A stretch of 64,000 nt of DNA, from the NCBI GenBank assembly GCA_900318445.1, contig ONKO01000004.1, positions 87,443 to 151,442 on the forward strand, in the 5' to 3' direction. The notes under the pieces are model-generated. The model saw only the letters and a list, made by a program, of their open reading frames with translations, was not told the DNA's origin and did no database searches. Positions 1 to 64,000 of this stretch are shown in pieces. Numbering within the stretch: position 1 is the first letter of the stretch; the number at the start of each line of letters is the position of its first letter. Source of the DNA: an uncultured Bacteroidales bacterium. Its GTDB lineage: Bacteria > Bacteroidota > Bacteroidia > Bacteroidales > UBA932. The position numbers and the translations under genes are program-made.

Positions 1-1
1 C

Positions 2-166
2 AAGAACACCACCGGTACCACCAACCCCGGCGGCGAGATCGATCCCACCGATCCTACTCCCAGCACCACCAAGTCTCTCTATCCTATCGTCTTCGATAAC
101 GCTACTATCGAGGAATACACGGTGGTGGCTCCCGAGACGGTCGTTTCTGAGAATACCAACTATTAA
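2..166 (+). CDS. C-terminal end of a probable fimbrial (pilin-like) protein, truncated by the window edge
   Basis: An open frame enters from the left edge and ends at TAA 164-166, giving 54 residues. The visible part has a Gly/Thr/Pro-rich linker (PTDPTPSTT) followed by a short segment with alternating hydrophobic residues. It stops one base before the ATG of the first lipoprotein gene, so it is almost certainly the preceding gene of the same operon. A major pilin or pilin-like subunit is an inference from that position, since no diagnostic domain is visible in this fragment. Confidence 0.6.
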   Translation, partial: KNTTGTTNPGGEIDPTDPTPSTTKSLYPIVFDNATIEEYTVVAPETVVSENTNY

Positions 167-167
167 T

Positions 168-1319
168 ATGACCCTTCTCCGTCATATCACACCTCTCGCG
201 GCGGCTGCGCTGCTCCTTACGTCCTGCTTCTCCAGCGGAAAACTGGTAGATGAGAACGTAGTGGACACGCGCACCCCCATGGTTTTCGGTACCTCCGTCC
301 GTCAGGACGAGGAAACGGAGACCAAGGCCGCTGTGCTGCCCCAGGGCTTCAAGGTGAACACCTGGAAAAGCTTTGGCAGCGCCGCGCAGCAGACGGTGAT
401 GGACGGATTCAAAGTAGACTATACCCCCACGGCATCTTCCAAGTGGGACTACGTGGGGGTCCTTGAGCAAGTGCAACGTTACTGGGACCTGGGCGCATTT
501 CCGTACGAATTCCGTGCGGTGTCGCCCTGGTCCGAGGACGTTACCATTACCGAGACAGGCGTGTCCATTGACCGTATGTTCTACGCTCAGACACTCCTTG
601 ACGGTGTATACAACAAAGAAGCGGCACTGTGCGAACCCTTTGTGGTGGCGCAGGTAAGCCGCGAGGACCTGGGAAAGGGCGTTGCCGAGCGCTACCCGGA
701 CCGGGACCTCATCAAAGGGCAGGAAGTCAATGCTGCGGCGAAGGCCGATGGCACCCGCAGCGTGCACATGCCCTTCCACCACCTTTTGTGCAAGGTGGGA
801 TTCAGACTTTTTATTGACGACCCGCAGCCTTCCTCTCCGGACTATGTGGTTACGCTCCAGAGCGTGGAGGTGAGTGTTGTCAAAGACGGTTTCCTTACCA
901 AAGGAACTTATGCGGCTACCGCTACCCAGGGCCTGGGCCGCGGTACATTCGCCGATGACTCGCCGAAAAGCTGCGAGTACTGCATCCTGAAAAGAAATAC
1001 CGAGTACCCCGAAAACATGCGGGAGTACCTTAATATATATAATGCATTTGACCTTACCCCCGGCGAGCTCCATCAGATTCCGCAGGAAAATGTGAAGCTT
1101 CGGGTAAAAATGAAGATGCAAACCCATCACGCCGGCACGGTGGACGGGAATTTTTCCTATGAGACGGAGATAGAACCGTATACCTGGGCGCCCGATACAA
1201 GACATATTTATTACCTCCACGTTCCCAACCTGCATGCGCACGAAGTGGAACTCTACACCTGTGAAATACTGCCCTGGGAGATTGTGGAGTCGGAAGACAT
1301 TCCGGTTGGCGTAGAATAA
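168..1319 (+). CDS. Fimbrillin-family lipoprotein 1
   Basis: 383 residues with a lipoprotein signal peptide ending in LLLTSC, so Cys20 is the predicted lipidation site. The mature protein is a beta-rich, Thr/Asp/Tyr-rich surface protein of the kind found in Bacteroidales fimbrial operons. A T-K-A tripeptide at about residues 52-54 matches a motif repeated in the downstream lipoproteins and may be a propilin-type processing site. The motif QRYWD near residue 105 resembles the QxYW/LYW strand motifs in the paralogs. Its place right after a probable pilin gene fits an anchor or minor tip subunit (Mfa2/FimB-like role), but this is inferred from context. The next gene starts 17 bases after its stop. 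Confidence 0.75.
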   Translation: MTLLRHITPLAAAALLLTSCFSSGKLVDENVVDTRTPMVFGTSVRQDEETETKAAVLPQGFKVNTWKSFGSAAQQTVMDGFKVDYTPTASSKWDYVGVLEQVQRYWDLGAFPYEFRAVSPWSEDVTITETGVSIDRMFYAQTLLDGVYNKEAALCEPFVVAQVSREDLGKGVAERYPDRDLIKGQEVNAAAKADGTRSVHMPFHHLLCKVGFRLFIDDPQPSSPDYVVTLQSVEVSVVKDGFLTKGTYAATATQGLGRGTFADDSPKSCEYCILKRNTEYPENMREYLNIYNAFDLTPGELHQIPQENVKLRVKMKMQTHHAGTVDGNFSYETEIEPYTWAPDTRHIYYLHVPNLHAHEVELYTCEILPWEIVESEDIPVGVE

Positions 1320-1336
1320 TACAAACTATTCTTTAT

Positions 1337-3556
1337 ATGAAGCACATTCTTACCTTAACAACTTTGTCTGCAGCTGCTCTGCTTGCCGTTGCAGCCTGCT
1401 CCAAGACGGGCTCCGAGCCTGCGAATCCCAATGCGGGGAAAGAGCTTATCTCATTTTCCGGTGAAGGTAGCGCAGCCACCAAGGTGGGTTTCACCACCAC
1501 TACCTATGTCAAGATGCGTGTGAAGGCCGAAGCCGCCGGAAAAGCGCCCCGCTACACCGAAGCCCTCGTTTCCGCGCTGGCATGCGGTACGGAGGATTAT
1601 TCCGTCCTCCAGTACACCTCCGGGCAGGAGCGTTACTGGGACGACGCCTACGGCCGCGATTCCAAGCTCACTGTCTATGCCTTTGCCATTCCCGGCAACG
1701 TGGATGGTGACAAACTCCCTGTATGGAGCCAGACGGGCTGGGAGCCGGTGAGCGCCACGACAAACCCCAACTGGAATACCGATGACTCTGAGGACAATAC
1801 CGTCTCGTGGAGTGTGAAAACCGTGCAGAATACGGACGAAATCCTTTCCCTCGAAGACCTTACCTTCAGCAACAACATCCGGGTAGGCGGAAAGGGTGGC
1901 CTGTACACCTATTCTTTCGATGGAAGCGCCTGGGTTGAGGCAAAGGGTGACGGCGTCATGGTCTGGCGTCCCAAGACGGACGCGGCAGGAGAGACTTCCG
2001 GTAAATTTGACAAGGGTCACCTCATCTTCGAGCACGCCCTGGCCAAGATTGAGATCAACCTCAAGGAAGGCGCCGGTTTCAACAATGAAGCCAGTTCAGA
2101 CTTCACGTGGACCAAGAAGCTCAGCCTGGTCGGTGTCAATACGCAGGGTACCTTCAATGTGAGTACCGGTACCTGGTCGGAGCAGACGTCCGGCACCATC
2201 ACCGAAATGTTCGAGACCACCGGTACGCCTGCTGCCAAGACGGTCCGTCAGTTGACAGCTTATGTCATTCCCGGCAACAACCTCTACGAGACCGCTTCCA
2301 ACGTGCTGGAGTTTGAGATTGACAATGCCAAATACTATGTAACCGGCAAGCAGATTGCCGAGGCCATCCGCAGTTACGATTACGGCGCCGAGGGCCAGAA
2401 GTACGCTTCCTTCGAAACCATCGAGGGCGGCAAGTACTACATAATCAACCTGTCCGTTGCCAAGAAGAGCATCGACCGCATCACCGCCGCCGTCGTGGAC
2501 TGGGAAAAGGTGAACTCCGACGACGCCGTGGCCCAGAACACCTATGTTTCCTTCTCCCTGGAAGACCGCGGCACGAGATTCCAGAATGCCGATGCTTCCA
2601 AGTTCAATCTGTTCCGTTCGGCCAAGACCGCTGCCAATTACATTGACGGAGTCAGCGAGCCCAACTACGACTGGGCTTCCGGTTATGAAGGCCCGGCCGT
2701 CAAGACCTGGAACGGCGATGCCGCTGAGTGGAAAACCGGCTGGTTCTGGGAGAACAACCTTACCTACTATCATTTCCGCGCAGCCGGAAATACGGAAGAA
2801 GCGGCGGTTGCTCTCGTAAATGACAACGTTTTCAACATCACGTCCGGTGCCCTCTCCGGTTCCAGCTACAAGGATTATCTCTGGGGCGCTCCTTTCAAGA
2901 ACGTGGACGAGACAGACAAGCTCACCTACTCTACGGTTTCCGGCTTTGATAACGAAACCAGCGGTTCCCACCAGATTTCCCAGGCCATTGCTTCCACGAA
3001 GAGCCTTGTGAACATGCTCCTTTTCCACGTGACCAGCCAGGTGTTCGTAGATGTGAAAACCACCACGGATGCCAGTAAGGTAGTGCTGGAAGATGGCGCC
3101 AACAAGACGAAGGTGGAAATCCTGAACTTCTTTGCCGACGGCCAGGTGCTCATGGGTAACGGCCTCGTGGAAACGACCAGCGCAGACAGGACCGCCGCCG
3201 CCGAGATGACGTATGGCACCTACAGCGCCGAAAGCGCTGGCGAGCCCGCGAAGATCACCGGTTTCTCCTATGGTATCGTGCCCCAGGCCCTGGGTACCAT
3301 CGGCCTGCGTATCACCACGCCCGACGGCAACCAGTATGTGGTAAAGGATATGAGCCAGTGCACGGGAACGGTTTCTAATACCAACCTGACAATCCCTTAT
3401 ACCGGTTCTCCCTATAAGATTGACGCCTGGTATCCCCACTACCAGTATTCCTACACCATAACCGTCAAGAAAACCGGTATCGAGCGCATCACCGCCGCCG
3501 TTCTCCCCTGGGAGACCGTAACCGGAGACCTTGGCACCATCGACCTCGAGAACTAA
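1337..3556 (+). CDS. Fimbrillin-family lipoprotein 2, two tandem pilin-like modules
   Basis: 739 residues with a lipobox ending VAAC (Cys21) and an ATK motif about 30 residues later. The protein divides into two modules. The first (about 40-390) ends with the family-type closing strand I-T-A-A-V-V-D-W. The second (about 395-739) begins with FNLFR, contains WFWENN and YYHFRAAG, and closes with I-T-A-A-V-L-P-W. The repeated closing strand shows an internal duplication. It is probably exported, lipidated and surface exposed as a fimbrial accessory subunit. It sits between similar genes with 17- and 12-base gaps, so one transcript is likely. Confidence 0.8.
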   Translation: MKHILTLTTLSAAALLAVAACSKTGSEPANPNAGKELISFSGEGSAATKVGFTTTTYVKMRVKAEAAGKAPRYTEALVSALACGTEDYSVLQYTSGQERYWDDAYGRDSKLTVYAFAIPGNVDGDKLPVWSQTGWEPVSATTNPNWNTDDSEDNTVSWSVKTVQNTDEILSLEDLTFSNNIRVGGKGGLYTYSFDGSAWVEAKGDGVMVWRPKTDAAGETSGKFDKGHLIFEHALAKIEINLKEGAGFNNEASSDFTWTKKLSLVGVNTQGTFNVSTGTWSEQTSGTITEMFETTGTPAAKTVRQLTAYVIPGNNLYETASNVLEFEIDNAKYYVTGKQIAEAIRSYDYGAEGQKYASFETIEGGKYYIINLSVAKKSIDRITAAVVDWEKVNSDDAVAQNTYVSFSLEDRGTRFQNADASKFNLFRSAKTAANYIDGVSEPNYDWASGYEGPAVKTWNGDAAEWKTGWFWENNLTYYHFRAAGNTEEAAVALVNDNVFNITSGALSGSSYKDYLWGAPFKNVDETDKLTYSTVSGFDNETSGSHQISQAIASTKSLVNMLLFHVTSQVFVDVKTTTDASKVVLEDGANKTKVEILNFFADGQVLMGNGLVETTSADRTAAAEMTYGTYSAESAGEPAKITGFSYGIVPQALGTIGLRITTPDGNQYVVKDMSQCTGTVSNTNLTIPYTGSPYKIDAWYPHYQYSYTITVKKTGIERITAAVLPWETVTGDLGTIDLEN

Positions 3557-3568
3557 AAACCGAATATC

Positions 3569-5563
3569 TTGAACAGAACGGAGAAATACCTGGCTCTCGC
3601 CGCGCTGAGCATGCTGACCATCCTGTCGGCATGCCGGCGCAGCGATGTGCCCGGCATGGAAAACAGCCCCATCTCCCTGACGGCGGGCGTAGCGGGAGAC
3701 ACCCCGGCCGTCACCAAAGCAGTTATCTCTGCCGGCTCCGGCCTTCCCTTTGCGGAAGGCACCAGCCTGTATATGGTGCTAAAGAGCGAGAAGGACAATC
3801 TCAATCCTCTTTTCTCCCGCACAATCGGATTCACCGAAGCCTCTGTCGTGAATTTCGCCAGCCAATACGGACGTTTCTGGGAAGACAGCTACTCCCGTAA
3901 CTCCCAGCTTTCCGTATACGCTGCCTGTGTCCCCGGATACTACCTGGATGCTTCCGTCAACGAGGGCGTAACCCCTGCCGGAACCCCCGACGCCGTCACC
4001 TGGACGGTGGGAGGCTCGGCCGAGTACGACAACACCTGGAAGGCCGATGCCGGCTCCACCACCCTTGCCTGGCCCCTGCGCAGTGCTTCTGCAGGCCGCC
4101 AGACTGGTGCATTTCCGGCCGGTCAGGACCTTTGCTTCAGCAACAATGTTTCCGGAGACGCCCGGGTTACCTTTGACAACACCCTCAAGAAATTCGGAAG
4201 CGGAACGCTCATCTTCAACCATGCCCTGAGCAAGATCACCTTCCGCATCAGGATGGGTGAAGGCTTCCAGAGCCAGGATCCTTTCGCCTTCTCCAACGAG
4301 AACGAGAACATCGTCCTGAAGGGCTGCATCCTCGGAGGCGTCTTTGACATTGAAGCGGGTGCTTTCACGTCCCTGAGCGAAGCAAGCGACCTTACCGAAC
4401 TCTCCGACAGGGGAGCGGAGGGAGAATTCAGACACGTGCTGGACGCCCTGGCCGTTCCGGGCACCACCCTCGATGACGACACGGTGGACGGCCTCCACTT
4501 CACCATCGACAACAACCTCTACCACCTGAAGAAGTCCATGCTCATGGACGCACTCTCCGGCAAGCTGCTCGCCGATGGCGTAACCCCCGCCCTGGACGAG
4601 GGCAAGCTTCGCCCCGGCGTCCACTACATCTTTGACATGACGGTGGGAAAGAAGAAGATGGACAGCTTCACGGCTTCTGTAGTGGACTGGGACAGCGTTG
4701 AGGCCGATGAAACCGTTCCTACCAATGCCCGTATTGTCCTGAGCCTGAAGGACTCTGGCGGTCATCTCTCCGGAGACCAGTTTGATCTTTACCGCAGTGC
4801 CAATGTGGCTCCCGCCATCGATGATGCCTTTGAGAGCTATGCCTGGGAAACCGGCTACAGCGAGAAGGCCTCCATGACGGAAACCGCCGCTGCAGGTGTG
4901 TACGAGACCACCTGGTACTGGCCCAACAACAAGACCTTCTATCACTTCCGGGCTGTCATGCCCAAGGATACGCCCATCGTGACGGATGCCGCGGACGGAG
5001 ACTATCTGGCCCTCACCGGCGGGGAAGTCCTCGAGGATATCTGCTGGGGCGCCCCCATCAATCAGGCCGACGGAAGTGTTTTCAAAGCTATCGGCCCCAC
5101 CGAAGATGTCATCTCCATGACGATCTTCCACCGCATGAGCGATGTGACCATTACCCTCACCACCACGGACGGCGCCGACAAAGTAACCCTGGACGGCGCC
5201 CTTCTGGAACTGAACGGGATTTACCCGGCCGGAAAGGTGCGCGTGGGTAGCGGAGAAGCAGAGGTGGAAGGAACTGCCGGCACCGTGAGCAACGCGGTGA
5301 GTGCGGCGAACGAGCTGCCCTGGAACCACTACTTTGTTCCCCAGGACCTTTCCGACGTCGTCCTTACCATTACCACCACCGACTTTGACCAGTACAAAGT
5401 GGTGATGAAGGATGTGAAGGTGGGCTCGAAGAAAATTGCGCGCTGGGAACCCGGCGTTAAATATGAATATACGTTTAAGTTAACCAAGGCCGGCATCAAG
5501 GAGATGAATGCTTCGCTGACGGACTGGAAAACCGTAACTGCTGAGGAGAATGTCACGTTCTAA
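3569..5563 (+). CDS. Fimbrillin-family lipoprotein 3, two tandem pilin-like modules, TTG start
   Basis: 664 residues. The chosen start is TTG at 3569, because it gives a full signal peptide with a charged n-region (NRTEK) and a lipobox ILSAC at Cys22. The only nearby ATG (3611) would leave just seven residues before the cysteine. A VTKA motif lies about 27 residues after the lipid cysteine. Two modules are visible: the first closes with A-S-V-V-D-W, the second starts FDLYR, carries WYWPNN and FYHFRAV, and closes with A-S-L-T-D-W. It is a close architectural paralog of the preceding gene. Its end overlaps the next gene by 14 bases. Confidence 0.8.
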   Translation: MNRTEKYLALAALSMLTILSACRRSDVPGMENSPISLTAGVAGDTPAVTKAVISAGSGLPFAEGTSLYMVLKSEKDNLNPLFSRTIGFTEASVVNFASQYGRFWEDSYSRNSQLSVYAACVPGYYLDASVNEGVTPAGTPDAVTWTVGGSAEYDNTWKADAGSTTLAWPLRSASAGRQTGAFPAGQDLCFSNNVSGDARVTFDNTLKKFGSGTLIFNHALSKITFRIRMGEGFQSQDPFAFSNENENIVLKGCILGGVFDIEAGAFTSLSEASDLTELSDRGAEGEFRHVLDALAVPGTTLDDDTVDGLHFTIDNNLYHLKKSMLMDALSGKLLADGVTPALDEGKLRPGVHYIFDMTVGKKKMDSFTASVVDWDSVEADETVPTNARIVLSLKDSGGHLSGDQFDLYRSANVAPAIDDAFESYAWETGYSEKASMTETAAAGVYETTWYWPNNKTFYHFRAVMPKDTPIVTDAADGDYLALTGGEVLEDICWGAPINQADGSVFKAIGPTEDVISMTIFHRMSDVTITLTTTDGADKVTLDGALLELNGIYPAGKVRVGSGEAEVEGTAGTVSNAVSAANELPWNHYFVPQDLSDVVLTITTTDFDQYKVVMKDVKVGSKKIARWEPGVKYEYTFKLTKAGIKEMNASLTDWKTVTAEENVTF

Positions 5564-7262
5564 GATTCTGTTATACACGTCTTTGGCCTTTGTGGCCGCC
5601 TGCTCCGGCAAAGAAACCCTTCCGGAGGAGAAAACGCCCCTTATGGTAGTGGCTACCTTGAGCGGGCAGGCGGATACAAAAGCATCGGCGGAGACCTTCG
5701 CCGAAGGCGATAAAATTCTCGTGTATCTTCGTCACATGAACGGAGACACGCCGGTAACGGTGGACAGGGCTCCGCTTCTGGCTGGCTTTACGATGGATGC
5801 CGATAAAAAACCTGTTCCGGACACGCCCCTTTACTGGGACGATTTCAGTTCCAACCGGGAAGCCGGCCTGGATATCCGTGAAGCCGGGCATGGTCTTGAA
5901 GCTTATTATGCCTATTGCTACAATGGCGGCACTCCTGTCTCCTCCCTTGACGAGGCTACGGGCGAACTGGAATGGAAAGTGGGTGATCAGACATCGGCCC
6001 TGGCTGTGCAACAAACCGACCTTCTGTGGGCTCGTCCGCAGCATGTTATACCGGTTCGCGGAACCATCAATCTGCCGTTCTGGCATGCCATGAGCGAGGT
6101 GAGTGTAACACTCATCCTGGACAGTAGCTTTGATAACGTGACGGAACCGCTCAAGAAAACCGTTCTTACCCTGAACGGCATCCATACAGAGGTAACGTTT
6201 ATCGCTTCTTACGCTTATTACTCCAGCAGTACCTCTAAAGCCGTGAAAATGTATGGAGACGGGGCTGAATATGTGGCCATCGTAGCACCGGGTACGCCTC
6301 TTGAAAAAGGTGCCAGGTTCTTGGATATCACAGATGTAGACGGTAACAACTATACCCTGGACATTACCGATGCCATACTGGAAGGCTGGTACAAACAAGA
6401 TCCGGACAGAGCCGAGCCCGGCGTAAACTACCACCTGAACATCACCCTCTCCAAGGCTGCCGTCAAGGTGCAGGCTACGCTGGCCGACTGGGTGACGGTG
6501 GATGCCGATGGAACCGGCAAGATCCATTTCCCGGACGACGTGGTGGACCTCACCGTGACGGCCGGTACGTTCGAAAACGGCACATCCTTCGACCTGTACC
6601 GCTACGAAACCACGCCCGGCGAAAAGTCCGCTACCGTTACCTACGACGGCAGCAAGTGGGTGAGCGATCCGCTGCTGTACTGGCCCAACCAAAGCACGAA
6701 CTATTACTTCCGCGCCGTGATGGACGGCACCGATGATACCCTCTGGGCCACCACTCCCGCCCATAACGGGTTTAATGAAGGTGCCGCCATCGCGCCCCGT
6801 ACCGGCAACGTGCCGCTGGCCTTCGAGCATGTCAAGAGCCAGCTTTCCGTGGAGCTGGAAACTTCCGCCACGGCATCGGCCGTAAATCTTGAAGGCGCGA
6901 CCATCGCCATCAGTAACCTCGCTACGGAGGGAACGCTGAATGTGGCCGATGGTGCCGTCACTCCCGGCGCTCTGGTGGAGGACGCCATCCTGGCCGCCGC
7001 GGTCATCTCCGACAAAATTGTCATTCCGCAGACAATCGGTAACGCTTCTGTCATGACCATCACGCTTGCCGATGGCACTACCTACAAGCTGCCGCTGAAC
7101 CAGTGCCTGGACAGCACGGACACGGCCATTACGGAGTGGGAACGCGGCAAGAGCTACACCTACACCATCCACCTGGAACTGGAAGAGGTCTCTTACCGTG
7201 CTCTGGTGAAGGACTGGACGGTGGTCACCGGCAGTGGAAACGCTAACCTGGAATGGGACTGA
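5550..7262 (+). CDS. Fimbrillin-family lipoprotein 4, two tandem pilin-like modules
   Basis: 570 residues with lipobox FVAAC (Cys18) and a DTKA motif about 30 residues further on, followed by the FAEGDKILVYL strand typical of fimbrillin-like proteins. The first module closes with A-T-L-A-D-W and the second contains FDLYRYE, LLYWPNQ and YYFRAVM, closing with A-L-V-K-D-W. The architecture matches the two preceding genes but is shorter. The start overlaps the previous gene by 14 bases and the stop overlaps the next start, indicating translational coupling in one operon. Surface location and a fimbrial role are inferred from family and context. Confidence 0.8.
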   Translation: MSRSKILLYTSLAFVAACSGKETLPEEKTPLMVVATLSGQADTKASAETFAEGDKILVYLRHMNGDTPVTVDRAPLLAGFTMDADKKPVPDTPLYWDDFSSNREAGLDIREAGHGLEAYYAYCYNGGTPVSSLDEATGELEWKVGDQTSALAVQQTDLLWARPQHVIPVRGTINLPFWHAMSEVSVTLILDSSFDNVTEPLKKTVLTLNGIHTEVTFIASYAYYSSSTSKAVKMYGDGAEYVAIVAPGTPLEKGARFLDITDVDGNNYTLDITDAILEGWYKQDPDRAEPGVNYHLNITLSKAAVKVQATLADWVTVDADGTGKIHFPDDVVDLTVTAGTFENGTSFDLYRYETTPGEKSATVTYDGSKWVSDPLLYWPNQSTNYYFRAVMDGTDDTLWATTPAHNGFNEGAAIAPRTGNVPLAFEHVKSQLSVELETSATASAVNLEGATIAISNLATEGTLNVADGAVTPGALVEDAILAAAVISDKIVIPQTIGNASVMTITLADGTTYKLPLNQCLDSTDTAITEWERGKSYTYTIHLELEEVSYRALVKDWTVVTGSGNANLEWD

Positions 7263-8278
7263 TGAGGAAATACGCTCATATCTTTCTGTGCGGACTGCTG
7301 CTGGCAGCCTGTACGGCCGTGCCGCAGCCGCAGGAAGAGCTGGGCGCCGTCCTGTTTACCGCCGGCAGCGAAGACCCCGCCACGACCAAGGCCGGCGTGC
7401 CCTACATGGCCCGGGACAGCCGTTTCGTTTGCGCAATGTACTACCAGGCCTCTCAGGGCCTGGATGGTGTGGTTACGTCCACGTTCCAGGTAGACAATGA
7501 GGTGGGCAATGCTGTAGGCACCCCCTCGTTCTACTGGCATAACCGCCTCACGCACGCCTTCGTGGCCCTGGCCGATTACAACAACCTGGACAGCTGCCCG
7601 GCCTGGGATGCCTCCTATGACCTTACAAGGGGCGCCCGCACTTCGATGTCGGAGCAGCCGGACCCCATCCTGGCGCTCACCCTGGCCCGCCCCGCCGGCT
7701 CCCTTCCGGAAGCCAACCGCGTACGGCTTTATTTCAGGCACCAGCTTTCCCAGATCCAGGTGAACCTGAAGGCCGGAGACGACAACTCGGCCCGGCTGGA
7801 AGCCCGCCAGATTGACGGCGTCGAGCTCCTGGGCGTCTCGGAAGAGGCCTACGTACCCACGGAGCTGAGCGCCGACGGTACCCTCGAAGCACCATCGGCC
7901 CGCCCGGTGAAGCTGGACGACTACTCCGACGCGCACCTCAGGGAGAACAAGTGGGGCACGTCCTTCCCGCTCTTTGAAATGGAGGAGCCTGCGATGGGAT
8001 ATCTCAAGTCTTTCCATGCCATTGCCTTCGGACGGCTGTCGGCCCTCCGCATTACCTGGCACGAGGAAGAGGGCAACAAGGTGGTGCACGTTTCTACCTT
8101 CGAGCTGCCGGAGCAGAACGAGTCACACGTGAACATCCGGGACCTCAGGAGCGGCATGCGCTATGTGTATGATCTGGAAATCCGCCGCGGCATGCTGGCC
8201 GTGATCCGCGCCGAGATCAAGCCCTGGCAGCAGAAGGAAGAACTGGTGTACGGGGCCGACGGAACCATAACGAATTAG
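7262..8278 (+). CDS. Fimbrillin-family lipoprotein 5
   Basis: 338 residues from ATG 7262, which overlaps the preceding TGA. A start three codons earlier (7253) is also open. Lipobox LLAAC gives Cys17 as the lipidation site, and a TTKAG motif follows about 25 residues later. A strand motif PSFYWHNRLTHAFVAL matches the LYW...YxFxA pattern of the paralogs. The last part (YVYDLEIRRGML...IKPW) is the single closing strand of one pilin-like module, so this is a one-module member. It lies in the middle of the lipoprotein operon, one base before the next gene. Confidence 0.75.
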   Translation: MRKYAHIFLCGLLLAACTAVPQPQEELGAVLFTAGSEDPATTKAGVPYMARDSRFVCAMYYQASQGLDGVVTSTFQVDNEVGNAVGTPSFYWHNRLTHAFVALADYNNLDSCPAWDASYDLTRGARTSMSEQPDPILALTLARPAGSLPEANRVRLYFRHQLSQIQVNLKAGDDNSARLEARQIDGVELLGVSEEAYVPTELSADGTLEAPSARPVKLDDYSDAHLRENKWGTSFPLFEMEEPAMGYLKSFHAIAFGRLSALRITWHEEEGNKVVHVSTFELPEQNESHVNIRDLRSGMRYVYDLEIRRGMLAVIRAEIKPWQQKEELVYGADGTITN

Positions 8279-8279
8279 T

Positions 8280-10964
8280 ATGAAGTATGTTAAAAAAATA
8301 ATATGCTCAGTGGGCATGGCCTTCTCCCTGTTGTCCTGTCAGCGGGAGAAGGCTCTTCCCCTCACGGACGGTGACATCCGCCCCGGGGAAGCCGTGCTCT
8401 TTGCGCCCTATGTGTCCGACGCTGTCCTCACCAAGGCGGACGACGGATACCAGCCGCTCCCGGACGGGTATGCCCTCACGGTGGAGATGTACCGGGAAGG
8501 AGATGCCGGGGCGCTGGGCACCGCTCCGCTTTACTGGCCCGACAACGTGAAGGCCTATGGCTTCTGGGCCTATGCCGGCTCGGAAGTCCTGGACGGAGAC
8601 CAGAGCACCCGGGAGAAGTTTCTCCTGCAGGACCGCCTGGAGGGCTTTGGCCGCGTCCTGGGCGTGGCGGGTTATGAGGAAGAGGCCATCAACTACCGCA
8701 CTTCCAGGCAGTGGTACCGGGACAACCGGAGCCTGGGACTCATGCCCGAAGGAAGGGATGCTTCCTATTATAAGGAGATTCCGCTGTACCTGAAGCACCG
8801 GCGCTCGCTCGTGACCGTCAAGCTGAAGGCCGGAGAAGGCGTAGAGCAGGAAGACCTCACGCAGCTCGATAACATCCAGGCACGCATCTTCAGCTACAGC
8901 GACGCCGGCGTGCAGGAGATAACCCCGCTTCCGGGCATCGGCAAACTGGAGGACGATGCGGCGACGTCTGTCTTTACGGCGGTCGTGGCCCCTTACGATT
9001 ATGGGGAGAATGCTCAGACGGACATGATCTTTGAAGTGAAGCTCTCCACCCAGCGCTTTACTTTCTATGCCGCCAACGATTTTGAGAAGGACGACCCCGC
9101 CCACATGGCCCATTACCGCCTGGAGCCCGGCAAGCATCTGGTGATTACTGCCACGCTGGGCCGCGACGGCCGCAAGACGCTTATCACGGCCCTTGTCGAA
9201 GACTGGACCGAGACTGTAACCACATCGGTGGTGGACGACTACGGCCAGGCCGGCGACCTGTATCAGATCAATAACCGGAAGGAGCTCCGCGAGTTCCTGT
9301 CCAATCCCAGGAAGAATAAGCCCGGCAACGTGGCCATCATCGTTCCCAACTCCATTGACCTGGAAGAGGAGGACGGCCAGCCCGCCGAGTGGGAACCGCT
9401 CCCGCTCGACTGCACCCTGAACATGGCGGGGGCGGCATTCCGCACCCTGCATCCGGTGTTCTCCTTCGTGAGCGCCTCGGGAAACCTGGTCAACGGTGTG
9501 GTAACCGTGGGAAATGCCTCGGTTCCTTCGGCCGTCGCGCAGGAGAATCGCGGAACACTGGACCACATCACGGTGCTTCCCGTGACGGCCGACGGAGCCG
9601 CTTCTTCGGGCGTGGCAACGCTGGGTGCCCTGGTGGTGACCAACTGCGGCGTTATCGTCTCCTGCTCCTCCGACCTGCCGGTGGAGGGTACGGGAGATGC
9701 GTGCGTGGGCGGCATTGCTGCCACCTCTCTATATGCCGATGCAGCTGCCTCCATGCCCGTTATCGAAAGCTGCACGGTGAACGCCCGCGTAGACGCTTCC
9801 CACGGACAGGGCGGCGGCATTGTGGGAACCGCCGTGGGGCGCGTCTCCCACAACCGTTTCGAGTATGGCATCACCGTACTGCAGGACCCCGGCAACTTCA
9901 AGAACATTGTGGCGGCAAAGGCTGATGAAGACCGTGAGCTTCGTGCCGAGGAAAACTCCTGGCCCACGATTGCCCTGAATGAGGCCGCCGGCACCAATGT
10001 CTCCGAGTTCCGGTACGACGCCACCATCGACTCCCAGGATGAGCTGGCCCATCTCCTGAGCCTTCCCTCCTATAACCAGGATGGAAAGCAGTTCCGTCTT
10101 TCGAGCGGCTTTTCCATTTCGCGTGCGTCCTGGTCATTCGGCATCAAGTCGGATATCGGGAACGGCTCCGGCTATACCGTGCATTTCCTCCTGGACGGTA
10201 ATGAAAAGACTATCACGACCAATGCCATGATATTCAGTAACATCATGGGGGAGGTCCGGGACCTTACCGTAAAACTGAGCGGGGATATTACCCCCGCCGT
10301 GGTGAACGGCCTTGAGCAGGATGCCGTAGCTGCGCTGGCCTATTCGGTGCGCGGCGCCGGCGCCCGTATCAGTGGCATCCGCGTAAAAGGCGGGAACTAC
10401 AGGATTGCCGGCCCCAATGCCGGCGGAGTTGTGATGTGGGCCTTTGACGGAGCCACCGTCGAAAACTGCCAGTGCAAGGCCGACATCCGCGTAGCCGTGG
10501 ACGAGGTGGGCAAGGATGCCAAGCTCTATGCCGGCGGCATCGTGGCCTGCGCGGCCAAAGCAACCATCGCCCGCTGCGTATTCCACAGCACCGGCGGCAC
10601 CCTCTTCCGTGAGCCGGACGACTCATCGGCCCAAATCTTCTATGGCGGTATCCTGGGCGGTACGGTGCCCAACGGAGGTGCGGATTTTGAAAGCCGGCGC
10701 CCGGAGGTGCTCATCACCGACTGCACCAGCTGGTTCGACGTCCCCGAAGGGTCCGGAGTCCGGAAAGGCGCCGTGGTGGGCTACGCCATGTATGCCGATG
10801 AATTGAACGGCAATGCCCATACAAACGGTCTCAAGAAGGGCTGCCAGGGTAACTGGTGGGGCTCCTGCAGCGGTATAGGCACCTTTACGGGCGGTACCGT
10901 GGAGGAACTCCTGGGCCGCCGCAACGCGATTACGCCCGAATATGACGCAGACTATGATGACTAA
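8280..10964 (+). CDS. Fimbrillin-like lipoprotein 6 with a long C-terminal beta-helix-like region
   Basis: 894 residues with lipobox SLLSC (Cys20) and an LTKA motif about 33 residues later. The N-terminal 310 residues are a pilin-like module (TAPLYWPDN, YGFWAYAG) closed by LITALVEDW. From about residue 325 the sequence becomes a series of short Gly/Asn/Val-rich repeats with alternating strands (GNLVNGVVTVGN, GGIVGTAVG, AGGIVACAA, GGILGGTV). These look like GLUG or right-handed beta-helix repeats and suggest an adhesive stalk or tip. The gene begins one base after the previous stop and overlaps the next gene. The adhesin role is an inference. Confidence 0.75.
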   Translation: MKYVKKIICSVGMAFSLLSCQREKALPLTDGDIRPGEAVLFAPYVSDAVLTKADDGYQPLPDGYALTVEMYREGDAGALGTAPLYWPDNVKAYGFWAYAGSEVLDGDQSTREKFLLQDRLEGFGRVLGVAGYEEEAINYRTSRQWYRDNRSLGLMPEGRDASYYKEIPLYLKHRRSLVTVKLKAGEGVEQEDLTQLDNIQARIFSYSDAGVQEITPLPGIGKLEDDAATSVFTAVVAPYDYGENAQTDMIFEVKLSTQRFTFYAANDFEKDDPAHMAHYRLEPGKHLVITATLGRDGRKTLITALVEDWTETVTTSVVDDYGQAGDLYQINNRKELREFLSNPRKNKPGNVAIIVPNSIDLEEEDGQPAEWEPLPLDCTLNMAGAAFRTLHPVFSFVSASGNLVNGVVTVGNASVPSAVAQENRGTLDHITVLPVTADGAASSGVATLGALVVTNCGVIVSCSSDLPVEGTGDACVGGIAATSLYADAAASMPVIESCTVNARVDASHGQGGGIVGTAVGRVSHNRFEYGITVLQDPGNFKNIVAAKADEDRELRAEENSWPTIALNEAAGTNVSEFRYDATIDSQDELAHLLSLPSYNQDGKQFRLSSGFSISRASWSFGIKSDIGNGSGYTVHFLLDGNEKTITTNAMIFSNIMGEVRDLTVKLSGDITPAVVNGLEQDAVAALAYSVRGAGARISGIRVKGGNYRIAGPNAGGVVMWAFDGATVENCQCKADIRVAVDEVGKDAKLYAGGIVACAAKATIARCVFHSTGGTLFREPDDSSAQIFYGGILGGTVPNGGADFESRRPEVLITDCTSWFDVPEGSGVRKGAVVGYAMYADELNGNAHTNGLKKGCQGNWWGSCSGIGTFTGGTVEELLGRRNAITPEYDADYDD

Positions 10965-12582
10965 GACAAGAAATATCATACTGGGGCTTCTGCTCCTTGT
11001 TCCCCTTGCCTGCCAACGGGGAGAGGTCCCGGAAGGGGACCTCATCCGGGTGGGAGGCGTCGAGGCCGACGTAGAGGTGGAGACCAAGGCCGATGCCGAG
11101 TCCGTGGACTGGCTGGCTCCGCTTCTGAGGGAAGGCATGGACATCACCTACGGGCTGGACAAGGACCGCACCACGGCCCGCGAGGTCCGTCTGACGCTGC
11201 GTAAGGAGGATGTCCTTGACAAATACTCCTTCCTGTACAGGGATTCGGGCCTTCCCGGCCGATGGATGGGGAACGGCGCCCATTTCTTCGAGGGCGTCTA
11301 TATCCCGCAGGCGCTGACGGAGGGGGCCGACCTCCTGCAGGACCAGCGGGACTATACGCAGCTCTCGCACTACCTGAGCCTGCCGCCGGCTTTCACTCTG
11401 AACGCGACCGTCGCGCGCATCAAGCTTCCGCTACGGCACAGGCTGGCCCGGGTGCTGGCCTACATCCTCATCGATCCCACCCTGGGAAGCGATGTCACCC
11501 TTGAGGGCTACACCACCCCGGACGACCCCCTTACCACCGAAATCCGCTTCTGCAACGTGAACGTGCTCTCCGGCGTGGCCGACGGAAAGCCGCAGTGGGC
11601 CAAAGCCCGCAAGGTGGTGCCGCATTTCGTGGAGGAAAAGCAGGATTTCGTGATCTTCTACGACACGCAGAAAAAGGCCTACTACTATCCCACGGATCCG
11701 CAGTGGGACGCGCTCAATACATCCCTCCCGGCCGGATACGAGCGGTACGAATACGGGACGGTGCCCGTTTACGATGTCATTGTCCGGCCCACGTATACCT
11801 CGGACAAGACCGTGATGTACGATGAGGATCCGAAGGCGGGCGCATCGGCCACCAACAAGATTGATTTCGAAGTGATGCTCAGTAACGGCCTGCAGTATAC
11901 CCGCGAGTTCGTCTTTGACCTGGATGCCAACCACGAGACCATCGTGTACCTGCGTATCGGCCGCAAGAGCGTGGACTACAACAGCTCCGGCAGCGAGCTC
12001 TGGGTGGAGACGGTCAGCCATGACGACTATTACGGCACCGACAATCCCGGCGGCCACAACCTCTCCCATGCCGGCGGCAGCTGGCAGCGGGCCTACCGGA
12101 TAGGGACGCTGGAAGTGGGGGAGACCGACGGCGAGGATTACGACGGTACCCAGTATGTGGATGAAGCTGCCTGGAAAGAGATGTTTGCGCAGGCGCATGC
12201 GGGCGGGGCCCACCACGGGGATTATTTCATTCTCACGAAAGACCTCGCGCTGGATGCATCGGCCCTCCCCGAAGACTTTGTCTTCACCGGCCATCTGGAC
12301 GGGCTGGATCATACGCTTACTTTTACCGGCTTCGGCGCCGAAGACGTTGTCTTTGACCGGGTGGACGGAACCTATGACGTTACCTCCGAAGGGGAGGCGA
12401 ATGTGCACCTGGAAAAGGGGCTCTGGGTCCCCGCGGCCGGATGGAGGGCCGAGCTCCTGAACACGAAGTTTGTGCTGGAAGAAGGTACGCTTCTCGGAAC
12501 ATCTGTCACCGGATACGTGCACAACTGCCGGCTCAACGGCCCGCGCATCCCGGATGTGACGCCCGCACTCCCGCAATACTAG
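10957..12582 (+). CDS. Fimbrillin-like lipoprotein 7
   Basis: 541 residues from ATG 10957, chosen because it gives a compact signal peptide (MTKTRN then a hydrophobic stretch) and lipobox VPLAC at Cys19. In-frame ATGs at 10942 and 10954 are alternatives. The ETKAD motif follows about 23 residues after the cysteine. The middle of the protein is pilin-like and the last 130 residues (YVDEAAWKEMF..., FVFTGHLDGLDHTLTF) resemble the region before GLUG or beta-helix repeats in Bacteroidales surface proteins. It overlaps the preceding gene by 8 bases and is followed 7 bases later by the next lipoprotein gene. Confidence 0.7.
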   Translation: MTKTRNIILGLLLLVPLACQRGEVPEGDLIRVGGVEADVEVETKADAESVDWLAPLLREGMDITYGLDKDRTTAREVRLTLRKEDVLDKYSFLYRDSGLPGRWMGNGAHFFEGVYIPQALTEGADLLQDQRDYTQLSHYLSLPPAFTLNATVARIKLPLRHRLARVLAYILIDPTLGSDVTLEGYTTPDDPLTTEIRFCNVNVLSGVADGKPQWAKARKVVPHFVEEKQDFVIFYDTQKKAYYYPTDPQWDALNTSLPAGYERYEYGTVPVYDVIVRPTYTSDKTVMYDEDPKAGASATNKIDFEVMLSNGLQYTREFVFDLDANHETIVYLRIGRKSVDYNSSGSELWVETVSHDDYYGTDNPGGHNLSHAGGSWQRAYRIGTLEVGETDGEDYDGTQYVDEAAWKEMFAQAHAGGAHHGDYFILTKDLALDASALPEDFVFTGHLDGLDHTLTFTGFGAEDVVFDRVDGTYDVTSEGEANVHLEKGLWVPAAGWRAELLNTKFVLEEGTLLGTSVTGYVHNCRLNGPRIPDVTPALPQY

Positions 12583-12589
12583 AAAAGGC

Positions 12590-15118
12590 ATGAAAGGAAA
12601 GCATATCATCATATCTGTACTGACGCTCATCGTCGCGGCCGCCTGTTCTAAGGAGACCTTCCTGACGGAGTGGCTGGGCCGCGGGGTGCGGTTCAGCGCA
12701 ACCCAGTCCGATCCCTTCGCAACGCGCACTACGTACCGGCACGACGGCTCGTTCAACGAGGGAGACATCATGACCATTTACCGGCAGTACATGGGCGGCA
12801 GCGGCTTTGACGCAGACCGGGAGGCCTACCGCGTGTACACGCTCAATACCAAATATGCGGCCGGAACCTCCCTGGTGCTGGATTCCGACTGGAAACCCCT
12901 TCCGGGCGCGCTGGGATCCAACCTGCCCGGGAATACGTTTACGCAGACATCGGCTGACTCCCTCACCTGGGAGAACGGCCGCACGGTGCGCTTCCGCTCG
13001 TTCGCGCGCAGTAACCTTGCGGGGGCCATCGGTGGCAGCGCCAGGAGTAAAGGCAGCTATTATCCCGACTACAGCATCTCCGAATGGGTGACGGTGTCGG
13101 GCCCCACCATCGACGTCCCCATGCGCCTGAAGCACCAGGGCTGCCGCGTGGGCTTCATCCCCAAGGCGGGCAACGAGTTTGGCAGCGCGGTCATCTGCCT
13201 GGAGGACGGGGACTATGATGCGCCGGAGGAGGCCGAGGCCGTTAGGGCCGTGTATGAGAGAATGTGCATGCCGTCCGGCGTGGACATCCATCACTCGCTC
13301 CTGAGAACGCTCACGAAGGCAAAGTATGAGGCCATGACGGACTTCAGCCGCATCCATGAGGGAACGGAGGGGATGGTGTCCTTCGGCACGCTTTCTCCCG
13401 AAGAGATTGCTTCCGACGTGCAGCGTCCGGTGTTCTGTTCCAACGACGGCCGCCTGTACATGGTCACCATCCCGTATGACATGAGCGGTGCGGAGACGGG
13501 CGGCGAGCTCCTCACGCTCCCTCCTTTTACCCGCTTCCGGATCTGGCTCTATGACGTGAACAGCGGAGATAACGGGGGAAGTGACGCCGTGGAATCGGCC
13601 TCCCACATTTTCTCCCTCAGCGATATCCTGGCGCCGGGCAGCAGCGAGGCGCTCTATCCCGACGGGCTGCCGCTCATCCCGGGCTACAGCTACCTTTTCA
13701 GCGTGGGATACCATTACGACCATTTTACCATTACTCCGGCCGACCATTTCTCCTGGGACGAGCAGGATGCCGAGGGCGGGAAGCGGGACGATGAATCGCA
13801 CGACCCTTCCGCGAATGAGCCGTACCGCTGGTGGCAGCAGGCCATCCACGATGCCATTCCCAAAACCATCAGCGAGATCTACAAGCCGGAGTTCCACATT
13901 GGGACGCCGGAGCAGTTTCTGGAGATGATGCACCTTGTCAACGGTACGGCGGCCCGGAAGATGAGCGGCCTCACGCAGGTGCTGGACCGCTCCGACAACC
14001 TGTACCGCTGGTATCGCAGCGAGGATGTGGAAAACGGGCAGGTGAGGGCCGGTGCCGACTCCGTGAGCCGGGCCCAGGCCGAGGAAGAGGGCTATATCTT
14101 CTACGACCACTATCATCCGGCCAATGCCGACCAGGCTGCCTATGCCCGCATCGACTATCTCCGGGGACCGTTCAGTTTCTATGACGACGACCTGGACCGC
14201 CACTTTACCATTGTCCTGGACCGGGACCTGGATTTCTGCGACTGGGAAATCACTTCTGTGGGGGCGCAGGAGTCCACGCCTTTCCGTGGCGTATTCGAGG
14301 GGAACATGCACTGGCTCAGGAACGTGCATGTGGATGGCGGCAGTCTCTTCGGGGACTGCGTGCAGGCGGCGGTCCGCAACCTCCGCATTGTGTCTAACCA
14401 CGACTTCCAGCTCATGCGGTCGGCCAGGGCTGGCAACAAGACGGGCTACGGCGCCTACATCGTGGGCGTTTCCATCCAGGCGCCATCGGCCGGCAATCCC
14501 GTCGCCGGAAGCCTGCAGGGGAACAGCTACGTGGTGGGATGTCTCTATGAGGGCCGGGCCGCCGGCGCCATGGTGGGACAGGCCGATGACCTGCACATGA
14601 TTGGCAACATGATGGCGGCGGGGGGAATTCCTTCCGGCAGCGGAGCGCTCCTCGGGGCGTATTTGCCGGGCGCCGCCAGTGCTTTCCTGGCCCCGCAGAC
14701 GGGGTCCAAGCCCGCCTGGGGCCGTTTCATGGTGAACTACTACGACATTACGCTCTCTCCCGGCACCACCGCCGTCGGGGGCGTGGCCGATGCCTACGGA
14801 CCGCTGGAGTACATCCGCGGGGCGCACTCCTACGTGCTCAAGGCCAAAAACGACAACCTGCTCTCCGACGATGTGCCCTTCGACAAACTGGGTACGCCCG
14901 AAATGAAGGAGGGCTTCTACGGACTGGCGCCCTGGAAGGCCATGAACTATGCCATCTGGCGCTACAACCAGGACGGTGCGGTGGTGAGTGAACCGCACAA
15001 CTGCCTGGGACACTATGAGAATGATGCGGAGGGGTATGCCCACACGTATCCCCGGCTGACGGAAGGCGCGCCCGGTGCCGCCTGCGAGGGCTGGAACGTA
15101 TTGGAACAGAACAACTGA
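12590..15118 (+). CDS. Fimbrillin-like lipoprotein 8 with C-terminal beta-helix-like region
   Basis: 842 residues with lipobox VAAAC (Cys19) and an ATRT motif about 30 residues downstream, the arginine version of the TK/R motif in this operon. The N-terminal half is a pilin-like module that ends with YSYLFSVGYHYDHFTITP. The second half has PFRGVFEGNMHWLRNVHVDG and repeated short Gly-rich turns (GSLFGDCVQ, AGAMVGQADDL), a pattern like the entry to GLUG repeats. A role as an adhesive, surface-anchored minor fimbrial subunit is plausible. The stop TGA shares a base with the next ATG. Confidence 0.75.
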   Translation: MKGKHIIISVLTLIVAAACSKETFLTEWLGRGVRFSATQSDPFATRTTYRHDGSFNEGDIMTIYRQYMGGSGFDADREAYRVYTLNTKYAAGTSLVLDSDWKPLPGALGSNLPGNTFTQTSADSLTWENGRTVRFRSFARSNLAGAIGGSARSKGSYYPDYSISEWVTVSGPTIDVPMRLKHQGCRVGFIPKAGNEFGSAVICLEDGDYDAPEEAEAVRAVYERMCMPSGVDIHHSLLRTLTKAKYEAMTDFSRIHEGTEGMVSFGTLSPEEIASDVQRPVFCSNDGRLYMVTIPYDMSGAETGGELLTLPPFTRFRIWLYDVNSGDNGGSDAVESASHIFSLSDILAPGSSEALYPDGLPLIPGYSYLFSVGYHYDHFTITPADHFSWDEQDAEGGKRDDESHDPSANEPYRWWQQAIHDAIPKTISEIYKPEFHIGTPEQFLEMMHLVNGTAARKMSGLTQVLDRSDNLYRWYRSEDVENGQVRAGADSVSRAQAEEEGYIFYDHYHPANADQAAYARIDYLRGPFSFYDDDLDRHFTIVLDRDLDFCDWEITSVGAQESTPFRGVFEGNMHWLRNVHVDGGSLFGDCVQAAVRNLRIVSNHDFQLMRSARAGNKTGYGAYIVGVSIQAPSAGNPVAGSLQGNSYVVGCLYEGRAAGAMVGQADDLHMIGNMMAAGGIPSGSGALLGAYLPGAASAFLAPQTGSKPAWGRFMVNYYDITLSPGTTAVGGVADAYGPLEYIRGAHSYVLKAKNDNLLSDDVPFDKLGTPEMKEGFYGLAPWKAMNYAIWRYNQDGAVVSEPHNCLGHYENDAEGYAHTYPRLTEGAPGAACEGWNVLEQNN

Positions 15119-16128
15119 TGGACATGAAAAACAGAATCACAGGGATGGGCCTCGCCCTTCTTCTCATGGCTTCCTGCACGAAGGAGGCACCGCTGGAGGA
15201 AGGTGTGGTCCGCTTTACCACCACGGTCGCTCCCTTTGACGGAGCAACCAAGACCGACCTGTCCGGCCGGGCCTTTGCCGTGGGGGACCGCATGAAGCTC
15301 AAAATCGTATGCCCCTTCGACGACCGCACCCAGTTTGGAGAGACTACCTATGGCCACAGCGCCGATGCGTTCTGGCTTTTCAAGTGGAGCGGAACCGACT
15401 GGAGCGTCCTTACTGCCGCCGACAAGGTGGACGTGGAAGGGGATTACCGCTACTCCGCCGCCCCCAACCTGTATGAGCGGTACCTGGCCCAGCAGACTCC
15501 GTATGTGTTTACGGCGTCTTCTTGGAGCGAGAACGTTGTGTTTGTCTCCGGCGGGAGCCGCTATTCCCAGTACAACTATGTTTTCGAGGCCGACCAGTCC
15601 ACCGAAAAGAATTACCTGAAGTCCGACCTCCTGTGGGCCCAGTCCTACATGCAGACGGGCTCCTACAATGTGCATCTTTCCTTCGACCATGTCATGGCCT
15701 GCCTTCGCCTGAGTGTCGCGGGGGTGTCGGGAAGTGCTGTGGTTACGCTGGAAGGCATGCCCGACATTGACCAGCGGGAGGTGGTGGTGGGAGACTACTA
15801 TGCCGCCCGCAGCAAGGTGAACGCACGTTTCGGCTATAAGGAAAAGTGCAGCTGCCCGCTGGAAGACAACGGGAAGGTGCTGGGCGTAGCGGTGAACAGC
15901 GACGCCCAGGGCAAGGCCTATGTGAAGCCGCTCTCCGAGATTCCTTTTACCGGTGTATACACCGCTCACCGCAGCGGAGACTCCTATTATCTGATTGTAC
16001 CGCCCTCATCGCTGCCCGCCCGCGCCCGCGTCTGGATCCGGGACGGGGAAAAGCGCTACAGCTACCTGCTGGAAAGGACGGTCTTTGAACAGGGAAAACT
16101 CTATCCCGTGAACATTAGTGCAGAATGA
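15118..16128 (+). CDS. Fimbrillin-family lipoprotein 9
   Basis: 336 residues, lipobox LMASC (Cys20); an in-frame ATG two codons later is an equally good start. The motif GATKTDL about 25 residues after the cysteine, followed by FAVGDRMKL, is the usual N-terminus of fimbrillin-family proteins. One pilin-like module is present, with the long strand pair DSYYLIVPPSSLPARARVWI near the end that is common in this family. It overlaps its upstream neighbour by one base and its downstream neighbour by four (ATGA), so translational coupling is likely. Confidence 0.8.
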   Translation: MDMKNRITGMGLALLLMASCTKEAPLEEGVVRFTTTVAPFDGATKTDLSGRAFAVGDRMKLKIVCPFDDRTQFGETTYGHSADAFWLFKWSGTDWSVLTAADKVDVEGDYRYSAAPNLYERYLAQQTPYVFTASSWSENVVFVSGGSRYSQYNYVFEADQSTEKNYLKSDLLWAQSYMQTGSYNVHLSFDHVMACLRLSVAGVSGSAVVTLEGMPDIDQREVVVGDYYAARSKVNARFGYKEKCSCPLEDNGKVLGVAVNSDAQGKAYVKPLSEIPFTGVYTAHRSGDSYYLIVPPSSLPARARVWIRDGEKRYSYLLERTVFEQGKLYPVNISAE

Positions 16129-18077
16129 AGCGTCTGACTTATATCATCTTGCTGGCCCTCACCGCCTGTTCGGTGAAGGAAGCGGCTCCCGCTCTCCGGC
16201 CAGAGCTGCGGGGCATCCGTGCCTCGATTGAAGGCGGCGAGCCCGATACCCGCGCTACCGTGACCAAACTGGCCGATTATGTGGGCCGGAGCAAGTTCCG
16301 GGGCGGGGACAGGGCCATCTTTACCAACATCCGCCGTACGGAGTATCCCATTGCGGAATTCACCTATCCCGGGACGGAAAACTATGAGGGAGTCACCTTC
16401 GTGGCGGGGGACGGCGGCGGCTGGACGCGCGGGGAGGGCGACGGCGCTCCCGAGCGCGTGTACTGGACCGATGCCGTGAGCCCGCACACCTTCGTGGCCT
16501 ACAGCATTCCGCAGGATGCTTCCTTTGACTGGACCCGGGAGCAGGAGATGCTTTACTCCTACTATGTGGGTACGCTGGGAGACCCTTCGGAGAGTGGAGA
16601 GATTGTGTTTGACACGGCAGAGGCGCTGGAAAAGGAAGATCTCCTCATCTGCCACGACACCGGCGTGCGGGCCGAGCCCGGCGGAAGCGTGGCCCTGGTG
16701 AAGTTCGCCCATGCCCTTGCCAGCGTACGCGTGGTGGTGAACATCAACGGATTCTCTGCCAGCTCGTCGGCGGTGGACAACCAGACCGTGGTGTCGGACA
16801 TGCGCCTTCTCCACCAGCCCACCCGTTATAAGTGGATGGAGTCCAGCGCTGCCGTCCAGCCTTACGGCGACGAGGATTCCCGGAGAGATCTGCTGCTGTG
16901 GATTCCGAACGGCTCCGGCGTGGGTTCGAGCCAGGCCCGGACCTTTACCTTCTACGGCATTACGGCTCCCCAGCCCATGGATTATCTGACGACGCTCTCC
17001 GGTGAAAACGCCCGGTACCGGAAGACGCAGCTGAGCTTTGACGTCACCTATCCCGATCCCCTGAATCCCCAGCTGCTGAAAACGTGCACCTATACGGCCT
17101 CTCTCCAGGATGTCTCCTTCGAGTCTGGCTACAATACCACCATCAACATTACGCTTAACCACCGGGACGAGCAGATGGTGGTGGGCGTGGACTTCGAGGA
17201 CTGGGAGTTTGTGTCCACCCCCGACCAGAGCCAGCTCAAGAAAAACTCGACTTTCCTTCACGATACTTCCCGCAGCAGCGTGACCATCGCAACCGATACG
17301 GAAGCTACCGAGGATGATGCCACCTGGCTCTATTTCCAGGAAGGCCATCTCCAGGATATATACGGCCATGACGGCTCCCGGGAGCATCCTTTCCAGATTT
17401 CCACGGCCGGACAGTTCCTCTCTTTTGCCTATGAAGTAAAGGACGGCCGCTCTTTCGGGGGACAGTATGTGGCGCTGGATGCAGACCTTACCTTCGAGGT
17501 TCCCTGGATTGGGGTGGGCGATGCCTCACATCCGTTCAAGGGGACTTTCCTTGGCGGCATGCGCTATCTCTGCAGCGTAAAGGGCAGCCCTCTCTTCGGA
17601 AATCTGGCTGCCGGTTCCCGTCTGGAACAGCTGCAGGTGCTGGCAGGTGGTACGGTGGACGGACGGGGTGTTTTGACAGATTCCGGCGAAGGAGTCATCT
17701 GCGCCTGTGTCGTGGATGGCGACGTGACGCTTGGCGGCAGCAATGCCGGTGCCCTGGTGGGCACCAATTCGGGTGTCATCCTGGCCAGTTACCATACGGG
17801 AACTACCTCCGGAGCGGCGCCTGTGGGAGGCCTCGTCGGCACCAACAGCGGCACCCTGGTGGGCTGTTACCAGGCCGGGAAAGTGACGGGAGAGAGGATT
17901 GCTGCTTCTAGCACCGGCGTAGTGGAGGCTTGTCTCTATACCTCGGAGTCCATGACGCGCCCTTCCTTTACCGAGACGCTCAACAGCGGAATCGCTTCCT
18001 GGTGCGCCAGCCACTCCGGTTACGACGTTTACGTTTACGTGCACCAGCCGGCCGGTTATCCCCATTTGAGCGAATAA
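16125..18077 (+). CDS. Fimbrillin-family lipoprotein 10 with GLUG repeats, last gene of the operon
   Basis: 650 residues with a short signal peptide and lipobox ALTAC (Cys15), then the PDTRATV motif. Residues about 30-370 form a fimbrillin-like module closing with VGVDFEDWEF. From about residue 425 the sequence reads as a GLUG region: WIGVGDASHPFKGTFLGG followed by repeats such as NAGALVGTNSGVI and VGGLVGTNSGTLVGCY. GLUG regions are usual in Bacteroidales adhesin-like proteins. It overlaps the previous gene by four bases and is followed by an AT-rich spacer with a new promoter, so it ends the lipoprotein operon. Confidence 0.8.
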   Translation: MKRLTYIILLALTACSVKEAAPALRPELRGIRASIEGGEPDTRATVTKLADYVGRSKFRGGDRAIFTNIRRTEYPIAEFTYPGTENYEGVTFVAGDGGGWTRGEGDGAPERVYWTDAVSPHTFVAYSIPQDASFDWTREQEMLYSYYVGTLGDPSESGEIVFDTAEALEKEDLLICHDTGVRAEPGGSVALVKFAHALASVRVVVNINGFSASSSAVDNQTVVSDMRLLHQPTRYKWMESSAAVQPYGDEDSRRDLLLWIPNGSGVGSSQARTFTFYGITAPQPMDYLTTLSGENARYRKTQLSFDVTYPDPLNPQLLKTCTYTASLQDVSFESGYNTTINITLNHRDEQMVVGVDFEDWEFVSTPDQSQLKKNSTFLHDTSRSSVTIATDTEATEDDATWLYFQEGHLQDIYGHDGSREHPFQISTAGQFLSFAYEVKDGRSFGGQYVALDADLTFEVPWIGVGDASHPFKGTFLGGMRYLCSVKGSPLFGNLAAGSRLEQLQVLAGGTVDGRGVLTDSGEGVICACVVDGDVTLGGSNAGALVGTNSGVILASYHTGTTSGAAPVGGLVGTNSGTLVGCYQAGKVTGERIAASSTGVVEACLYTSESMTRPSFTETLNSGIASWCASHSGYDVYVYVHQPAGYPHLSE

Positions 18078-18087
18078 TTGCAAAAGT

Positions 18088-18142
18088 TTTACAACAAATT
18101 GTAATAGTTTTACGCGGGGTTCGGGGAGAAGTGCTACTTTTG
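18088..18142 (+). promoter_or_regulatory. Spacer with short palindrome and -7 box for the next gene
   Basis: The AT-rich spacer contains the small inverted repeat TTACAAcaaaTTGTAA (about 18090-18105) and two AGTTTTAC direct repeats. TACTTTTG at 18135-18142 matches the Bacteroidetes -7 consensus TAnnTTTG and lies 31 bases before the ATG at 18174. A clear TTTG -33 box is not seen at the usual spacing, so the promoter call rests on the -7 box and position. Confidence 0.5.
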
Positions 18143-18173
18143 CTCCCGGAACAAACCATAAAAACAACATATC

Positions 18174-19304
18174 ATGAAAAACCGTAAAGCTATTATCATT
18201 CTCTCCTCGGCCGTTGTCATTGCCGCCGTCGGATTCATTGTGTCCCCCCTCGTAGACTGGAAGGTTGACAGCGAAAACGCAAGCGGCGACATTGGCAAGA
18301 CGTCCCGTTTCTCCCGCAAGACTTCCGGCGAAAGCCTCTCCAACATGGAGGAACTCATGCGTAGTGACGAGGCCTACAAGAACAGCATCGTCGCTTCCTA
18401 TTATGTGATGCAGACCCGCGCCAACCAGTTTGCTTCGCTCGTGGATATGTCCAACGAGGTGGCTTCCGACATTCCGGAGTATGCTTCCGTCCTGGAGGAT
18501 ATGAACAAGGCCTATGTTACGGTGAACAATGTGTGTGCCTCCCTGGCCCGCTCCGGCGCCGACATCAACACTGCGCTGGGTGGCGAGTCCTGCCCGGAAC
18601 TGGCACAGAATACCATCAATGCATCGCTGGCCTATGTGGCCCTGCAGAAGCAGAATGAGCTGGCCAATCGCTTTATCGACATCACCGACAAGTATGCCGC
18701 TGCGAACAAGTGCGAGGACCGTCTCCTTTTTGTGCGCGACCAGTGGGTGGACTATCAGCGCATGACCGCCGCTCTCGAAGGTGACGAAAAGGCTGCCGGC
18801 AAGCTGACAGACAAGGGATATCTGCTGGATTCTCAGAAGAGCGTCTCTACCCTTGGCAGTTTCAATGCCTGTGAGCAGATGACACTCATGAACAGTGCCA
18901 ACGTGGCCAGAGTCTTCTATATGAATACCCAGGTGAACGAGGCTATTCCCGCGGCTGAGCTTCGTGCCGCCGTGGATGCAAATATGATCTTCGCCAACAA
19001 CCTCCAGGAAAACGTTCAGGAAAACGTCCTGGGACTGCTGGTTGTTGCCAATGCCGAGAAGATCCTGCCCCCGATGATGAATGCAAACAACCTGGAAGGC
19101 ATCACGTCCGAGGCGCTGTCCCGCGTCGTCGTCCTGGCCAATCAGGACATGGTTCAAGGTGCTTTTGAGTTGTTCTCGGCAGCCCTGGCCGCCAGACCGA
19201 TCGTCACTTCTGACGTAGTCGTTGCCAGCGGATTGATTTGCTCGCAGGTGAATAGCGTCATTGAGGGAACGTCCCTCGGCGAAGTGTGCAAGATGATCTG
19301 GTAG
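18174..19304 (+). CDS. Membrane-anchored helical protein of unknown function
   Basis: 376 residues. The N-terminus is a lysine/arginine start followed by one hydrophobic segment (about 6-24, no lipobox), so it is either anchored in the inner membrane or cleaved by signal peptidase I. The remainder is strongly alpha-helical, rich in Ala/Asn/Glu with regularly spaced hydrophobic residues and five cysteines, and has no motif I recognise. It has its own -7 promoter box and its own terminator, so it is probably monocistronic. The stop is followed within 20 bases by the terminator hairpin. I cannot assign a function; a helical periplasmic or surface protein is the most that can be said. Confidence 0.7.
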   Translation: MKNRKAIIILSSAVVIAAVGFIVSPLVDWKVDSENASGDIGKTSRFSRKTSGESLSNMEELMRSDEAYKNSIVASYYVMQTRANQFASLVDMSNEVASDIPEYASVLEDMNKAYVTVNNVCASLARSGADINTALGGESCPELAQNTINASLAYVALQKQNELANRFIDITDKYAAANKCEDRLLFVRDQWVDYQRMTAALEGDEKAAGKLTDKGYLLDSQKSVSTLGSFNACEQMTLMNSANVARVFYMNTQVNEAIPAAELRAAVDANMIFANNLQENVQENVLGLLVVANAEKILPPMMNANNLEGITSEALSRVVVLANQDMVQGAFELFSAALAARPIVTSDVVVASGLICSQVNSVIEGTSLGEVCKMIW

Positions 19305-19323
19305 TCTTTTCCTGCAAAGCCTG

Positions 19324-19358
19324 AAGGCCTCTCCTTCCCGGAGAGGCCTTTTGTTTTT
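19324..19358 (+). terminator. Rho-independent terminator after the 18174-19304 gene
   Basis: A perfect 11-bp stem (AAGGCCTCTCC at 19324-19334 with GGAGAGGCCTT at 19340-19350), a five-base loop and the T-rich tail TTGTTTTT. The tail also forms part of the next promoter. Confidence 0.9.
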
Positions 19359-19379
19359 CCCTCGAAAAGTGTATCTTTG
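19350..19379 (+). promoter_or_regulatory. Bacteroidetes-type promoter overlapping the terminator tail
   Basis: TTTG at 19350-19353 (-33) and TATCTTTG at 19372-19379 (-7) are 18 bases apart, close to the consensus arrangement. The -7 box ends only three bases before the ATG at 19383, so transcription would begin at about the start codon, giving a leaderless or nearly leaderless mRNA. Confidence 0.65.
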
Positions 19380-19382
19380 TGC

Positions 19383-22364
19383 ATGCGTATCAAATTCTTA
19401 ACCTTCGTTTTGCTTCTCCTTTCCCTGACGTCCCGGGGGCAGACGTATTATCAGTACAAGACGGATGATGTCCGTCTGGTTTTTTTTGACAAAAACCTCT
19501 CGCGTTACATTCCCCATATGATACGCATGTATGAGAACGGAACGGCGCTCCATAGGCAAATCTGGACCACCGATTCCGTCTATGTGCCGGAGCCTACCCT
19601 GGTTCTCCTTACGGACTGGGAAGACGATGGCAACGGCGGTGCAACCCCGCTTCCGCGCTCACTTATCCAGGTGGGCATGGCCCCGCTCAATATGTCCTAC
19701 TACATCAATCCGGCCGGGGAACGCTACCGGCAGCTTTTCTGCCATGAGTATACGCACATTGTGATGACGGACAAGTACAACCGGAAGGACCTGGGCTGGC
19801 GGCGTTTCTTCGGATCCAAGGTGAGCGTGGACAGCTCCCATCCCATAACGGCCCTGTGGAGTTACATGAGCGTTCCGCGCTGGTATGCGCCCCGCTGGTA
19901 CCACGAGGGTATTGCGTGCTTCATGGAAACCTGGCTGGGCGGCGGCGTAGGACGCGCCCTGGGCGGTTACGACGAAATGTACTTCCGCAGCATCATTGAC
20001 GGAGGAGAAAAGCTCTTCTCCGTGGTGGGTCTGGAGACGGAAGGCTCTACCATGGACTTCCAGGTGGGCGCCAACGCCTACCTCTACGGCACCCGCTTCG
20101 TAAACTACCTCACCAAGGAGTACGGATACGACAACCTCATCCGGTTCTATAACCGCACGGCCGACAGCCGCATCTTCTTTGGCAACCAGTTCAAGAAGGT
20201 ATACGGGCAGTCTCTCCGCAAGGTGTGGAACGACTGGAAGGAGGACGAAAGAAAGCACCAGGAAGAGAATCTGGCCGCCATCCGGGCGTTCCCGCTCACA
20301 AAGACGCATCCCCTCACCCCTGAGCCCCTGGGCTCCGTCTCGCCGTTTGTCTATAATCCGGAGACGGGAAAAGCCTATGCCGCCATGAACGCCCCGGGGA
20401 GTTTTCCGCACCTTCTGGAGCTGGACCTTCGTACCGGTAAGCAGCGCAAGCTCACGGATTTGAATGGTATCCAACTGTATAATCCGGCCTTCGTAGCGCT
20501 GGACCGCAATGCGGGACGCCTGATTTACACCGTGAACAACGCCCGCATGAGAGGCCTGGAGGTGTACGACCTTCACCGGAAGAAGGTGGTGACAAGGAAA
20601 AAGTTCCAGCGCATAAACAATATCGTGTATGACAATGCCTCCGACCGGCTCTACGGCCTCTTTTCCAACGGCGGCACCCAGTCCATCGTCCGCTTGGACC
20701 GGAATCTGGAGAACCCGGAGGTCATTTATGCTTTTCCCTTTGGCGTAAGCGTCTTCGACCTTGATGTGAGCCATGACGGAAAGTACCTTTCGCTCACCCG
20801 CCAGGGAGACAACGGCGAGCATACGCTCATCCTTTTCAACCTGGAAGAACTCTCGCAGGCCATTTTCAATCCCGTGGAACTTCTCACCTTTGAGGATGCC
20901 AACCTGGGACAGTTCCGTTTCTCGCTGGACGATAAGTACCTTATTGGCAGTTCCTACTATACCGGCGTCTCCAACCTCTGGCAAATCCAGCTGGAAACCC
21001 GCAAGGCAGAGATGGTGTCCAACACGGACATCGGCCTGTTCGCTCCCCTTGAGATTGCTCCCGGGGAAATCCTGGCCCTCCAGTTCGAGCGTGACGGCCT
21101 GCGGCCCGTGACGCTCGCCCGCGAGGTGGTGGAAGATGCGAATGCCGTGAAGCTCTATGGCCAGAAGACGTATGAGAATAACTCGGAGGCCCTGGAGCAG
21201 GTGGGCCTTCTGAAAAAGCCGCTTCCCAAGGTGAAGTTCGGGGATGTCTACCATGCCATCACGTCTTACAGCCCCTTGAAGGAAATGCGTTTTGCCGGTG
21301 CCTATCCCACCCTTTCCGGTTTCAAGGATGCCCTGGCCTGGAACCGTGTGACTCCGGTCCTCGGTTACCGCATCTTCTTCAGCGACCCGGTGGGGCTCAG
21401 CACCCTCAAGCTGGGTGTGGGCATTTCGCCCTGGAGCAGCAATGCCCTGAAGAACAAGTTCCACGCAGACCTCGAGTGGAAGTATTTCTTCTGGACGTTC
21501 AAGGCGGCCTGGAACCCTACCAGCTTCTATGACCTTGCGGGCCCTCTCCGCACCAGCCGCAAGGGTTACATGGTATCCCTTGCCTACAACTTCAACAGTT
21601 CCATTACGGCTCCTTATACCAAGGCGTGGGGTTTCTCCGTGGGCGCCTACGGAGACATGGACGCCCTGCCGCTGTACCAGGAGATCGAGGTGAAGGACAT
21701 CCGCTCCATGCAGACGGTTTCCCTTTACGGCCGTCTTTCCAAACTGCAGGCTTCCCTTGGAGGCATAACCGCCGAGAAGGGGTTCAGCCTGAGTGCCCAG
21801 GGCTATGGCTATCTGGCCGGAGGACGGTTCTACCCTTCGGTAGAGGCTACGGGGGACTTCGGCTTCCTCCTTCCCATAGACCGCAACAACTCTTTCTGGC
21901 TGCGCACGGCTGCCGGCCATAACTTCGGAGATCCTTCCACCATCTTTGGCAATACCTATCTGGGCGGTTTCCGCAACAATCGCGTGGACAACCGCAGTGC
22001 GTTCCAGTACCGAACCTCCCTGGCCATGCCGGGTGCGGGCATCGATGCCATCAAGGCCCACTCGTATGCCAAGGCGACGGCGGAGCTCAATTTCCGCCCC
22101 ATCCGTCTCAATGACTTCGGCGCCCTGGCCTGCTATCCCACCTGGATCCAGTGCTCGCTGTTTGGAACGGGCCTCTCGGCCTGGAATCCCGGGGAACCGC
22201 ATTCCATGTACTACAGTACCGGCGTCCAGGTGTCAACGGAAATTGTCTTTCTCAATTATCTCAAGACCACGCTTTCGCTCGGGTATGCCCATCTGTTCGC
22301 CCCGGAGGGATTCCCCGGAGGCCGTCACGGTAACGAAATCATGATTTCCCTCAAGCTGCTGTAA
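19383..22364 (+). CDS. Surface metallopeptidase-like protein with propeller and outer-membrane barrel regions
   Basis: 993 residues from ATG 19383, which gives a clean Sec signal peptide (MRIKF to SRGQ); the TTG six bases upstream lies inside the -7 box. Residues 121-125 are HEYTH, the HExxH zinc motif, and a downstream WYHEGIA puts a glutamate at about 175 as a likely third ligand (gluzincin arrangement, as in peptidase MA-like families). The middle (about 310-600) reads as a TolB-like beta-propeller (repeated Y/F-x-P...D blocks). The last 350 residues are amphipathic strands of a beta-barrel ending in ISLKLL. It is probably an outer-membrane-associated protease, substrate unknown. The next gene overlaps its stop by one base. 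Confidence 0.7.
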   Translation: MRIKFLTFVLLLLSLTSRGQTYYQYKTDDVRLVFFDKNLSRYIPHMIRMYENGTALHRQIWTTDSVYVPEPTLVLLTDWEDDGNGGATPLPRSLIQVGMAPLNMSYYINPAGERYRQLFCHEYTHIVMTDKYNRKDLGWRRFFGSKVSVDSSHPITALWSYMSVPRWYAPRWYHEGIACFMETWLGGGVGRALGGYDEMYFRSIIDGGEKLFSVVGLETEGSTMDFQVGANAYLYGTRFVNYLTKEYGYDNLIRFYNRTADSRIFFGNQFKKVYGQSLRKVWNDWKEDERKHQEENLAAIRAFPLTKTHPLTPEPLGSVSPFVYNPETGKAYAAMNAPGSFPHLLELDLRTGKQRKLTDLNGIQLYNPAFVALDRNAGRLIYTVNNARMRGLEVYDLHRKKVVTRKKFQRINNIVYDNASDRLYGLFSNGGTQSIVRLDRNLENPEVIYAFPFGVSVFDLDVSHDGKYLSLTRQGDNGEHTLILFNLEELSQAIFNPVELLTFEDANLGQFRFSLDDKYLIGSSYYTGVSNLWQIQLETRKAEMVSNTDIGLFAPLEIAPGEILALQFERDGLRPVTLAREVVEDANAVKLYGQKTYENNSEALEQVGLLKKPLPKVKFGDVYHAITSYSPLKEMRFAGAYPTLSGFKDALAWNRVTPVLGYRIFFSDPVGLSTLKLGVGISPWSSNALKNKFHADLEWKYFFWTFKAAWNPTSFYDLAGPLRTSRKGYMVSLAYNFNSSITAPYTKAWGFSVGAYGDMDALPLYQEIEVKDIRSMQTVSLYGRLSKLQASLGGITAEKGFSLSAQGYGYLAGGRFYPSVEATGDFGFLLPIDRNNSFWLRTAAGHNFGDPSTIFGNTYLGGFRNNRVDNRSAFQYRTSLAMPGAGIDAIKAHSYAKATAELNFRPIRLNDFGALACYPTWIQCSLFGTGLSAWNPGEPHSMYYSTGVQVSTEIVFLNYLKTTLSLGYAHLFAPEGFPGGRHGNEIMISLKLL

Positions 22365-23401
22365 TGTCCTTCGCCGCTGCCCTTTTTCCCGTTGTCGTCT
22401 ACATCGCGCTGGTTTATGTGCTGGATAACTTTGCGCTCGTGAGCGTGAAGCGTCTCCTTGCGCTGGTGCTGTGCGGGATGGTATCGGCCCTCATTTCATT
22501 CGGCCTTTTCCAGCTTACGGGAAAGGTGGTCCCGGAGCGCGTGTCGGTTTTTCTGGACCCGCTCGTGGAGGAGCTGGTGAAGGCTGTTCCGCTCGTGTAT
22601 CTTGCCAGCCGCAAGAAAGTGGCCTTTTTCATTGACAGTGTCATCTGCGGGGCGGCCGTGGGAGGCGGATTCTCCATCCTGGAGAATGTATTCTACCTGG
22701 TTATGGGAGAGCCTCTTTCCATGGGCACCGCCTTGTTCCGGGGCCTGGAAGTGGCGCTTATCCACATGGGCTGCAGCGCCGTTGTCGCCGCCGCTCTCAT
22801 GCTTGCCGTCCGGCTCATCGAGCGGGGCCGCTCCCACCTGGCGGTAAAAACGAGGGACATTGTGGTTGCGGCGTTTCTGCTGGCATCGGCCCCGGTGGTG
22901 CACGTATTCCATAACTCCTTCCATTTCCCTCCGCTCATCCAGTATGCCGTTGTCTTCGGCGCCCTGGCCGCCCTGCTGCTCTGGACCTACCATTACGACT
23001 CCGGCATGATCCACCGCTGGCTGGATAAGGGAATTGACAAGCAAATCGCCCTTCTTACGTCCATCCGCGAGGGTAACCTGGAACATACCCGGACCGGAGC
23101 GTTCCTGCTGTCGGTCCGGGACGCTTTCCCTCCCGAAGTTTTCTTTGATATCATCTGCTTTGTGCAGCTGCATATGGAACTCACGCTGGCGGCCCGCAGC
23201 CGGTTCATGCTGCACGAGGCCGGGCTGGCGTTTCCCCTGGAACCGGAGCGTGCGCAGGAACTCCTGTCGCAGTATTCCGAGTACGTGACGCTGGAAAAGC
23301 GGCTCGGGAGAACGGCCCGCATGGCGGTGGCTCCCGTCGTGAAATTCTATCCCTCGGACCGGAAGGCACTGGATGATTTACTGTCAGAATGCAAGCGATG
23401 A
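22364..23401 (+). CDS. PrsW-family intramembrane protease
   Basis: 345 residues. The first 215 are about seven hydrophobic helices with the motifs of PrsW-type glutamic intramembrane proteases: EELVK at 69-73, FSILEN at 103-108 with a further glutamate, and conserved histidines in the later helices (HMG, HVFHN). In Bacillus, PrsW cleaves an anti-sigma factor. The substrate here is unknown. A soluble tail of about 120 residues, rich in charged helices, follows the membrane part. The start ATG overlaps the previous TAA by one base and the stop overlaps the next gene, so it is coupled to a surface metallopeptidase and a membrane regulator. Confidence 0.75.
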   Translation: MSFAAALFPVVVYIALVYVLDNFALVSVKRLLALVLCGMVSALISFGLFQLTGKVVPERVSVFLDPLVEELVKAVPLVYLASRKKVAFFIDSVICGAAVGGGFSILENVFYLVMGEPLSMGTALFRGLEVALIHMGCSAVVAAALMLAVRLIERGRSHLAVKTRDIVVAAFLLASAPVVHVFHNSFHFPPLIQYAVVFGALAALLLWTYHYDSGMIHRWLDKGIDKQIALLTSIREGNLEHTRTGAFLLSVRDAFPPEVFFDIICFVQLHMELTLAARSRFMLHEAGLAFPLEPERAQELLSQYSEYVTLEKRLGRTARMAVAPVVKFYPSDRKALDDLLSECKR

Positions 23402-24468
23402 ATTACTCTTCCCCTGAACTTTTGCTGAGTCTGTCCCTGACCGTTTATCTCACGGTCTGCGCGATGATGGCTATGGTGCGGCCGGAGCAGGACCGGTCCC
23501 TCCCCGGCTGGCGTGCGCTGGTCTTTTGCTCGCTGTCTTATCTCCTGCTTGCCCCGGTGCTGCTCCGGCCCTCGGATCCGGATGGCGTCCTGCAGCTGAG
23601 GCTCATGCTCCTCATGGGTTCGCCCTGTTTCTGCTCGGTCCTTATTCTCAGCTACTTCGGCCGTATCCTCAAGGCAAGCTGGTGGCACAGGCCCACGCTC
23701 ATTATGTGGGTAAGCTATGCCGTCATGTGCCTGGTGGCGCTTGTGACAACGCTCCTTCCCGGTGTTCAGATGCAGGGGCTTTTCCGCAGCCTTTATTTCC
23801 TCGTGGCCGCCCTCCTTACCGCAGGATATCTCATCGCGCTGGTGTTCACCCTCATCATGGTCATCCACCCGCTGAGCCGTTTCACGGAGGGGAACTTTTC
23901 CAATCCCGATGACGTCCCCGACCGCTATGCCAAGTCGCTCATTTACTTCCCGGTCCTTCATCTTATCATGAGCTGGAGCGTTACGTTCAACGGAAGCTAT
24001 CCGGTGATGGCGGTGGGCCTCCTGGTGCTCTCGGTGCTTCAGGCCATCATTCTCAGGGGCGCCCTTTCTCCGCTCCGGACGGTGGAGGCGGAACGCCTGG
24101 AAGAGGAACTGTCGGCTCCTGTCCCCGTGACCCTTCCCGAAGAGCCGGATCTCCCGCAGGAGAGAAAGTCGGAGATCCTCTCCCTCATCCGGAAGGAAGT
24201 GGAGGAGGGGAAGGCGTACCTGGACAGCCACTTTACGCTGGGGAAACTGTCACAGGCCTGCGGGTGCAACCGTACCTATGTATCGGCCATCCTGAACGAG
24301 GAGTACGGCGGTTTCTTCCACTACGTGAACCGCTGCCGGCTGGCCCATGCCGATGCCTTCCTGGCGGAGCATCCCCGTGCCGATATGGACCAGGTGGCCC
24401 TGGAGGCAGGGTTCAACAACCGCCAGTCTTATTACAATGCGAGAAAACGCGTAAGGGAAGCTTCCTAG
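23398..24468 (+). CDS. Membrane-embedded AraC-family transcriptional regulator
   Basis: 356 residues from ATG 23398, which overlaps the preceding TGA (ATGA); an ATG nine bases earlier is also open. The first 215 residues form six to seven hydrophobic helices. The C-terminal 100 residues are an AraC-type DNA-binding domain, with the first helix-turn-helix around FTLGKLSQACGCNRTYVSAIL and the second around MDQVALEAGFNNRQSYYNARK. Regulators of this layout in Bacteroidetes are thought to sense a signal at the membrane. Its coupling to the PrsW-like protease suggests control by proteolysis or a shared stimulus (inference). Its end overlaps the convergent hutI end by four bases. Confidence 0.8.
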   Translation: MNYSSPELLLSLSLTVYLTVCAMMAMVRPEQDRSLPGWRALVFCSLSYLLLAPVLLRPSDPDGVLQLRLMLLMGSPCFCSVLILSYFGRILKASWWHRPTLIMWVSYAVMCLVALVTTLLPGVQMQGLFRSLYFLVAALLTAGYLIALVFTLIMVIHPLSRFTEGNFSNPDDVPDRYAKSLIYFPVLHLIMSWSVTFNGSYPVMAVGLLVLSVLQAIILRGALSPLRTVEAERLEEELSAPVPVTLPEEPDLPQERKSEILSLIRKEVEEGKAYLDSHFTLGKLSQACGCNRTYVSAILNEEYGGFFHYVNRCRLAHADAFLAEHPRADMDQVALEAGFNNRQSYYNARKRVREAS

Positions 24469-25655
24469 AAAAATACTTTCCGGATAAACGGAGTCTCATA
24501 CTGGTAGGCCAGTTTAGTAAGGTCCCAGCCGGGTTCCGTGAGGATGAGGGCGGCCTTCTTGCCGCGTGTGACGGAGCCGTACCGGTCCGATACCCCCATG
24601 GCGTAGGCGCTGTTGAGGGTGACGGCGTTGAAGGCTTCAATGGGCGTGAGCCGCATCTTGATGCAGCCCTGGGCCATCACAAAGCGCATGTCTCCGCTGG
24701 GAGAAGAGCCCGGATTGTAGTCGCTGGCCAGGGCAACGCCCAGTCCGGCTTTCACGAACTCGCGGGCGCGGCCGTAGGGAAGCCCCAGGAAGAAGGAAGA
24801 GCCGGGCAGCATGGTGGGCATGGTCCCGGTGCCCTTCAGTACTTCCATCTGGGCCTCTGTCGTCCGTTCCAGGTGGTCTACGGAGAGGGCGCCGTGCTGC
24901 ACGCCCACCTCCACGCCGCCGCTCACGGCCAGTTCGTTGGCGTGGATCTTGGCCGGCAGGGAAGTGGCTTCCAGGATGCGGGCGGTGTCCTCCGGGGTAA
25001 AGAAGCCTTCGTCGCAGAAGACGTCGATGAAGTCGGCATACTTCTGCGCCTCAGGAATGAGGCCGATGACCATATCTACATAGTCTTCATGTGAATAGCC
25101 CCGTCCTACGGCATGGGCGCCCAGGAAAGTGCTTTTGACGGCGGCCGGGATGCTCCTTTTGATGCGGTCAATGACCCGGAGCATTTTCATCTCTCCCTCG
25201 GGGCACAGGCCGTAACCGCTCTTGATTTCGAGGGCTACGGTGCCTTTGTCCATCACTTCCTGTACGCGCACCATGGACTGGCGGAAGAGCTCCTCTTCCG
25301 AGGTGCGGCCCAGAAGGTCGGCCGAATTGAGGATTCCGCCGCCCCGCGCCGCTATCTCCTCATAGGACAGGCCGTTGATCTTGTCCAGAAACTCGCCGTC
25401 CCGGCTGCCTGCATAGACCAGGTGCGTGTGGCTGTCGCAGAAGCCGGGAATGACCATGCCGCCCTGCGCGTCGAGAGATTCTTCGCTTTGCTCAGGATGA
25501 CAGGATCCCGTTCCGAAGTCGGTGATGCGGCCGTCCTCGATGGAGATCCAGGCGTTTTCCAGCATGCCTGTGCAGCCCTGTGCGGCGCCTTCCACCCGAA
25601 GGACGTCCTCCGGCTGGATGCCCGCGAGGAGGCCTATGTTATAGATAAGATTCAT
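24465..25655 (-). CDS. hutI: Imidazolonepropionase
   Basis: 396 residues, amidohydrolase fold, hydrolysing 4-imidazolone-5-propanoate to N-formimidoyl-L-glutamate, the third step of histidine breakdown. Visible motifs are the metal-binding DSHTH at about 74-78, the substrate-loop region with ARGGGI, the AEI/HANELA strand and LASDYNPGSSPS near the C-terminus. Unusually, residues about 51-61 are encoded by a copy of a short dispersed repeat (25476-25502), which inserts a CHPEQSEES-type peptide between the N-terminal beta-sandwich strand and the PGFCDSHTH strand without breaking the frame. It overlaps hutH by 17 bases and is the last gene of the hut operon. Confidence 0.93.
   Translation of the reverse strand: MNLIYNIGLLAGIQPEDVLRVEGAAQGCTGMLENAWISIEDGRITDFGTGSCHPEQSEESLDAQGGMVIPGFCDSHTHLVYAGSRDGEFLDKINGLSYEEIAARGGGILNSADLLGRTSEEELFRQSMVRVQEVMDKGTVALEIKSGYGLCPEGEMKMLRVIDRIKRSIPAAVKSTFLGAHAVGRGYSHEDYVDMVIGLIPEAQKYADFIDVFCDEGFFTPEDTARILEATSLPAKIHANELAVSGGVEVGVQHGALSVDHLERTTEAQMEVLKGTGTMPTMLPGSSFFLGLPYGRAREFVKAGLGVALASDYNPGSSPSGDMRFVMAQGCIKMRLTPIEAFNAVTLNSAYAMGVSDRYGSVTRGKKAALILTEPGWDLTKLAYQYETPFIRKVFF
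25476..25502. repeat. Dispersed short repeat, copy 1 (inside hutI)
   Basis: The plus strand reads AGATTCTTCGCTTTGCTCAG followed by GATGACA. It matches the copies at 36657-36683 and 55841-55868 with only a few changes. Read on the hutI strand it encodes the peptide CHPEQSEES in frame. This family of peptide-coding short repeats is familiar from many bacterial genomes, but I cannot name its mobiliser. Confidence 0.8.
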
Positions 25656-27123
25656 TCCGGATGAATTCGACGGATTTCATGATGTAAGGGTGCATGTAGG
25701 TGTCCGTGTCAATGAACGGCACTTCCTTGCGGTAGTCGGTGAAGATCTGCTCCAACTTCGGGGAACTCTTGAGCGGCCGGCGAAACTCCAGCGCCTGCGC
25801 GGCGTTGAACAGTTCGATGGCCAGCACGGTTTCTACGTTGTCCACAATCCGCACCAGTTTGGTGGCGCTGTTGGAACCCATGGAGACGTGGTCTTCCTGG
25901 CCCTGGGAAGAGGGAATGGAGTCGCAGGAAGCCGGCCAGCACAGGCCCTTGTTCTGGGAGACGATGGAGGCCGCCGTGTACTGGGGAATCATGAATCCGC
26001 TGTTGAGGCCGGGAGAAGCCACCAGGTACTTGGGCAGGCCGCGGAGACCGTCGATGAGCTGGAACGTGCGGCGCTCGGAGATGCTGGCGAGTTCGCTCAT
26101 CGCGATGGCCAGGGAGTCCATGGGAATGGCGATGGGCTCTCCGTGGAAGTTGCCGGCCGATATCACCATGTCTTCGTCGGGGAAGATGTTGGGGTTGTCG
26201 GTGGCCGAGTTGATCTCGTTCTCAATGACGGACTTCACGTAGGCGATGTTGTCCTTCACGGCGCCGTGCACCTGCGGGATGCAGCGGAAGCTGTACGGGT
26301 CCTGCACATGCACCTTGGGCCGGTTGATGAGCTCGCTGCCCTCCAGGATTTCCATGAACTTTTTACCCGTGAGGATTTGTCCGGTGTGGGGGCGCAGGAG
26401 GTGAGTGAGGGGCAGGAAGGGCTCGATGCGGCCGTCGTAGGCATCCAGCGACATGGCGCCGATGATGTCGGCCCAGGCGCTGAGCCGGATGCTCTTGAGG
26501 ATGCTCCAGATGGCGTGGGCGCTCATAAACTGCGTGCCGTTGAGGAGCGCCAGGCCCTCCTTGGACTGCAGCCGGATGGGCTCCCAGCCCAGCTCTTTCC
26601 AGACATCGGCCGAGGGACGGACCTCTCCCTTATACAGCACTTCTCCCATGCCGATAAGCGGGAGGCACAGATGGGCCAGGGGCGCGAGGTCTCCCGATGC
26701 GCCCAGGGAGCCCTGCTGGTACACGATGGGCAGCACGTCTTCGTTGAACATGTCCACGAGGCGCTGAACGGTGAGAAGCTGGGCGCCGGAATGGCCGTAG
26801 GAGAGGTTCTGCACCTTGAGCAGCAGCATCAGTTTCACAATCTCCGGACGCACTCTCTCTCCGGTCCCGCAGGCATGGGACATGACCAGGTTGTGCTGCA
26901 GCTGGCTCAGGTCTTCCTTGGGAATGGTTACGTTGTAGAGGGAACCGAAGCCGGTGGTGACGCCGTAGACGGGCCGCCCGATGTCCTCCATCTTGCGGTC
27001 CAGGTACTCGCGGCATTTGACGATGGCTTCTGTCGACTCCTTCGAAAGGGTGAGTTTTTCTTTGTTGTCCAGGATTTCCTTCACTCGCTCCAGCGAGAGG
27101 TGTTCACTTGATATACTGTGCAT
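25639..27123 (-). CDS. hutH: Histidine ammonia-lyase
   Basis: 494 residues, close to the usual ~500. It deaminates L-histidine to urocanate and ammonia, the first step of the pathway. The autocatalytic MIO prosthetic-group triad Ala-Ser-Gly lies at 142-144 in GSLGASGDLAPLAH. Other family features are VYGVTTGFG near residue 52 and the QEDHVSMG segment late in the protein. It overlaps hutU by one base at its start and hutI by 17 bases at its end, so it is co-transcribed with both. No anomaly is seen in the sequence. Confidence 0.95.
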   Translation of the reverse strand: MHSISSEHLSLERVKEILDNKEKLTLSKESTEAIVKCREYLDRKMEDIGRPVYGVTTGFGSLYNVTIPKEDLSQLQHNLVMSHACGTGERVRPEIVKLMLLLKVQNLSYGHSGAQLLTVQRLVDMFNEDVLPIVYQQGSLGASGDLAPLAHLCLPLIGMGEVLYKGEVRPSADVWKELGWEPIRLQSKEGLALLNGTQFMSAHAIWSILKSIRLSAWADIIGAMSLDAYDGRIEPFLPLTHLLRPHTGQILTGKKFMEILEGSELINRPKVHVQDPYSFRCIPQVHGAVKDNIAYVKSVIENEINSATDNPNIFPDEDMVISAGNFHGEPIAIPMDSLAIAMSELASISERRTFQLIDGLRGLPKYLVASPGLNSGFMIPQYTAASIVSQNKGLCWPASCDSIPSSQGQEDHVSMGSNSATKLVRIVDNVETVLAIELFNAAQALEFRRPLKSSPKLEQIFTDYRKEVPFIDTDTYMHPYIMKSVEFIRNESYL

Positions 27124-29213
27124 TATTGTAAAGCTTTTTGAATGATCTTTTCATCGGCCGCGTTGGGAAGGGTAACCTTGAGGCCGGGAGTTCTGGCCAT
27201 TTCACGTTCGATGGCAAAGCGGGCGGCGCTGCTACGGGCCCAGCTGCGGCGGGCAATGCCGTTGTTCACGTCCCAGAAGAGCATCTCACGGATGTGGCGG
27301 TCACTGTCCTCGGAACCGTCGATCACCATGCCGAAGCCGCCGTTGATGACTTCTCCCCAGCCCACGCCGCCGCCGTTGTGGATGCTGACCCACGTGGCGC
27401 CGCGGAAGCCGTCACCAATGACGTTCTGCACGGCCATATCGGCGGTGAAACGGCTTCCATCATAGATGTTGGAGGTTTCGCGGAAGGGGGAGTCCGTTCC
27501 GGAGACATCGTGGTGGTCGCGGCCCAGCACAATGGGGGCCGATATCTCGCCCTTCCGGATGGCCTCGTTGAAGGCAAGGGCTATCTTCGTGCGGCCTTCG
27601 CAGTCGGCATAGAGGATACGGGCCTGAGACCCCACCACCAGGTGGTTGCGGCCGGCTTCCTCAATCCAGTGAATGTTGTCGCGCATCTGGCCGGCAATCT
27701 CAGCGGGGGAAGATGCCGCTATTTCGGAGAGCACCTTCACGGCTATTTCGTCGGTCTTCTGAAGGTCCTCGGGCTTTTCGCTCATGCACACCCAGCGGAA
27801 CGGGCCAAAGCCATAGTCAAAATACATGGGACCCATGATGTCCTGCACGTAGGAAGGATAGCGGAAACTGCCGTCTGCCTTGAGGACATCGGCTCCGGCG
27901 CGGGAGCTCTCCAGGAGGAAAGCGTTGCCGTAGTCAAAGAAGTACATGCCGTCTGCGGCAAGCTGGTTGATGGCTGCGACATGCCGTCTGAGCGAGGCCT
28001 GCACGGCCTCCTTGAAGCGCTCAGGCTCTTTGGCCATCATGCTTTTGGACTCCTCCAGGCTATAGCCCACAGGGTAGTAGCCGCCGGCCCAGGGATTGTG
28101 GAGGGACGTCTGGTCACTGCCAAGGTCCACGTGGATGTGTTCTGCCGCCAGGCGTTCCCACAGGTCTACGACATTGCCTACGTAGGCGAGCGAGACGGGC
28201 TTACGGGCAGCCACGGCCTCCCGGATACGGGGGATCAGTTCGTCCAGGTCTCGATGCAGCTCATCCACCCAGCCCTGTTCGTAGCGTTTTTCGGCCGCCT
28301 TGGGATTGATCTCTGCCGTCACGCTCACAACGCCCGCAATGTTGCCCGCCTTGGGCTGGGCTCCGCTCATGCCGCCCAGGCCCGCAGTCACAAACAGCAG
28401 TGCGGCTGTAGCCTCTCGGTGCTGCGTCCCGGGGGCATCGTCCTTTTTTATTGCCCCCGGGGCGCAGCACTGGGAGGCGCGGGGGAAACTGGTCCGTGAC
28501 AGTACCTTCCTGGCTGCATTCATCACCGTAATGGTGGTACCGTGCACGATGCCCTGCGGCCCAATATACATGTAGCTGCCGGCGGTCATCTGGCCGTACT
28601 GGCTCACACCCAGGGCGTTGAAGCGCTCCCAGTCGTCGGGCTTGGAGTAGTTGGGAATGACCATGCCGTTAGTCACGATTACGCGCGGAGCATCCTTGTG
28701 GCTGGGAAAGAGCCCCAGCGGATGGCCGCTGTACATGACCAGGGTCTGCTCGTCCGTCATGGTGGCGAGATACTGCATGGTAAGCCGGTACTGGGCCCAG
28801 TTCTGGAAGATGGCTCCGTTTCCGCCGTAGATGATGAGCTCGTGCGGATGCTGGGCCACCCGCTCGTCCAGGTTGTTCTGGATCATGGCCATGATGGCGG
28901 CCGCCTGGCGGGACCGGGCCGGATACTCGTCAATGGGCCGGGCATAGATCTTATAGGAAGGCCTGTAGCGGTACATGTAGATGCGGCCATACTCCCTGAG
29001 CTCTGCCGCAAATTCCGGTGCCAGGCTCTCATGCAGTGCTTCCGGGAAGTACCGCAGCGCGTTCTTGAGCGCCAGCACCTTCTCCTTGGCGCTCAGGATA
29101 TCCTTGCGCCGGGGTGCATGGTTAATCTCCGTATCGTAGGGTTTGGCTTCCGGCAGCGTTTCCGGAATGCCTTCAAGAATTTCCTTCTCAAAATCCCGTT
29201 GTGTGTAACTCAT
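27123..29213 (-). CDS. hutU: Urocanate hydratase with an in-frame repeat-derived insertion
   Basis: 696 residues, the long form of urocanase, converting urocanate to imidazolonepropionate with NAD+. Family features include IIYGGNGAIFQNWAQY, MYSGHPLGLFPSH, the NAD-binding TAGLGGMSGAQP and the HNGGGVGWGEVINGG region. Between MNAARKV (about residue 237) and the TAGLGG strand lie about 34 residues (238-271) not expected in the family. Most are encoded by a palindromic element at 28411-28478, with the hairpin exactly in frame. If translated, the insert would sit just before the NAD-binding strand, so the enzyme is either tolerant of it or impaired. It starts 86 bases after ftcD, in a leader with a hairpin. 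Confidence 0.92.
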   Translation of the reverse strand: MSYTQRDFEKEILEGIPETLPEAKPYDTEINHAPRRKDILSAKEKVLALKNALRYFPEALHESLAPEFAAELREYGRIYMYRYRPSYKIYARPIDEYPARSRQAAAIMAMIQNNLDERVAQHPHELIIYGGNGAIFQNWAQYRLTMQYLATMTDEQTLVMYSGHPLGLFPSHKDAPRVIVTNGMVIPNYSKPDDWERFNALGVSQYGQMTAGSYMYIGPQGIVHGTTITVMNAARKVLSRTSFPRASQCCAPGAIKKDDAPGTQHREATAALLFVTAGLGGMSGAQPKAGNIAGVVSVTAEINPKAAEKRYEQGWVDELHRDLDELIPRIREAVAARKPVSLAYVGNVVDLWERLAAEHIHVDLGSDQTSLHNPWAGGYYPVGYSLEESKSMMAKEPERFKEAVQASLRRHVAAINQLAADGMYFFDYGNAFLLESSRAGADVLKADGSFRYPSYVQDIMGPMYFDYGFGPFRWVCMSEKPEDLQKTDEIAVKVLSEIAASSPAEIAGQMRDNIHWIEEAGRNHLVVGSQARILYADCEGRTKIALAFNEAIRKGEISAPIVLGRDHHDVSGTDSPFRETSNIYDGSRFTADMAVQNVIGDGFRGATWVSIHNGGGVGWGEVINGGFGMVIDGSEDSDRHIREMLFWDVNNGIARRSWARSSAARFAIEREMARTPGLKVTLPNAADEKIIQKALQ
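28411..28478. repeat. Palindromic element inserted in-frame inside hutU
   Basis: Arms GTGCTGCGTCCC...GGCA at 28419-28436 and TGCCCCCGGGGCGCAGCAC at 28452-28470 pair over 18-19 bases with one mismatch, with a 15-base loop containing TTTTTTATT. The complementarity extends imperfectly outward (GCCTC at 28411, GAGGC near 28478). It encodes residues about 246-268 of HutU, a segment rich in Pro, Gly, Cys and Lys that is unlike the enzyme family. The layout resembles gene-internal palindromic elements such as those of Rickettsia, by analogy only. Confidence 0.8.
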
Positions 29214-29233
29214 TGGCTATTAGTGTTTTGTGG

Positions 29234-29267
29234 AATTTCTCTCCGTCGTTTTCACCGGGGAGAAATT
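29234..29267 (-). promoter_or_regulatory. Hairpin in the hutU leader
   Basis: AATTTCTCTCCG (29234-29245) pairs with CGGGGAGAAATT (29256-29267) over 12 bp with one wobble and a 10-base loop. It sits between ftcD and hutU and is not followed by a T-run on the minus strand, so it looks more like an RNA processing or stabilising structure than a terminator. Confidence 0.5.
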
Positions 29268-29299
29268 GCGTATATGATTGGTTTTCAGTGGTTTCTGCA

Positions 29300-30949
29300 T
29301 CACGCCCCAATGTGGGATTCCACGGCGGAAAGCGTATCGGCCTGCAGGGCAAGGGCCTCCGCGACGATGGCATCGGCCCGGTCCAGAAGCGGCTGGGCAG
29401 GGGCCTTGTCCTTGAGAGAGGCGGCGTTGATGCGTACGTTGAGGCGGGCGCCCTGGATGGCGGCCACGGCGGCAAGGGCAGCTACACCGGCGTCGGAGGC
29501 CGATGCCGGGTTGCCCTTCTGGGCCATCTGCAGGGCCAGGGGCAGTGCCTTGAGAGTGGCTTCCATGGTGCGCAGCGGTACCTCGGCGGCATATAAAGTG
29601 GCTTCCTCGATGGCCTTGGCACGGGCCGCTTTCTCGTCATCGGTGCCTTTGGGCATGGAGAAGCAGTCCATGATGCGGTTGAAGGCGGCGGTGTCTTCGT
29701 CAATGAGGTGGAGGAGTTCGTCTACCAGCTTTTGGCCTTCTACGGCAACGTCGGAGAATTCCTTCCAGCGGGCGTCCCAGCCGCGCTTGTGGGCGCTCAG
29801 GTTGGCCACCATGGTGGCGAGGGCTGCGGCAAAGGCGCCCATCGAGGCCGATACCGACCCGCCGCCCGGCGCTGCACTTTCCGACGCCGTCTCGCGCGTG
29901 AAGGCTTCCAGCGTCATCTGGGTAAGGCCGTGCGGCTCTTCGGCCATGAGGTATTCAATCACTTTCTCCTTGGGGTTGAAGGGCTTGAGGTCGTCGAGGG
30001 ACATGCTCTTCACGGCAATCTTCAGAATCTCTTCCTCGCTGATCCCCAGCGAACGCTGCTGTTTTTCCAGGTAGAAGCGGCCGGCCTCCAGGAGCACACG
30101 CTTGGGAACCAAACCCACAATCTCTGCTCCGGTGACACGAAGGCCACGGGCGGCGGCGCAGCGGGAAACTTCTTCAAAAGCAATATGAAGGGGCGTGGCG
30201 TCAATGTCCGTGATGTTCATGGATACCTGCGCAATGCCATATTCATCTATATACCAGCCAATGGCCTTGGTTCCCTTGAGGGTGCCGGGAATCCAGCCTT
30301 CCCCGGAAGGGTTCTTGCGGCCTTTCTCGCGTACGTCAAAGGCGACGGCCATGGCCCGGCGGGTACTGGTAGTGTTGAGGTTGAAGTTCACGGCCACGAG
30401 GAAATTGCGGGCGCCCACGTTGGAGGCACCGGCTTTCTGGGCCGTGAGGTCCCAGCTGCCGCAGAAGTCCGGACGGCGGGCGGCGTCTGCTATTTTTTCC
30501 GGAAGGGCTTCGTACTCTCCTTCGCGGCACACGGCCAGGTTCTTGCGCTCCGGCTTCAGGGCGGCGGCCTCGTAGCAGTAGCAGGGAATTCCCAGCTCTT
30601 CGAACATGCGCTTTGCGAGGCCCCGGGCCAGCACCGCACATTCTTCCAGGGTGATGCCGGCTACGGGAATGAGGGGCAGTACGTCGGTGGCGCCGCTGCG
30701 GGGATGGGCTCCGTGGTGCTGCCGCATGTCAATGAGCTCCTGGGCCTTGGCAGCCCCGCGGAAAGCAGCTTCGCAGACGGGCTCCGGCTCTCCCACAAAG
30801 GTGACCACCGTTCGGTTGGTGGCTTCGCCAGGGTCTACGTCCAGTACCTTTACGCCTTCTACGCTGGCAATAGCTGCCACAATGGCGTCAATGACACTCT
30901 TATCCCTTCCTTCACTGTAGTTGGGAACGCACTCTACCAGTTGTTTCAT
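29300..30949 (-). CDS. ftcD: Bifunctional glutamate formimidoyltransferase / formimidoyl-THF cyclodeaminase
   Basis: 549 residues, the size of the fused mammalian FTCD. Residues 1 to about 330 are the formiminotransferase part (VECVPNYSEGRD, DVDPGEATNRTVVTFVGEP, QHHGAHPRSGATDVLPLIP, GARNFLVAVNFNL). The rest is the cyclodeaminase helical part (TRETASESAAPGGGSVSASMGAFAAALA). Together they move the formimino group from N-formimidoylglutamate to THF and release ammonia, giving glutamate and 5,10-methenyl-THF. The product feeds FolD, encoded about 1.5 kb away in the purine operon. It begins 15 bases after the upstream phosphatase gene ends. Confidence 0.93.
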   Translation of the reverse strand: MKQLVECVPNYSEGRDKSVIDAIVAAIASVEGVKVLDVDPGEATNRTVVTFVGEPEPVCEAAFRGAAKAQELIDMRQHHGAHPRSGATDVLPLIPVAGITLEECAVLARGLAKRMFEELGIPCYCYEAAALKPERKNLAVCREGEYEALPEKIADAARRPDFCGSWDLTAQKAGASNVGARNFLVAVNFNLNTTSTRRAMAVAFDVREKGRKNPSGEGWIPGTLKGTKAIGWYIDEYGIAQVSMNITDIDATPLHIAFEEVSRCAAARGLRVTGAEIVGLVPKRVLLEAGRFYLEKQQRSLGISEEEILKIAVKSMSLDDLKPFNPKEKVIEYLMAEEPHGLTQMTLEAFTRETASESAAPGGGSVSASMGAFAAALATMVANLSAHKRGWDARWKEFSDVAVEGQKLVDELLHLIDEDTAAFNRIMDCFSMPKGTDDEKAARAKAIEEATLYAAEVPLRTMEATLKALPLALQMAQKGNPASASDAGVAALAAVAAIQGARLNVRINAASLKDKAPAQPLLDRADAIVAEALALQADTLSAVESHIGA

Positions 30950-30964
30950 AGCTTTTAAATAGAT

Positions 30965-32245
30965 TTACTTTTTCTCAGGATGTGCTGCCATTACCTCCTG
31001 GCACCAGGATTTGAACTCGCTCCAGCGATAGTAGTTGCCCTCTACGGGAGTGAACTGCGGAAGCGTGGCGTCGTTCTCGTTCATCACCACCTTGAAAAGG
31101 ACGTCTCCCTGCTTGTTCTTGTAGAAGACCAGAAGCAGCGTGGCGGCCATGGGGATGTTGTAGTTCTGGAACCAGTATTTGGCATCTTCTGCCTTGGCGG
31201 GGATGGTGCCCCAGTTGTTTACGTTGATAAGGGCCGTGAGTGCCTCCAGGATGTAGTCGTGGCCAAAGCGGAGGTGGGCGGCCTGGTTAGGATCTGCGAT
31301 AGCGGCATCGGCCTTGGAAAGAATGTCCTCCAAAAGCGGAATGACGTTGTAACGGGCCGTGATGTCCGAGTAGAAGGAGAGGTAGTTGTCGCACTCCCAG
31401 AACTTCAGGCGCTGCTCCGGGGTGAGGAGGTCGTCAAAGAGCGGACGGGGCTCGTAGTTGTGGTAGCCGCAGAGGTAGGTCCAGAGCTCGCGGGTGAAGC
31501 CGGCCACGCCGCCTTCATAGGCGCTGAGGAAACTGTAGTCGGTGAAAAGCTTTCCAAGGACGTTCTCATAACCGGAGTGCTGCAGGAAGAATTCCTCAAT
31601 ACCGGGGAGGCCTGTGTTGTTCTCTGCCACAAAGCTACGGCGAATAGCGCGGGGGGCGCTCGGCGGTGCAATAATGCCCATGCCCACGTGGTCTGAGTGC
31701 AGGCGCACCTGCAGTTTGGGGTTGCCGCTCATAAGGCCCACGGTGAAGCCGCCCATGCTCACAATGCAGCGCTGGCCGGTAGAGGAAAGGGCATCTACTT
31801 TCTTACGGCCCTTGAACACCTGCGGGAACTGCTCGTACACATACTGGCCAATGGCAAGGTGCTGGTCGTAGCCCATGGGCACCAGGTCTCCGGCATTGAT
31901 GAGGGGCTCCGTGTAAACGGATTCGTATTTGGCGGCGAACTCCTTGCCGTACGGGGTGAGAACGTCCAACTCCCTGGCTTTGGCGAAGACGTCCCGGAGG
32001 AGCGTATAGGTCCTGTCGTTCCAGGCATAGCGGGAACCGTGACGGCCGTAGTGGCTGATGTAGAAAGGCTTGTAGCCCTTGGGAGCCTTGGAAAGCGTCC
32101 CGAATTCATCGATCCGGTGCGGCCCTTCCATGCCGTAGGACTTACGGACATCGGCCTTTACTTTCTCCAAAACGTCATATTGCTGTGCTTGGAGGAGCAG
32201 GGAAGACAGCAGCACTCCTGCAAAAATGGATATCAGTTTTCTCAT
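30965..32245 (-). CDS. Histidine-acid phosphatase, MINPP/phytase-like
   Basis: 426 residues from ATG 32245. The upstream ATG at 32254 lies inside the -7 promoter box, so the later start is preferred and gives a normal Sec signal peptide (MRKLIS to LQAQ). The active-site motif is YGRHGSRY, with Arg68-His69, and a second motif FGHDY (HD rather than HAE) appears near residue 325, as in multiple inositol polyphosphate phosphatases. Secretion to the periplasm or surface with phosphate release from inositol phosphates is the likely role. It is only 15 bases upstream of ftcD on the same strand, so it probably shares the hut transcript. Confidence 0.85.
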   Translation of the reverse strand: MRKLISIFAGVLLSSLLLQAQQYDVLEKVKADVRKSYGMEGPHRIDEFGTLSKAPKGYKPFYISHYGRHGSRYAWNDRTYTLLRDVFAKARELDVLTPYGKEFAAKYESVYTEPLINAGDLVPMGYDQHLAIGQYVYEQFPQVFKGRKKVDALSSTGQRCIVSMGGFTVGLMSGNPKLQVRLHSDHVGMGIIAPPSAPRAIRRSFVAENNTGLPGIEEFFLQHSGYENVLGKLFTDYSFLSAYEGGVAGFTRELWTYLCGYHNYEPRPLFDDLLTPEQRLKFWECDNYLSFYSDITARYNVIPLLEDILSKADAAIADPNQAAHLRFGHDYILEALTALINVNNWGTIPAKAEDAKYWFQNYNIPMAATLLLVFYKNKQGDVLFKVVMNENDATLPQFTPVEGNYYRWSEFKSWCQEVMAAHPEKK

Positions 32246-32251
32246 AACAAT

Positions 32252-32259
32252 CAAAGGTA
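32252..32259 (-). promoter_or_regulatory. -7 promoter box for the phosphatase-hut operon
   Basis: On the minus strand the bases read TACCTTTG, matching TAnnTTTG. The box ends seven bases before ATG 32245, so the predicted transcript would be leaderless or nearly so. No convincing -33 box is seen. Confidence 0.5.
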
Positions 32260-32292
32260 GTGATTTTTTTGCAATTCTTCTATGAAAAAACG

Positions 32293-32400
32293 CCGTGGAG
32301 CTAACTGTTTGATGGATATTTTATTGTGCAAAAACGCCTGGTGAAAATTCATCAGGCGTTTTTGCATAATGCTCTCATATAGAGTGATTTGGCTCCACGG
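32293..32400. repeat. Outer inverted repeat around the terminator
   Basis: CCGTGGAGC at 32293-32301 is repeated inverted as GCTCCACGG at 32392-32400, enclosing the terminator hairpin. The purpose is unknown. It could be a remnant of a small palindromic element or a second, longer hairpin. Confidence 0.5.
32323..32370 (-). terminator. Terminator hairpin after folD (end of the purine operon)
   Basis: An almost perfect hairpin: ATTGTGCAAAAACGCCTG (32323-32340) pairs with CAGGCGTTTTTGCATAAT (32353-32370) with one mismatch, and the pairing continues into GTGAA/TTCAT, leaving only a two-base loop. It lies between folD and the phosphatase gene, both on the minus strand, and ends the folD-containing transcript. 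The symmetry means it could act on both strands. Confidence 0.8.
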
Positions 32401-32406
32401 GGCGCG

Positions 32407-33252
32407 TTACTTCTGCCGGGCAAGGAAGCAGGCGATGGTGTTCTTCATGAGCATGGCGATGGTCATGGGACCTACGCCGCCGGGAACCGGGGTGATGTAG
32501 GAGGCGACGGGCTCGGCCGATGCAAAGTCAACGTCTCCGCAGAGCTTGCCGTTCTCGTCGCGGTTCATGCCGACGTCAATGATGACGGCGCCGGGTTTCA
32601 CCATGTCACCGGTCACGAGTTTGGCCTTGCCTACGGCCACCACCAGGACGTCGGCGGTACGGCATACAGCGCCGAGGTCGGCGGTGCGGGAGTGGGCGAT
32701 GGTCACGGTGGCGTGGCGGTCCAGCAGCAGTTTGGCTACGGGTTTGCCCACAATGTTGGAACGGCCCACCACCACGGCGTTCTTGCCCTTGAGGTCTACG
32801 CCCACGCTGTCAATCAGGCGCATGATGCCGGCAGGGGTGCAGGGAACGATGCAGTCCTTGCCCAGCCACAGGCCGGCTACGTTTCCGGGGTGGAAACCGT
32901 CCACGTCCTTCTCGCGGGCGATGGTGTCAATCACCTTCTCCTCGTCGATGTGTTTGGGAAGCGGCAACTGCACCAGGATACCGTCTACCAGCGGGTCGTT
33001 GTTGAGGGCCACAATCTCTTCGAGGAGGGCTTCCTCGGAGATGTCGGCGGGCAGTTCCACCAGCTTGGACTCCATGCCGGTGTAGGCGGCGGCCTTCACT
33101 TTGTTGCGGACATATACCTGGGAGGCGGGGTTCTCACCCACGATGATGACCACCAGGCAGGGCTTGCGGCCGTACTTGGCCTCGAGGACGGGCACTTCGG
33201 CCTTTACCTCGTCCTTGACTACTTGACTTAATGCTTTTCCGTCAATAATCAT
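32407..33252 (-). CDS. folD: Methylenetetrahydrofolate dehydrogenase / methenyl-THF cyclohydrolase
   Basis: 281 residues, typical length. It interconverts 5,10-methylene-, 5,10-methenyl- and 10-formyl-THF. Recognisable motifs are the substrate-site lysine region (YVRNKVKAA), [17 protein letters not shown], the NADP-binding [13 protein letters not shown] and the C-terminal DVG...[10 protein letters not shown]. As last gene of the purine operon it supplies 10-formyl-THF for PurN and PurH. It overlaps purD by four bases and is followed by a strong terminator. Methenyl-THF from FtcD is also its substrate. Confidence 0.96.
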
Positions 33253-34580
33253 ATCTTCTCAAATGCTAAATGTGCAATGTCGTTTCTGTAAAAGAGGTTG
33301 TCGCAGGAAATCTTGCGGACCTCGGCGTATACCTTTTCACGGGCATCGGCCAAATCTTTCCCGCTGGAGACGACCATGAGTACGCGGCCGCCGGAGGTAA
33401 TCACCTGCCCGTCCCGGACGGCGGTTCCCATGTGGTACACCTGCGCGTCCACCTGGTCCAGGCCGCCGATGGCAAAGCCCTTCTCGTAGTGGCCGGGATA
33501 GCCCTTGGAGGCCAGCACCACGCCCAGCGTGACGCCGTCGGACCAGACAGGCTGCTCCACCTCGCGGCCGGTTGCCACGCCCTCGAAGATGTCGTAGATG
33601 TCGCTTTGAAGGAGCGGCAGCACCACCTCCGTCTCGGGGTCTCCGAAGCGGGCGTTGAACTCGATGACCTTGATACCCTGCGGGGTCTTCATGAGTCCGC
33701 CGTAGAGGACACCGGAGAGGGGAAGGCCTTCGGCCACCATGGCCGATGCCGCCTTGCACAGGATCTCCCTGTATGCGAAATCCTCATCCTCCGGGGTGAT
33801 GAAGGGAAGGCCGGTGTAGGCGCCCATGCCGCCCGTGTTGGGACCTTTGTCGCCGTCGAAGGCACGCTTGTGGTCCTGCGAGAGGGGCATCGGGTACACG
33901 CGGGCACCGTCCACAAAGCACAGGAAGGAGAACTCGGGACCGGTGAGGTAGTCTTCCACCACCACGCGGCCCATGCCGAAGGCGTGTCCTTCCAGCATGT
34001 CGGAGAGAGCCGTACGGGCTTCCTCTGCATCCTGGGCAATAACCACACCTTTACCGGCGGCCAGTCCGTCGTACTTGAGGACGGCCGGGAAAGGACGCCC
34101 CTTCACATAGGCCCAGGCTTCCTCGAAGGAGGAAAACGCCTTGTAGCCGGCCGTGGGGATGCCGTACTTGTCCATGAGCTTCTTGGCAAACTCCTTGGAG
34201 CTCTCGATGGCGGTAGCGGCCTGCGTGTGGCCGAAGATCTTGAGTCCGGCGGCGCGGAAAGCATCCACGATGCCTGCGGCCAGCGCTGCCTCGGGACCCA
34301 CGACGGTAAGGTCTACCTGGTTCTCTATGGCAAAAGCTTTGAGACCTTCCACGTCGGTATCCTTGAGGTTCACGTTGAACGCCTGGCTTCCGATTCCGGC
34401 ATTGCCGGGGGCGCAGTAGATTTTGCTCACCTGCGGGCTGCGGGAGAGAGCATCCACAATGGCATGCTCCCGTCCGCCGCCGCCGATAACCAGAACGGTT
34501 TTCCCAAGGAGGCTTTCCAGCTGGACTTCCTTGCCCTGGACCCTTTCGTTCTCTGTTGGTAAAGGATAAACCAAACCCAT
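33249..34580 (-). CDS. purD: Phosphoribosylamine-glycine ligase (GAR synthetase)
   Basis: 443 residues, ATP-grasp ligase joining glycine to phosphoribosylamine. Typical blocks are [12 protein letters not shown] near the N-terminus, [49 protein letters not shown] and [18 protein letters not shown]. About 27 residues precede the VLVIGGGG strand, which is longer than usual; the ATG at 34580 lies three bases after purH, so the extension may be real or the start may be internal. It overlaps folD by four bases. Confidence 0.95.
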
Positions 34581-34583
34581 ATT

Positions 34584-36109
<1,526 letters not shown>

Positions 36110-36113
<4 letters not shown>

Positions 36114-36667
36114 AACAGTTGTTTTATGGTTTGTACATATAATTCATGTTCGATAGGCTGGCCGATGCGGCGCACCTCTTCGGGGTCGGAACCTTCATAG
36201 GGGAAGGCGCGCTGGGCGATGATCTTTCCTCCGTCCAGTTCGGCGCTCACCCAGTGGATGGTGAAGCCGTACACCTTGACGCCGTAGGCCACGGCTTCCT
36301 CGATGGCGTGCGCTCCCTTGAAGGAAGGCAGCAGGGCGGGGTGGGTGTTGATGATACGGCCTTCGTAGGCGCCCAGAAGGGTTTCTCCCACAATGCGCAT
36401 ATAGCCGGCCAGGCACACGAGGCCTACCTCCAGGGCATCCAGCCTTTTTACGATTTCCGCCTCATAGGCGGCCTTGTCGGAGTATTCCTTCGGGTTAAAG
36501 ACGAAGGCCGGCACGCCGAACTCGCGGGCCCGCTGAAGGACCGGAGCCCCCGGCTTGTCGCACACCAGCAGCGCCACCCGCGCATCCAGTTCCTTCCGGG
36601 CGCAGGCTGCGGCGATGGCGGTGAAATTGGTGCCGGTTCCGCTGGCAAAAATGGCGAGATTCTTCAC
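36110..36667 (-). CDS. purN: Phosphoribosylglycinamide formyltransferase (GART), GTG start within a dispersed repeat
   Basis: 185 residues from GTG 36667, giving MKNLAIFASGTGTN, the normal start of PurN. It transfers a formyl group from 10-formyl-THF to GAR. Family motifs are the first-strand ASGTGTN, LAGYMRI, the catalytic INTHPALLPSFKG and HWVSAELDGGKII. The reading frame stays open well upstream, but that part is antisense-frame sequence from purM with no family similarity. No ATG suits the start, because the whole 5' end lies in a dispersed repeat (36657-36683) that also fills the gap to purM. Confidence 0.9.
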
Positions 36668-36683
36668 TTCGTTCAGAATGACA
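36657..36683. repeat. Dispersed short repeat, copy 2 (purM-purN junction)
   Basis: The plus strand reads AGATTCTTCACTTCGTTCAG followed by AATGACA, 3-5 bases different from copies 1 and 3. It fills the spacer between the purM stop (36684) and the purN start and provides the GTG used as the start codon. Read in the purN frame it encodes VILNEVKNL. Confidence 0.8.
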
Positions 36684-37715
36684 TTACTGAAGGATGATGT
36701 TGACGCCTTCCTTGTCGGTGACCTTGCCGATGACGGTGGCCTTCTCTCCGTGGGACTCCAGGATGGCGATGGCTTTGGCCGCATCGGCCTCATCCATGAC
36801 GGCAATCATGCCCACACCCATGTTGAAGATGTTGAACATCTCGCGGTGGGGGACGTTGCCCCATTTCTCCAGCATCTTGAATACGGGGAGGATCTCCCAG
36901 GTGCCTTCGTGGATTTCCAGGCCCTGGCCTTCGCGGAGCACGCGGGGGATATTTTCATCGAAGCCGCCGCCGGTGATGTGGGCCACGCCGTGCACGTCGC
37001 ACTGACGGATCACATCCAGCATCTGCTTCACATAAATCTTGGTGGGGGTGAGGAGTACCTCTCCCAGCTTACGGCCACCGAACTCGGGGATTTCGTCGGT
37101 GTACTTAAGACCGGCATCGGCCACAATCTTTCTCACGAGGGAAAAACCGTTGGAGTGGACGCCGCTGGAGGCGATGGCAACGAGCACATCTCCTACCTTC
37201 ACCTTGGAGCCATCAATGAGCTTGGACTTCTCCACCACGCCCGTGGTGTAGCCGGCGATGTCGTACTCGCCGTCCTCGTACATGCCGGGCATCTCGGCGG
37301 TCTCACCGCCCACGAGTGCGCAACCGGCCTGGCGGCAGCCCTCGGCAACGCCTGCCACGATGGCCTCCACCTTGGCGGGGATATTGTGCCCCAGGGCCAC
37401 ATAGTCCAGGAAAATAAGGGGCTCGGCGCCCTGTGCCAGGACGTCGTTCACGCACATGGCCACTGCATCGATACCAATGGTGTCGTGCTTGTCCATGGCA
37501 AAGGCAATCTTGAGCTTGGTGCCCACGCCGTCGGTGCCGCTCACAAGGACCGGCTCCTTGATGTTAAGGGCCGACAGGTCGAACATACCGCCAAACGAGC
37601 CGATGTTGCCCATGGAGCCCGTACGGGAGGTGGATGCCACGTGCTGCTTGATGCGCCGCACTACTTCATATCCGGCTTCGAGGTTTACGCCGGACTGCTG
37701 ATAAGATTTTGCCAT
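36684..37715 (-). CDS. purM: Phosphoribosylformylglycinamidine cyclo-ligase (AIR synthetase)
   Basis: 343 residues, typical length. It closes the imidazole ring using ATP. Recognisable are GSFGGMFDL near residue 43, the SGTDGVGTKLKIA motif, IGIDAVAMCVNDVLAQGAEPLIFLDY and the later VGGETAEMPGMY and GGGFDENIPR segments. It starts three bases after purF and its TAA is followed at once by the repeat that carries the purN start. Confidence 0.96.
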   Translation of the reverse strand: MAKSYQQSGVNLEAGYEVVRRIKQHVASTSRTGSMGNIGSFGGMFDLSALNIKEPVLVSGTDGVGTKLKIAFAMDKHDTIGIDAVAMCVNDVLAQGAEPLIFLDYVALGHNIPAKVEAIVAGVAEGCRQAGCALVGGETAEMPGMYEDGEYDIAGYTTGVVEKSKLIDGSKVKVGDVLVAIASSGVHSNGFSLVRKIVADAGLKYTDEIPEFGGRKLGEVLLTPTKIYVKQMLDVIRQCDVHGVAHITGGGFDENIPRVLREGQGLEIHEGTWEILPVFKMLEKWGNVPHREMFNIFNMGVGMIAVMDEADAAKAIAILESHGEKATVIGKVTDKEGVNIILQ

Positions 37716-37718
37716 ATT

Positions 37719-39077
<1,359 letters not shown>

Positions 39078-39080
39078 CGC

Positions 39081-39791
39081 TTATAAGGTTTCTAATTTTT
39101 CAAGTACTTTGGAATAGGCGGGAATGACGTCCCCGAGGTCCAGGCGGAAGCGGTCCTTGTCCAGGCGCTCGCCGGTAGCCTCTTCCCACATGCGGCAGGT
39201 GTCGGGGCTGATCTCGTCGGAGATGATGATTTCGCCGGTGTCGGAGGCGCGGCCAAATTCGAATTTGGCGTCCACGAGCTCGATGCCCACTTTGTGCAGG
39301 AGCTCCTTCAGAAGCTCTGCAGCGCGCTTGGACATGGAGAACATCTTCTCCAGCTCCTCGTAGGAGGCAAGGCCCAGGGCCACGGCCTGGTCGCTGTTCA
39401 CGAGCGGGTCTCCCAGCTCGTCGTTGTTGTAGCACAGGTCCGTGATGGTGTTGGCGGGCTTGAAGCCGTCTTCCACGCCCAGCTTGACGGCCAGGGTGCC
39501 GGCCATGCGGTAATGGACAGACACTTCCAGGGGAATGAGCTCGATCTTGCGGCACAGCTGCTCGCGCTCGTCAACCAGCTCGATAAAGTGCGTGGGGATG
39601 CCGCAGCTGTTCAGATATCCCAGAAGGCAGGCCGATATCTTGTTGGAGTAGATGCCCTTGCTGCGCAGGCGGGCACGCTTGACATTGTTGTACGCAACCG
39701 TTACGTCGGTGTAATGGAAAATCACCTGGTGGGGATTGTCGGTGGCGTACACCTTCTTTTCGTTTCCTTCGAAAATGAGTTCGTTTTTCAT
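39081..39791 (-). CDS. purC: SAICAR synthetase, short bacterial form
   Basis: 236 residues, the short (~240) PurC form: FEGNEKKVYATDNP at the start, RSKGIYSNKIS, the EVSVHYRMAGTLA segment and DAKFEFG with IISDEISPDTCRMW near the end. It joins aspartate to CAIR. It overlaps purL by four bases and lies three bases before purF. A second, clearly different purC on the other strand (44168-45112) duplicates this step. Confidence 0.93.
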   Translation of the reverse strand: MKNELIFEGNEKKVYATDNPHQVIFHYTDVTVAYNNVKRARLRSKGIYSNKISACLLGYLNSCGIPTHFIELVDEREQLCRKIELIPLEVSVHYRMAGTLAVKLGVEDGFKPANTITDLCYNNDELGDPLVNSDQAVALGLASYEELEKMFSMSKRAAELLKELLHKVGIELVDAKFEFGRASDTGEIIISDEISPDTCRMWEEATGERLDKDRFRLDLGDVIPAYSKVLEKLETL

Positions 39792-42700
39792 CGGTCTTTT
39801 CTGAAATAGTGGACGGCGTTGTCAAACAGGGGCTGCCGGCAGTTGCCGCTGATGTTTTTATAGAGGTTGTCTTCGTAGCGCTCGCTGTGTCCCATTTTGC
39901 CCAGGATGTGGCCGTCGGGACTCAAGATGCCTTCGATGTCGTAGTAGGAACCGTTGGGGTTGTCCAGGTAGCGGAAGGCAACCTGGCCCTTGGCAAACAG
40001 TTCTTTGGCCAGCTCCTCGTTTACCACGAACTTGCCCTCGCCGTGGCTGAAGGCGATGCTGAACTCCTCGCCCTCCGTCATGCCGGCGAGCCAGGGGGAA
40101 TTCAGGGAGGATACCTGCGTGCGGGCGATGAGGGAGATATGGCGGTTGATGTCGTTGCGGAAGAGGGTGGGGGAGTCGGGCGTTACGCAGCCGGCCTTGC
40201 CGTAGGGCAGAAGACCGCTCTTGACGAGGGCCTGGAAGCCGTTGCAGATACCCAGGATGAGGCCGCCGCGCTGCTGGAGCCCGGCGATGGCCCTACTCAC
40301 CTTTTCGTTGCAGATGACGCTGGCGATGAACTTGCCGCTGCCGTCGGGCTCGTCTCCGGAGGAGAAGCCGCCGCAGAAGGCGAGGATATGGGATTCGCCG
40401 ATGCGACGGGCCAGCTCTTCGATAGAGCCGAGCACGTCCTCGCCGGTGAGGTTGCGGAACACGAAGGGACGAACCTCGGCGCCGGCTTTGCGGAAGGCCT
40501 TGGCGGTGTCGTAGTCGCAGTTGCTGCCCGGGAAGATGGGAAGGCACACGATGGGGTGTTCCACGGGGGCGCCGGGATAGACAAGGTTGGCCTTGTCAAA
40601 GGCGACAGGCTCCACCGCGGGAACGGGCTCGTCAAAGGCGGGCTTCACGCGCGGAGGGTAGTTGCCGAAGTATCGGCCCTCATAGGCCTCTTCCAGCTTC
40701 TGGAGGGGAAGGGTGGTGCCGTTGATGGTGATGCCATCGGCCACAACCTCTCCGAGAAGCGTTGCGCCCTCCAGCTCTCCGGTGGCTTCCACCACTACCG
40801 AGCCGTATCCGAGGGAGAAGAGCTCTTCCTCCGGGAAGCGGACGTTGACGCCGAGGGCGTTACCCATGGACATTTTGACCAGGGCCTCGGCCACGCCGCC
40901 GTAGCTGAGGGACCAGGCCGATACCACCTTGCCGGCGGTGATTTCCTGCCGCAGGCGGTTCCAGTTCGCTTTGAGCTGGTCCGTGTCGGGCATATAATCG
41001 GCCTTGGGCGTATGCCCAATGAGATAAATCTTGTTGCCGGCTTTCTTGAATTCCGGGGAGATGACGGTGCGGGCATCCACGGTGGTGATGCCGAAGGCTA
41101 CCAGGGTGGGCGGCACGTGGATGTGCTCGAAGGTGCCGCTCATGGAGTCCTTTCCGCCGATGGAGGGAAGGCCCAGGGCTTCCTGCATTTTCACCGTTCC
41201 AAGAAGGGCGGCGAGGGGCTTGCCCCAGGTGTGGGGATCCTGCGTCATGCGCTCGAAGTACTCCTGGTAGGAGAAGCGCATGCGGGACCAGTCGGCGCCC
41301 GATGCAGCCACCTTGGTGCAGGCTTCCACCACGGCATAGGCGGCGCTGTGGTAGGGGCTCCAGAGGGCGAGGTCGGGGTTGTAGCCGAAGGCCATCACGC
41401 TGGCGGTGTCGGTGTAGCCGTCTACGGGAAGCTTCTGCACGGAGACCTGCGTCTCGGTGGCCTGGCGCTTTCCGCCGTAGGGCATGAGGACGGTGGAACG
41501 GCCGATAGTGGAGTCGAACATTTCCACCAGGCCTTTCTGGGAAGCGACGTTGGCGCTGCCCATCACGTTGAGGAGCTTCTCTTCCAGGCTGGCGCCTTCC
41601 ACCTTTCTTTCAAAGGGATTCTTCTTTTCTACCGGGCCGATGGTCGCTTTCGCGAAGTGCTGGGCGCCGGCGCTGTCGATGAACTCGCGGGAGAGGTCGC
41701 AGACCTTCTCACCGTGGTGGAACATGCGCATGCGGCCCGTGCCGGTGACATCGGCCACATGGGTTACCTCTATATTATCCAGTGCGCAGAGCGCCTGGAA
41801 TTTTTCCTTGTCGGCGGCTTCTACCACTACGGCCATGCGCTCCTGGGATTCGCTGATGGCGAGTTCCGTGGCGTTGAGGCCGGCATATTTGGTGGGCACG
41901 CGGTCCAGGTAGATGTCGAGGCCGGGGGCCAGTTCGCCGATGGCTACGCTCACGCCGCCGGCGCCAAAGTCGTTGGACTTCTTGATGAGGCGGGTGACCT
42001 CCGGACGGCGGAAAAGGCGCTGGAGCTGACGCTCTTCGGGGGCGTTGCCCTTCTGCACCTCGCTGCCGCAGGTCTCGAGGGAAGACTCGGTGTGCTGCTT
42101 GGAGGAACCGGTGGCACCGCCGATGCCGTCACGGCCGGTGCGGCCGCCCAGAAGCAGGATGATGTCACCGGGGGCGGGGGATTCGCGGCGAACGGCCGAT
42201 GCCTTCACGGCACCTACCACGGCGCCAATCTCCATGCGCTTGGCGGTGTAGCCTTCGGAGTAAATTTCACGCACGTGCGTGGTGGCCAGGCCAATCTGGT
42301 TACCGTAGCTGGAGTAGCCCTCGGCAGCCTTGTGGGAAATCATGCGCTGGGGGAGCTTGCCGGGGATGGTATCGGCCACCTTGGCGGTGATGTTGCCGGC
42401 GCCGGTTACGCGCATGGCCTGGTATACGTAGGCACGGCCCGAGAGAGGGTCACGGATGGCACCGCCCAGGCACGTGGCAGCGCCGCCGAAGGGCTCGATC
42501 TCGGTGGGGTGATTGTGGGTTTCGTTCTTGAACTGCAGGAGCCACTGCTCGGGCTTTCCGTCTACATCTACGGTGACAAAGACGCTGCAGGCGTTATTCT
42601 CTTCGCTCTGCTCCAGGTCTTCCAGGAGGCCCTTGGATTTGAGGTAGCGGGCGCCGATGGTAGCCAGCTCCATGAGGCAGAGGTTCTTCTTCTCGCGGCC

Positions 42701-43468
42701 CAGGTCCTTTCTCATTTTGGCGACGAGCGCAAGCGAGGCGTCCAAATCGGCCTTGATGAACGACTCGTCCACCTTGATTTCCTCCAGGGTGGAGGTGAAG
42801 GTGGTGTGGCGGCAGTGGTCGCTCCAGTAGGTGTCCAGGATGCGGAGCTCGGTGCCGGAAGGCTCGCGGCCCTCGGCCCGGAAGTACGCTGCGACGCAGG
42901 CGAGGTCATCGGCATTCATCGCGAGACCTTTCTCCCGGCAGAAGGCGGCGTACTCGCTGGCGGGCATGGCGGTAAAGCCGGGGAACTGTTCCACGGGCTT
43001 CACGCTGGCCTGCTCGCTCTCCTGAATGACGGAGAGGTCCTTGCGGCGGCACTCGACGGGGTTGATGAAGTAGGCGGCTATGCGCTCGATGGTCTCGTCG
43101 CTCACGCTGCCGTCGAAAACGAGGAGGCGGGCGCTCTTGATGCGGATGTCGGCGCCGGGTTCAATGAGGTGAACGCAGTCTACGGCCGACGAGGCGCGCT
43201 GGTCAAACTGGCCGGGCAGGTACTCCACAGCCAGATATTTGCTGCCTTCGAGTGGCAGGGTGTCGGTGACAAGGTCGGTGGCCTTTTCTCCGAATACGCT
43301 GTAGCGGCTTTTCTCCACCAGGTCTTCGGAGAAGCCAAAGAGGTCGTACACGTTGACAAGGCGCAGCGAACGCAGATTCAGCGACAGGTTCTCGTTGAAG
43401 TCTTTGAGCAGGCTGGAAGCTTCTACCCGGAAGGATTCCCGCTTCTCTACAAACAATCGTTGGGTCAT
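39788..43468 (-). CDS. purL: Phosphoribosylformylglycinamidine synthase, large single-chain form
   Basis: 1226 residues from ATG 43468, which gives MTQRLFVEKRESFRVEA, the normal start. The frame is open 15 codons further upstream into the intergenic hairpin. Order of parts: N-terminal PurS-like region, linker with YWSDHCRHTTF, two PurM-like halves (FKNETHNHPTEIEPFGGAATCLGG, GRTGRDGIGGATGSSK, GGKDSMSG), then a class I glutaminase with GICNGFQ (Cys) and SFSHGEGKF (His-x-Glu). The glutaminase is intact, unlike that of PurF in this operon. It makes FGAM from FGAR, glutamine and ATP. Its stop overlaps purC. Confidence 0.96.
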   Translation of the reverse strand: MTQRLFVEKRESFRVEASSLLKDFNENLSLNLRSLRLVNVYDLFGFSEDLVEKSRYSVFGEKATDLVTDTLPLEGSKYLAVEYLPGQFDQRASSAVDCVHLIEPGADIRIKSARLLVFDGSVSDETIERIAAYFINPVECRRKDLSVIQESEQASVKPVEQFPGFTAMPASEYAAFCREKGLAMNADDLACVAAYFRAEGREPSGTELRILDTYWSDHCRHTTFTSTLEEIKVDESFIKADLDASLALVAKMRKDLGREKKNLCLMELATIGARYLKSKGLLEDLEQSEENNACSVFVTVDVDGKPEQWLLQFKNETHNHPTEIEPFGGAATCLGGAIRDPLSGRAYVYQAMRVTGAGNITAKVADTIPGKLPQRMISHKAAEGYSSYGNQIGLATTHVREIYSEGYTAKRMEIGAVVGAVKASAVRRESPAPGDIILLLGGRTGRDGIGGATGSSKQHTESSLETCGSEVQKGNAPEERQLQRLFRRPEVTRLIKKSNDFGAGGVSVAIGELAPGLDIYLDRVPTKYAGLNATELAISESQERMAVVVEAADKEKFQALCALDNIEVTHVADVTGTGRMRMFHHGEKVCDLSREFIDSAGAQHFAKATIGPVEKKNPFERKVEGASLEEKLLNVMGSANVASQKGLVEMFDSTIGRSTVLMPYGGKRQATETQVSVQKLPVDGYTDTASVMAFGYNPDLALWSPYHSAAYAVVEACTKVAASGADWSRMRFSYQEYFERMTQDPHTWGKPLAALLGTVKMQEALGLPSIGGKDSMSGTFEHIHVPPTLVAFGITTVDARTVISPEFKKAGNKIYLIGHTPKADYMPDTDQLKANWNRLRQEITAGKVVSAWSLSYGGVAEALVKMSMGNALGVNVRFPEEELFSLGYGSVVVEATGELEGATLLGEVVADGITINGTTLPLQKLEEAYEGRYFGNYPPRVKPAFDEPVPAVEPVAFDKANLVYPGAPVEHPIVCLPIFPGSNCDYDTAKAFRKAGAEVRPFVFRNLTGEDVLGSIEELARRIGESHILAFCGGFSSGDEPDGSGKFIASVICNEKVSRAIAGLQQRGGLILGICNGFQALVKSGLLPYGKAGCVTPDSPTLFRNDINRHISLIARTQVSSLNSPWLAGMTEGEEFSIAFSHGEGKFVVNEELAKELFAKGQVAFRYLDNPNGSYYDIEGILSPDGHILGKMGHSERYEDNLYKNISGNCRQPLFDNAVHYFRKDR

Positions 43469-43473
43469 AAAAG

Positions 43474-43511
43474 AAAAAAAGTTTGCCCACCGGCGCGTAG
43501 GCGTGGTGGGC
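43474..43511 (-). terminator. Terminator-like hairpin between purE and purL
   Basis: GCCCACC (43485-43491) pairs with GGTGGGC (43505-43511), with additional GC pairing possible within. On the minus strand the hairpin is followed by AAACTTTTTTTCTTTT. It lies directly before the purL ATG, so it could end purE transcripts or act as an attenuator for the purL-folD genes. Confidence 0.65.
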
Positions 43512-43517
43512 ATTATA

Positions 43518-43985
43518 TTATATTACGGTATTGAGCACTTTGTCGGACTGTTCCTGGCGGAACTGCTGGAGTTGCTGCGTCAGGTGTTGGTCCTGGAGGG
43601 CCAGGATGGAGACCGCATAGAGGGCCGCGTTTTTGGATCCGTCGATGGCCATGGTGGCAACCGGGATGCCGGAAGGCATTTGCACGATGGACAGGAGGGA
43701 ATCCAGGCCGCTCAGGGCTTTTGACTTCACCGGCACACCGATGACGGGGAGCGTGGTGTAGGCGGCGATGACTCCGGGCAGGTGGGCTGCCCCTCCGGCG
43801 CCGGCAATGATAATCTGGCATCCGCTTTCGGGCAGGGACTTGATGTAGTCTGCCAGGGGGCCGGGGTTTCGGTGGGCGCTGAGCACGCGTTTTTCGTAAG
43901 GGATGCCAAACTGTTCCAGCGTTGCGCAGCACGGTGACATTACATCCCAGTCACTGGCGCTGCCCATGATAACGGCTACTTTCAT
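43518..43985 (-). CDS. purE: N5-carboxyaminoimidazole ribonucleotide mutase, class I
   Basis: 155 residues. Typical motifs are VAVIMGSASDWDVM, VLSAHRNP, IIAGAGGAAHLPGV, PVIGVPV and DSLLSIVQMPSGIPVATMAI. The SAHR/GAGGAAHLPG form is that of class I PurE, which rearranges N5-CAIR to CAIR and normally works with PurK; no purK is present in this window. A -7/-33 promoter lies about 45 bases upstream and a terminator-like hairpin follows, so it may be partly uncoupled from the purL operon. Confidence 0.95.
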   Translation of the reverse strand: MKVAVIMGSASDWDVMSPCCATLEQFGIPYEKRVLSAHRNPGPLADYIKSLPESGCQIIIAGAGGAAHLPGVIAAYTTLPVIGVPVKSKALSGLDSLLSIVQMPSGIPVATMAIDGSKNAALYAVSILALQDQHLTQQLQQFRQEQSDKVLNTVI

Positions 43986-44026
43986 TGTAAGGGTCCGGTT
44001 AGAGATAACTACTAAAAACTAGGTTG

Positions 44027-44057
44027 CAAAGTTACAACGCGAAGGTGAAACTTACAA
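44027..44057 (-). promoter_or_regulatory. purE promoter
   Basis: On the minus strand TTG at 44057-44055 (-33) and TAACTTTG at 44034-44027 (-7) are separated by 20 bases. This predicts a leader of about 35 bases before the purE ATG at 43985. It is back to back with the purC-purB promoter. Confidence 0.65.
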
Positions 44058-44117
44058 GTGTCGCGCGCTTTATTTTTGTCAACATTTTTGTGTTAATAAA
44101 GAATTTTAGAAAAAAAC

Positions 44118-44148
44118 TTGCTTTAAATCGAATAGGGTTATAACTTTG
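44118..44148 (+). promoter_or_regulatory. Promoter of the second purC and purB
   Basis: TTG at 44118-44120 (-33) and TAACTTTG at 44141-44148 (-7) are 20 bases apart. Transcription would start about 14 bases before the ATG at 44168. The -7 box is identical to that of purE on the other strand. Confidence 0.7.
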
Positions 44149-44167
44149 TGGCTTACAATTCTTACCT

Positions 44168-45112
44168 ATGAAAGCCGTTGTCAAAACTGATTTCATCCTT
44201 CCCGGTCAACTGTCCAAGTACACGGGAAAGGTCCGTGATGTTTACTCCCTGCAAAGTGGCTACCTGGTCATGGTTGCCACCGACCGTATTTCCGCCTTCG
44301 ATGTGGTACTCCCCGAGGGCATTCCCTGCAAGGGCCAGGTGCTCAATCAGCTGGCCGCCCAGTTCCTGGATCTTACCGCCGACATCCTTCCCAACTGGAA
44401 GGTAGCGGTCCCGGACCCCATGGTTACCATCGGCTGGCGCTGCGAGCCCTATAAGGTAGAGATGGTGGTCCGCGGTTACCTGGCCGGTCACGCCTGGCGT
44501 GAGTACAAGGCCGGCAACCGTACGCTCTGCGGTGTCACCCTCCCCGAGGGCCTCAAGGAGAACCAGAAACTGCCCCAGCCCATCATTACTCCTACCACCA
44601 AGGCCGCAGAAGGCCACGACGAGGATATCAGCAAGGAGGAAATCATTGCCCGCGGCATTGTTCCGGCCGATGAGTACGAGCAGCTGGAAAAGTACACGCT
44701 GGCTCTCTTCCAGAGAGGAACGGAGATTGCCGCCAAAAAAGGCCTCATCCTGGTGGATACCAAGTATGAGTTTGGCAAGAAGGACGGCCAGATTATCCTC
44801 ATGGATGAGATCCATACGCCGGATTCTTCCCGCTATTTCTACGCTGAGGGCTACGAGGAGCGCCTTGCAAAGGGCGAGCACCAGAAGCAGCTGTCCAAGG
44901 AGTTCGTACGCGAGTGGCTCATGGCAAATGGCTTCCAGGGCCAGACCGGACAGAAGGTCCCCGAGATGACTCCGGAGGTGGTGAACGGAATTACCGACCG
45001 CTACATCGAGCTGTATCAGCAGCTGAGCGACACGCCTTTCCAGCGTGAAGAATGCGACAATGTGAATGCGCGTATCGAGGCCAATATTCTGAAATTCCTT
45101 CAAAACAAATAG
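44168..45112 (+). CDS. purC: SAICAR synthetase, long form (second copy)
   Basis: 314 residues, the ~300-residue SAICAR synthetase form seen in yeast and many bacteria, different in sequence from the short form at 39081-39791. Motifs include [58 protein letters not shown] and [13 protein letters not shown]. It does the same aspartate ligation as the short PurC and is followed three bases later by purB, which performs the next step, so the pair forms its own two-step unit. Confidence 0.93.
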
Positions 45113-45115
45113 AGC

Positions 45116-46411
45116 ATGATCGAGCGTTATTCCCGCAAGGTAATGCGGGACGTCTGGACCGAAGAAAACAAGTTTGGCGCCTACCTGGAGGTGGAAACCC
45201 TTTCCTGCGAGGCCTGGAGCAAGCTGGGCGTGATTCCCGCAGAGGATGTGGAGAAGATCCGCGCCAACGCCCGCTTTGAAGTTTCCCGCATCCGCGAAAT
45301 CGAAGAACAGACCCGTCACGACGTGGTGGCTTTCACCCGTGCCGTGAGCGAGAGCCTGGGTGAGGAACGCAAGTGGGTGCATTACGGCCTCACGTCCACC
45401 GACGTGGTGGATACGGCCAATGGCTATCTCCTCAAGCAGGCCAATGCCATCCTGCGCAAGGACCTGGAGGAGTTCATGGAAGTGCTGCGCCGCCGCGCCC
45501 TGGAGTTCAAGGAAACTCCCTGCATCGGCCGTACGCACGGTATCCACGCCGATATTACCAGCTTTGGCCTCAAGTGGGCCCTGTGGTATGAGGAAATGAA
45601 GCGCAACATGGAGCGTTTCAACTATGCCGCCGCCCATGTGGAAGCCGGCAAGATGAGCGGCGCCGTGGGCAACTACGCCAACATTCCTCCGTTCATCCAG
45701 GACTATGTGTGCGAGAAGCTGGGCATTGAGAGTGCCGCTATCTCCACCCAGGTGCTGCAGCGGGACCGCCACGCCTGCTATGTGGGCACTCTGGCTCTCA
45801 TTGCCGCTACCCTGGAGCAGATGGCCTTCGAGGTCCGCAATCTCCAGCGTACAGAGGTGCGCGAAGTGGAGGAAGCTTTCCGCAAGGGCCAGAAGGGCTC
45901 CAGCGCCATGCCGCACAAGCGCAACCCCATCTCCTCTGAGAATATATGCGGGTGCGCGCGCGTAATGCGCGGGTATATGGCTACGGCCTACGAGAACGTG
46001 GCCCTCTGGCACGAGAGAGACATATCCCACTCCAGCACCGAGCGCATCGTGCTCCCGGATGCCACCGAGCTCCTGGACTACATGCTCACCCGTTTCAAGG
46101 GTATCCTGGAAAACCTGGTGGTGTATCCTGAGACCATGCTCGCCAACATCTGGCGCACCCGCGGAGTCATCTTCGCCCAGCGCGTGATGAACGCCCTCAT
46201 TGCCAAGGGCCTTTCCCGCGAGGCAGCCTACGACACCGTACAGCCCATTGCCATGGAGGCTTGGACAAATAACAAGGACTACAAGACGCTTCTTGAAGCA
46301 TCGGCAGATGTGATGGGCAGGCTTTCCCAGGAAGAACTGGACGGCTGCTTCACGCTGGACTACTACTTCAAGAACGTAGACGGCATCTTCTCCCGCGTGG
46401 GGATTCAGTAG
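45116..46411 (+). CDS. purB: Adenylosuccinate lyase
   Basis: 431 residues, fumarase/aspartase superfamily. It cleaves SAICAR to AICAR and adenylosuccinate to AMP. Visible are [33 protein letters not shown], the signature loop [19 protein letters not shown] and [11 protein letters not shown]. It starts three bases after the long purC and its last seven bases overlap the convergent cytidylate-kinase-like gene. Confidence 0.96.
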
Positions 46412-47049
46412 CCGATGTAAGACAGGATAAGGTCCGCGATCTCTTCTTCGCTGTGCCCGTCTGCACTTATGACAAGGTCATAGTGGCGGGCGTCATAGCG
46501 GCTGGTGCCGGTGTAGCGCTGGATGTAGTTTTCGCGGGCCTTGTCAATGCCTTCGATAAGCTTGATGGCCTGGTCCCGGTTGAGGCACTGTTTATTCATC
46601 ACGCGTGCGATGCGGTTTTCCAGTGAGGCGGTGATGAAAACGTGCAGATGGTTGGGATGGTCCTTCAGGATATGGAAACCGGAACGGCCCGCTATGATGC
46701 AGGAGCCTTCCCGGGCCAGTTCCCTCAGGATTTCGGTCTCGGCCTTATAGATATCGTCGGGGGTGACGTCAATGCGGAACTCGTGGGTGAAGTGGGAGTC
46801 CACGCCCAGCGTCTTGGCCGACGGCATGGGTGTCACGTACTGGATAAACTCTGACAGCCAGTTCTTCTTTTGGGCCTTGAGCTTTTCTATGCCGGACGCG
46901 GTGAGGTTGAACCTTTCCTCCAGCGAATGGATGAGGTCCTTGTCAAAGTAGAAAGTATGGAGTTTCTGGGACAGGATGCGTCCTATGGTGCGACCGCCGG
47001 AGCCAATTTCACGGCTGATGGTAATGACAAAAGGTTCTTTCAGATTCAT
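46405..47049 (-). CDS. Cytidylate kinase-like protein
   Basis: 214 residues from ATG 47049 ([12 protein letters not shown]); a longer open frame begins upstream but contains only AT-rich leader sequence. The N-terminus has [18 protein letters not shown], the P-loop-like glycine-rich segment of the cytidylate-kinase-2 family, followed by FYFDKDLI and [11 protein letters not shown]. It probably phosphorylates a small substrate using ATP; the exact substrate is not certain for this family. It overlaps the end of purB convergently. TATCTTTG on the minus strand at 47078-47071 is a good -7 box. Confidence 0.8.
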
Positions 47050-47070
47050 AGCAGGATGGGTTAGCAGTAA

Positions 47071-47078
47071 CAAAGATA
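47071..47078 (-). promoter_or_regulatory. -7 promoter box of the cytidylate-kinase-like gene
   Basis: TATCTTTG on the minus strand, 21 bases before the ATG at 47049. No clear -33 box is present in the AT-rich sequence upstream. It is divergent from the purA promoter about 45 bases away. Confidence 0.5.
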
Positions 47079-47120
47079 CAAATAATAAAAATATTTCTTC
47101 TCTTTCTGCAAGCTTTTTGC

Positions 47121-47128
47121 TAAATTTG
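47121..47128 (+). promoter_or_regulatory. -7 promoter box of purA
   Basis: TAAATTTG matches TAnnTTTG and lies 34 bases upstream of the purA ATG. The -33 position holds only a weak TTTCTG-like sequence. Confidence 0.5.
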
Positions 47129-47162
47129 TGCACGTGAGTAGTGTAACCCTTTTTAACAATTC

Positions 47163-48443
47163 ATGGAACAAAAAAAACTTGACGTAGTTCTCGGACTCCA
47201 GTGGGGGGACGAGGGCAAAGGTAAGGTTGTGGACGTGCTCACGCCGTCCTACAAGGTGGTTGCCCGTTTCCAGGGCGGCCCTAACGCCGGTCACTCGCTG
47301 GTCTTCGACGGAGACAGCTTTGTACTGCATACGGTACCCTCCGGTATATTCCGCGAAGGTACCGTTAATGTTATTGGTAACGGCGTCGTCATGGATCCCG
47401 TCATCCTCATGGAGGAAATCTCCGCCATTGAGAAGCGGGGCATTGACGTAACCAATAAGCTGGTCATCTCCAAGCGCGCCCACCTCATCCTTCCCACCCA
47501 CCGCTCCCTGGATGCTGCCAGCGAAAGCGCCATGGGCAAAGCCAAGATTGGCTCTACCCTCAAGGGCATCGGCCCCGCCTATGCCGACAAAACCGGCCGG
47601 GGCGGCCTTCGCGTGGGTGACATCCTCCAGGAGAACTTCCGCTCCCTCTACGAGGCCCACAAAGAGCGTCACTGCCAGCTTCTTAAGCAGTACCCTCCCT
47701 TCGAGTCCCCGTTCAACTTTGAAGAGTACGAGAAACAGTGGTTCCAGGCCGTGGAGCAGCTCAGGCGCTTCCCCTTCATCGACACCGAGGTGTACGTGAA
47801 CGAGGCTCTCGAAGCCGGCACGCCCATCCTGGCCGAGGGTGCCCAGGGTTCCCTCCTGGACATTGACTTCGGCACCTACCCCTACGTCACTTCTTCCAAT
47901 ACCCTCAGCGCCGGCGTCTGCACCGGCCTGGGTGTGGCCCCTTCCCGCGTAGGCAAGGTTTACGGCATCTTCAAAGCCTACTGCACCCGCGTAGGCAGCG
48001 GTCCTTTCCCCACCGAACTCTTTGACGAGGACGGCGAGAAGCTCCGTGCCATCGGCCACGAATACGGCGCCACCACCGGCCGTCCCCGCCGCACCGGCTG
48101 GCTGGACATGGTGGCCCTCAAGTACACCGTCATGATGAACGGCGTCACAGACCTTATCATGATGAAATCCGACGTTCTGGACACCTTCGACACCATCAAG
48201 GTGGCCGTAGCCTATAAGGAGGACGGCAAAACCACCAACCGTTTCCCCTACGACGGCGGCAAGAACGCCACTCCTATATATAAGGAGTTCCCCGGCTGGA
48301 AAACGCCCATCAGCGGTCTTCGCAAATTTGAGGACTTCCCTGAGGCTTTCAAGGAGTACATCGCCTATATTGAGGCCGAGACCAAGTGCCGCATCTCCAT
48401 CATCTCCGTCGGCCCGGACCGCGACGCTACCGTAATCCGGTAG
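47163..48443 (+). CDS. purA: Adenylosuccinate synthetase
   Basis: 426 residues. It joins aspartate to IMP with GTP, the first step to AMP; PurB in the same cluster finishes it. Diagnostic are LGLQWGDEGKGKVVD at the N-terminus with the catalytic Asp, FQGGPNAGHSLVFDG, EGAQGSLLDIDFGTYPYVTSS and the GTP/base-binding ISVGPDRDATV at the end. It has its own promoter and ends before a strong hairpin. Confidence 0.97.
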   Translation: MEQKKLDVVLGLQWGDEGKGKVVDVLTPSYKVVARFQGGPNAGHSLVFDGDSFVLHTVPSGIFREGTVNVIGNGVVMDPVILMEEISAIEKRGIDVTNKLVISKRAHLILPTHRSLDAASESAMGKAKIGSTLKGIGPAYADKTGRGGLRVGDILQENFRSLYEAHKERHCQLLKQYPPFESPFNFEEYEKQWFQAVEQLRRFPFIDTEVYVNEALEAGTPILAEGAQGSLLDIDFGTYPYVTSSNTLSAGVCTGLGVAPSRVGKVYGIFKAYCTRVGSGPFPTELFDEDGEKLRAIGHEYGATTGRPRRTGWLDMVALKYTVMMNGVTDLIMMKSDVLDTFDTIKVAVAYKEDGKTTNRFPYDGGKNATPIYKEFPGWKTPISGLRKFEDFPEAFKEYIAYIEAETKCRISIISVGPDRDATVIR

Positions 48444-48462
48444 AGATGTATATTCAGTGATT

Positions 48463-48499
48463 GCCGCCTTGTGCCGATTGATACCCGGCACAGGGCGGC
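48463..48499 (+). terminator. Hairpin after purA
   Basis: GCCGCCTTGTGCCG (48463-48476) pairs with CGGCACAGGGCGGC (48486-48499), a 14-bp stem with one wobble and a nine-base loop. There is no real T-run after it (AGTTACTTGTC), so termination may be partial, but the stem is strong and well placed. Confidence 0.7.
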
Positions 48500-48505
48500 A
48501 GTTAC

Positions 48506-48535
48506 TTGTCATCTGACAAAAAAGATGTAACTTTG
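48506..48535 (+). promoter_or_regulatory. Promoter of the two-component operon
   Basis: TTG at 48506-48508 (-33) and TAACTTTG at 48528-48535 (-7) are 19 bases apart. The -7 box ends seven bases before the ATG at 48543, predicting a nearly leaderless mRNA. Confidence 0.65.
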
Positions 48536-48542
48536 GTGCGCT

Positions 48543-49844
48543 ATGGCTGTAAAGAAAGGAAAAATACTGGTTGTGGACGATAATGCAGGCATCCGCAATG
48601 CGCTGAAGATCCTGCTTCCGATGTACTTCAGTGAAGTGGAGGCAATTCCTTCGCCGTCCACGCTCGTGAGCTCGCTGGAGAGTTTCCGTCCGGACGTGGT
48701 GCTCCTGGACATGAACTTCAATACGAGCATCAACACAGGGAATGAAGGGCTGTACTGGGCCGGTGAAATCAAAAAGATGGTGCCGGAGGTGGAAGTGGTG
48801 TTGTTCACTGCCTATGCTGATATTGCATTGGCGGTGGAAGGGATGAAGCGCGGGGCCTTTGATTTCATTGTGAAGCCGTGGGACAATGACAAACTGATCG
48901 AGGTGCTCACGGCAGCCCGGGATAAAGCCCGGAAGGCGATGAAGCGTGATGCCCGGTCGGAGCAGGCCATGACGGCAGAAAGCCAGATGTTCTGGGGCTC
49001 TTCCAGGCCGATGGAAGCCATCCGTAAAACGCTGGATAAGATTGCACCTACCGATGCCACCGTCCTCATCACCGGCGAGAACGGAACCGGAAAGGATGTC
49101 CTGGCACGGGAGATTCACACACATAGCCTCCGGAGCGGCAAGCCGATGGTGGCCGTTGATGCAGGTGCCATAACGGAGACGCTGTTTGAGAGCGAGTTGT
49201 TTGGCCATGTGAAAGGTGCGTTTACTGACGCGCATACAGACCACGTTGGCAAATTTGAACAGGCCGATGGCGGGACGTTGTTCCTGGATGAAATCGGCAA
49301 TATTCCTCTGCACCTGCAGGCAAAGCTGCTGCGAGCCATTCAGAACCGGAGCATTGTACGGGTGGGCGGCAATGAGGCCAAGCCCATCAATATCCGTCTG
49401 ATTTGCGCTACCAATATGGATTTGGAGCAGTTGGTGCGTGAAGGCCGGTTCCGGGAGGATCTGTATTATCGCATCAATACCGTTCATATCGCCTTGCCTG
49501 CACTTAGGGAGCGAAAGGAAGATATTGTGCCTCTGGCGCAGATGTTTCTGGAAAGGTTTGCCGAGAAATATCATCGGCCTTTGACGGGGATTGCTCCGGA
49601 TGCAGCTGCGATGCTGACGGAGGGCCGCTGGAGCGGCAATATCCGCCTGACGGCGAAGGATATTCAGTTGGAGCAGGCGGCTAAGGCGGTCGGCACTACC
49701 ATCAAGGCGGTAAGTGATGCAGAGGAGGAAAGGCTGGTCCGCCAGGCGATGGACCGCACGAATGGCAATATCTCCGCGGCCGCCAAGATGCTGGGCGTGA
49801 GCCGTCCCACGCTGTACGCCAAACTGAAAAAGTACGGGTTATGA
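48543..49844 (+). CDS. Sigma-54-dependent response regulator (NtrC type)
   Basis: 433 residues: receiver domain (about 6-125; DD at 12-13, phospho-acceptor Asp56, Lys111), AAA+ domain with Walker A GENGTGKD (178-185), the sigma-54 contact loop as GAFTDA (225-230) and Walker B GGTLFLDE, and a C-terminal Fis-type helix-turn-helix ending in [13 protein letters not shown]. The junction [11 protein letters not shown] at residue 368 lacks the usual ELxxxIExAVIL segment of about 16-20 residues, as if deleted in frame. It should drive a sigma-54 promoter, most likely that of the downstream TolC operon. The stop overlaps the kinase start by four bases. Confidence 0.92.
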
Positions 49845-50722
49845 CCTTCACCCTCTGGCATATCATGGGTGTTGCCATTATCGTTGCCATTGTGGTGGCG
49901 GTGATTGCGACGGTCCGTACGCGCCGGAAAGATATCAGGAAGGTGGCCTATATGATGGATGCCCTGGAGGACGGGGAACTGAATTTCCGCTTTCAGGACA
50001 AGAACAAGTTCAACCGCACCCTGAACCGAATCCGCACCATCTTCGAGAAGCAGCGCCAGGCCCACGAGCAGGATTCCTGGACCAAGCTCATCCGCGTGCT
50101 CACCCACGAGATCATGAATACGGTGTCTCCCATCGCTTCTCTGTCCGACGCGATGGCCAAGTCCGTCGATGAGAACGGCCATAGTGAACTGGACATCAAA
50201 GCGGGGCTGGAGACCATTTCCGACTCATCCAAGAATCTGATTGGCTTTGTCCAGACCTACCGCCAGCTCTCCGGTGTGGCTAAACCTATACGGAAGGCCC
50301 TGGATCTTGAGGAGCTCATGGATAGTGTCATCGGCCTCAACCGTGAATATGCCACCTCCTGCGGGGCAACCTGTGAGTACCGTCCGGAGGAGGAAGACCT
50401 GATGGTCTATGCCGATGAAGGCCAGATTTCCCAGATTCTGATCAATCTCATCAAGAATGCGCTGCAGGCGGGTGCCAGGCATATTGACATATCGGCCCGG
50501 ATGGGAAAGGATGATGAAGTTGTCATTGACGTTGCCAACGACGGCGAGCCCATCCCGGTCTCTGCCCAGGAGCAGATTTTCATTCCTTTCTATACCACGA
50601 AGAAAGAAGGCTCCGGTATTGGCCTGTCCATTTCCCGGCAGATTATGCGGAATCACAACGGCACCATTGAGCTGCTCCGTAGCGACGTTAACCAGACGGT
50701 CTTTGAGCTCAGATTCCGGTAG
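49841..50722 (+). CDS. Sensor histidine kinase, short form
   Basis: 293 residues with one N-terminal transmembrane helix (about 6-25), a linker that resembles a short HAMP-like helix region, the H-box LTHEIMNTVSPI with His89 as phosphorylation site, the N-box NLIKNALQA, and the G-box region GSGIGLSISRQIM. There is no large extracellular sensor part, so the input signal is likely in the membrane or cytoplasm. It overlaps the response regulator by four bases (ATGA), the usual cognate pairing. Confidence 0.92.
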   Translation: MTFTLWHIMGVAIIVAIVVAVIATVRTRRKDIRKVAYMMDALEDGELNFRFQDKNKFNRTLNRIRTIFEKQRQAHEQDSWTKLIRVLTHEIMNTVSPIASLSDAMAKSVDENGHSELDIKAGLETISDSSKNLIGFVQTYRQLSGVAKPIRKALDLEELMDSVIGLNREYATSCGATCEYRPEEEDLMVYADEGQISQILINLIKNALQAGARHIDISARMGKDDEVVIDVANDGEPIPVSAQEQIFIPFYTTKKEGSGIGLSISRQIMRNHNGTIELLRSDVNQTVFELRFR

Positions 50723-50737
50723 GCGGTTGTAAAGAAA

Positions 50738-50794
50738 AGTGTAAAGGGAGTGTAAAGATTTACAGACTTTACACTCCTTTGTTATGTGTAAACG
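50738..50794 (+). promoter_or_regulatory. Cluster of GTGTAAA repeats, candidate regulator binding sites and hairpin
   Basis: GTGTAAA occurs at 50739-50745, 50750-50756 and 50786-50792, and inverted at 50768-50774. The second and inverted copies are part of a perfect 11-bp inverted repeat, GGAGTGTAAAG (50747-50757) with CTTTACACTCC (50767-50777), loop nine bases, followed by TTTGTT. It may be an enhancer bound by the sigma-54 regulator encoded upstream, a terminator for the two-component genes, or both. Two TGGCAC boxes follow (50821-50826, 50843-50848), but neither has a TTGC at the right spacing. Confidence 0.6.
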
Positions 50795-50868
50795 CATTGA
50801 AAACCAGTATATTGGCAATTTGGCACAGGGCGTGTTACTTACTGGCACTGTTAAACATTAGTGTTGAT

Positions 50869-52200
50869 ATGAAAAACCTTTTCATTATCTCTGTAGTTAT
50901 GGGGCTGGCGGGCGCAGTGAGTGCGCCTGCCAGCGCCCAGGCTACTTTATCCCTTAAGGATTGCATGGCGTACGCCATCTCCCATTCCACGAAGGTCCGT
51001 ATTCAGCAGGCGGCTTCGGGCGATGCGCAGATTGCCCGGCGGGATGCCGCCCTGGCGCTGTTTACTCCGCAGATCAGTGCGCAGACCTACGCCTACTACA
51101 ACTTTGGCCGCAGTATTGACCCGCAGACCAATACGTATTTCAACACCACGTCGTTCCACAACAATTACGGCGTGAGTGCTGGGTACGATCTCTTCGACGG
51201 GTTCAAGGCGGTTAACAACTACAAGATCTCCAAGACCGGGCTTCTGATTGCCGACTCTCAGGAGAAGCAGGTGGAGGCTGATATCTGCCTGGCTGTTATG
51301 GAGGCGTACTACAACGTGGTCTATTACAAGCGCTTATGCGACGTGTACGAGGAGCAGGTGGCTGTGGCGGGGCAGGCCCTCACAAAGGCAAAACGGCAGG
51401 AGGAGCTGGGACAGAAAGGACACGCCGACGTGATTCAGATGGAGGCCGACCTCGCCGACCGCCAGTATGATCTGACGAATACCTACAATATGTACCAGGA
51501 TCAGAAGATGACACTCTCCGATCTGATGTTCTGGCCGCTGGGTGAGGAACTGAACATTGACACCTCCATGCCGGTATGGCAGGTGGAGCCGGTGGCTACG
51601 GAATCCATAGTGGACTTTGCACTGGAGCACAATCCGGCCGTAAAGATTGCTTCCTGGCAGGCACTCAACGCCAGGCGCGAACTGAGTACCGCCAAGTGGC
51701 AGCTGCTGCCTTCCATCGGCCTGTATGCCGGATGGAGCACCAGTTACTATACCTATCAGGGGTCCACTACGCAGCCGTTCTGGAATCAGTTTAAGAACAA
51801 CGGGGGAGAGTACGTTGAGGTGTCGCTACAAATTCCCATTTGGAACCGTCTGATGAGGCATTCCACGATTTCCCGGAAGCAGCACGCCTTGGACAAGGCC
51901 ACTGCAGAACTTGATCAGAAACGGAGGGATGTTGAAAGTGAAGTGCGCAGGGCTGTCCAGGACCGCGACGGTGCCGCCACGGCTTATGAGCTGGCCCAGC
52001 GCAAGGCCGAAGTGCAGGCCGAGGCCTACACGCTGAACCTCAAGAAGCTGGAGCAGGGACTCATTTCCCCGCTGGAGTTCCAGACGGCGAACAACAATTA
52101 CCTCAAGGCCCAGGCCGATGAGATGAACAGCCTGTTCAAGTATCTCATCAAGCAGGCGGTGGTCCGTTACTACAAGGGTGTCGAATATGTAAATCAGTAG
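50869..52200 (+). CDS. TolC-family outer-membrane efflux protein
   Basis: 443 residues from ATG 50869, giving MKNLFIISVVMGLAG and a Sec signal peptide ending at ASAQ; an open frame extends 30 codons further upstream without a signal peptide. The mature part shows the two-fold TolC pattern: LKDCMAYAISHSTKVRIQQ and the matching second half VDFALEHNPAVKIASWQALNARRELSTAKWQLLPSIGLYAG, with long alpha-helices. It forms the outer-membrane channel of the export system. It is followed six bases later by the periplasmic adaptor. Confidence 0.9.
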   Translation: MKNLFIISVVMGLAGAVSAPASAQATLSLKDCMAYAISHSTKVRIQQAASGDAQIARRDAALALFTPQISAQTYAYYNFGRSIDPQTNTYFNTTSFHNNYGVSAGYDLFDGFKAVNNYKISKTGLLIADSQEKQVEADICLAVMEAYYNVVYYKRLCDVYEEQVAVAGQALTKAKRQEELGQKGHADVIQMEADLADRQYDLTNTYNMYQDQKMTLSDLMFWPLGEELNIDTSMPVWQVEPVATESIVDFALEHNPAVKIASWQALNARRELSTAKWQLLPSIGLYAGWSTSYYTYQGSTTQPFWNQFKNNGGEYVEVSLQIPIWNRLMRHSTISRKQHALDKATAELDQKRRDVESEVRRAVQDRDGAATAYELAQRKAEVQAEAYTLNLKKLEQGLISPLEFQTANNNYLKAQADEMNSLFKYLIKQAVVRYYKGVEYVNQ

Positions 52201-52206
52201 GAAACT

Positions 52207-53463
52207 ATGGATAAGATTATTGAGAAGAAGACCGGTTGGCGCGTGGCGTTTACGAAAAAGGCTCTGCCCTGGTGGCTGGGTGCGCTGCTGCTGGTGTTTG
52301 TGATTTACCTGATAGCAAGGCCGAATAACAAGACCCTGCGGGTCGATAAGGACACTGTGACTATCTCCAGTGCCGTCAAAGGCGAGTTCAACGACTATAT
52401 CCGCATCGGCGGAAGGGTTCAGCCGATGACCACCATCCAGCTGAGTCCCCAGGAGGGCGGCATCGTGGAGAAGATCCTCATTGAGGAAGGTTCCCCGGTG
52501 AAAGCTGGCGATGCTATCCTCATCCTGAACAACGATAACCTGGATATGCAGATCCTTAACGCCGAGGCCGATCTGGCCGAAAAGGAAAACATCCAGCGCA
52601 ATACGCAGATTTCCATGGAGCAGCAGAAGCTGGATGTGCGCCAGAATGTGCTGGAATACGGCATCCAGGTGGAGCGACTGCGCCGGGCCTATGAGCAGCA
52701 GAAGGCGCTCTATGAGGACAAGCTCATCGCCCGGGAGGAGTATCTGAAGGCCGAAGAAGATTACCGCCTGGCGAAGCAGAAATACGACCTGGTTTGCGAA
52801 CGCGCCGTTCAGGACAGCCTGTACCGCACTGCCCAGATTAACCGGATGGAGGAGAGCCTGGAGAGCATGCTCCTCAATATGCAGATGATCCGTAAGCGCA
52901 AGTCCAATCTCATTGTGAAGGCGCCCATTGACGGCGAACTGGGGCTGCTGGACGTGGTCCTCGGCCAGAGCATCGCTGCCGGCACGAGGATTGGGCAGAT
53001 CAATTCCGTAGGTACCTACAAGGTTGAGGCGCAAATAGATGAACACTATATCGACCGCGTCATCGCCGGCCTGGAGGCCACCTTCGAGCGCCAGGGCGAG
53101 ACCTATTCCACCGTTATCCGGAAAGTGTATCCGGAGGTTCGCGACGGCAAGTTCAAGGCCGATTTCAAGTTTGACGGCGTGCAGCCCGACAACATCCGCG
53201 CCGGCCAGACCTACTACCTGAACCTCCAGCTCGGCCAGCCCGAAGAGGCCGTCATCATCCCCCGCGGCACCTTCTACCAGAAGACCGGCGGAAAATGGAT
53301 CTACGTCGTTAACAAAGACGGCACCAAGGCCGTCAGGCGCGAAATCCGCATCGGCCGTCAGAACCCCCAGTACTACGAAGTTCTGGAGGGCCTGGAGCCC
53401 GGTGAGAAGGTCATTACTTCCGGGTATGACAATTACGGTGACAGCGACGTGTTAGTTTTCTAA
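52207..53463 (+). CDS. HlyD/MacA-type periplasmic adaptor protein
   Basis: 418 residues with one N-terminal membrane helix (about 22-38), a biotinyl-lipoyl-like half (PQEGGIVEKILIEEGSPVKAGDAIL), a long coiled-coil hairpin (about 105-230), the second lipoyl half (VKAPIDGELGLLDVVLGQSI) and a beta-barrel region ending in EGLEPGEKVITSGYDNYGD. It connects the inner-membrane permease to TolC. It lies between tolC and the first FtsX-type permease with 6-base gaps, so one transcript is likely. Confidence 0.93.
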   Translation: MDKIIEKKTGWRVAFTKKALPWWLGALLLVFVIYLIARPNNKTLRVDKDTVTISSAVKGEFNDYIRIGGRVQPMTTIQLSPQEGGIVEKILIEEGSPVKAGDAILILNNDNLDMQILNAEADLAEKENIQRNTQISMEQQKLDVRQNVLEYGIQVERLRRAYEQQKALYEDKLIAREEYLKAEEDYRLAKQKYDLVCERAVQDSLYRTAQINRMEESLESMLLNMQMIRKRKSNLIVKAPIDGELGLLDVVLGQSIAAGTRIGQINSVGTYKVEAQIDEHYIDRVIAGLEATFERQGETYSTVIRKVYPEVRDGKFKADFKFDGVQPDNIRAGQTYYLNLQLGQPEEAVIIPRGTFYQKTGGKWIYVVNKDGTKAVRREIRIGRQNPQYYEVLEGLEPGEKVITSGYDNYGDSDVLVF

Positions 53464-53469
53464 ATAATC

Positions 53470-55842
53470 ATGAAAAGTTATCTGAAATTCCTATCCCGTA
53501 ATAAACTCTACACAGCCATCGAGGCGGTGGGACTGGCGGTGAGCCTGGCGTTTGTGATCCTGATTGGCAGCTATGTGGTGCAGCAATATGAGGTGGCGCG
53601 CGAGTCGCCGCAGTGGAAGCGCACCTTCGTGCTGGGAACCGACGAGTTCCTGGGCCTAACCTATTGGGATAAGGAAGAACTGGAGATGAACATCCCGGAG
53701 GTGGAAGCCGCTACGCACATGGCGCTCCTCTGGCAGCCCATCATTCAAAACGGCGAGGAGCCGCTTCAGGCCTCCGGTATGGAAGCCGATGCCGACTTCT
53801 TCAAGGTGTTCCCGGAGTATCGTCTGGTAGAAGGAAGTGCGGACGATTTTGTTGGAAAGAATGATGTTCTCATCAGCGAGTCCCTGGCCATGAATCTTGG
53901 CGCTCAAATCGGCCAAACCATCCAGGTGGACAAGTTGCCCCGCACCGTCAAAGGCGTTTTTGCCGACTTTGACGGCACCTTCTTCATGCCCTACGATATC
54001 ATTACGCACATTTCAGCCACCTGGGCCGCCGGGCAGAGCAAGGCTTTCAACAGCATCGGCAACTACACCACCTGGTTCCGCGTCCGCGAAGATGCGGACC
54101 CTGACGATGTGCAAGCCAAGGTGAAGGCGCTGATGCACAAGAACTACGATGCCAACTGGAGTCCGGAGAGAGTGGATTCCTGGCGGGTATACCGCATGGA
54201 CGAAGCATTCTTTGCATCGGGAAACAGCAACGGGCTCACCCGGCAGGGTAATGCCCAGATGCTCAGGCTCCTGACGGTGGTTGTTCTGCTGCTCCTCTTA
54301 TCGGCCATCTTCAATTATGTGAACCTGAGCCTGGCCCTTACGGGCAAGCGGTCTAAGGAAATGGCCACCCGGCGCCTGCTGGGGGCCGACAAGACCGGCA
54401 TCCTGTGGAAGTACATCGGCGAATCCGTCGCCTTCACCGCTGTCTGCTTTGCCGCGGCACTGCTGCTGGCCGATCTGCTGGCGCCCATGATGAACAGCCT
54501 CGTTTCCACCGGCGACCCGGATGAACTGATGCTGGGGATGGGAGACACCAGCGTGAGGTTGTCGTTCATGATGACTCCGGGGTATATCCTGGCGTACATC
54601 GCCGGCATTCTGGTCCTGGGTGTAATTAACGGCCTTCTTCCGGCCATCATTGCCTCGCGCTACGAGCCCATCGACGTTATTAAAGGCACCCTCCGGCGCC
54701 GCAACAAGATGGTCCTGAGCAAGGTGTTTATCGTGGTACAGAACGTCTTGACAGTATTCCTAATTGCCCTGGCGCTGGTGATGGAAGTGCAGATGCGTCA
54801 CATGCTCACCCGGCCGATGCACGCTGCCACGGAGAATCGCTATTACATCGAATATTCCGCGCAGAACTACGATATGATGAAGCTCTTCAAGGATAAGGTG
54901 GAACAGCTGCCCTTTGTGACAAAGGCAGGCGTGGGACGCGGTATCCCGGGGCTTATCAATATGACGATGGGCATCAAGGTGGATGAGGAGCATCGCGTGG
55001 ATATGCCCGTCATCGTCTGCGATTCCACCTATTTCAAACTGCTGGGACTGGAGGTGGAGGAAGACTTCGGCCATCCGCTCACGCATTCGCTCTGGATGAG
55101 CCGCAGTGCGTTCAATTCCGCTGCGGTATCGGATACGTCCACCGTATTTCCCCGTAGAATCAACATGAATGGCGCCCAGCCGGAATTTATCGGCGGTGTG
55201 GTGACGGATTTCCCCACCCGGCCGGCCTCCGAGAGCAGTCAGAATCCCAATGGCGGCGTCATCGTAACCCGGGCCGAAGAGCTCAGATATTCGAATTGCA
55301 TGCTCATCGGCACCACGGGAGAGGACGATTCTTACGACAAAGCCATCCGGCAGGCATACAGGGAATATCGGCTGGAGACCTCCGGCGTGGAGGAACCCGC
55401 CTGGCGTTATGGCTTTGTGCGTGACATTAACAAGAAAATGCTGGCTCCTGTTCAGAGGACGCTGCGTCTGGTGGAACTCTTTGCGGTTCTGGCAGTGTTA
55501 ATTTCCCTCCTGGGCCTGCTGGCGATGAGTACCTATTTTGCCGATGAAAACACCAGGCAGATTGCCGTCCGTAAGGTGTTTGGGGCTGACGTGAACAGCG
55601 AGACATGGAGGAATGTACGCAGCTACATGCTGATGGTGGGCATTGCTTGCGCCATCGGCATTCCGCTGGCCGTCTGGGCCGCAAGGGTGTATCTGGAGCG
55701 GTTTGCTTATCGGATTGAAGGCTACGGTTGGGTGTTTGTGGTGGCTGTGATAATTTCCCTGGCTATCGCCTTTGGCACGGTGCTCTGGCAAACGCTCAAG
55801 GCCGCCAGGACCAACCCGGCGACGGAACTGAAAAAGGAATAG
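53470..55842 (+). CDS. FtsX/MacB-type ABC permease 1
   Basis: 790 residues. MacB-type layout: first helix near residues 18-40, periplasmic domain (about 45-270), helices near 275-300, 330-350 and 380-400, a second periplasmic part (about 440-660) and three final helices, ending GTVLWQTLKAARTNPATELKKE. No ATP-binding motifs are present, and no ATPase gene is next to it, so the partner ATPase must be encoded elsewhere. The first ~30 and last ~20 codons are almost identical to those of the paralog at 56534-58855. The stop codon overlaps the start of a dispersed repeat. Confidence 0.93.
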   Translation: MKSYLKFLSRNKLYTAIEAVGLAVSLAFVILIGSYVVQQYEVARESPQWKRTFVLGTDEFLGLTYWDKEELEMNIPEVEAATHMALLWQPIIQNGEEPLQASGMEADADFFKVFPEYRLVEGSADDFVGKNDVLISESLAMNLGAQIGQTIQVDKLPRTVKGVFADFDGTFFMPYDIITHISATWAAGQSKAFNSIGNYTTWFRVREDADPDDVQAKVKALMHKNYDANWSPERVDSWRVYRMDEAFFASGNSNGLTRQGNAQMLRLLTVVVLLLLLSAIFNYVNLSLALTGKRSKEMATRRLLGADKTGILWKYIGESVAFTAVCFAAALLLADLLAPMMNSLVSTGDPDELMLGMGDTSVRLSFMMTPGYILAYIAGILVLGVINGLLPAIIASRYEPIDVIKGTLRRRNKMVLSKVFIVVQNVLTVFLIALALVMEVQMRHMLTRPMHAATENRYYIEYSAQNYDMMKLFKDKVEQLPFVTKAGVGRGIPGLINMTMGIKVDEEHRVDMPVIVCDSTYFKLLGLEVEEDFGHPLTHSLWMSRSAFNSAAVSDTSTVFPRRINMNGAQPEFIGGVVTDFPTRPASESSQNPNGGVIVTRAEELRYSNCMLIGTTGEDDSYDKAIRQAYREYRLETSGVEEPAWRYGFVRDINKKMLAPVQRTLRLVELFAVLAVLISLLGLLAMSTYFADENTRQIAVRKVFGADVNSETWRNVRSYMLMVGIACAIGIPLAVWAARVYLERFAYRIEGYGWVFVVAVIISLAIAFGTVLWQTLKAARTNPATELKKE

Positions 55843-55888
55843 ATTCTTCGCTATCGCTCAGAATGACAGGAAAGCGCTCAGAATGACA
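55841..55888. repeat. Dispersed short repeat, copy 3 with a partial second unit
   Basis: AGATTCTTCGCTATCGCTCA then GAATGACA at 55841-55868, followed by a partial unit AGCGCTCAGAATGACA at about 55873-55888. It starts within the TAG of the upstream permease and ends about where the ORF6N gene on the other strand ends. Confidence 0.75.
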
Positions 55889-55890
55889 GT

Positions 55891-56472
55891 TCAGTCTTCC
55901 ATATTCTGCTGGAAACCAATCTTCCGACGCGGTTCATGCTTCTTCTCCTCCATGCGGGAAGAAAGTTCACCGATGGCCAGGTACAGGTTGTCAATATCTT
56001 GCCGGACATCCTCCGAAAGGTCGTTCACGGCCCCGAGGTTCTCCTCCTGCTGCATGGCCAGGAGGTCCACCTTAGCGCGGAGTTCCTTCAGTTCGGTAGT
56101 CATGGAGGCGCTTGTAAGCAAATATTGCCGCACCTGCACAAATGCACGCATGATAGAAATGCTCGCTGCAACGGCAATAGGACTTTTCAATACACTTGCA
56201 AGCATAGCAACGCCCTGCTCAGTGAAAGCAAAAGGCGGCGCGGAAGTCTTTCTTTTTGATGATATCACAAATTGTGACATCATATTTTGGACTTCCTCGC
56301 CCGTAAGTTGGAACATGAAGTCGGCAGGAAACCGTTCGATGTTCCTTTTAACCGCTTGGTTCAATGCACCAGTAGAAACCGAGTACAACCTTGCCAGATC
56401 AAAATCCAGCATCACTTTCTGCCCGCGAATCTCATAAATCAGATTTTGGACGATAATCAAATCTTCACTCAT
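55891..56472 (-). CDS. ORF6N-domain protein (phage-type antirepressor-like)
   Basis: 193 residues from ATG 56472 (MSEDLIIVQNLI); the open frame goes further up but that part is promoter sequence. Residues about 5-95 are an ORF6N domain (IYEIRGQKVMLDFDLARLYSV, LNQAVKRNIERFPADFMFQLT, FAFTEQGVAMLASVLKS), a DNA-binding module common in prophages and Bacteroidetes islands. The rest is a coiled-coil tail. It lies opposite in direction between two paralogous permease genes, which suggests insertion into the operon. It has its own promoter. Confidence 0.85.
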   Translation of the reverse strand: MSEDLIIVQNLIYEIRGQKVMLDFDLARLYSVSTGALNQAVKRNIERFPADFMFQLTGEEVQNMMSQFVISSKRKTSAPPFAFTEQGVAMLASVLKSPIAVAASISIMRAFVQVRQYLLTSASMTTELKELRAKVDLLAMQQEENLGAVNDLSEDVRQDIDNLYLAIGELSSRMEEKKHEPRRKIGFQQNMED

Positions 56473-56495
56473 AGAACAACAATTTATCGTTCGCA

Positions 56496-56526
56496 CAAAT
56501 ATAAACAATTGTAGAAAACATGTCAA
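56496..56526 (-). promoter_or_regulatory. Promoter of the ORF6N gene
   Basis: On the minus strand TTG at 56526-56524 (-33) and TATATTTG at 56503-56496 (-7) are 20 bases apart. The ATG at 56472 follows with a leader of about 20 bases. The -33 box lies just upstream of the plus-strand permease start at 56534. Confidence 0.65.
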
Positions 56527-56533
56527 GCCAGAT

Positions 56534-58855
56534 ATGAAATCTTACCTGAAATTCCTCTCACGCAATAAGCTCTACACCGCCATCGAGGCGGTGGGACTGG
56601 CCGTGAGCCTGGCGTTTGTGATTATCATCGGCAGTTATGCCTGGCAACAGTGGGCTGTGACGCGGGAAAATCCGGACAGGAAAAGCATCTATACCTTCAA
56701 TCTGCCGGACTGGCCGGGACTGACTTTCGGATTCGCCGAGAAATTAGCGGATGCTGTCCCGGAAGTGGTGCAGACCGCCCGCTATTGTCCGGACATACTG
56801 ACCTACGTCCACGTTGACGATTCAGATATAGAAGCGCGCGTCATTGCCGTCGATCCTTCCTTTTTCAAACTGTTTCCGTATTATGGATTTGTGGAGGGAT
56901 CTCCGGAGAGCCTTACCACTAAGGAGGATGTGCTTCTCAGTGAATCCTTTGCGCGGGCGCATCACTTCAAAGTGGGAGATGTCCTGCATACGCGGGACTG
57001 GGATTTCCGGGTTGCCGGCATCGTGGAAGACTTCCGTCAGACGCTTTTCCCTTCGGTCGATATTATCGCCCATCCAGACAGCTGGCTGAACGCCCAGGCC
57101 TGGGAAGTCCCTTTCGACCGTTATGGCAGCACGATAACCTTTGCCCGTGTGGCTCCTGAAACGGACCGTGCTATGCTGCAAGCCAAAGCGGAAGCGCTTT
57201 GCAAAGAAATATACCCGGGCATGTTCGGAACGTCCTTCCTTGAAACCTTGTCCGTGGAGCGCCTCGATGAGATTTTCTTCAAGGAGTACGACGGCAACCC
57301 GCAAGCCTATCGCCACGGAGACATCGGTACGCTCAGGATCTTGTTGCTGGTGGGCTTGCTGCTTCTTCTGTCAGCTGTTTTCAATTATATCAATCTGAGT
57401 TTCGCCCTGGCCGGAAAGCGGGCCAAGGAGATGGCAACTCGCCGTCTGCTGGGTGAAGAGAAACGCAGTATCGTACTCCGGCAGATTGTCGAATCCATCC
57501 TGTTTACAGCACTCTGTTTTGGAATCGGCCTGCTGCTGGCATATGCCTTTGTGCCGTCGTTCAACCGCCTGATTAATGATCCGGATGTCCCGGTCTCTAT
57601 CTTGATGCGGCCGGGTTACGTAATTGCCTATCTGGCTCTCATTGTCCTGACCGGCGCGATTTCCGGGATTCTGCCTGCATTATTGTCAAGCCGATACTCG
57701 CCCATCGATGTGGTACGCGGTACATTCCGCCACCAGGCGAAGATGACTTTCAACAAGGTCTTCATTGTACTGCAAAGTGCGCTGTCGGTGTTCCTGCTGG
57801 CCATGGCCCTCGTCATGGAGGCGCAGTATCGTCTGTCGATGAACCGACCGCTCCACGCGAATATCGAGGACGTCTATTATCTTCGTGTCCAGAGCCGTTC
57901 CGACCAGGGGCCACTGGCCGATATCCTGGCGGCATTGCCCTGCGTGAAAAGAATCGGATTCAGCCAGGGGGCTCCGGGCGCCCGGACGGGAGGACAGTTT
58001 TCGCTGACCCGCGACGGAAGCGAGATCATGTACCGGACCTTCAAGATGGACAGCACCGCCTTCGACATTTTCCATTTTGAGAAACTGAAGGACTTTGAGG
58101 CGCCCAAATTCAATGCCGTTTGGTTTGGCGAGGCGGCTTTTGCGGCATCGGGATTTGACGACGAGTATCACGACATCAGCCAGACGCTGTCCCAAAGGAC
58201 GCGGGGGTGTGAGTATGTGGCCGGCGTGATCAAGGATTTCCCGGTGAATCTGTCCAACGCCGGAACGGAAGATTATCTCTTCGTGTCCGTCATGAAGCGT
58301 GAGGACTTGATGTGGGGAGGCTGGGTCATCGAGACCGTCGGTGACCGGGCGGAGGCGCGGAAAGCAATCAGACAGGTATATGAGGACTGGAGCCGGACCA
58401 ATATTGCCAGCGTGGCGGACAACGGTTTCCTCACGGAAAACTATCGGGAAGCGCTCCGCCCTGCCCGCAACAATATGCGCCTGCTGGAACTGTTTATGCT
58501 GCTCTCTGTCTTGATTTCCCTGCTGGGCCTGCTGGCCATGAGCACCTACTTCGCCGGCGAGCGCTCCAAGGACATCGCCGTGCGCAAGGTCTTCGGCAGC
58601 ACCGTGGACGGAGAACTTTGGCACAGTGTACGGGAGTATATGATTCTTGTTGGCATAGCCTGCATCATCGGCATCCCTATCGCTGTGTGGGCGGCTCAGA
58701 AATACCTGGAGAGCTATATTTATCGGCTCGAAAACTATGGGTGGATTTTTGTCCTGGCCGTTGTCTTGACATTTGCCATGGCTTTCGGGTCCGTCCTCTG
58801 GCAAACCCTCAAGGCCGCCCGGACCAACCCGGCGACGGAACTGAAAAAGGAATAG
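56534..58855 (+). CDS. FtsX/MacB-type ABC permease 2
   Basis: 773 residues, same architecture as the permease at 53470-55842: N-terminal helix, periplasmic domain, three helices around 275-390 with the KRAKEMATRRLLG signature, a second periplasmic part and three C-terminal helices. The first 30 residues and the terminal LWQTLKAARTNPATELKKE are nearly identical to the paralog, while the periplasmic parts differ strongly. It is probably a second export channel or a heterodimer partner. It ends directly against a minus-strand gene fragment. Confidence 0.93.
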   Translation: MKSYLKFLSRNKLYTAIEAVGLAVSLAFVIIIGSYAWQQWAVTRENPDRKSIYTFNLPDWPGLTFGFAEKLADAVPEVVQTARYCPDILTYVHVDDSDIEARVIAVDPSFFKLFPYYGFVEGSPESLTTKEDVLLSESFARAHHFKVGDVLHTRDWDFRVAGIVEDFRQTLFPSVDIIAHPDSWLNAQAWEVPFDRYGSTITFARVAPETDRAMLQAKAEALCKEIYPGMFGTSFLETLSVERLDEIFFKEYDGNPQAYRHGDIGTLRILLLVGLLLLLSAVFNYINLSFALAGKRAKEMATRRLLGEEKRSIVLRQIVESILFTALCFGIGLLLAYAFVPSFNRLINDPDVPVSILMRPGYVIAYLALIVLTGAISGILPALLSSRYSPIDVVRGTFRHQAKMTFNKVFIVLQSALSVFLLAMALVMEAQYRLSMNRPLHANIEDVYYLRVQSRSDQGPLADILAALPCVKRIGFSQGAPGARTGGQFSLTRDGSEIMYRTFKMDSTAFDIFHFEKLKDFEAPKFNAVWFGEAAFAASGFDDEYHDISQTLSQRTRGCEYVAGVIKDFPVNLSNAGTEDYLFVSVMKREDLMWGGWVIETVGDRAEARKAIRQVYEDWSRTNIASVADNGFLTENYREALRPARNNMRLLELFMLLSVLISLLGLLAMSTYFAGERSKDIAVRKVFGSTVDGELWHSVREYMILVGIACIIGIPIAVWAAQKYLESYIYRLENYGWIFVLAVVLTFAMAFGSVLWQTLKAARTNPATELKKE

Positions 58856-59038
58856 CTATCGTATGGAAGCAAATTGGTCCAGATACCGGTTGGCAGCGGC
58901 AAGTTCGGGGAGGTTACGCTCCTCGAAGGCGGCACAGTACAACTCCCGGAAACGGGCAAAGGCACTCTGGGCACGGTTTTCTTTCCCGGCCTCGAGCGCC
59001 TTCAGGACACGGGAAGTTTCGCTGCCGATGTTGGCCAT
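58856..59038 (-). CDS. Small conserved-looking protein, probably 5'-truncated
   Basis: 60 residues from ATG 59038 (MANIGSETSRVLKALEAG). The frame stays open to 59095 with sensible sequence upstream (RWAELSFPQQ) but without an ATG, GTG or TTG, so the original start may have been lost. The protein is helical with many Ala, Glu and Arg. I recall similar short Bacteroidales proteins with the GRWxxxSxxxQMANIGSE pattern but no function. Its stop abuts the stop of the permease on the other strand. Confidence 0.5.
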   Translation of the reverse strand: MANIGSETSRVLKALEAGKENRAQSAFARFRELYCAAFEERNLPELAAANRYLDQFASIR

Positions 59039-59136
59039 CTGCTGCGGAAAACTCAGTTCGGCCCAACGGCCATTTTCCAGCGACCTGTGTTGTATCTAAT
59101 ACAGTAATTTATTTCCCATGTCGCAGGTCAGAGTCC

Positions 59137-59180
59137 TTTCCGTCGCAGGTCTGTGTTTTTGGGCCGAACTGCGACGGAAA
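59137..59180. repeat. Inverted repeat between gene remnants
   Basis: TTTCCGTCGCAG (59137-59148) is repeated inverted as CTGCGACGGAAA (59169-59180), perfect over 12 bp, loop 20 bases. TCGCAGGTC also occurs just before at 59121-59129. It lies between two damaged genes and could be a terminator-like stem or the scar of an inserted element. Confidence 0.55.
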
Positions 59181-59203
59181 TCGTTGACTCAGAGCGTATA
59201 GCG

Positions 59204-59703
59204 TTGATTATTACCCTTCATACCTGGACACCCGCCGACAAGCCGGCGCTTATGGCGCTCTGCAATGCCGTTGACAGGACATACCTGTCGGACCGGCTGC
59301 CGTATCCTTACACCGAAGCGGATGCCGACTGGTGGCTGGGGATGGTGACGGGAAATGACGGAAAAGAGGGTGTCTGGCGGGCTATCGTCGTGGACGGGCA
59401 GGTTGTCGGCAGTATTTCCGTGGAAAGGATGGCCAATGAGAATCGCTCCGTTGGGTCGATTGGCTATATGCCCAGGGTATCGGCACAGAAGCGGTTCGGC
59501 AGATCTGCGGGATTGCTTTCCGGGAGCTGGCGCTGGAGCGCATAATCGGCGAGGTGTTCCCGGAGAACCTGGCATCGGCCCGGGTGCTGGAGAAGAATGG
59601 CTTCCGGCTGGAGGAAACGAAGGTCGGCGCTATTGTGAAGAGCGGGAAGGCGATGGATGTGAGGGAGTACTGCTATAAAGGCACTGACCTTTTTCTCCTA
59701 TAA
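59204..59703 (+). pseudogene. GNAT-family acetyltransferase, frameshifted
   Basis: From TTG 59204 (IITLHTWTPADKPAL) the frame encodes the N-terminal half of a RimJ/RimL-type GNAT (DRLPYPYTEADADWWL, VDGQVVGSISVERM, SIGYM). At about 59470 the homology jumps to another frame, which continues QGIGTEAVRQICGIAF, LERIIGEVFPENLASARVLEKNGF and ends at TAA 59701-59703. About ten residues of the acetyl-CoA-loop region expected between the halves are missing, so a small deletion has shifted the frame. An active enzyme is not expected. Confidence 0.8.
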
Positions 59704-59809
59704 CGGGCGCGGAGCGACCGTATCTATCGGCCCGAATCATCGGCCTTGTTCCGTTCCGTTCCACGGAATGAGTGGGACAAGTGGAACAAGTTGTGGACAA
59801 ATTGGTTTC

Positions 59810-60538
59810 TTATGCCCTGTGGTTTGTCAGGATAGTTTGAACCTCCTCCTTATACTTCCTGGAAACCGGGAGTTCTGCCGTGCCGATAGTCACGGTATCG
59901 GGCGAAATGAGCGTTGCATAATTGGCATTGACCAGGTAAGAACGGTGGATACGCAGGAAGTTGTCACCCAGCAGGTCCTCCCACTGGCCGATGCCGGTTT
60001 TGTTGCGGAAGCGGCGGCCTTCGGTGGCATTGACCGTCACCTCTTTGTCGTTGGATTCGATGTAGAGAATCTCATCGGGAAGAAGGGATACCGTCTTACG
60101 TTCTGAAACAAAACGGATGGGCTTCTGGGTCGTAGGGAATCGTCTGTCCAGGAATCGGGCAAGAGCGGTGTCGCCAACAATGAGGAGCGCCAGTATCATG
60201 CCGATAAAGACAGGATTGAAGAGAGTTTCCGGGTAGTCATCATATTGCCACCAGATTACGATGTGCCGCATGTGGACGATTATGATACTTGCCATTACCA
60301 CCAGTGCAATCTCGGCAACGAGGATGGCAAGCATGACGAAGATGGCATCCCGGATGCCGGCGCTTTTGTTCTGGAATGATATCTTGGATAGAAAGTAGTG
60401 TGCGGCTAAAACGCCGGGGAGAAACTGAACGCCGATGAAGAGGGCTTCCGGGAAGGAATACCCCATGCTGACAACCAAGGCGGCAATCAGCACGATGGCG
60501 ACCACCCAAAGTCCAAGTATGATGAGTGTTTTCTTCAT
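59810..60538 (-). CDS. LytTR-family regulator with four membrane helices
   Basis: 242 residues. The first 130 are four hydrophobic helices (about 5-25, 32-50, 65-90, 105-125). The C-terminal 100 residues are a LytTR DNA-binding domain (EILYIESNDKEVTV, DNFLRIHRSYLVNANYATLI, ELPVSRKYKEEV). This is a membrane-bound form without a receiver domain. Its target is unknown; neighbours are not obviously related. The -7 box TATCTTTG lies on its strand at 60554-60547, nine bases before the ATG. Confidence 0.88.
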   Translation of the reverse strand: MKKTLIILGLWVVAIVLIAALVVSMGYSFPEALFIGVQFLPGVLAAHYFLSKISFQNKSAGIRDAIFVMLAILVAEIALVVMASIIIVHMRHIVIWWQYDDYPETLFNPVFIGMILALLIVGDTALARFLDRRFPTTQKPIRFVSERKTVSLLPDEILYIESNDKEVTVNATEGRRFRNKTGIGQWEDLLGDNFLRIHRSYLVNANYATLISPDTVTIGTAELPVSRKYKEEVQTILTNHRA

Positions 60539-60546
60539 CTGCGAAG

Positions 60547-60554
60547 CAAAGATA
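60547..60554 (-). promoter_or_regulatory. -7 promoter box of the LytTR gene
   Basis: TATCTTTG on the minus strand ends eight bases before the ATG at 60538, again predicting almost no leader. No clear -33 box. Confidence 0.5.
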
Positions 60555-60651
60555 GTCCTTTTTGCCGAAAAACGCTTTCATTCCGCGGCTCCAGGGGGAT
60601 TTGACAGGTAATGGAGGGGTTTTGACAAGCCGAGTTATCGGCAATTAGTCG

Positions 60652-60659
60652 TACCTTTG
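60652..60659 (+). promoter_or_regulatory. -7 promoter box of the 60684 gene
   Basis: TACCTTTG matches TAnnTTTG, 24 bases before the ATG at 60684. A TTTG at 60621-60624 is too far upstream for a standard -33 box. Confidence 0.5.
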
Positions 60660-60683
60660 TAGCAGAAACCAATCGATAATGCC

Positions 60684-61046
60684 ATGAATATGCTAACGAC
60701 ACTTCCCGCTCTCTTTGTCCAAGGAGGCATCTTCATCATGTCCCTCATCACCGTGCTCTTCGTCGGGCTGCTATTTGCCGCATGGAAAGCGCCCGCGTGG
60801 GTGAAGGAAATCGGAATCATTACCCTTGTTGTAAGCCTGATATTTCCTCTTTTCCCTCTTTATCAGTTTCTGTCCACGCTTCAAGATGTTGCTGCCGTAA
60901 AGGGTGAGGCCGTATCCAGCATTTTCGATCTAATCTCTCCAGGTGTGCTCTTTGGCGTGAAGGCCCTTTTGATACCTGTCATTTACGGAATGATCGTTTA
61001 TGTTGTTTCGCTCGTCATACGTATTATCAGGAAACCTCGTTTGTAA
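60684..61046 (+). CDS. Small three-helix membrane protein, possibly ExbB/MotA-like
   Basis: 120 residues with three hydrophobic helices (about 12-32, 42-60, 92-112) and a basic C-terminus (RIIRKPRL). The order QGGIFIM..., a cytoplasmic WKAPAWVKE loop and the later GVLFGVKALLIPVIYG helix recall short Bacteroidetes members of the MotA/TolQ/ExbB family, but the match is weak and no ExbD partner is adjacent. The next gene starts five bases later, so the two are probably co-transcribed. Confidence 0.6.
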   Translation: MNMLTTLPALFVQGGIFIMSLITVLFVGLLFAAWKAPAWVKEIGIITLVVSLIFPLFPLYQFLSTLQDVAAVKGEAVSSIFDLISPGVLFGVKALLIPVIYGMIVYVVSLVIRIIRKPRL

Positions 61047-61051
61047 TCATT

Positions 61052-62071
61052 GTGGAGAAAATCTATATAGCATTATTATCAATTATGGCCGTTTTGACCG
61101 GTTGTGCCGGAAGAACGGACAATGGAAAGATTGTCATCGATTTGGACAAGCCTTCTTCGAAAGGGATCAATTTGAAAGAATATTGTGAGAAGATAGAAAT
61201 CATCTCTCTTGATGAGACACAAGGATTGTTTCCGAAGTCAAAGTTTTGCGTGTTTCGCAAGGGATTTATCATCCAAAAAGATTCTACATGCCTTGTCGTT
61301 TATGATAATGCGGGACGTTTTCAACACGAATTGAAGTTTGACGTTATTAAAGATTTTTCGACATTTCGGGATAAAAGATTGTACATTCTAACCGCTGACG
61401 GGATAGAAATGTATGGCTTGAACGATTTGTCATATGAAGGATGCCTGCCACTTCCGGACACCTCGTATACCTACTGCAAAGTAGGCGGTAAGGATGATAA
61501 TGCGGTTGTTGTTTTGGCTTTTCGGGACGGTCGGAATTACTCTGGAGAATACGCTATTAGGGAATGCGTTTTTTATTTTCCTGCAGATGGAGGAATGAAA
61601 GGGAGCAATCCCGCAATGAAGAGAGTGTTGGACAAAAGTGGGTTTTTCTATTCTGAAACGGATTCATACTACTATTATTCTAACACAGGCGAAATCTATA
61701 GGATGGAGGATTTCTATTATCTGAGCTATCAATGGGAGTTCAAGCATAAGGAGCCTGTAAAAGTTAGCATAAGCAACGTGCAAAAGATGTCCAATAAACT
61801 GTTTATGCAAATAGAAACCGACCGAGGTACTTATTGTTTGATAACGGAGAGGGACAATGATTACCAGCATTCTTCAAGGCTTTTCTCTGATTCCAGAACG
61901 CCGTTTTTCCCGTTGGGTGTGTTTTATGACAATGCCAATTATTACTTGTGCAATTCTATGGATATCGGCAAGTATATAAACAAGGAGTTGCTTGATGACA
62001 ATATAGACAATGCGATTGATTCGTTAAAATCCATATCACGTAATACAATCATTAAGTATAGTCTTAAATGA
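61052..62071 (+). CDS. 6-bladed beta-propeller lipoprotein, GTG start
   Basis: 339 residues from GTG 61052, chosen because it gives a signal peptide (MEKIYIALLSIMAVLTGC) with lipobox at Cys18; the ATG at 61085 is too close to the cysteine. The protein has the repeated strand pattern of the Bacteroidetes 6-bladed beta-propeller lipoproteins (KIEIISLDETQGLFPKSKF, GFIIQKDSTCLVVYDNAGRF). Its function is unknown. Base composition is clearly lower in GC than the rest of the window, which may indicate more recent acquisition. Confidence 0.78.
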   Translation: MEKIYIALLSIMAVLTGCAGRTDNGKIVIDLDKPSSKGINLKEYCEKIEIISLDETQGLFPKSKFCVFRKGFIIQKDSTCLVVYDNAGRFQHELKFDVIKDFSTFRDKRLYILTADGIEMYGLNDLSYEGCLPLPDTSYTYCKVGGKDDNAVVVLAFRDGRNYSGEYAIRECVFYFPADGGMKGSNPAMKRVLDKSGFFYSETDSYYYYSNTGEIYRMEDFYYLSYQWEFKHKEPVKVSISNVQKMSNKLFMQIETDRGTYCLITERDNDYQHSSRLFSDSRTPFFPLGVFYDNANYYLCNSMDIGKYINKELLDDNIDNAIDSLKSISRNTIIKYSLK

Positions 62072-62229
62072 GCTTGTGACTTCTATTGCCGGAGCAGATG
62101 CTACATGATCATTCGTCAAGTCAAATGATAGAAGAGATTTGTAAGCAGGTTGTTGTTCGAAAAGACGGGTAGATTGTGAAGATGGAATTGTATTTGCAGA
62201 CACTTTTTCAATGAATTGATTCGACCTTT
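62072..62229. other. Intergenic spacer, nothing recognised
   Basis: 158 bases of AT-richer sequence between two lipoprotein genes. I found no -7 box of the usual form, no strong hairpin and no convincing small gene. Confidence 0.6.
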
Positions 62230-63444
62230 ATGAAACGTCTTTGTGTATTCCTGGCGATTGCAGGATGCTTTGTCTTTTGTGCGGCTTGTTCAGATGTGCC
62301 CCAAAGCGGCGCGGTAATTATGGGAGACTTGAGCGGATTCGCCCCGGATGACAGCATAACTGTTTATCTTTTTCACTATGATGGGCCAGCCGGGATGAGC
62401 ATTTTGACAGACACGCTAAGGGATGGACATTTCTACTTCCGTCTGGATTCACTTTCAGGAGAGAAACGCTATGCCCTCAGTTTGATGCGGATCCATAAAG
62501 ACATCGGCGCATACGATATGCTTGGTCATGGCCCTGACCTTTATTTGGAGCCCGGCGCACTTGTCCGTATAAAAGGAGAAGGCAGGTATCTGCCCATTGC
62601 CAAGGTCTCCAGCCCGGTAAAGGACCAGAAACTTAGGCAGCGCTTTATATCCAAAATGTCCCAGGAGGATTGGAAAAGGAGTCAAGATTTATTCATAGAA
62701 TATTATGCCTTGCTCAACGATTATTCCTATGGTAGTGATACAACTCGCACATATAAGGAATCACTGAAGAGGAAGATGACAGAAAACATGGCGGCAACAG
62801 ACAGTGTTGGCATGCTGCTCACGGAGCAGAAACTGGAGATAATGGAAACGGAGCCTTTTGGTGAGTATGCCCTTACTGAACTCAGCTCTATTGCCAGATT
62901 TGTTTCTTTAGGCTACAAAGACTTCCCGAAGTACCGTGAAACGGTGACCAGATTGGCGAATCGGCTGACAGAAGAGCAGAAACAAACTCGTCAGGGAAAG
63001 GAGATTCTCAGTTACCTCCAGCAAGTAACAAAGGTCTCCGTCGGTGACACTGTACCGGGCTATGAATATGTCGATGCCGATGGAGTCAAGCATCATCTTT
63101 CCGAGCTTCGCGGCAAATGGCTATTGCTGGATTTCTGGAGTCTGGGATGTGGCCCGTGTATTAAAGCGGCAAAGGAACTGGCTGAGCTACACAAAGAGAC
63201 CTCAGACAGGAACCTGCTGCTCGTAAGTATCAGTTTAGATGGCGAGGATGGATGGAAGGAAGCTTCTCGTGAACACGGAATAGTCTGGACCAACTGGCGA
63301 GACCCGCTGGGCAACTCGGGAAGCGTAAGGGCCTATGACCAAGGTGGCATTCCTGTCTTTGTCCTGGTAAACCCCGAAGGTATTATCGAAGAGATTCAGC
63401 TGGGCTATCACGACCTTCATAAGTTGACAGGGAGTATTGAATAA
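62230..63444 (+). CDS. TlpA-like thioredoxin lipoprotein
   Basis: 404 residues with lipobox FCAAC (Cys20). Residues about 25-120 resemble the DUF4369 beta-domain of Bacteroidetes thiol proteins, followed by a helical region (about 130-270). A TlpA/ResA-type thioredoxin domain follows (VGDTVPGYEYVDADGV, LDFWSLGCGPCIKAAKEL with the CGPC active site, GGIPVFVLVNPEG with the cis-Pro). It is likely a periplasmic or outer-membrane-tethered thiol-disulfide oxidoreductase. A strong terminator follows the gene. Confidence 0.9.
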   Translation: MKRLCVFLAIAGCFVFCAACSDVPQSGAVIMGDLSGFAPDDSITVYLFHYDGPAGMSILTDTLRDGHFYFRLDSLSGEKRYALSLMRIHKDIGAYDMLGHGPDLYLEPGALVRIKGEGRYLPIAKVSSPVKDQKLRQRFISKMSQEDWKRSQDLFIEYYALLNDYSYGSDTTRTYKESLKRKMTENMAATDSVGMLLTEQKLEIMETEPFGEYALTELSSIARFVSLGYKDFPKYRETVTRLANRLTEEQKQTRQGKEILSYLQQVTKVSVGDTVPGYEYVDADGVKHHLSELRGKWLLLDFWSLGCGPCIKAAKELAELHKETSDRNLLLVSISLDGEDGWKEASREHGIVWTNWRDPLGNSGSVRAYDQGGIPVFVLVNPEGIIEEIQLGYHDLHKLTGSIE

Positions 63445-63503
63445 GCTGTAAGCATACCCCAGTGAAAAATATTTCTCTATTCACATAAGAAGTAAAAAAC
63501 ATG

Positions 63504-63543
63504 GCAGCACCAATGGCACAAAACCAAAGGTGCTGCTTTCTTC
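63504..63543 (+). terminator. Rho-independent terminator after the TlpA-like gene
   Basis: GCAGCACC (63504-63511) pairs with GGTGCTGC (63529-63536), followed by TTTCTTC. The loop is 17 bases and includes some further pairing. Confidence 0.75.
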
Positions 63544-63545
63544 AA

Positions 63546-63830
63546 TTATTCAGATTCAGCGTCGTCTTTGGCGTCCTTGATGCATGCCAGATTCTTGTCG
63601 ATGCAGTCCAGAAGCCTTTCCGCCTCAGAAATCTCACCTTTTAAACGCCCCTTTGCATCACGATAGAAGTTTTCGGCGTCGGAAAGTTCACCATTCGAAG
63701 CTAAAGCAGTGGCATATAACTCACAGGCGTAGGCACAGCCTGTCCACTTTGTCCACCGGTGGACGGTGTGGACAACGGTGGCGCTGTAATTGCGGAAGGC
63801 CTGTTTGCGCAGGCTTGATTTTTGCGGGAA
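63546..63830 (-). other. Open frame without a start codon, possible gene remnant
   Basis: 94 codons on the minus strand between TGA 63833-63831 and TAA 63548-63546, with no ATG, GTG or TTG in frame. The last 60 residues look like a real charged helical protein (SNGELSDAENFYRDAKGR, EISEAERLLDCIDKNLACI, KDDAESE). The N-terminal part falls in a patch with repeated TGTCCAC/GTGGACA motifs. It may be the 3' end of a broken gene, or a gene whose start was altered by the repeat. Confidence 0.4.
63739..63777. repeat. Cluster of TGTCCAC / GTGGACA motifs with a palindrome
   Basis: TGTCCAC occurs at 63741 and again at 63750, forming the perfect palindrome GTCCACCGGTGGAC at 63751-63764, and GTGGACAA follows at about 63768. 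A similar GTGGACAA lies at about 59793. The function is unknown. Confidence 0.5.
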
Positions 63831-63859
63831 TCATCGGCCTGGTTTACTACTAACAGAGA

Positions 63860-64000
63860 ATGACCCTCCGGGACCGCATATCACTCACTTGGCGCTATGG
63901 GAAAGGCATATTTCTGATTGGCGCAGTGTATAATCTGGTGTGCGCAGGTTTCCAAACCTTAGGATTCTCCTACACATTCATGGTGGATTCATTTATCCTG
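63860..64000 (+). CDS. Start of a membrane protein, truncated by the window edge
   Basis: 47 codons from ATG 63860 run off the right edge. The N-terminus is basic (MTLRDRISLTWRYGKG), followed by a hydrophobic segment (IFLIGAVYNLVCAGFQTL), which suggests an inner-membrane protein. Not enough is visible to name a family. Confidence 0.55.
   Translation, partial: MTLRDRISLTWRYGKGIFLIGAVYNLVCAGFQTLGFSYTFMVDSFIL

Follow-up and report, generated by a model that had tools for sequence, protein, structure and literature searches.

The in-frame insert in the hutU gene studied here is very probably a copy of a palindrome family of about 68-76 nt that belongs to a single Bacteroidales genus, has spread as a mobile hairpin and is kept in frame in tolerant linkers of its host proteins, to which it adds about 15-33 residues. 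The family is best read as a set of gene-compatible mobile palindromes working like the Rickettsia palindromic elements (RPEs), while failing some of the tests for an RPE. An earlier note on this DNA had proposed such an analogue in Bacteroidales and our results support it, with movement as something that we infer from sites that are filled in one genome and empty in another. Palindromes lying in frame within coding sequence are known chiefly from Rickettsia and its kin.

The window, meaning the whole 64,000-nucleotide stretch of DNA that was analysed, carries hutU on the reverse strand (27123..29213) as an open reading frame for a urocanate hydratase of 696 residues, with matches to Pfam PF17391, PF01175 and PF17392. 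The palindromic element, as matched by our family covariance model R1 (69.5 bits), lies at 28405..28484 on the forward strand. Inverted-repeat detection placed its hairpin arms at 28411..28437 and 28452..28478 (both +), and a pattern search placed the 20-nt family loop motif at 28435..28454 (+), with ends that overlap the arms; the motif reads GCATCGTCCTTTTTTATTGC here, one mismatch from the family form GCATCGGCCTTTTTTATNGC. Each arm is 27 nt long, 24 of the 27 bases are paired (89% complementary) and the spacer is 14 nt. The 19-bp inverted repeat with a 15-base loop that had been described before is real, with 18 matches in its 19-base core, but its size was slightly understated. Folded as single-stranded DNA, positions 28405-28484 reach -33.7 kcal/mol against -15.3 +/- 2.2 kcal/mol for shuffled sequences (z -8.45), a value that none of 200 shuffles equalled.

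The hutU frame is open across the hairpin and all three urocanase domains are matched, in agreement with the earlier claim that the insert keeps the frame. The family loop motif runs antisense to hutU, and the insert is translated as ...CCAPGAIKKDDAPGTQH... in the protein. HutU residues 240-269 have no partner in an alignment to 6uek, the best-scoring solved urocanase, which has four residues at that place, and this bears out the view that residues of about 238-271 are foreign to urocanase. By alignment, the insert position is a linker of variable length, and the insert is probably neutral or nearly so for HutU.

Comparison with relatives of the same genus (numbered with G, the source genome being G000) pointed the same way. 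HutU was found in 38 of 61 genus genomes, our own included, and 30 proteins were aligned, namely our own and the 29 for which loci were returned. Between NA(A/G)R(K/M) and (V/M)TAG our HutU has 47 residues, 24 of the 29 aligned relatives have 26-28, and the remaining five show unrelated sequence of 33-46 residues; four genomes beyond the 29 (G028, G160, G236 and G051) have 19 residues in this interval. The insert therefore amounts to about 19-21 residues above the usual linker of the group and 28 above the shortest. It is absent from all 29 aligned relatives, so the alignment with close relatives suggested in the earlier note shows that it is not a conserved loop of the enzyme.

Copies elsewhere in the genome were recognized by their loop. 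A 116-base hutU stretch used as query gave four further short matches, all over the loop, and in the source genome the loop pattern with up to three mismatches gave 20 hits, against 2 for the reversed pattern. Hairpins contain 16 of the 20 hits, L015 being the weakest, and the other four (L024-L027), without hairpins, were set aside. R1 was built from 26 copies: 15 of the 16 hairpin copies of this first own set (L015 left out), nine of ten copies from G077 (L079, cut at a contig end, left out), and L064 and L071. With 150 of 2203 first-look candidates scored, R1 gave at least 23 matches in the source genome at E<=1 and at least 21 at E<=1e-4, and it gave one match in the window, the hutU copy. 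The palindrome is accordingly not unique, being one of at least 21 strong copies, 20 of which have a coding call. The 68-base element that had been expected elsewhere in the genome exists as a dispersed family and not as a verbatim repeat, since the loop alone repeats closely. Conservation among copies lies in the loop and in the fact that the arms pair; the arm sequences are not conserved, and this corrects the earlier description.

Among the 21 own copies, identity is 77% in the loop core, 37% in the left and right arms and 29% in the outer flanks. A left arm agrees on average at 70% with the reverse complement of the right arm in the same copy, a figure for a fixed register in which shifted-register copies score low, and at 37% with that of right arms from other copies. 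In the 26-copy alignment, 79.5% of cells are paired (55.0% after shuffling), the covariation score is 0.641 (0.207 shuffled, at most 0.300 slid) and all 25 stem pairs have changed on both sides. Wobble-only variation was ruled out for the arms by the per-pair counts, in which all codon positions vary.

For broader profiles, 92 copies fetched from 11 genomes, which are not all of the model hits, were used for the analysis of reading frame and 91 of them for conservation and pairing. Conservation stops about 24 nt from the motif, with a second peak in the outer stem, and pairing stays above a swapped-partner control to about 28 nt, a few bases past the conserved ends (61% vs 45%); the element is about 68-76 nt long. 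Copies of G145 and G077 differ from those of the source genome in their innermost eight bases, which stay conserved while pairing no better than the control. The innermost stem of these G077 and G145 copies has conserved mismatched steps in place of pairs, which for most copies of G077 are a tandem G-A, as would suit a conserved loop of enlarged size.

The 20 own copies with a coding call lie in 17 genes, and L097 is the one copy without such a call. Besides hutU, the hosts named by NCBIfam are folC (two copies), ligA, ftsK (two copies), dnaG, atpG, a pcrA/uvrD helicase, an RsmF-like methyltransferase, a priA-like helicase, an rlmB/TrmH-type methyltransferase, the biotin carboxyl carrier, penicillin-binding protein 1C (PBP1C) and an NrnA-like phosphoesterase; the curated cut-off was reached by folC, ligA, dnaG, atpG and PBP1C only, and several other loci are partial. 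Two more hosts we take to be a DUF2723-like membrane protein and an HU-like protein, and NCBIfam had no useful name for these or for the hosts of L091/L092 and L102. The inserts, which add roughly 15-33 residues, lie outside the matched domain in dnaG (domain 1-415, motif near 453), ligA (match to 499, motif near 510) and ftsK (match from 258, motifs near 204 and 246). In the own nrnA-like gene (L083), a long ETEKETEK tandem repeat stands shortly before the element and other repeats follow it. Two copies lie close together in a pcrA-like helicase gene of G160 (L308), both in frame.

A coding call was obtained for 79 of the 92 copies. The call is a codon score with a threshold of 0.1, trained on ten own host genes in frames that we chose, and own-genome calls are partly circular because of this training, nine of the ten genes having NCBIfam support. 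It replaced frame calls from the longest open reading frame because shadow frames in GC-rich DNA misled these, and some of the 13 copies below threshold are probably coding. The loop is read in phase 0 in 71 of the 79 coding copies and in other phases in 8, with 15 and 5 of 20, respectively, in the source genome. The phase-0 peptides are KKADA-like in 57 copies and, in the opposite orientation, ASAFF-like in 14. In 73 of 79 copies third codon positions face each other across the stem, against a share of 1 in 3 expected if phases were free; the copies are related, so that a nominal probability is not to be taken literally. With a motif of 20 nt this amounts to restating phase 0, although four of the seven copies in another register also set third opposite third with the loop read in another frame. 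Selection on the encoded peptide probably explains the bias of frame and orientation, and the prevalence of the lysine-rich reading (57 of 71) is as such selection would give.

The coding habit is not general in the family, since five of the seven copies in G209 have no coding call and one more scores 0.103. These five (L277-L281) are joined by a copy without a call in G089 (L288). Four of the G209 copies have a different loop end, TAACTGCC, and more uniform arms, and they perhaps form an extragenic sub-family.

Orthologous sites are filled in some genomes and empty in others. The close relative G028 shares the copies in the dnaG, rsmF-like, biotin carrier and HU-like genes and is without copies at hutU, rlmB, folC site 1, the DUF2723-like gene, PBP1C and priA; its AtpG is 15 residues shorter than ours. 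Empty sites were found in at least one relative for folC site 1, the DUF2723-like gene, priA, PBP1C and rlmB, and in all 29 aligned relatives for hutU. In other relatives, variation of the linker itself makes the comparison less clear-cut at atpG, folC site 2, dnaG and rsmF. Our rlmB product is 21 residues longer than those of G005 and G028, and rlmB of G160 carries a copy with different arms. Similarly, one linker of the nrnA-like gene holds copies of the same orientation in G000, G028 and G236 and of the opposite orientation in G160, folC site 2 is filled in opposite orientations in G000 and G028, and at folC site 1 the copies of G000 and G160 have arms that are unrelated. Copies that share a linker in different genomes are best read as separate insertions in tolerant linkers, which does not imply insertion at the same base. 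Net insert lengths vary because host linkers vary, no target duplication could be made out, and the ends at rlmB, folC, atpG and other sites are placed approximately; as a conceivable source of the arms, the host gene was compared with them by eye at rlmB, atpG and PBP1C.

Six pairs of copies were compared between G000 and G028. Stem pairs that had changed on both sides and are paired in both genomes numbered 12 of 26 in ftsK, 5 in the nrnA-like and 4 in the rsmF-like gene, and none in dnaG, biotin carrier and the HU-like gene, where the element is identical in the HU-like pair. Pairs unpaired in one of the two genomes numbered 2 in ftsK, 10 in nrnA-like, 5 in rsmF-like, 3 in dnaG, 9 in biotin carrier and 0 in HU-like. 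The arms are therefore partly kept in step and partly decaying. The loop was not clearly better kept than the arms in these shared copies (11 to 16 of 16 loop bases); in the ftsK pair, the outer stem is kept and 11 of the 16 loop bases agree. A matched change in both arms may stem from compensatory mutation, from conversion between copies, from a new insertion where a site was already used or from the copying of one arm from the other.

Some sites host more than one type of palindrome, a point to be added to the earlier description. The inserts that five of the 29 relatives have at the hutU site (L033, L034, L035, L038 and L039) are likewise in frame and differ from our element: by inspection, four of them contain short palindromes such as GATCCCTCGACTACGCTCGGGATGAC and L038 a longer one, and predicted folds form the palindrome in L034, L035 and L038 and not clearly in L033 and L039. 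A similar sequence, again in frame, stands at the DUF2723-like site of G005 (L106), where our genome has the element; by inspection, several of the inserts in these relatives have palindromes of an ATGAC type. A strict-stem scan of the fetched loci for REP-like hairpins gave 5 hits, 2 of them in long open reading frames; because that scan required perfect stems and missed the hutU cases, a pattern search was used instead, with a pattern for this second palindrome type that we wrote to end in ATGAC. It was present in 9 of 17 genomes searched and its reverse in none, with 10-20 hits in each of G005, G027, G037 and G052, 0-3 in the element-bearing G000, G028, G077, G145, G153 and G160, and none in G013, G016, G019, G041 and G044. 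The window itself has a copy of this type, GATTCTTCGCTATCGCTCAGAATGAC, at 55842-55867, whose first base is the last base of the stop codon of an open reading frame (53470-55842) for what is presumably an ABC-transporter-permease-like protein. A second CAGAATGAC unit follows just after it, and the copy is intergenic. ATGAC is a motif reported for RPE-4, -6 and -7 in the part of the RPE literature that we draw on (PMC3767692).

The family has a narrow range. With up to 18 candidates scored per genome, R1 matched 24 of 250 genus genomes at E<=1e-3, ten of them with at least 10 matches, and left 226 without a match; among 295 genomes sampled from the order, it matched our own only. The exact loop form occurs in 47 stretches of named genomes, 20 of them in four Bacteroidales/Bacteroidia assemblies, RGIG7856 from water buffalo reticulum (10), RGIG10175 from yak rumen (4), RUG12971 (3) and Tb.RUG.329 (3), where RUG presumably denotes rumen genomes; the other 27 stretches, one per record, may be chance. 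Carriage by viruses, phages or plasmids was rejected as an explanation, as the exact loop had no match in viral contigs and the hutU copy none in the phages and plasmids searched.

A RAYT/Y1 transposase was considered as mobiliser and rejected. PF01797 was found (E<=0.001) in 10 of 12 genomes with the element and in 8 of 12 without a listed match, which gives no link, and 12 PF01797 loci of about 3 kb each (about 1.5 kb on either side) contained no family copy. Inverted repeats were present in two of four transposase regions of the source genome, but their sequence was a different one. One of the loci viewed (L323, G000 C8:13000-17000) has a Y1 transposase match (about 2011-2184) flanked on both sides by hairpins with TTAGAGTAACTGACGGGT arms, a REP-like unit unlike the family of the hutU element.

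How such a family could arise and persist can be outlined from these comparisons. The hairpin would be recognised through its loop and copied to new sites as a DNA transposition; most landings would be lost, and those in frame in a linker would survive. A variant that we regard as rather unlikely, but worth stating, is that the hairpin is rewritten in place, with the loop held by whatever mobilises it and one arm copied over and over from the other; changes would then reach the host protein in mirrored pairs. The phase that sets third positions opposite third would cost the protein least under such rewriting. The 12 matched changes among 26 pairs in ftsK would be explained equally by fresh insertion at that spot or by conversion from another copy. 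If it were true, the rewritten hairpin would be a small diversity generator for protein linkers and not only tolerated selfish DNA.

Covariation around a conserved loop is the classic mark of a structured RNA, and 57 of the 71 copies in frame 0 face the same way in their gene, as might be expected if the hairpin acted in the mRNA (in stability, pausing or protein binding to the loop) and selection on RNA kept both loop and pairing. We consider this improbable. In the other 14 copies the mRNA would present the complement of the loop, which speaks against a loop function in mRNA; the orthologues of the nrnA-like gene and of folC site 2 carry opposite orientations; and most genomes of the genus have no match. 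Rfam had no family at gathering score in the window, and a known RNA family was rejected; the weaker hits near the insert, below that score, were to hairpin-like microRNA models, as a hairpin is expected to give. The shared phase and the similar peptides in unrelated proteins could in turn suggest a KKADA/ASAFF linker spread as a useful peptide, with the DNA palindrome as by-product. This is very improbable, for peptide selection does not need arm pairing, which is far above controls, the two orientations give two different peptides, and there are copies without a coding call (L097, L269 and five of G209).

It has to be asked as well if each hairpin could have been made in place, by template switching between nearby sequences and with no mobile element. 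Arms that differ at each locus and are barely more alike than flanks, together with pairing that runs slightly past the conserved ends, would agree with such an origin, to which we nevertheless give very little weight: unrelated loci, and different genomes, share the loop motif, and the outer stem forms a second peak of conservation. Two of the genomes are metagenome assemblies, but an artefact of assembly or binning has next to no probability when two different genomes share copies in orthologous genes (dnaG, rsmF-like, biotin carrier, HU-like) and host frames are open across copies. The reading that we retain is that of a mobile palindrome family tolerated within genes.

A separate family of covarying coding palindromes in gut bacteria, in a genus of more than 250 genomes and with filled, empty and reused sites, makes it testable how such elements move, why one reading frame prevails and whether new protein loops result. 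A real preference for replication and repair genes (here dnaG, priA, ligA and the pcrA/uvrD helicase) becomes testable as well. On the practical side, anyone who aligns proteins of these genomes or predicts their structure can misread those that bear an insert.

RPEs are described, in the portions of the reports on which we rely, as dispersed palindromes lying in frame in unrelated conserved genes and encoding a conserved peptide; some orthologs carry different groups near one another, and solvent-exposed positions have been reported (PMC3767692, PMC2229807, PMC10969869). The present family resembles them in being a dispersed palindromic repeat (at least 21 strong own copies with pairing and covariation), in lying in frame in conserved protein genes (20 of 21 own copies coding, with NCBIfam hosts) and in using one frame with a recurrent peptide (71 of 79 over 11 genomes, 15 of 20 in our own). 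It differs from RPEs in its length (about 68-76 nt against 100-150 bp, conservation and pairing ending about 24-28 nt either side of the 20-nt motif), in its conserved loop with covarying arms, and in its phylum, and it is set apart from RPEs by description. Unlike RPE-4 and RPE-6, it has no CGTC end tag above chance: among 91 copies, the outer 30 nt contain CGTC in 11 cases on the left and 10 on the right and GACG in 14 and 12, with about 10-13 expected by chance.

The CGTC and GTAG REPs are small hairpins, some intragenic, with hosts that include DNA synthesis and repair genes; they stand at about the same recB site in two Xanthomonas species, and CGTC REPs are listed for Bacteroidetes, as far as the part of that study used here reports (PMC3733652). 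Our elements are likewise small hairpins that occur in genes, with DNA synthesis and repair genes among the hosts. The stems of CGTC REPs measure 8-9 bp with loops of 4-5 nt and those of GTAG REPs 5-13 bp according to the same portion of the study (PMC3733652), whereas the hutU copy has a 27-nt stem and a 14-nt loop. Unlike REPs of the RAYT/GTAG type, the family has the GTAG tag at about chance level only, with 2 to 5 copies among 91 on either side for GTAG as for CTAC, and, in the 12 PF01797 loci, no RAYT gene beside its copies.

PARCELs, as partially outlined in PMC2996958, are similar as palindromic peptide-coding DNA thought to spread, but are tandem 25-residue amphipathic repeats, many in membrane-targeted open reading frames; here, copies are mostly single and in housekeeping genes, and the double copies within one gene (folC, ftsK, L091/L092 and pcrA of G160) are not a 25-residue tandem array. 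Like bacterial MITEs, which are short non-autonomous inverted repeats described in part of PMC10969869 as sometimes fused in frame, the elements are short inverted repeats within genes; no transposase with matching ends and no target duplication was found for them, their own ends being placed approximately. Wolbachia and Methanocaldococcus jannaschii, judged by the titles of the reports, would be further cases of coding palindromes outside Rickettsia. The open literature searched gave no report of coding palindromes in Bacteroidales, and what is new is the occurrence in this clade, a conserved loop whose arms covary and the rule of codon phase.
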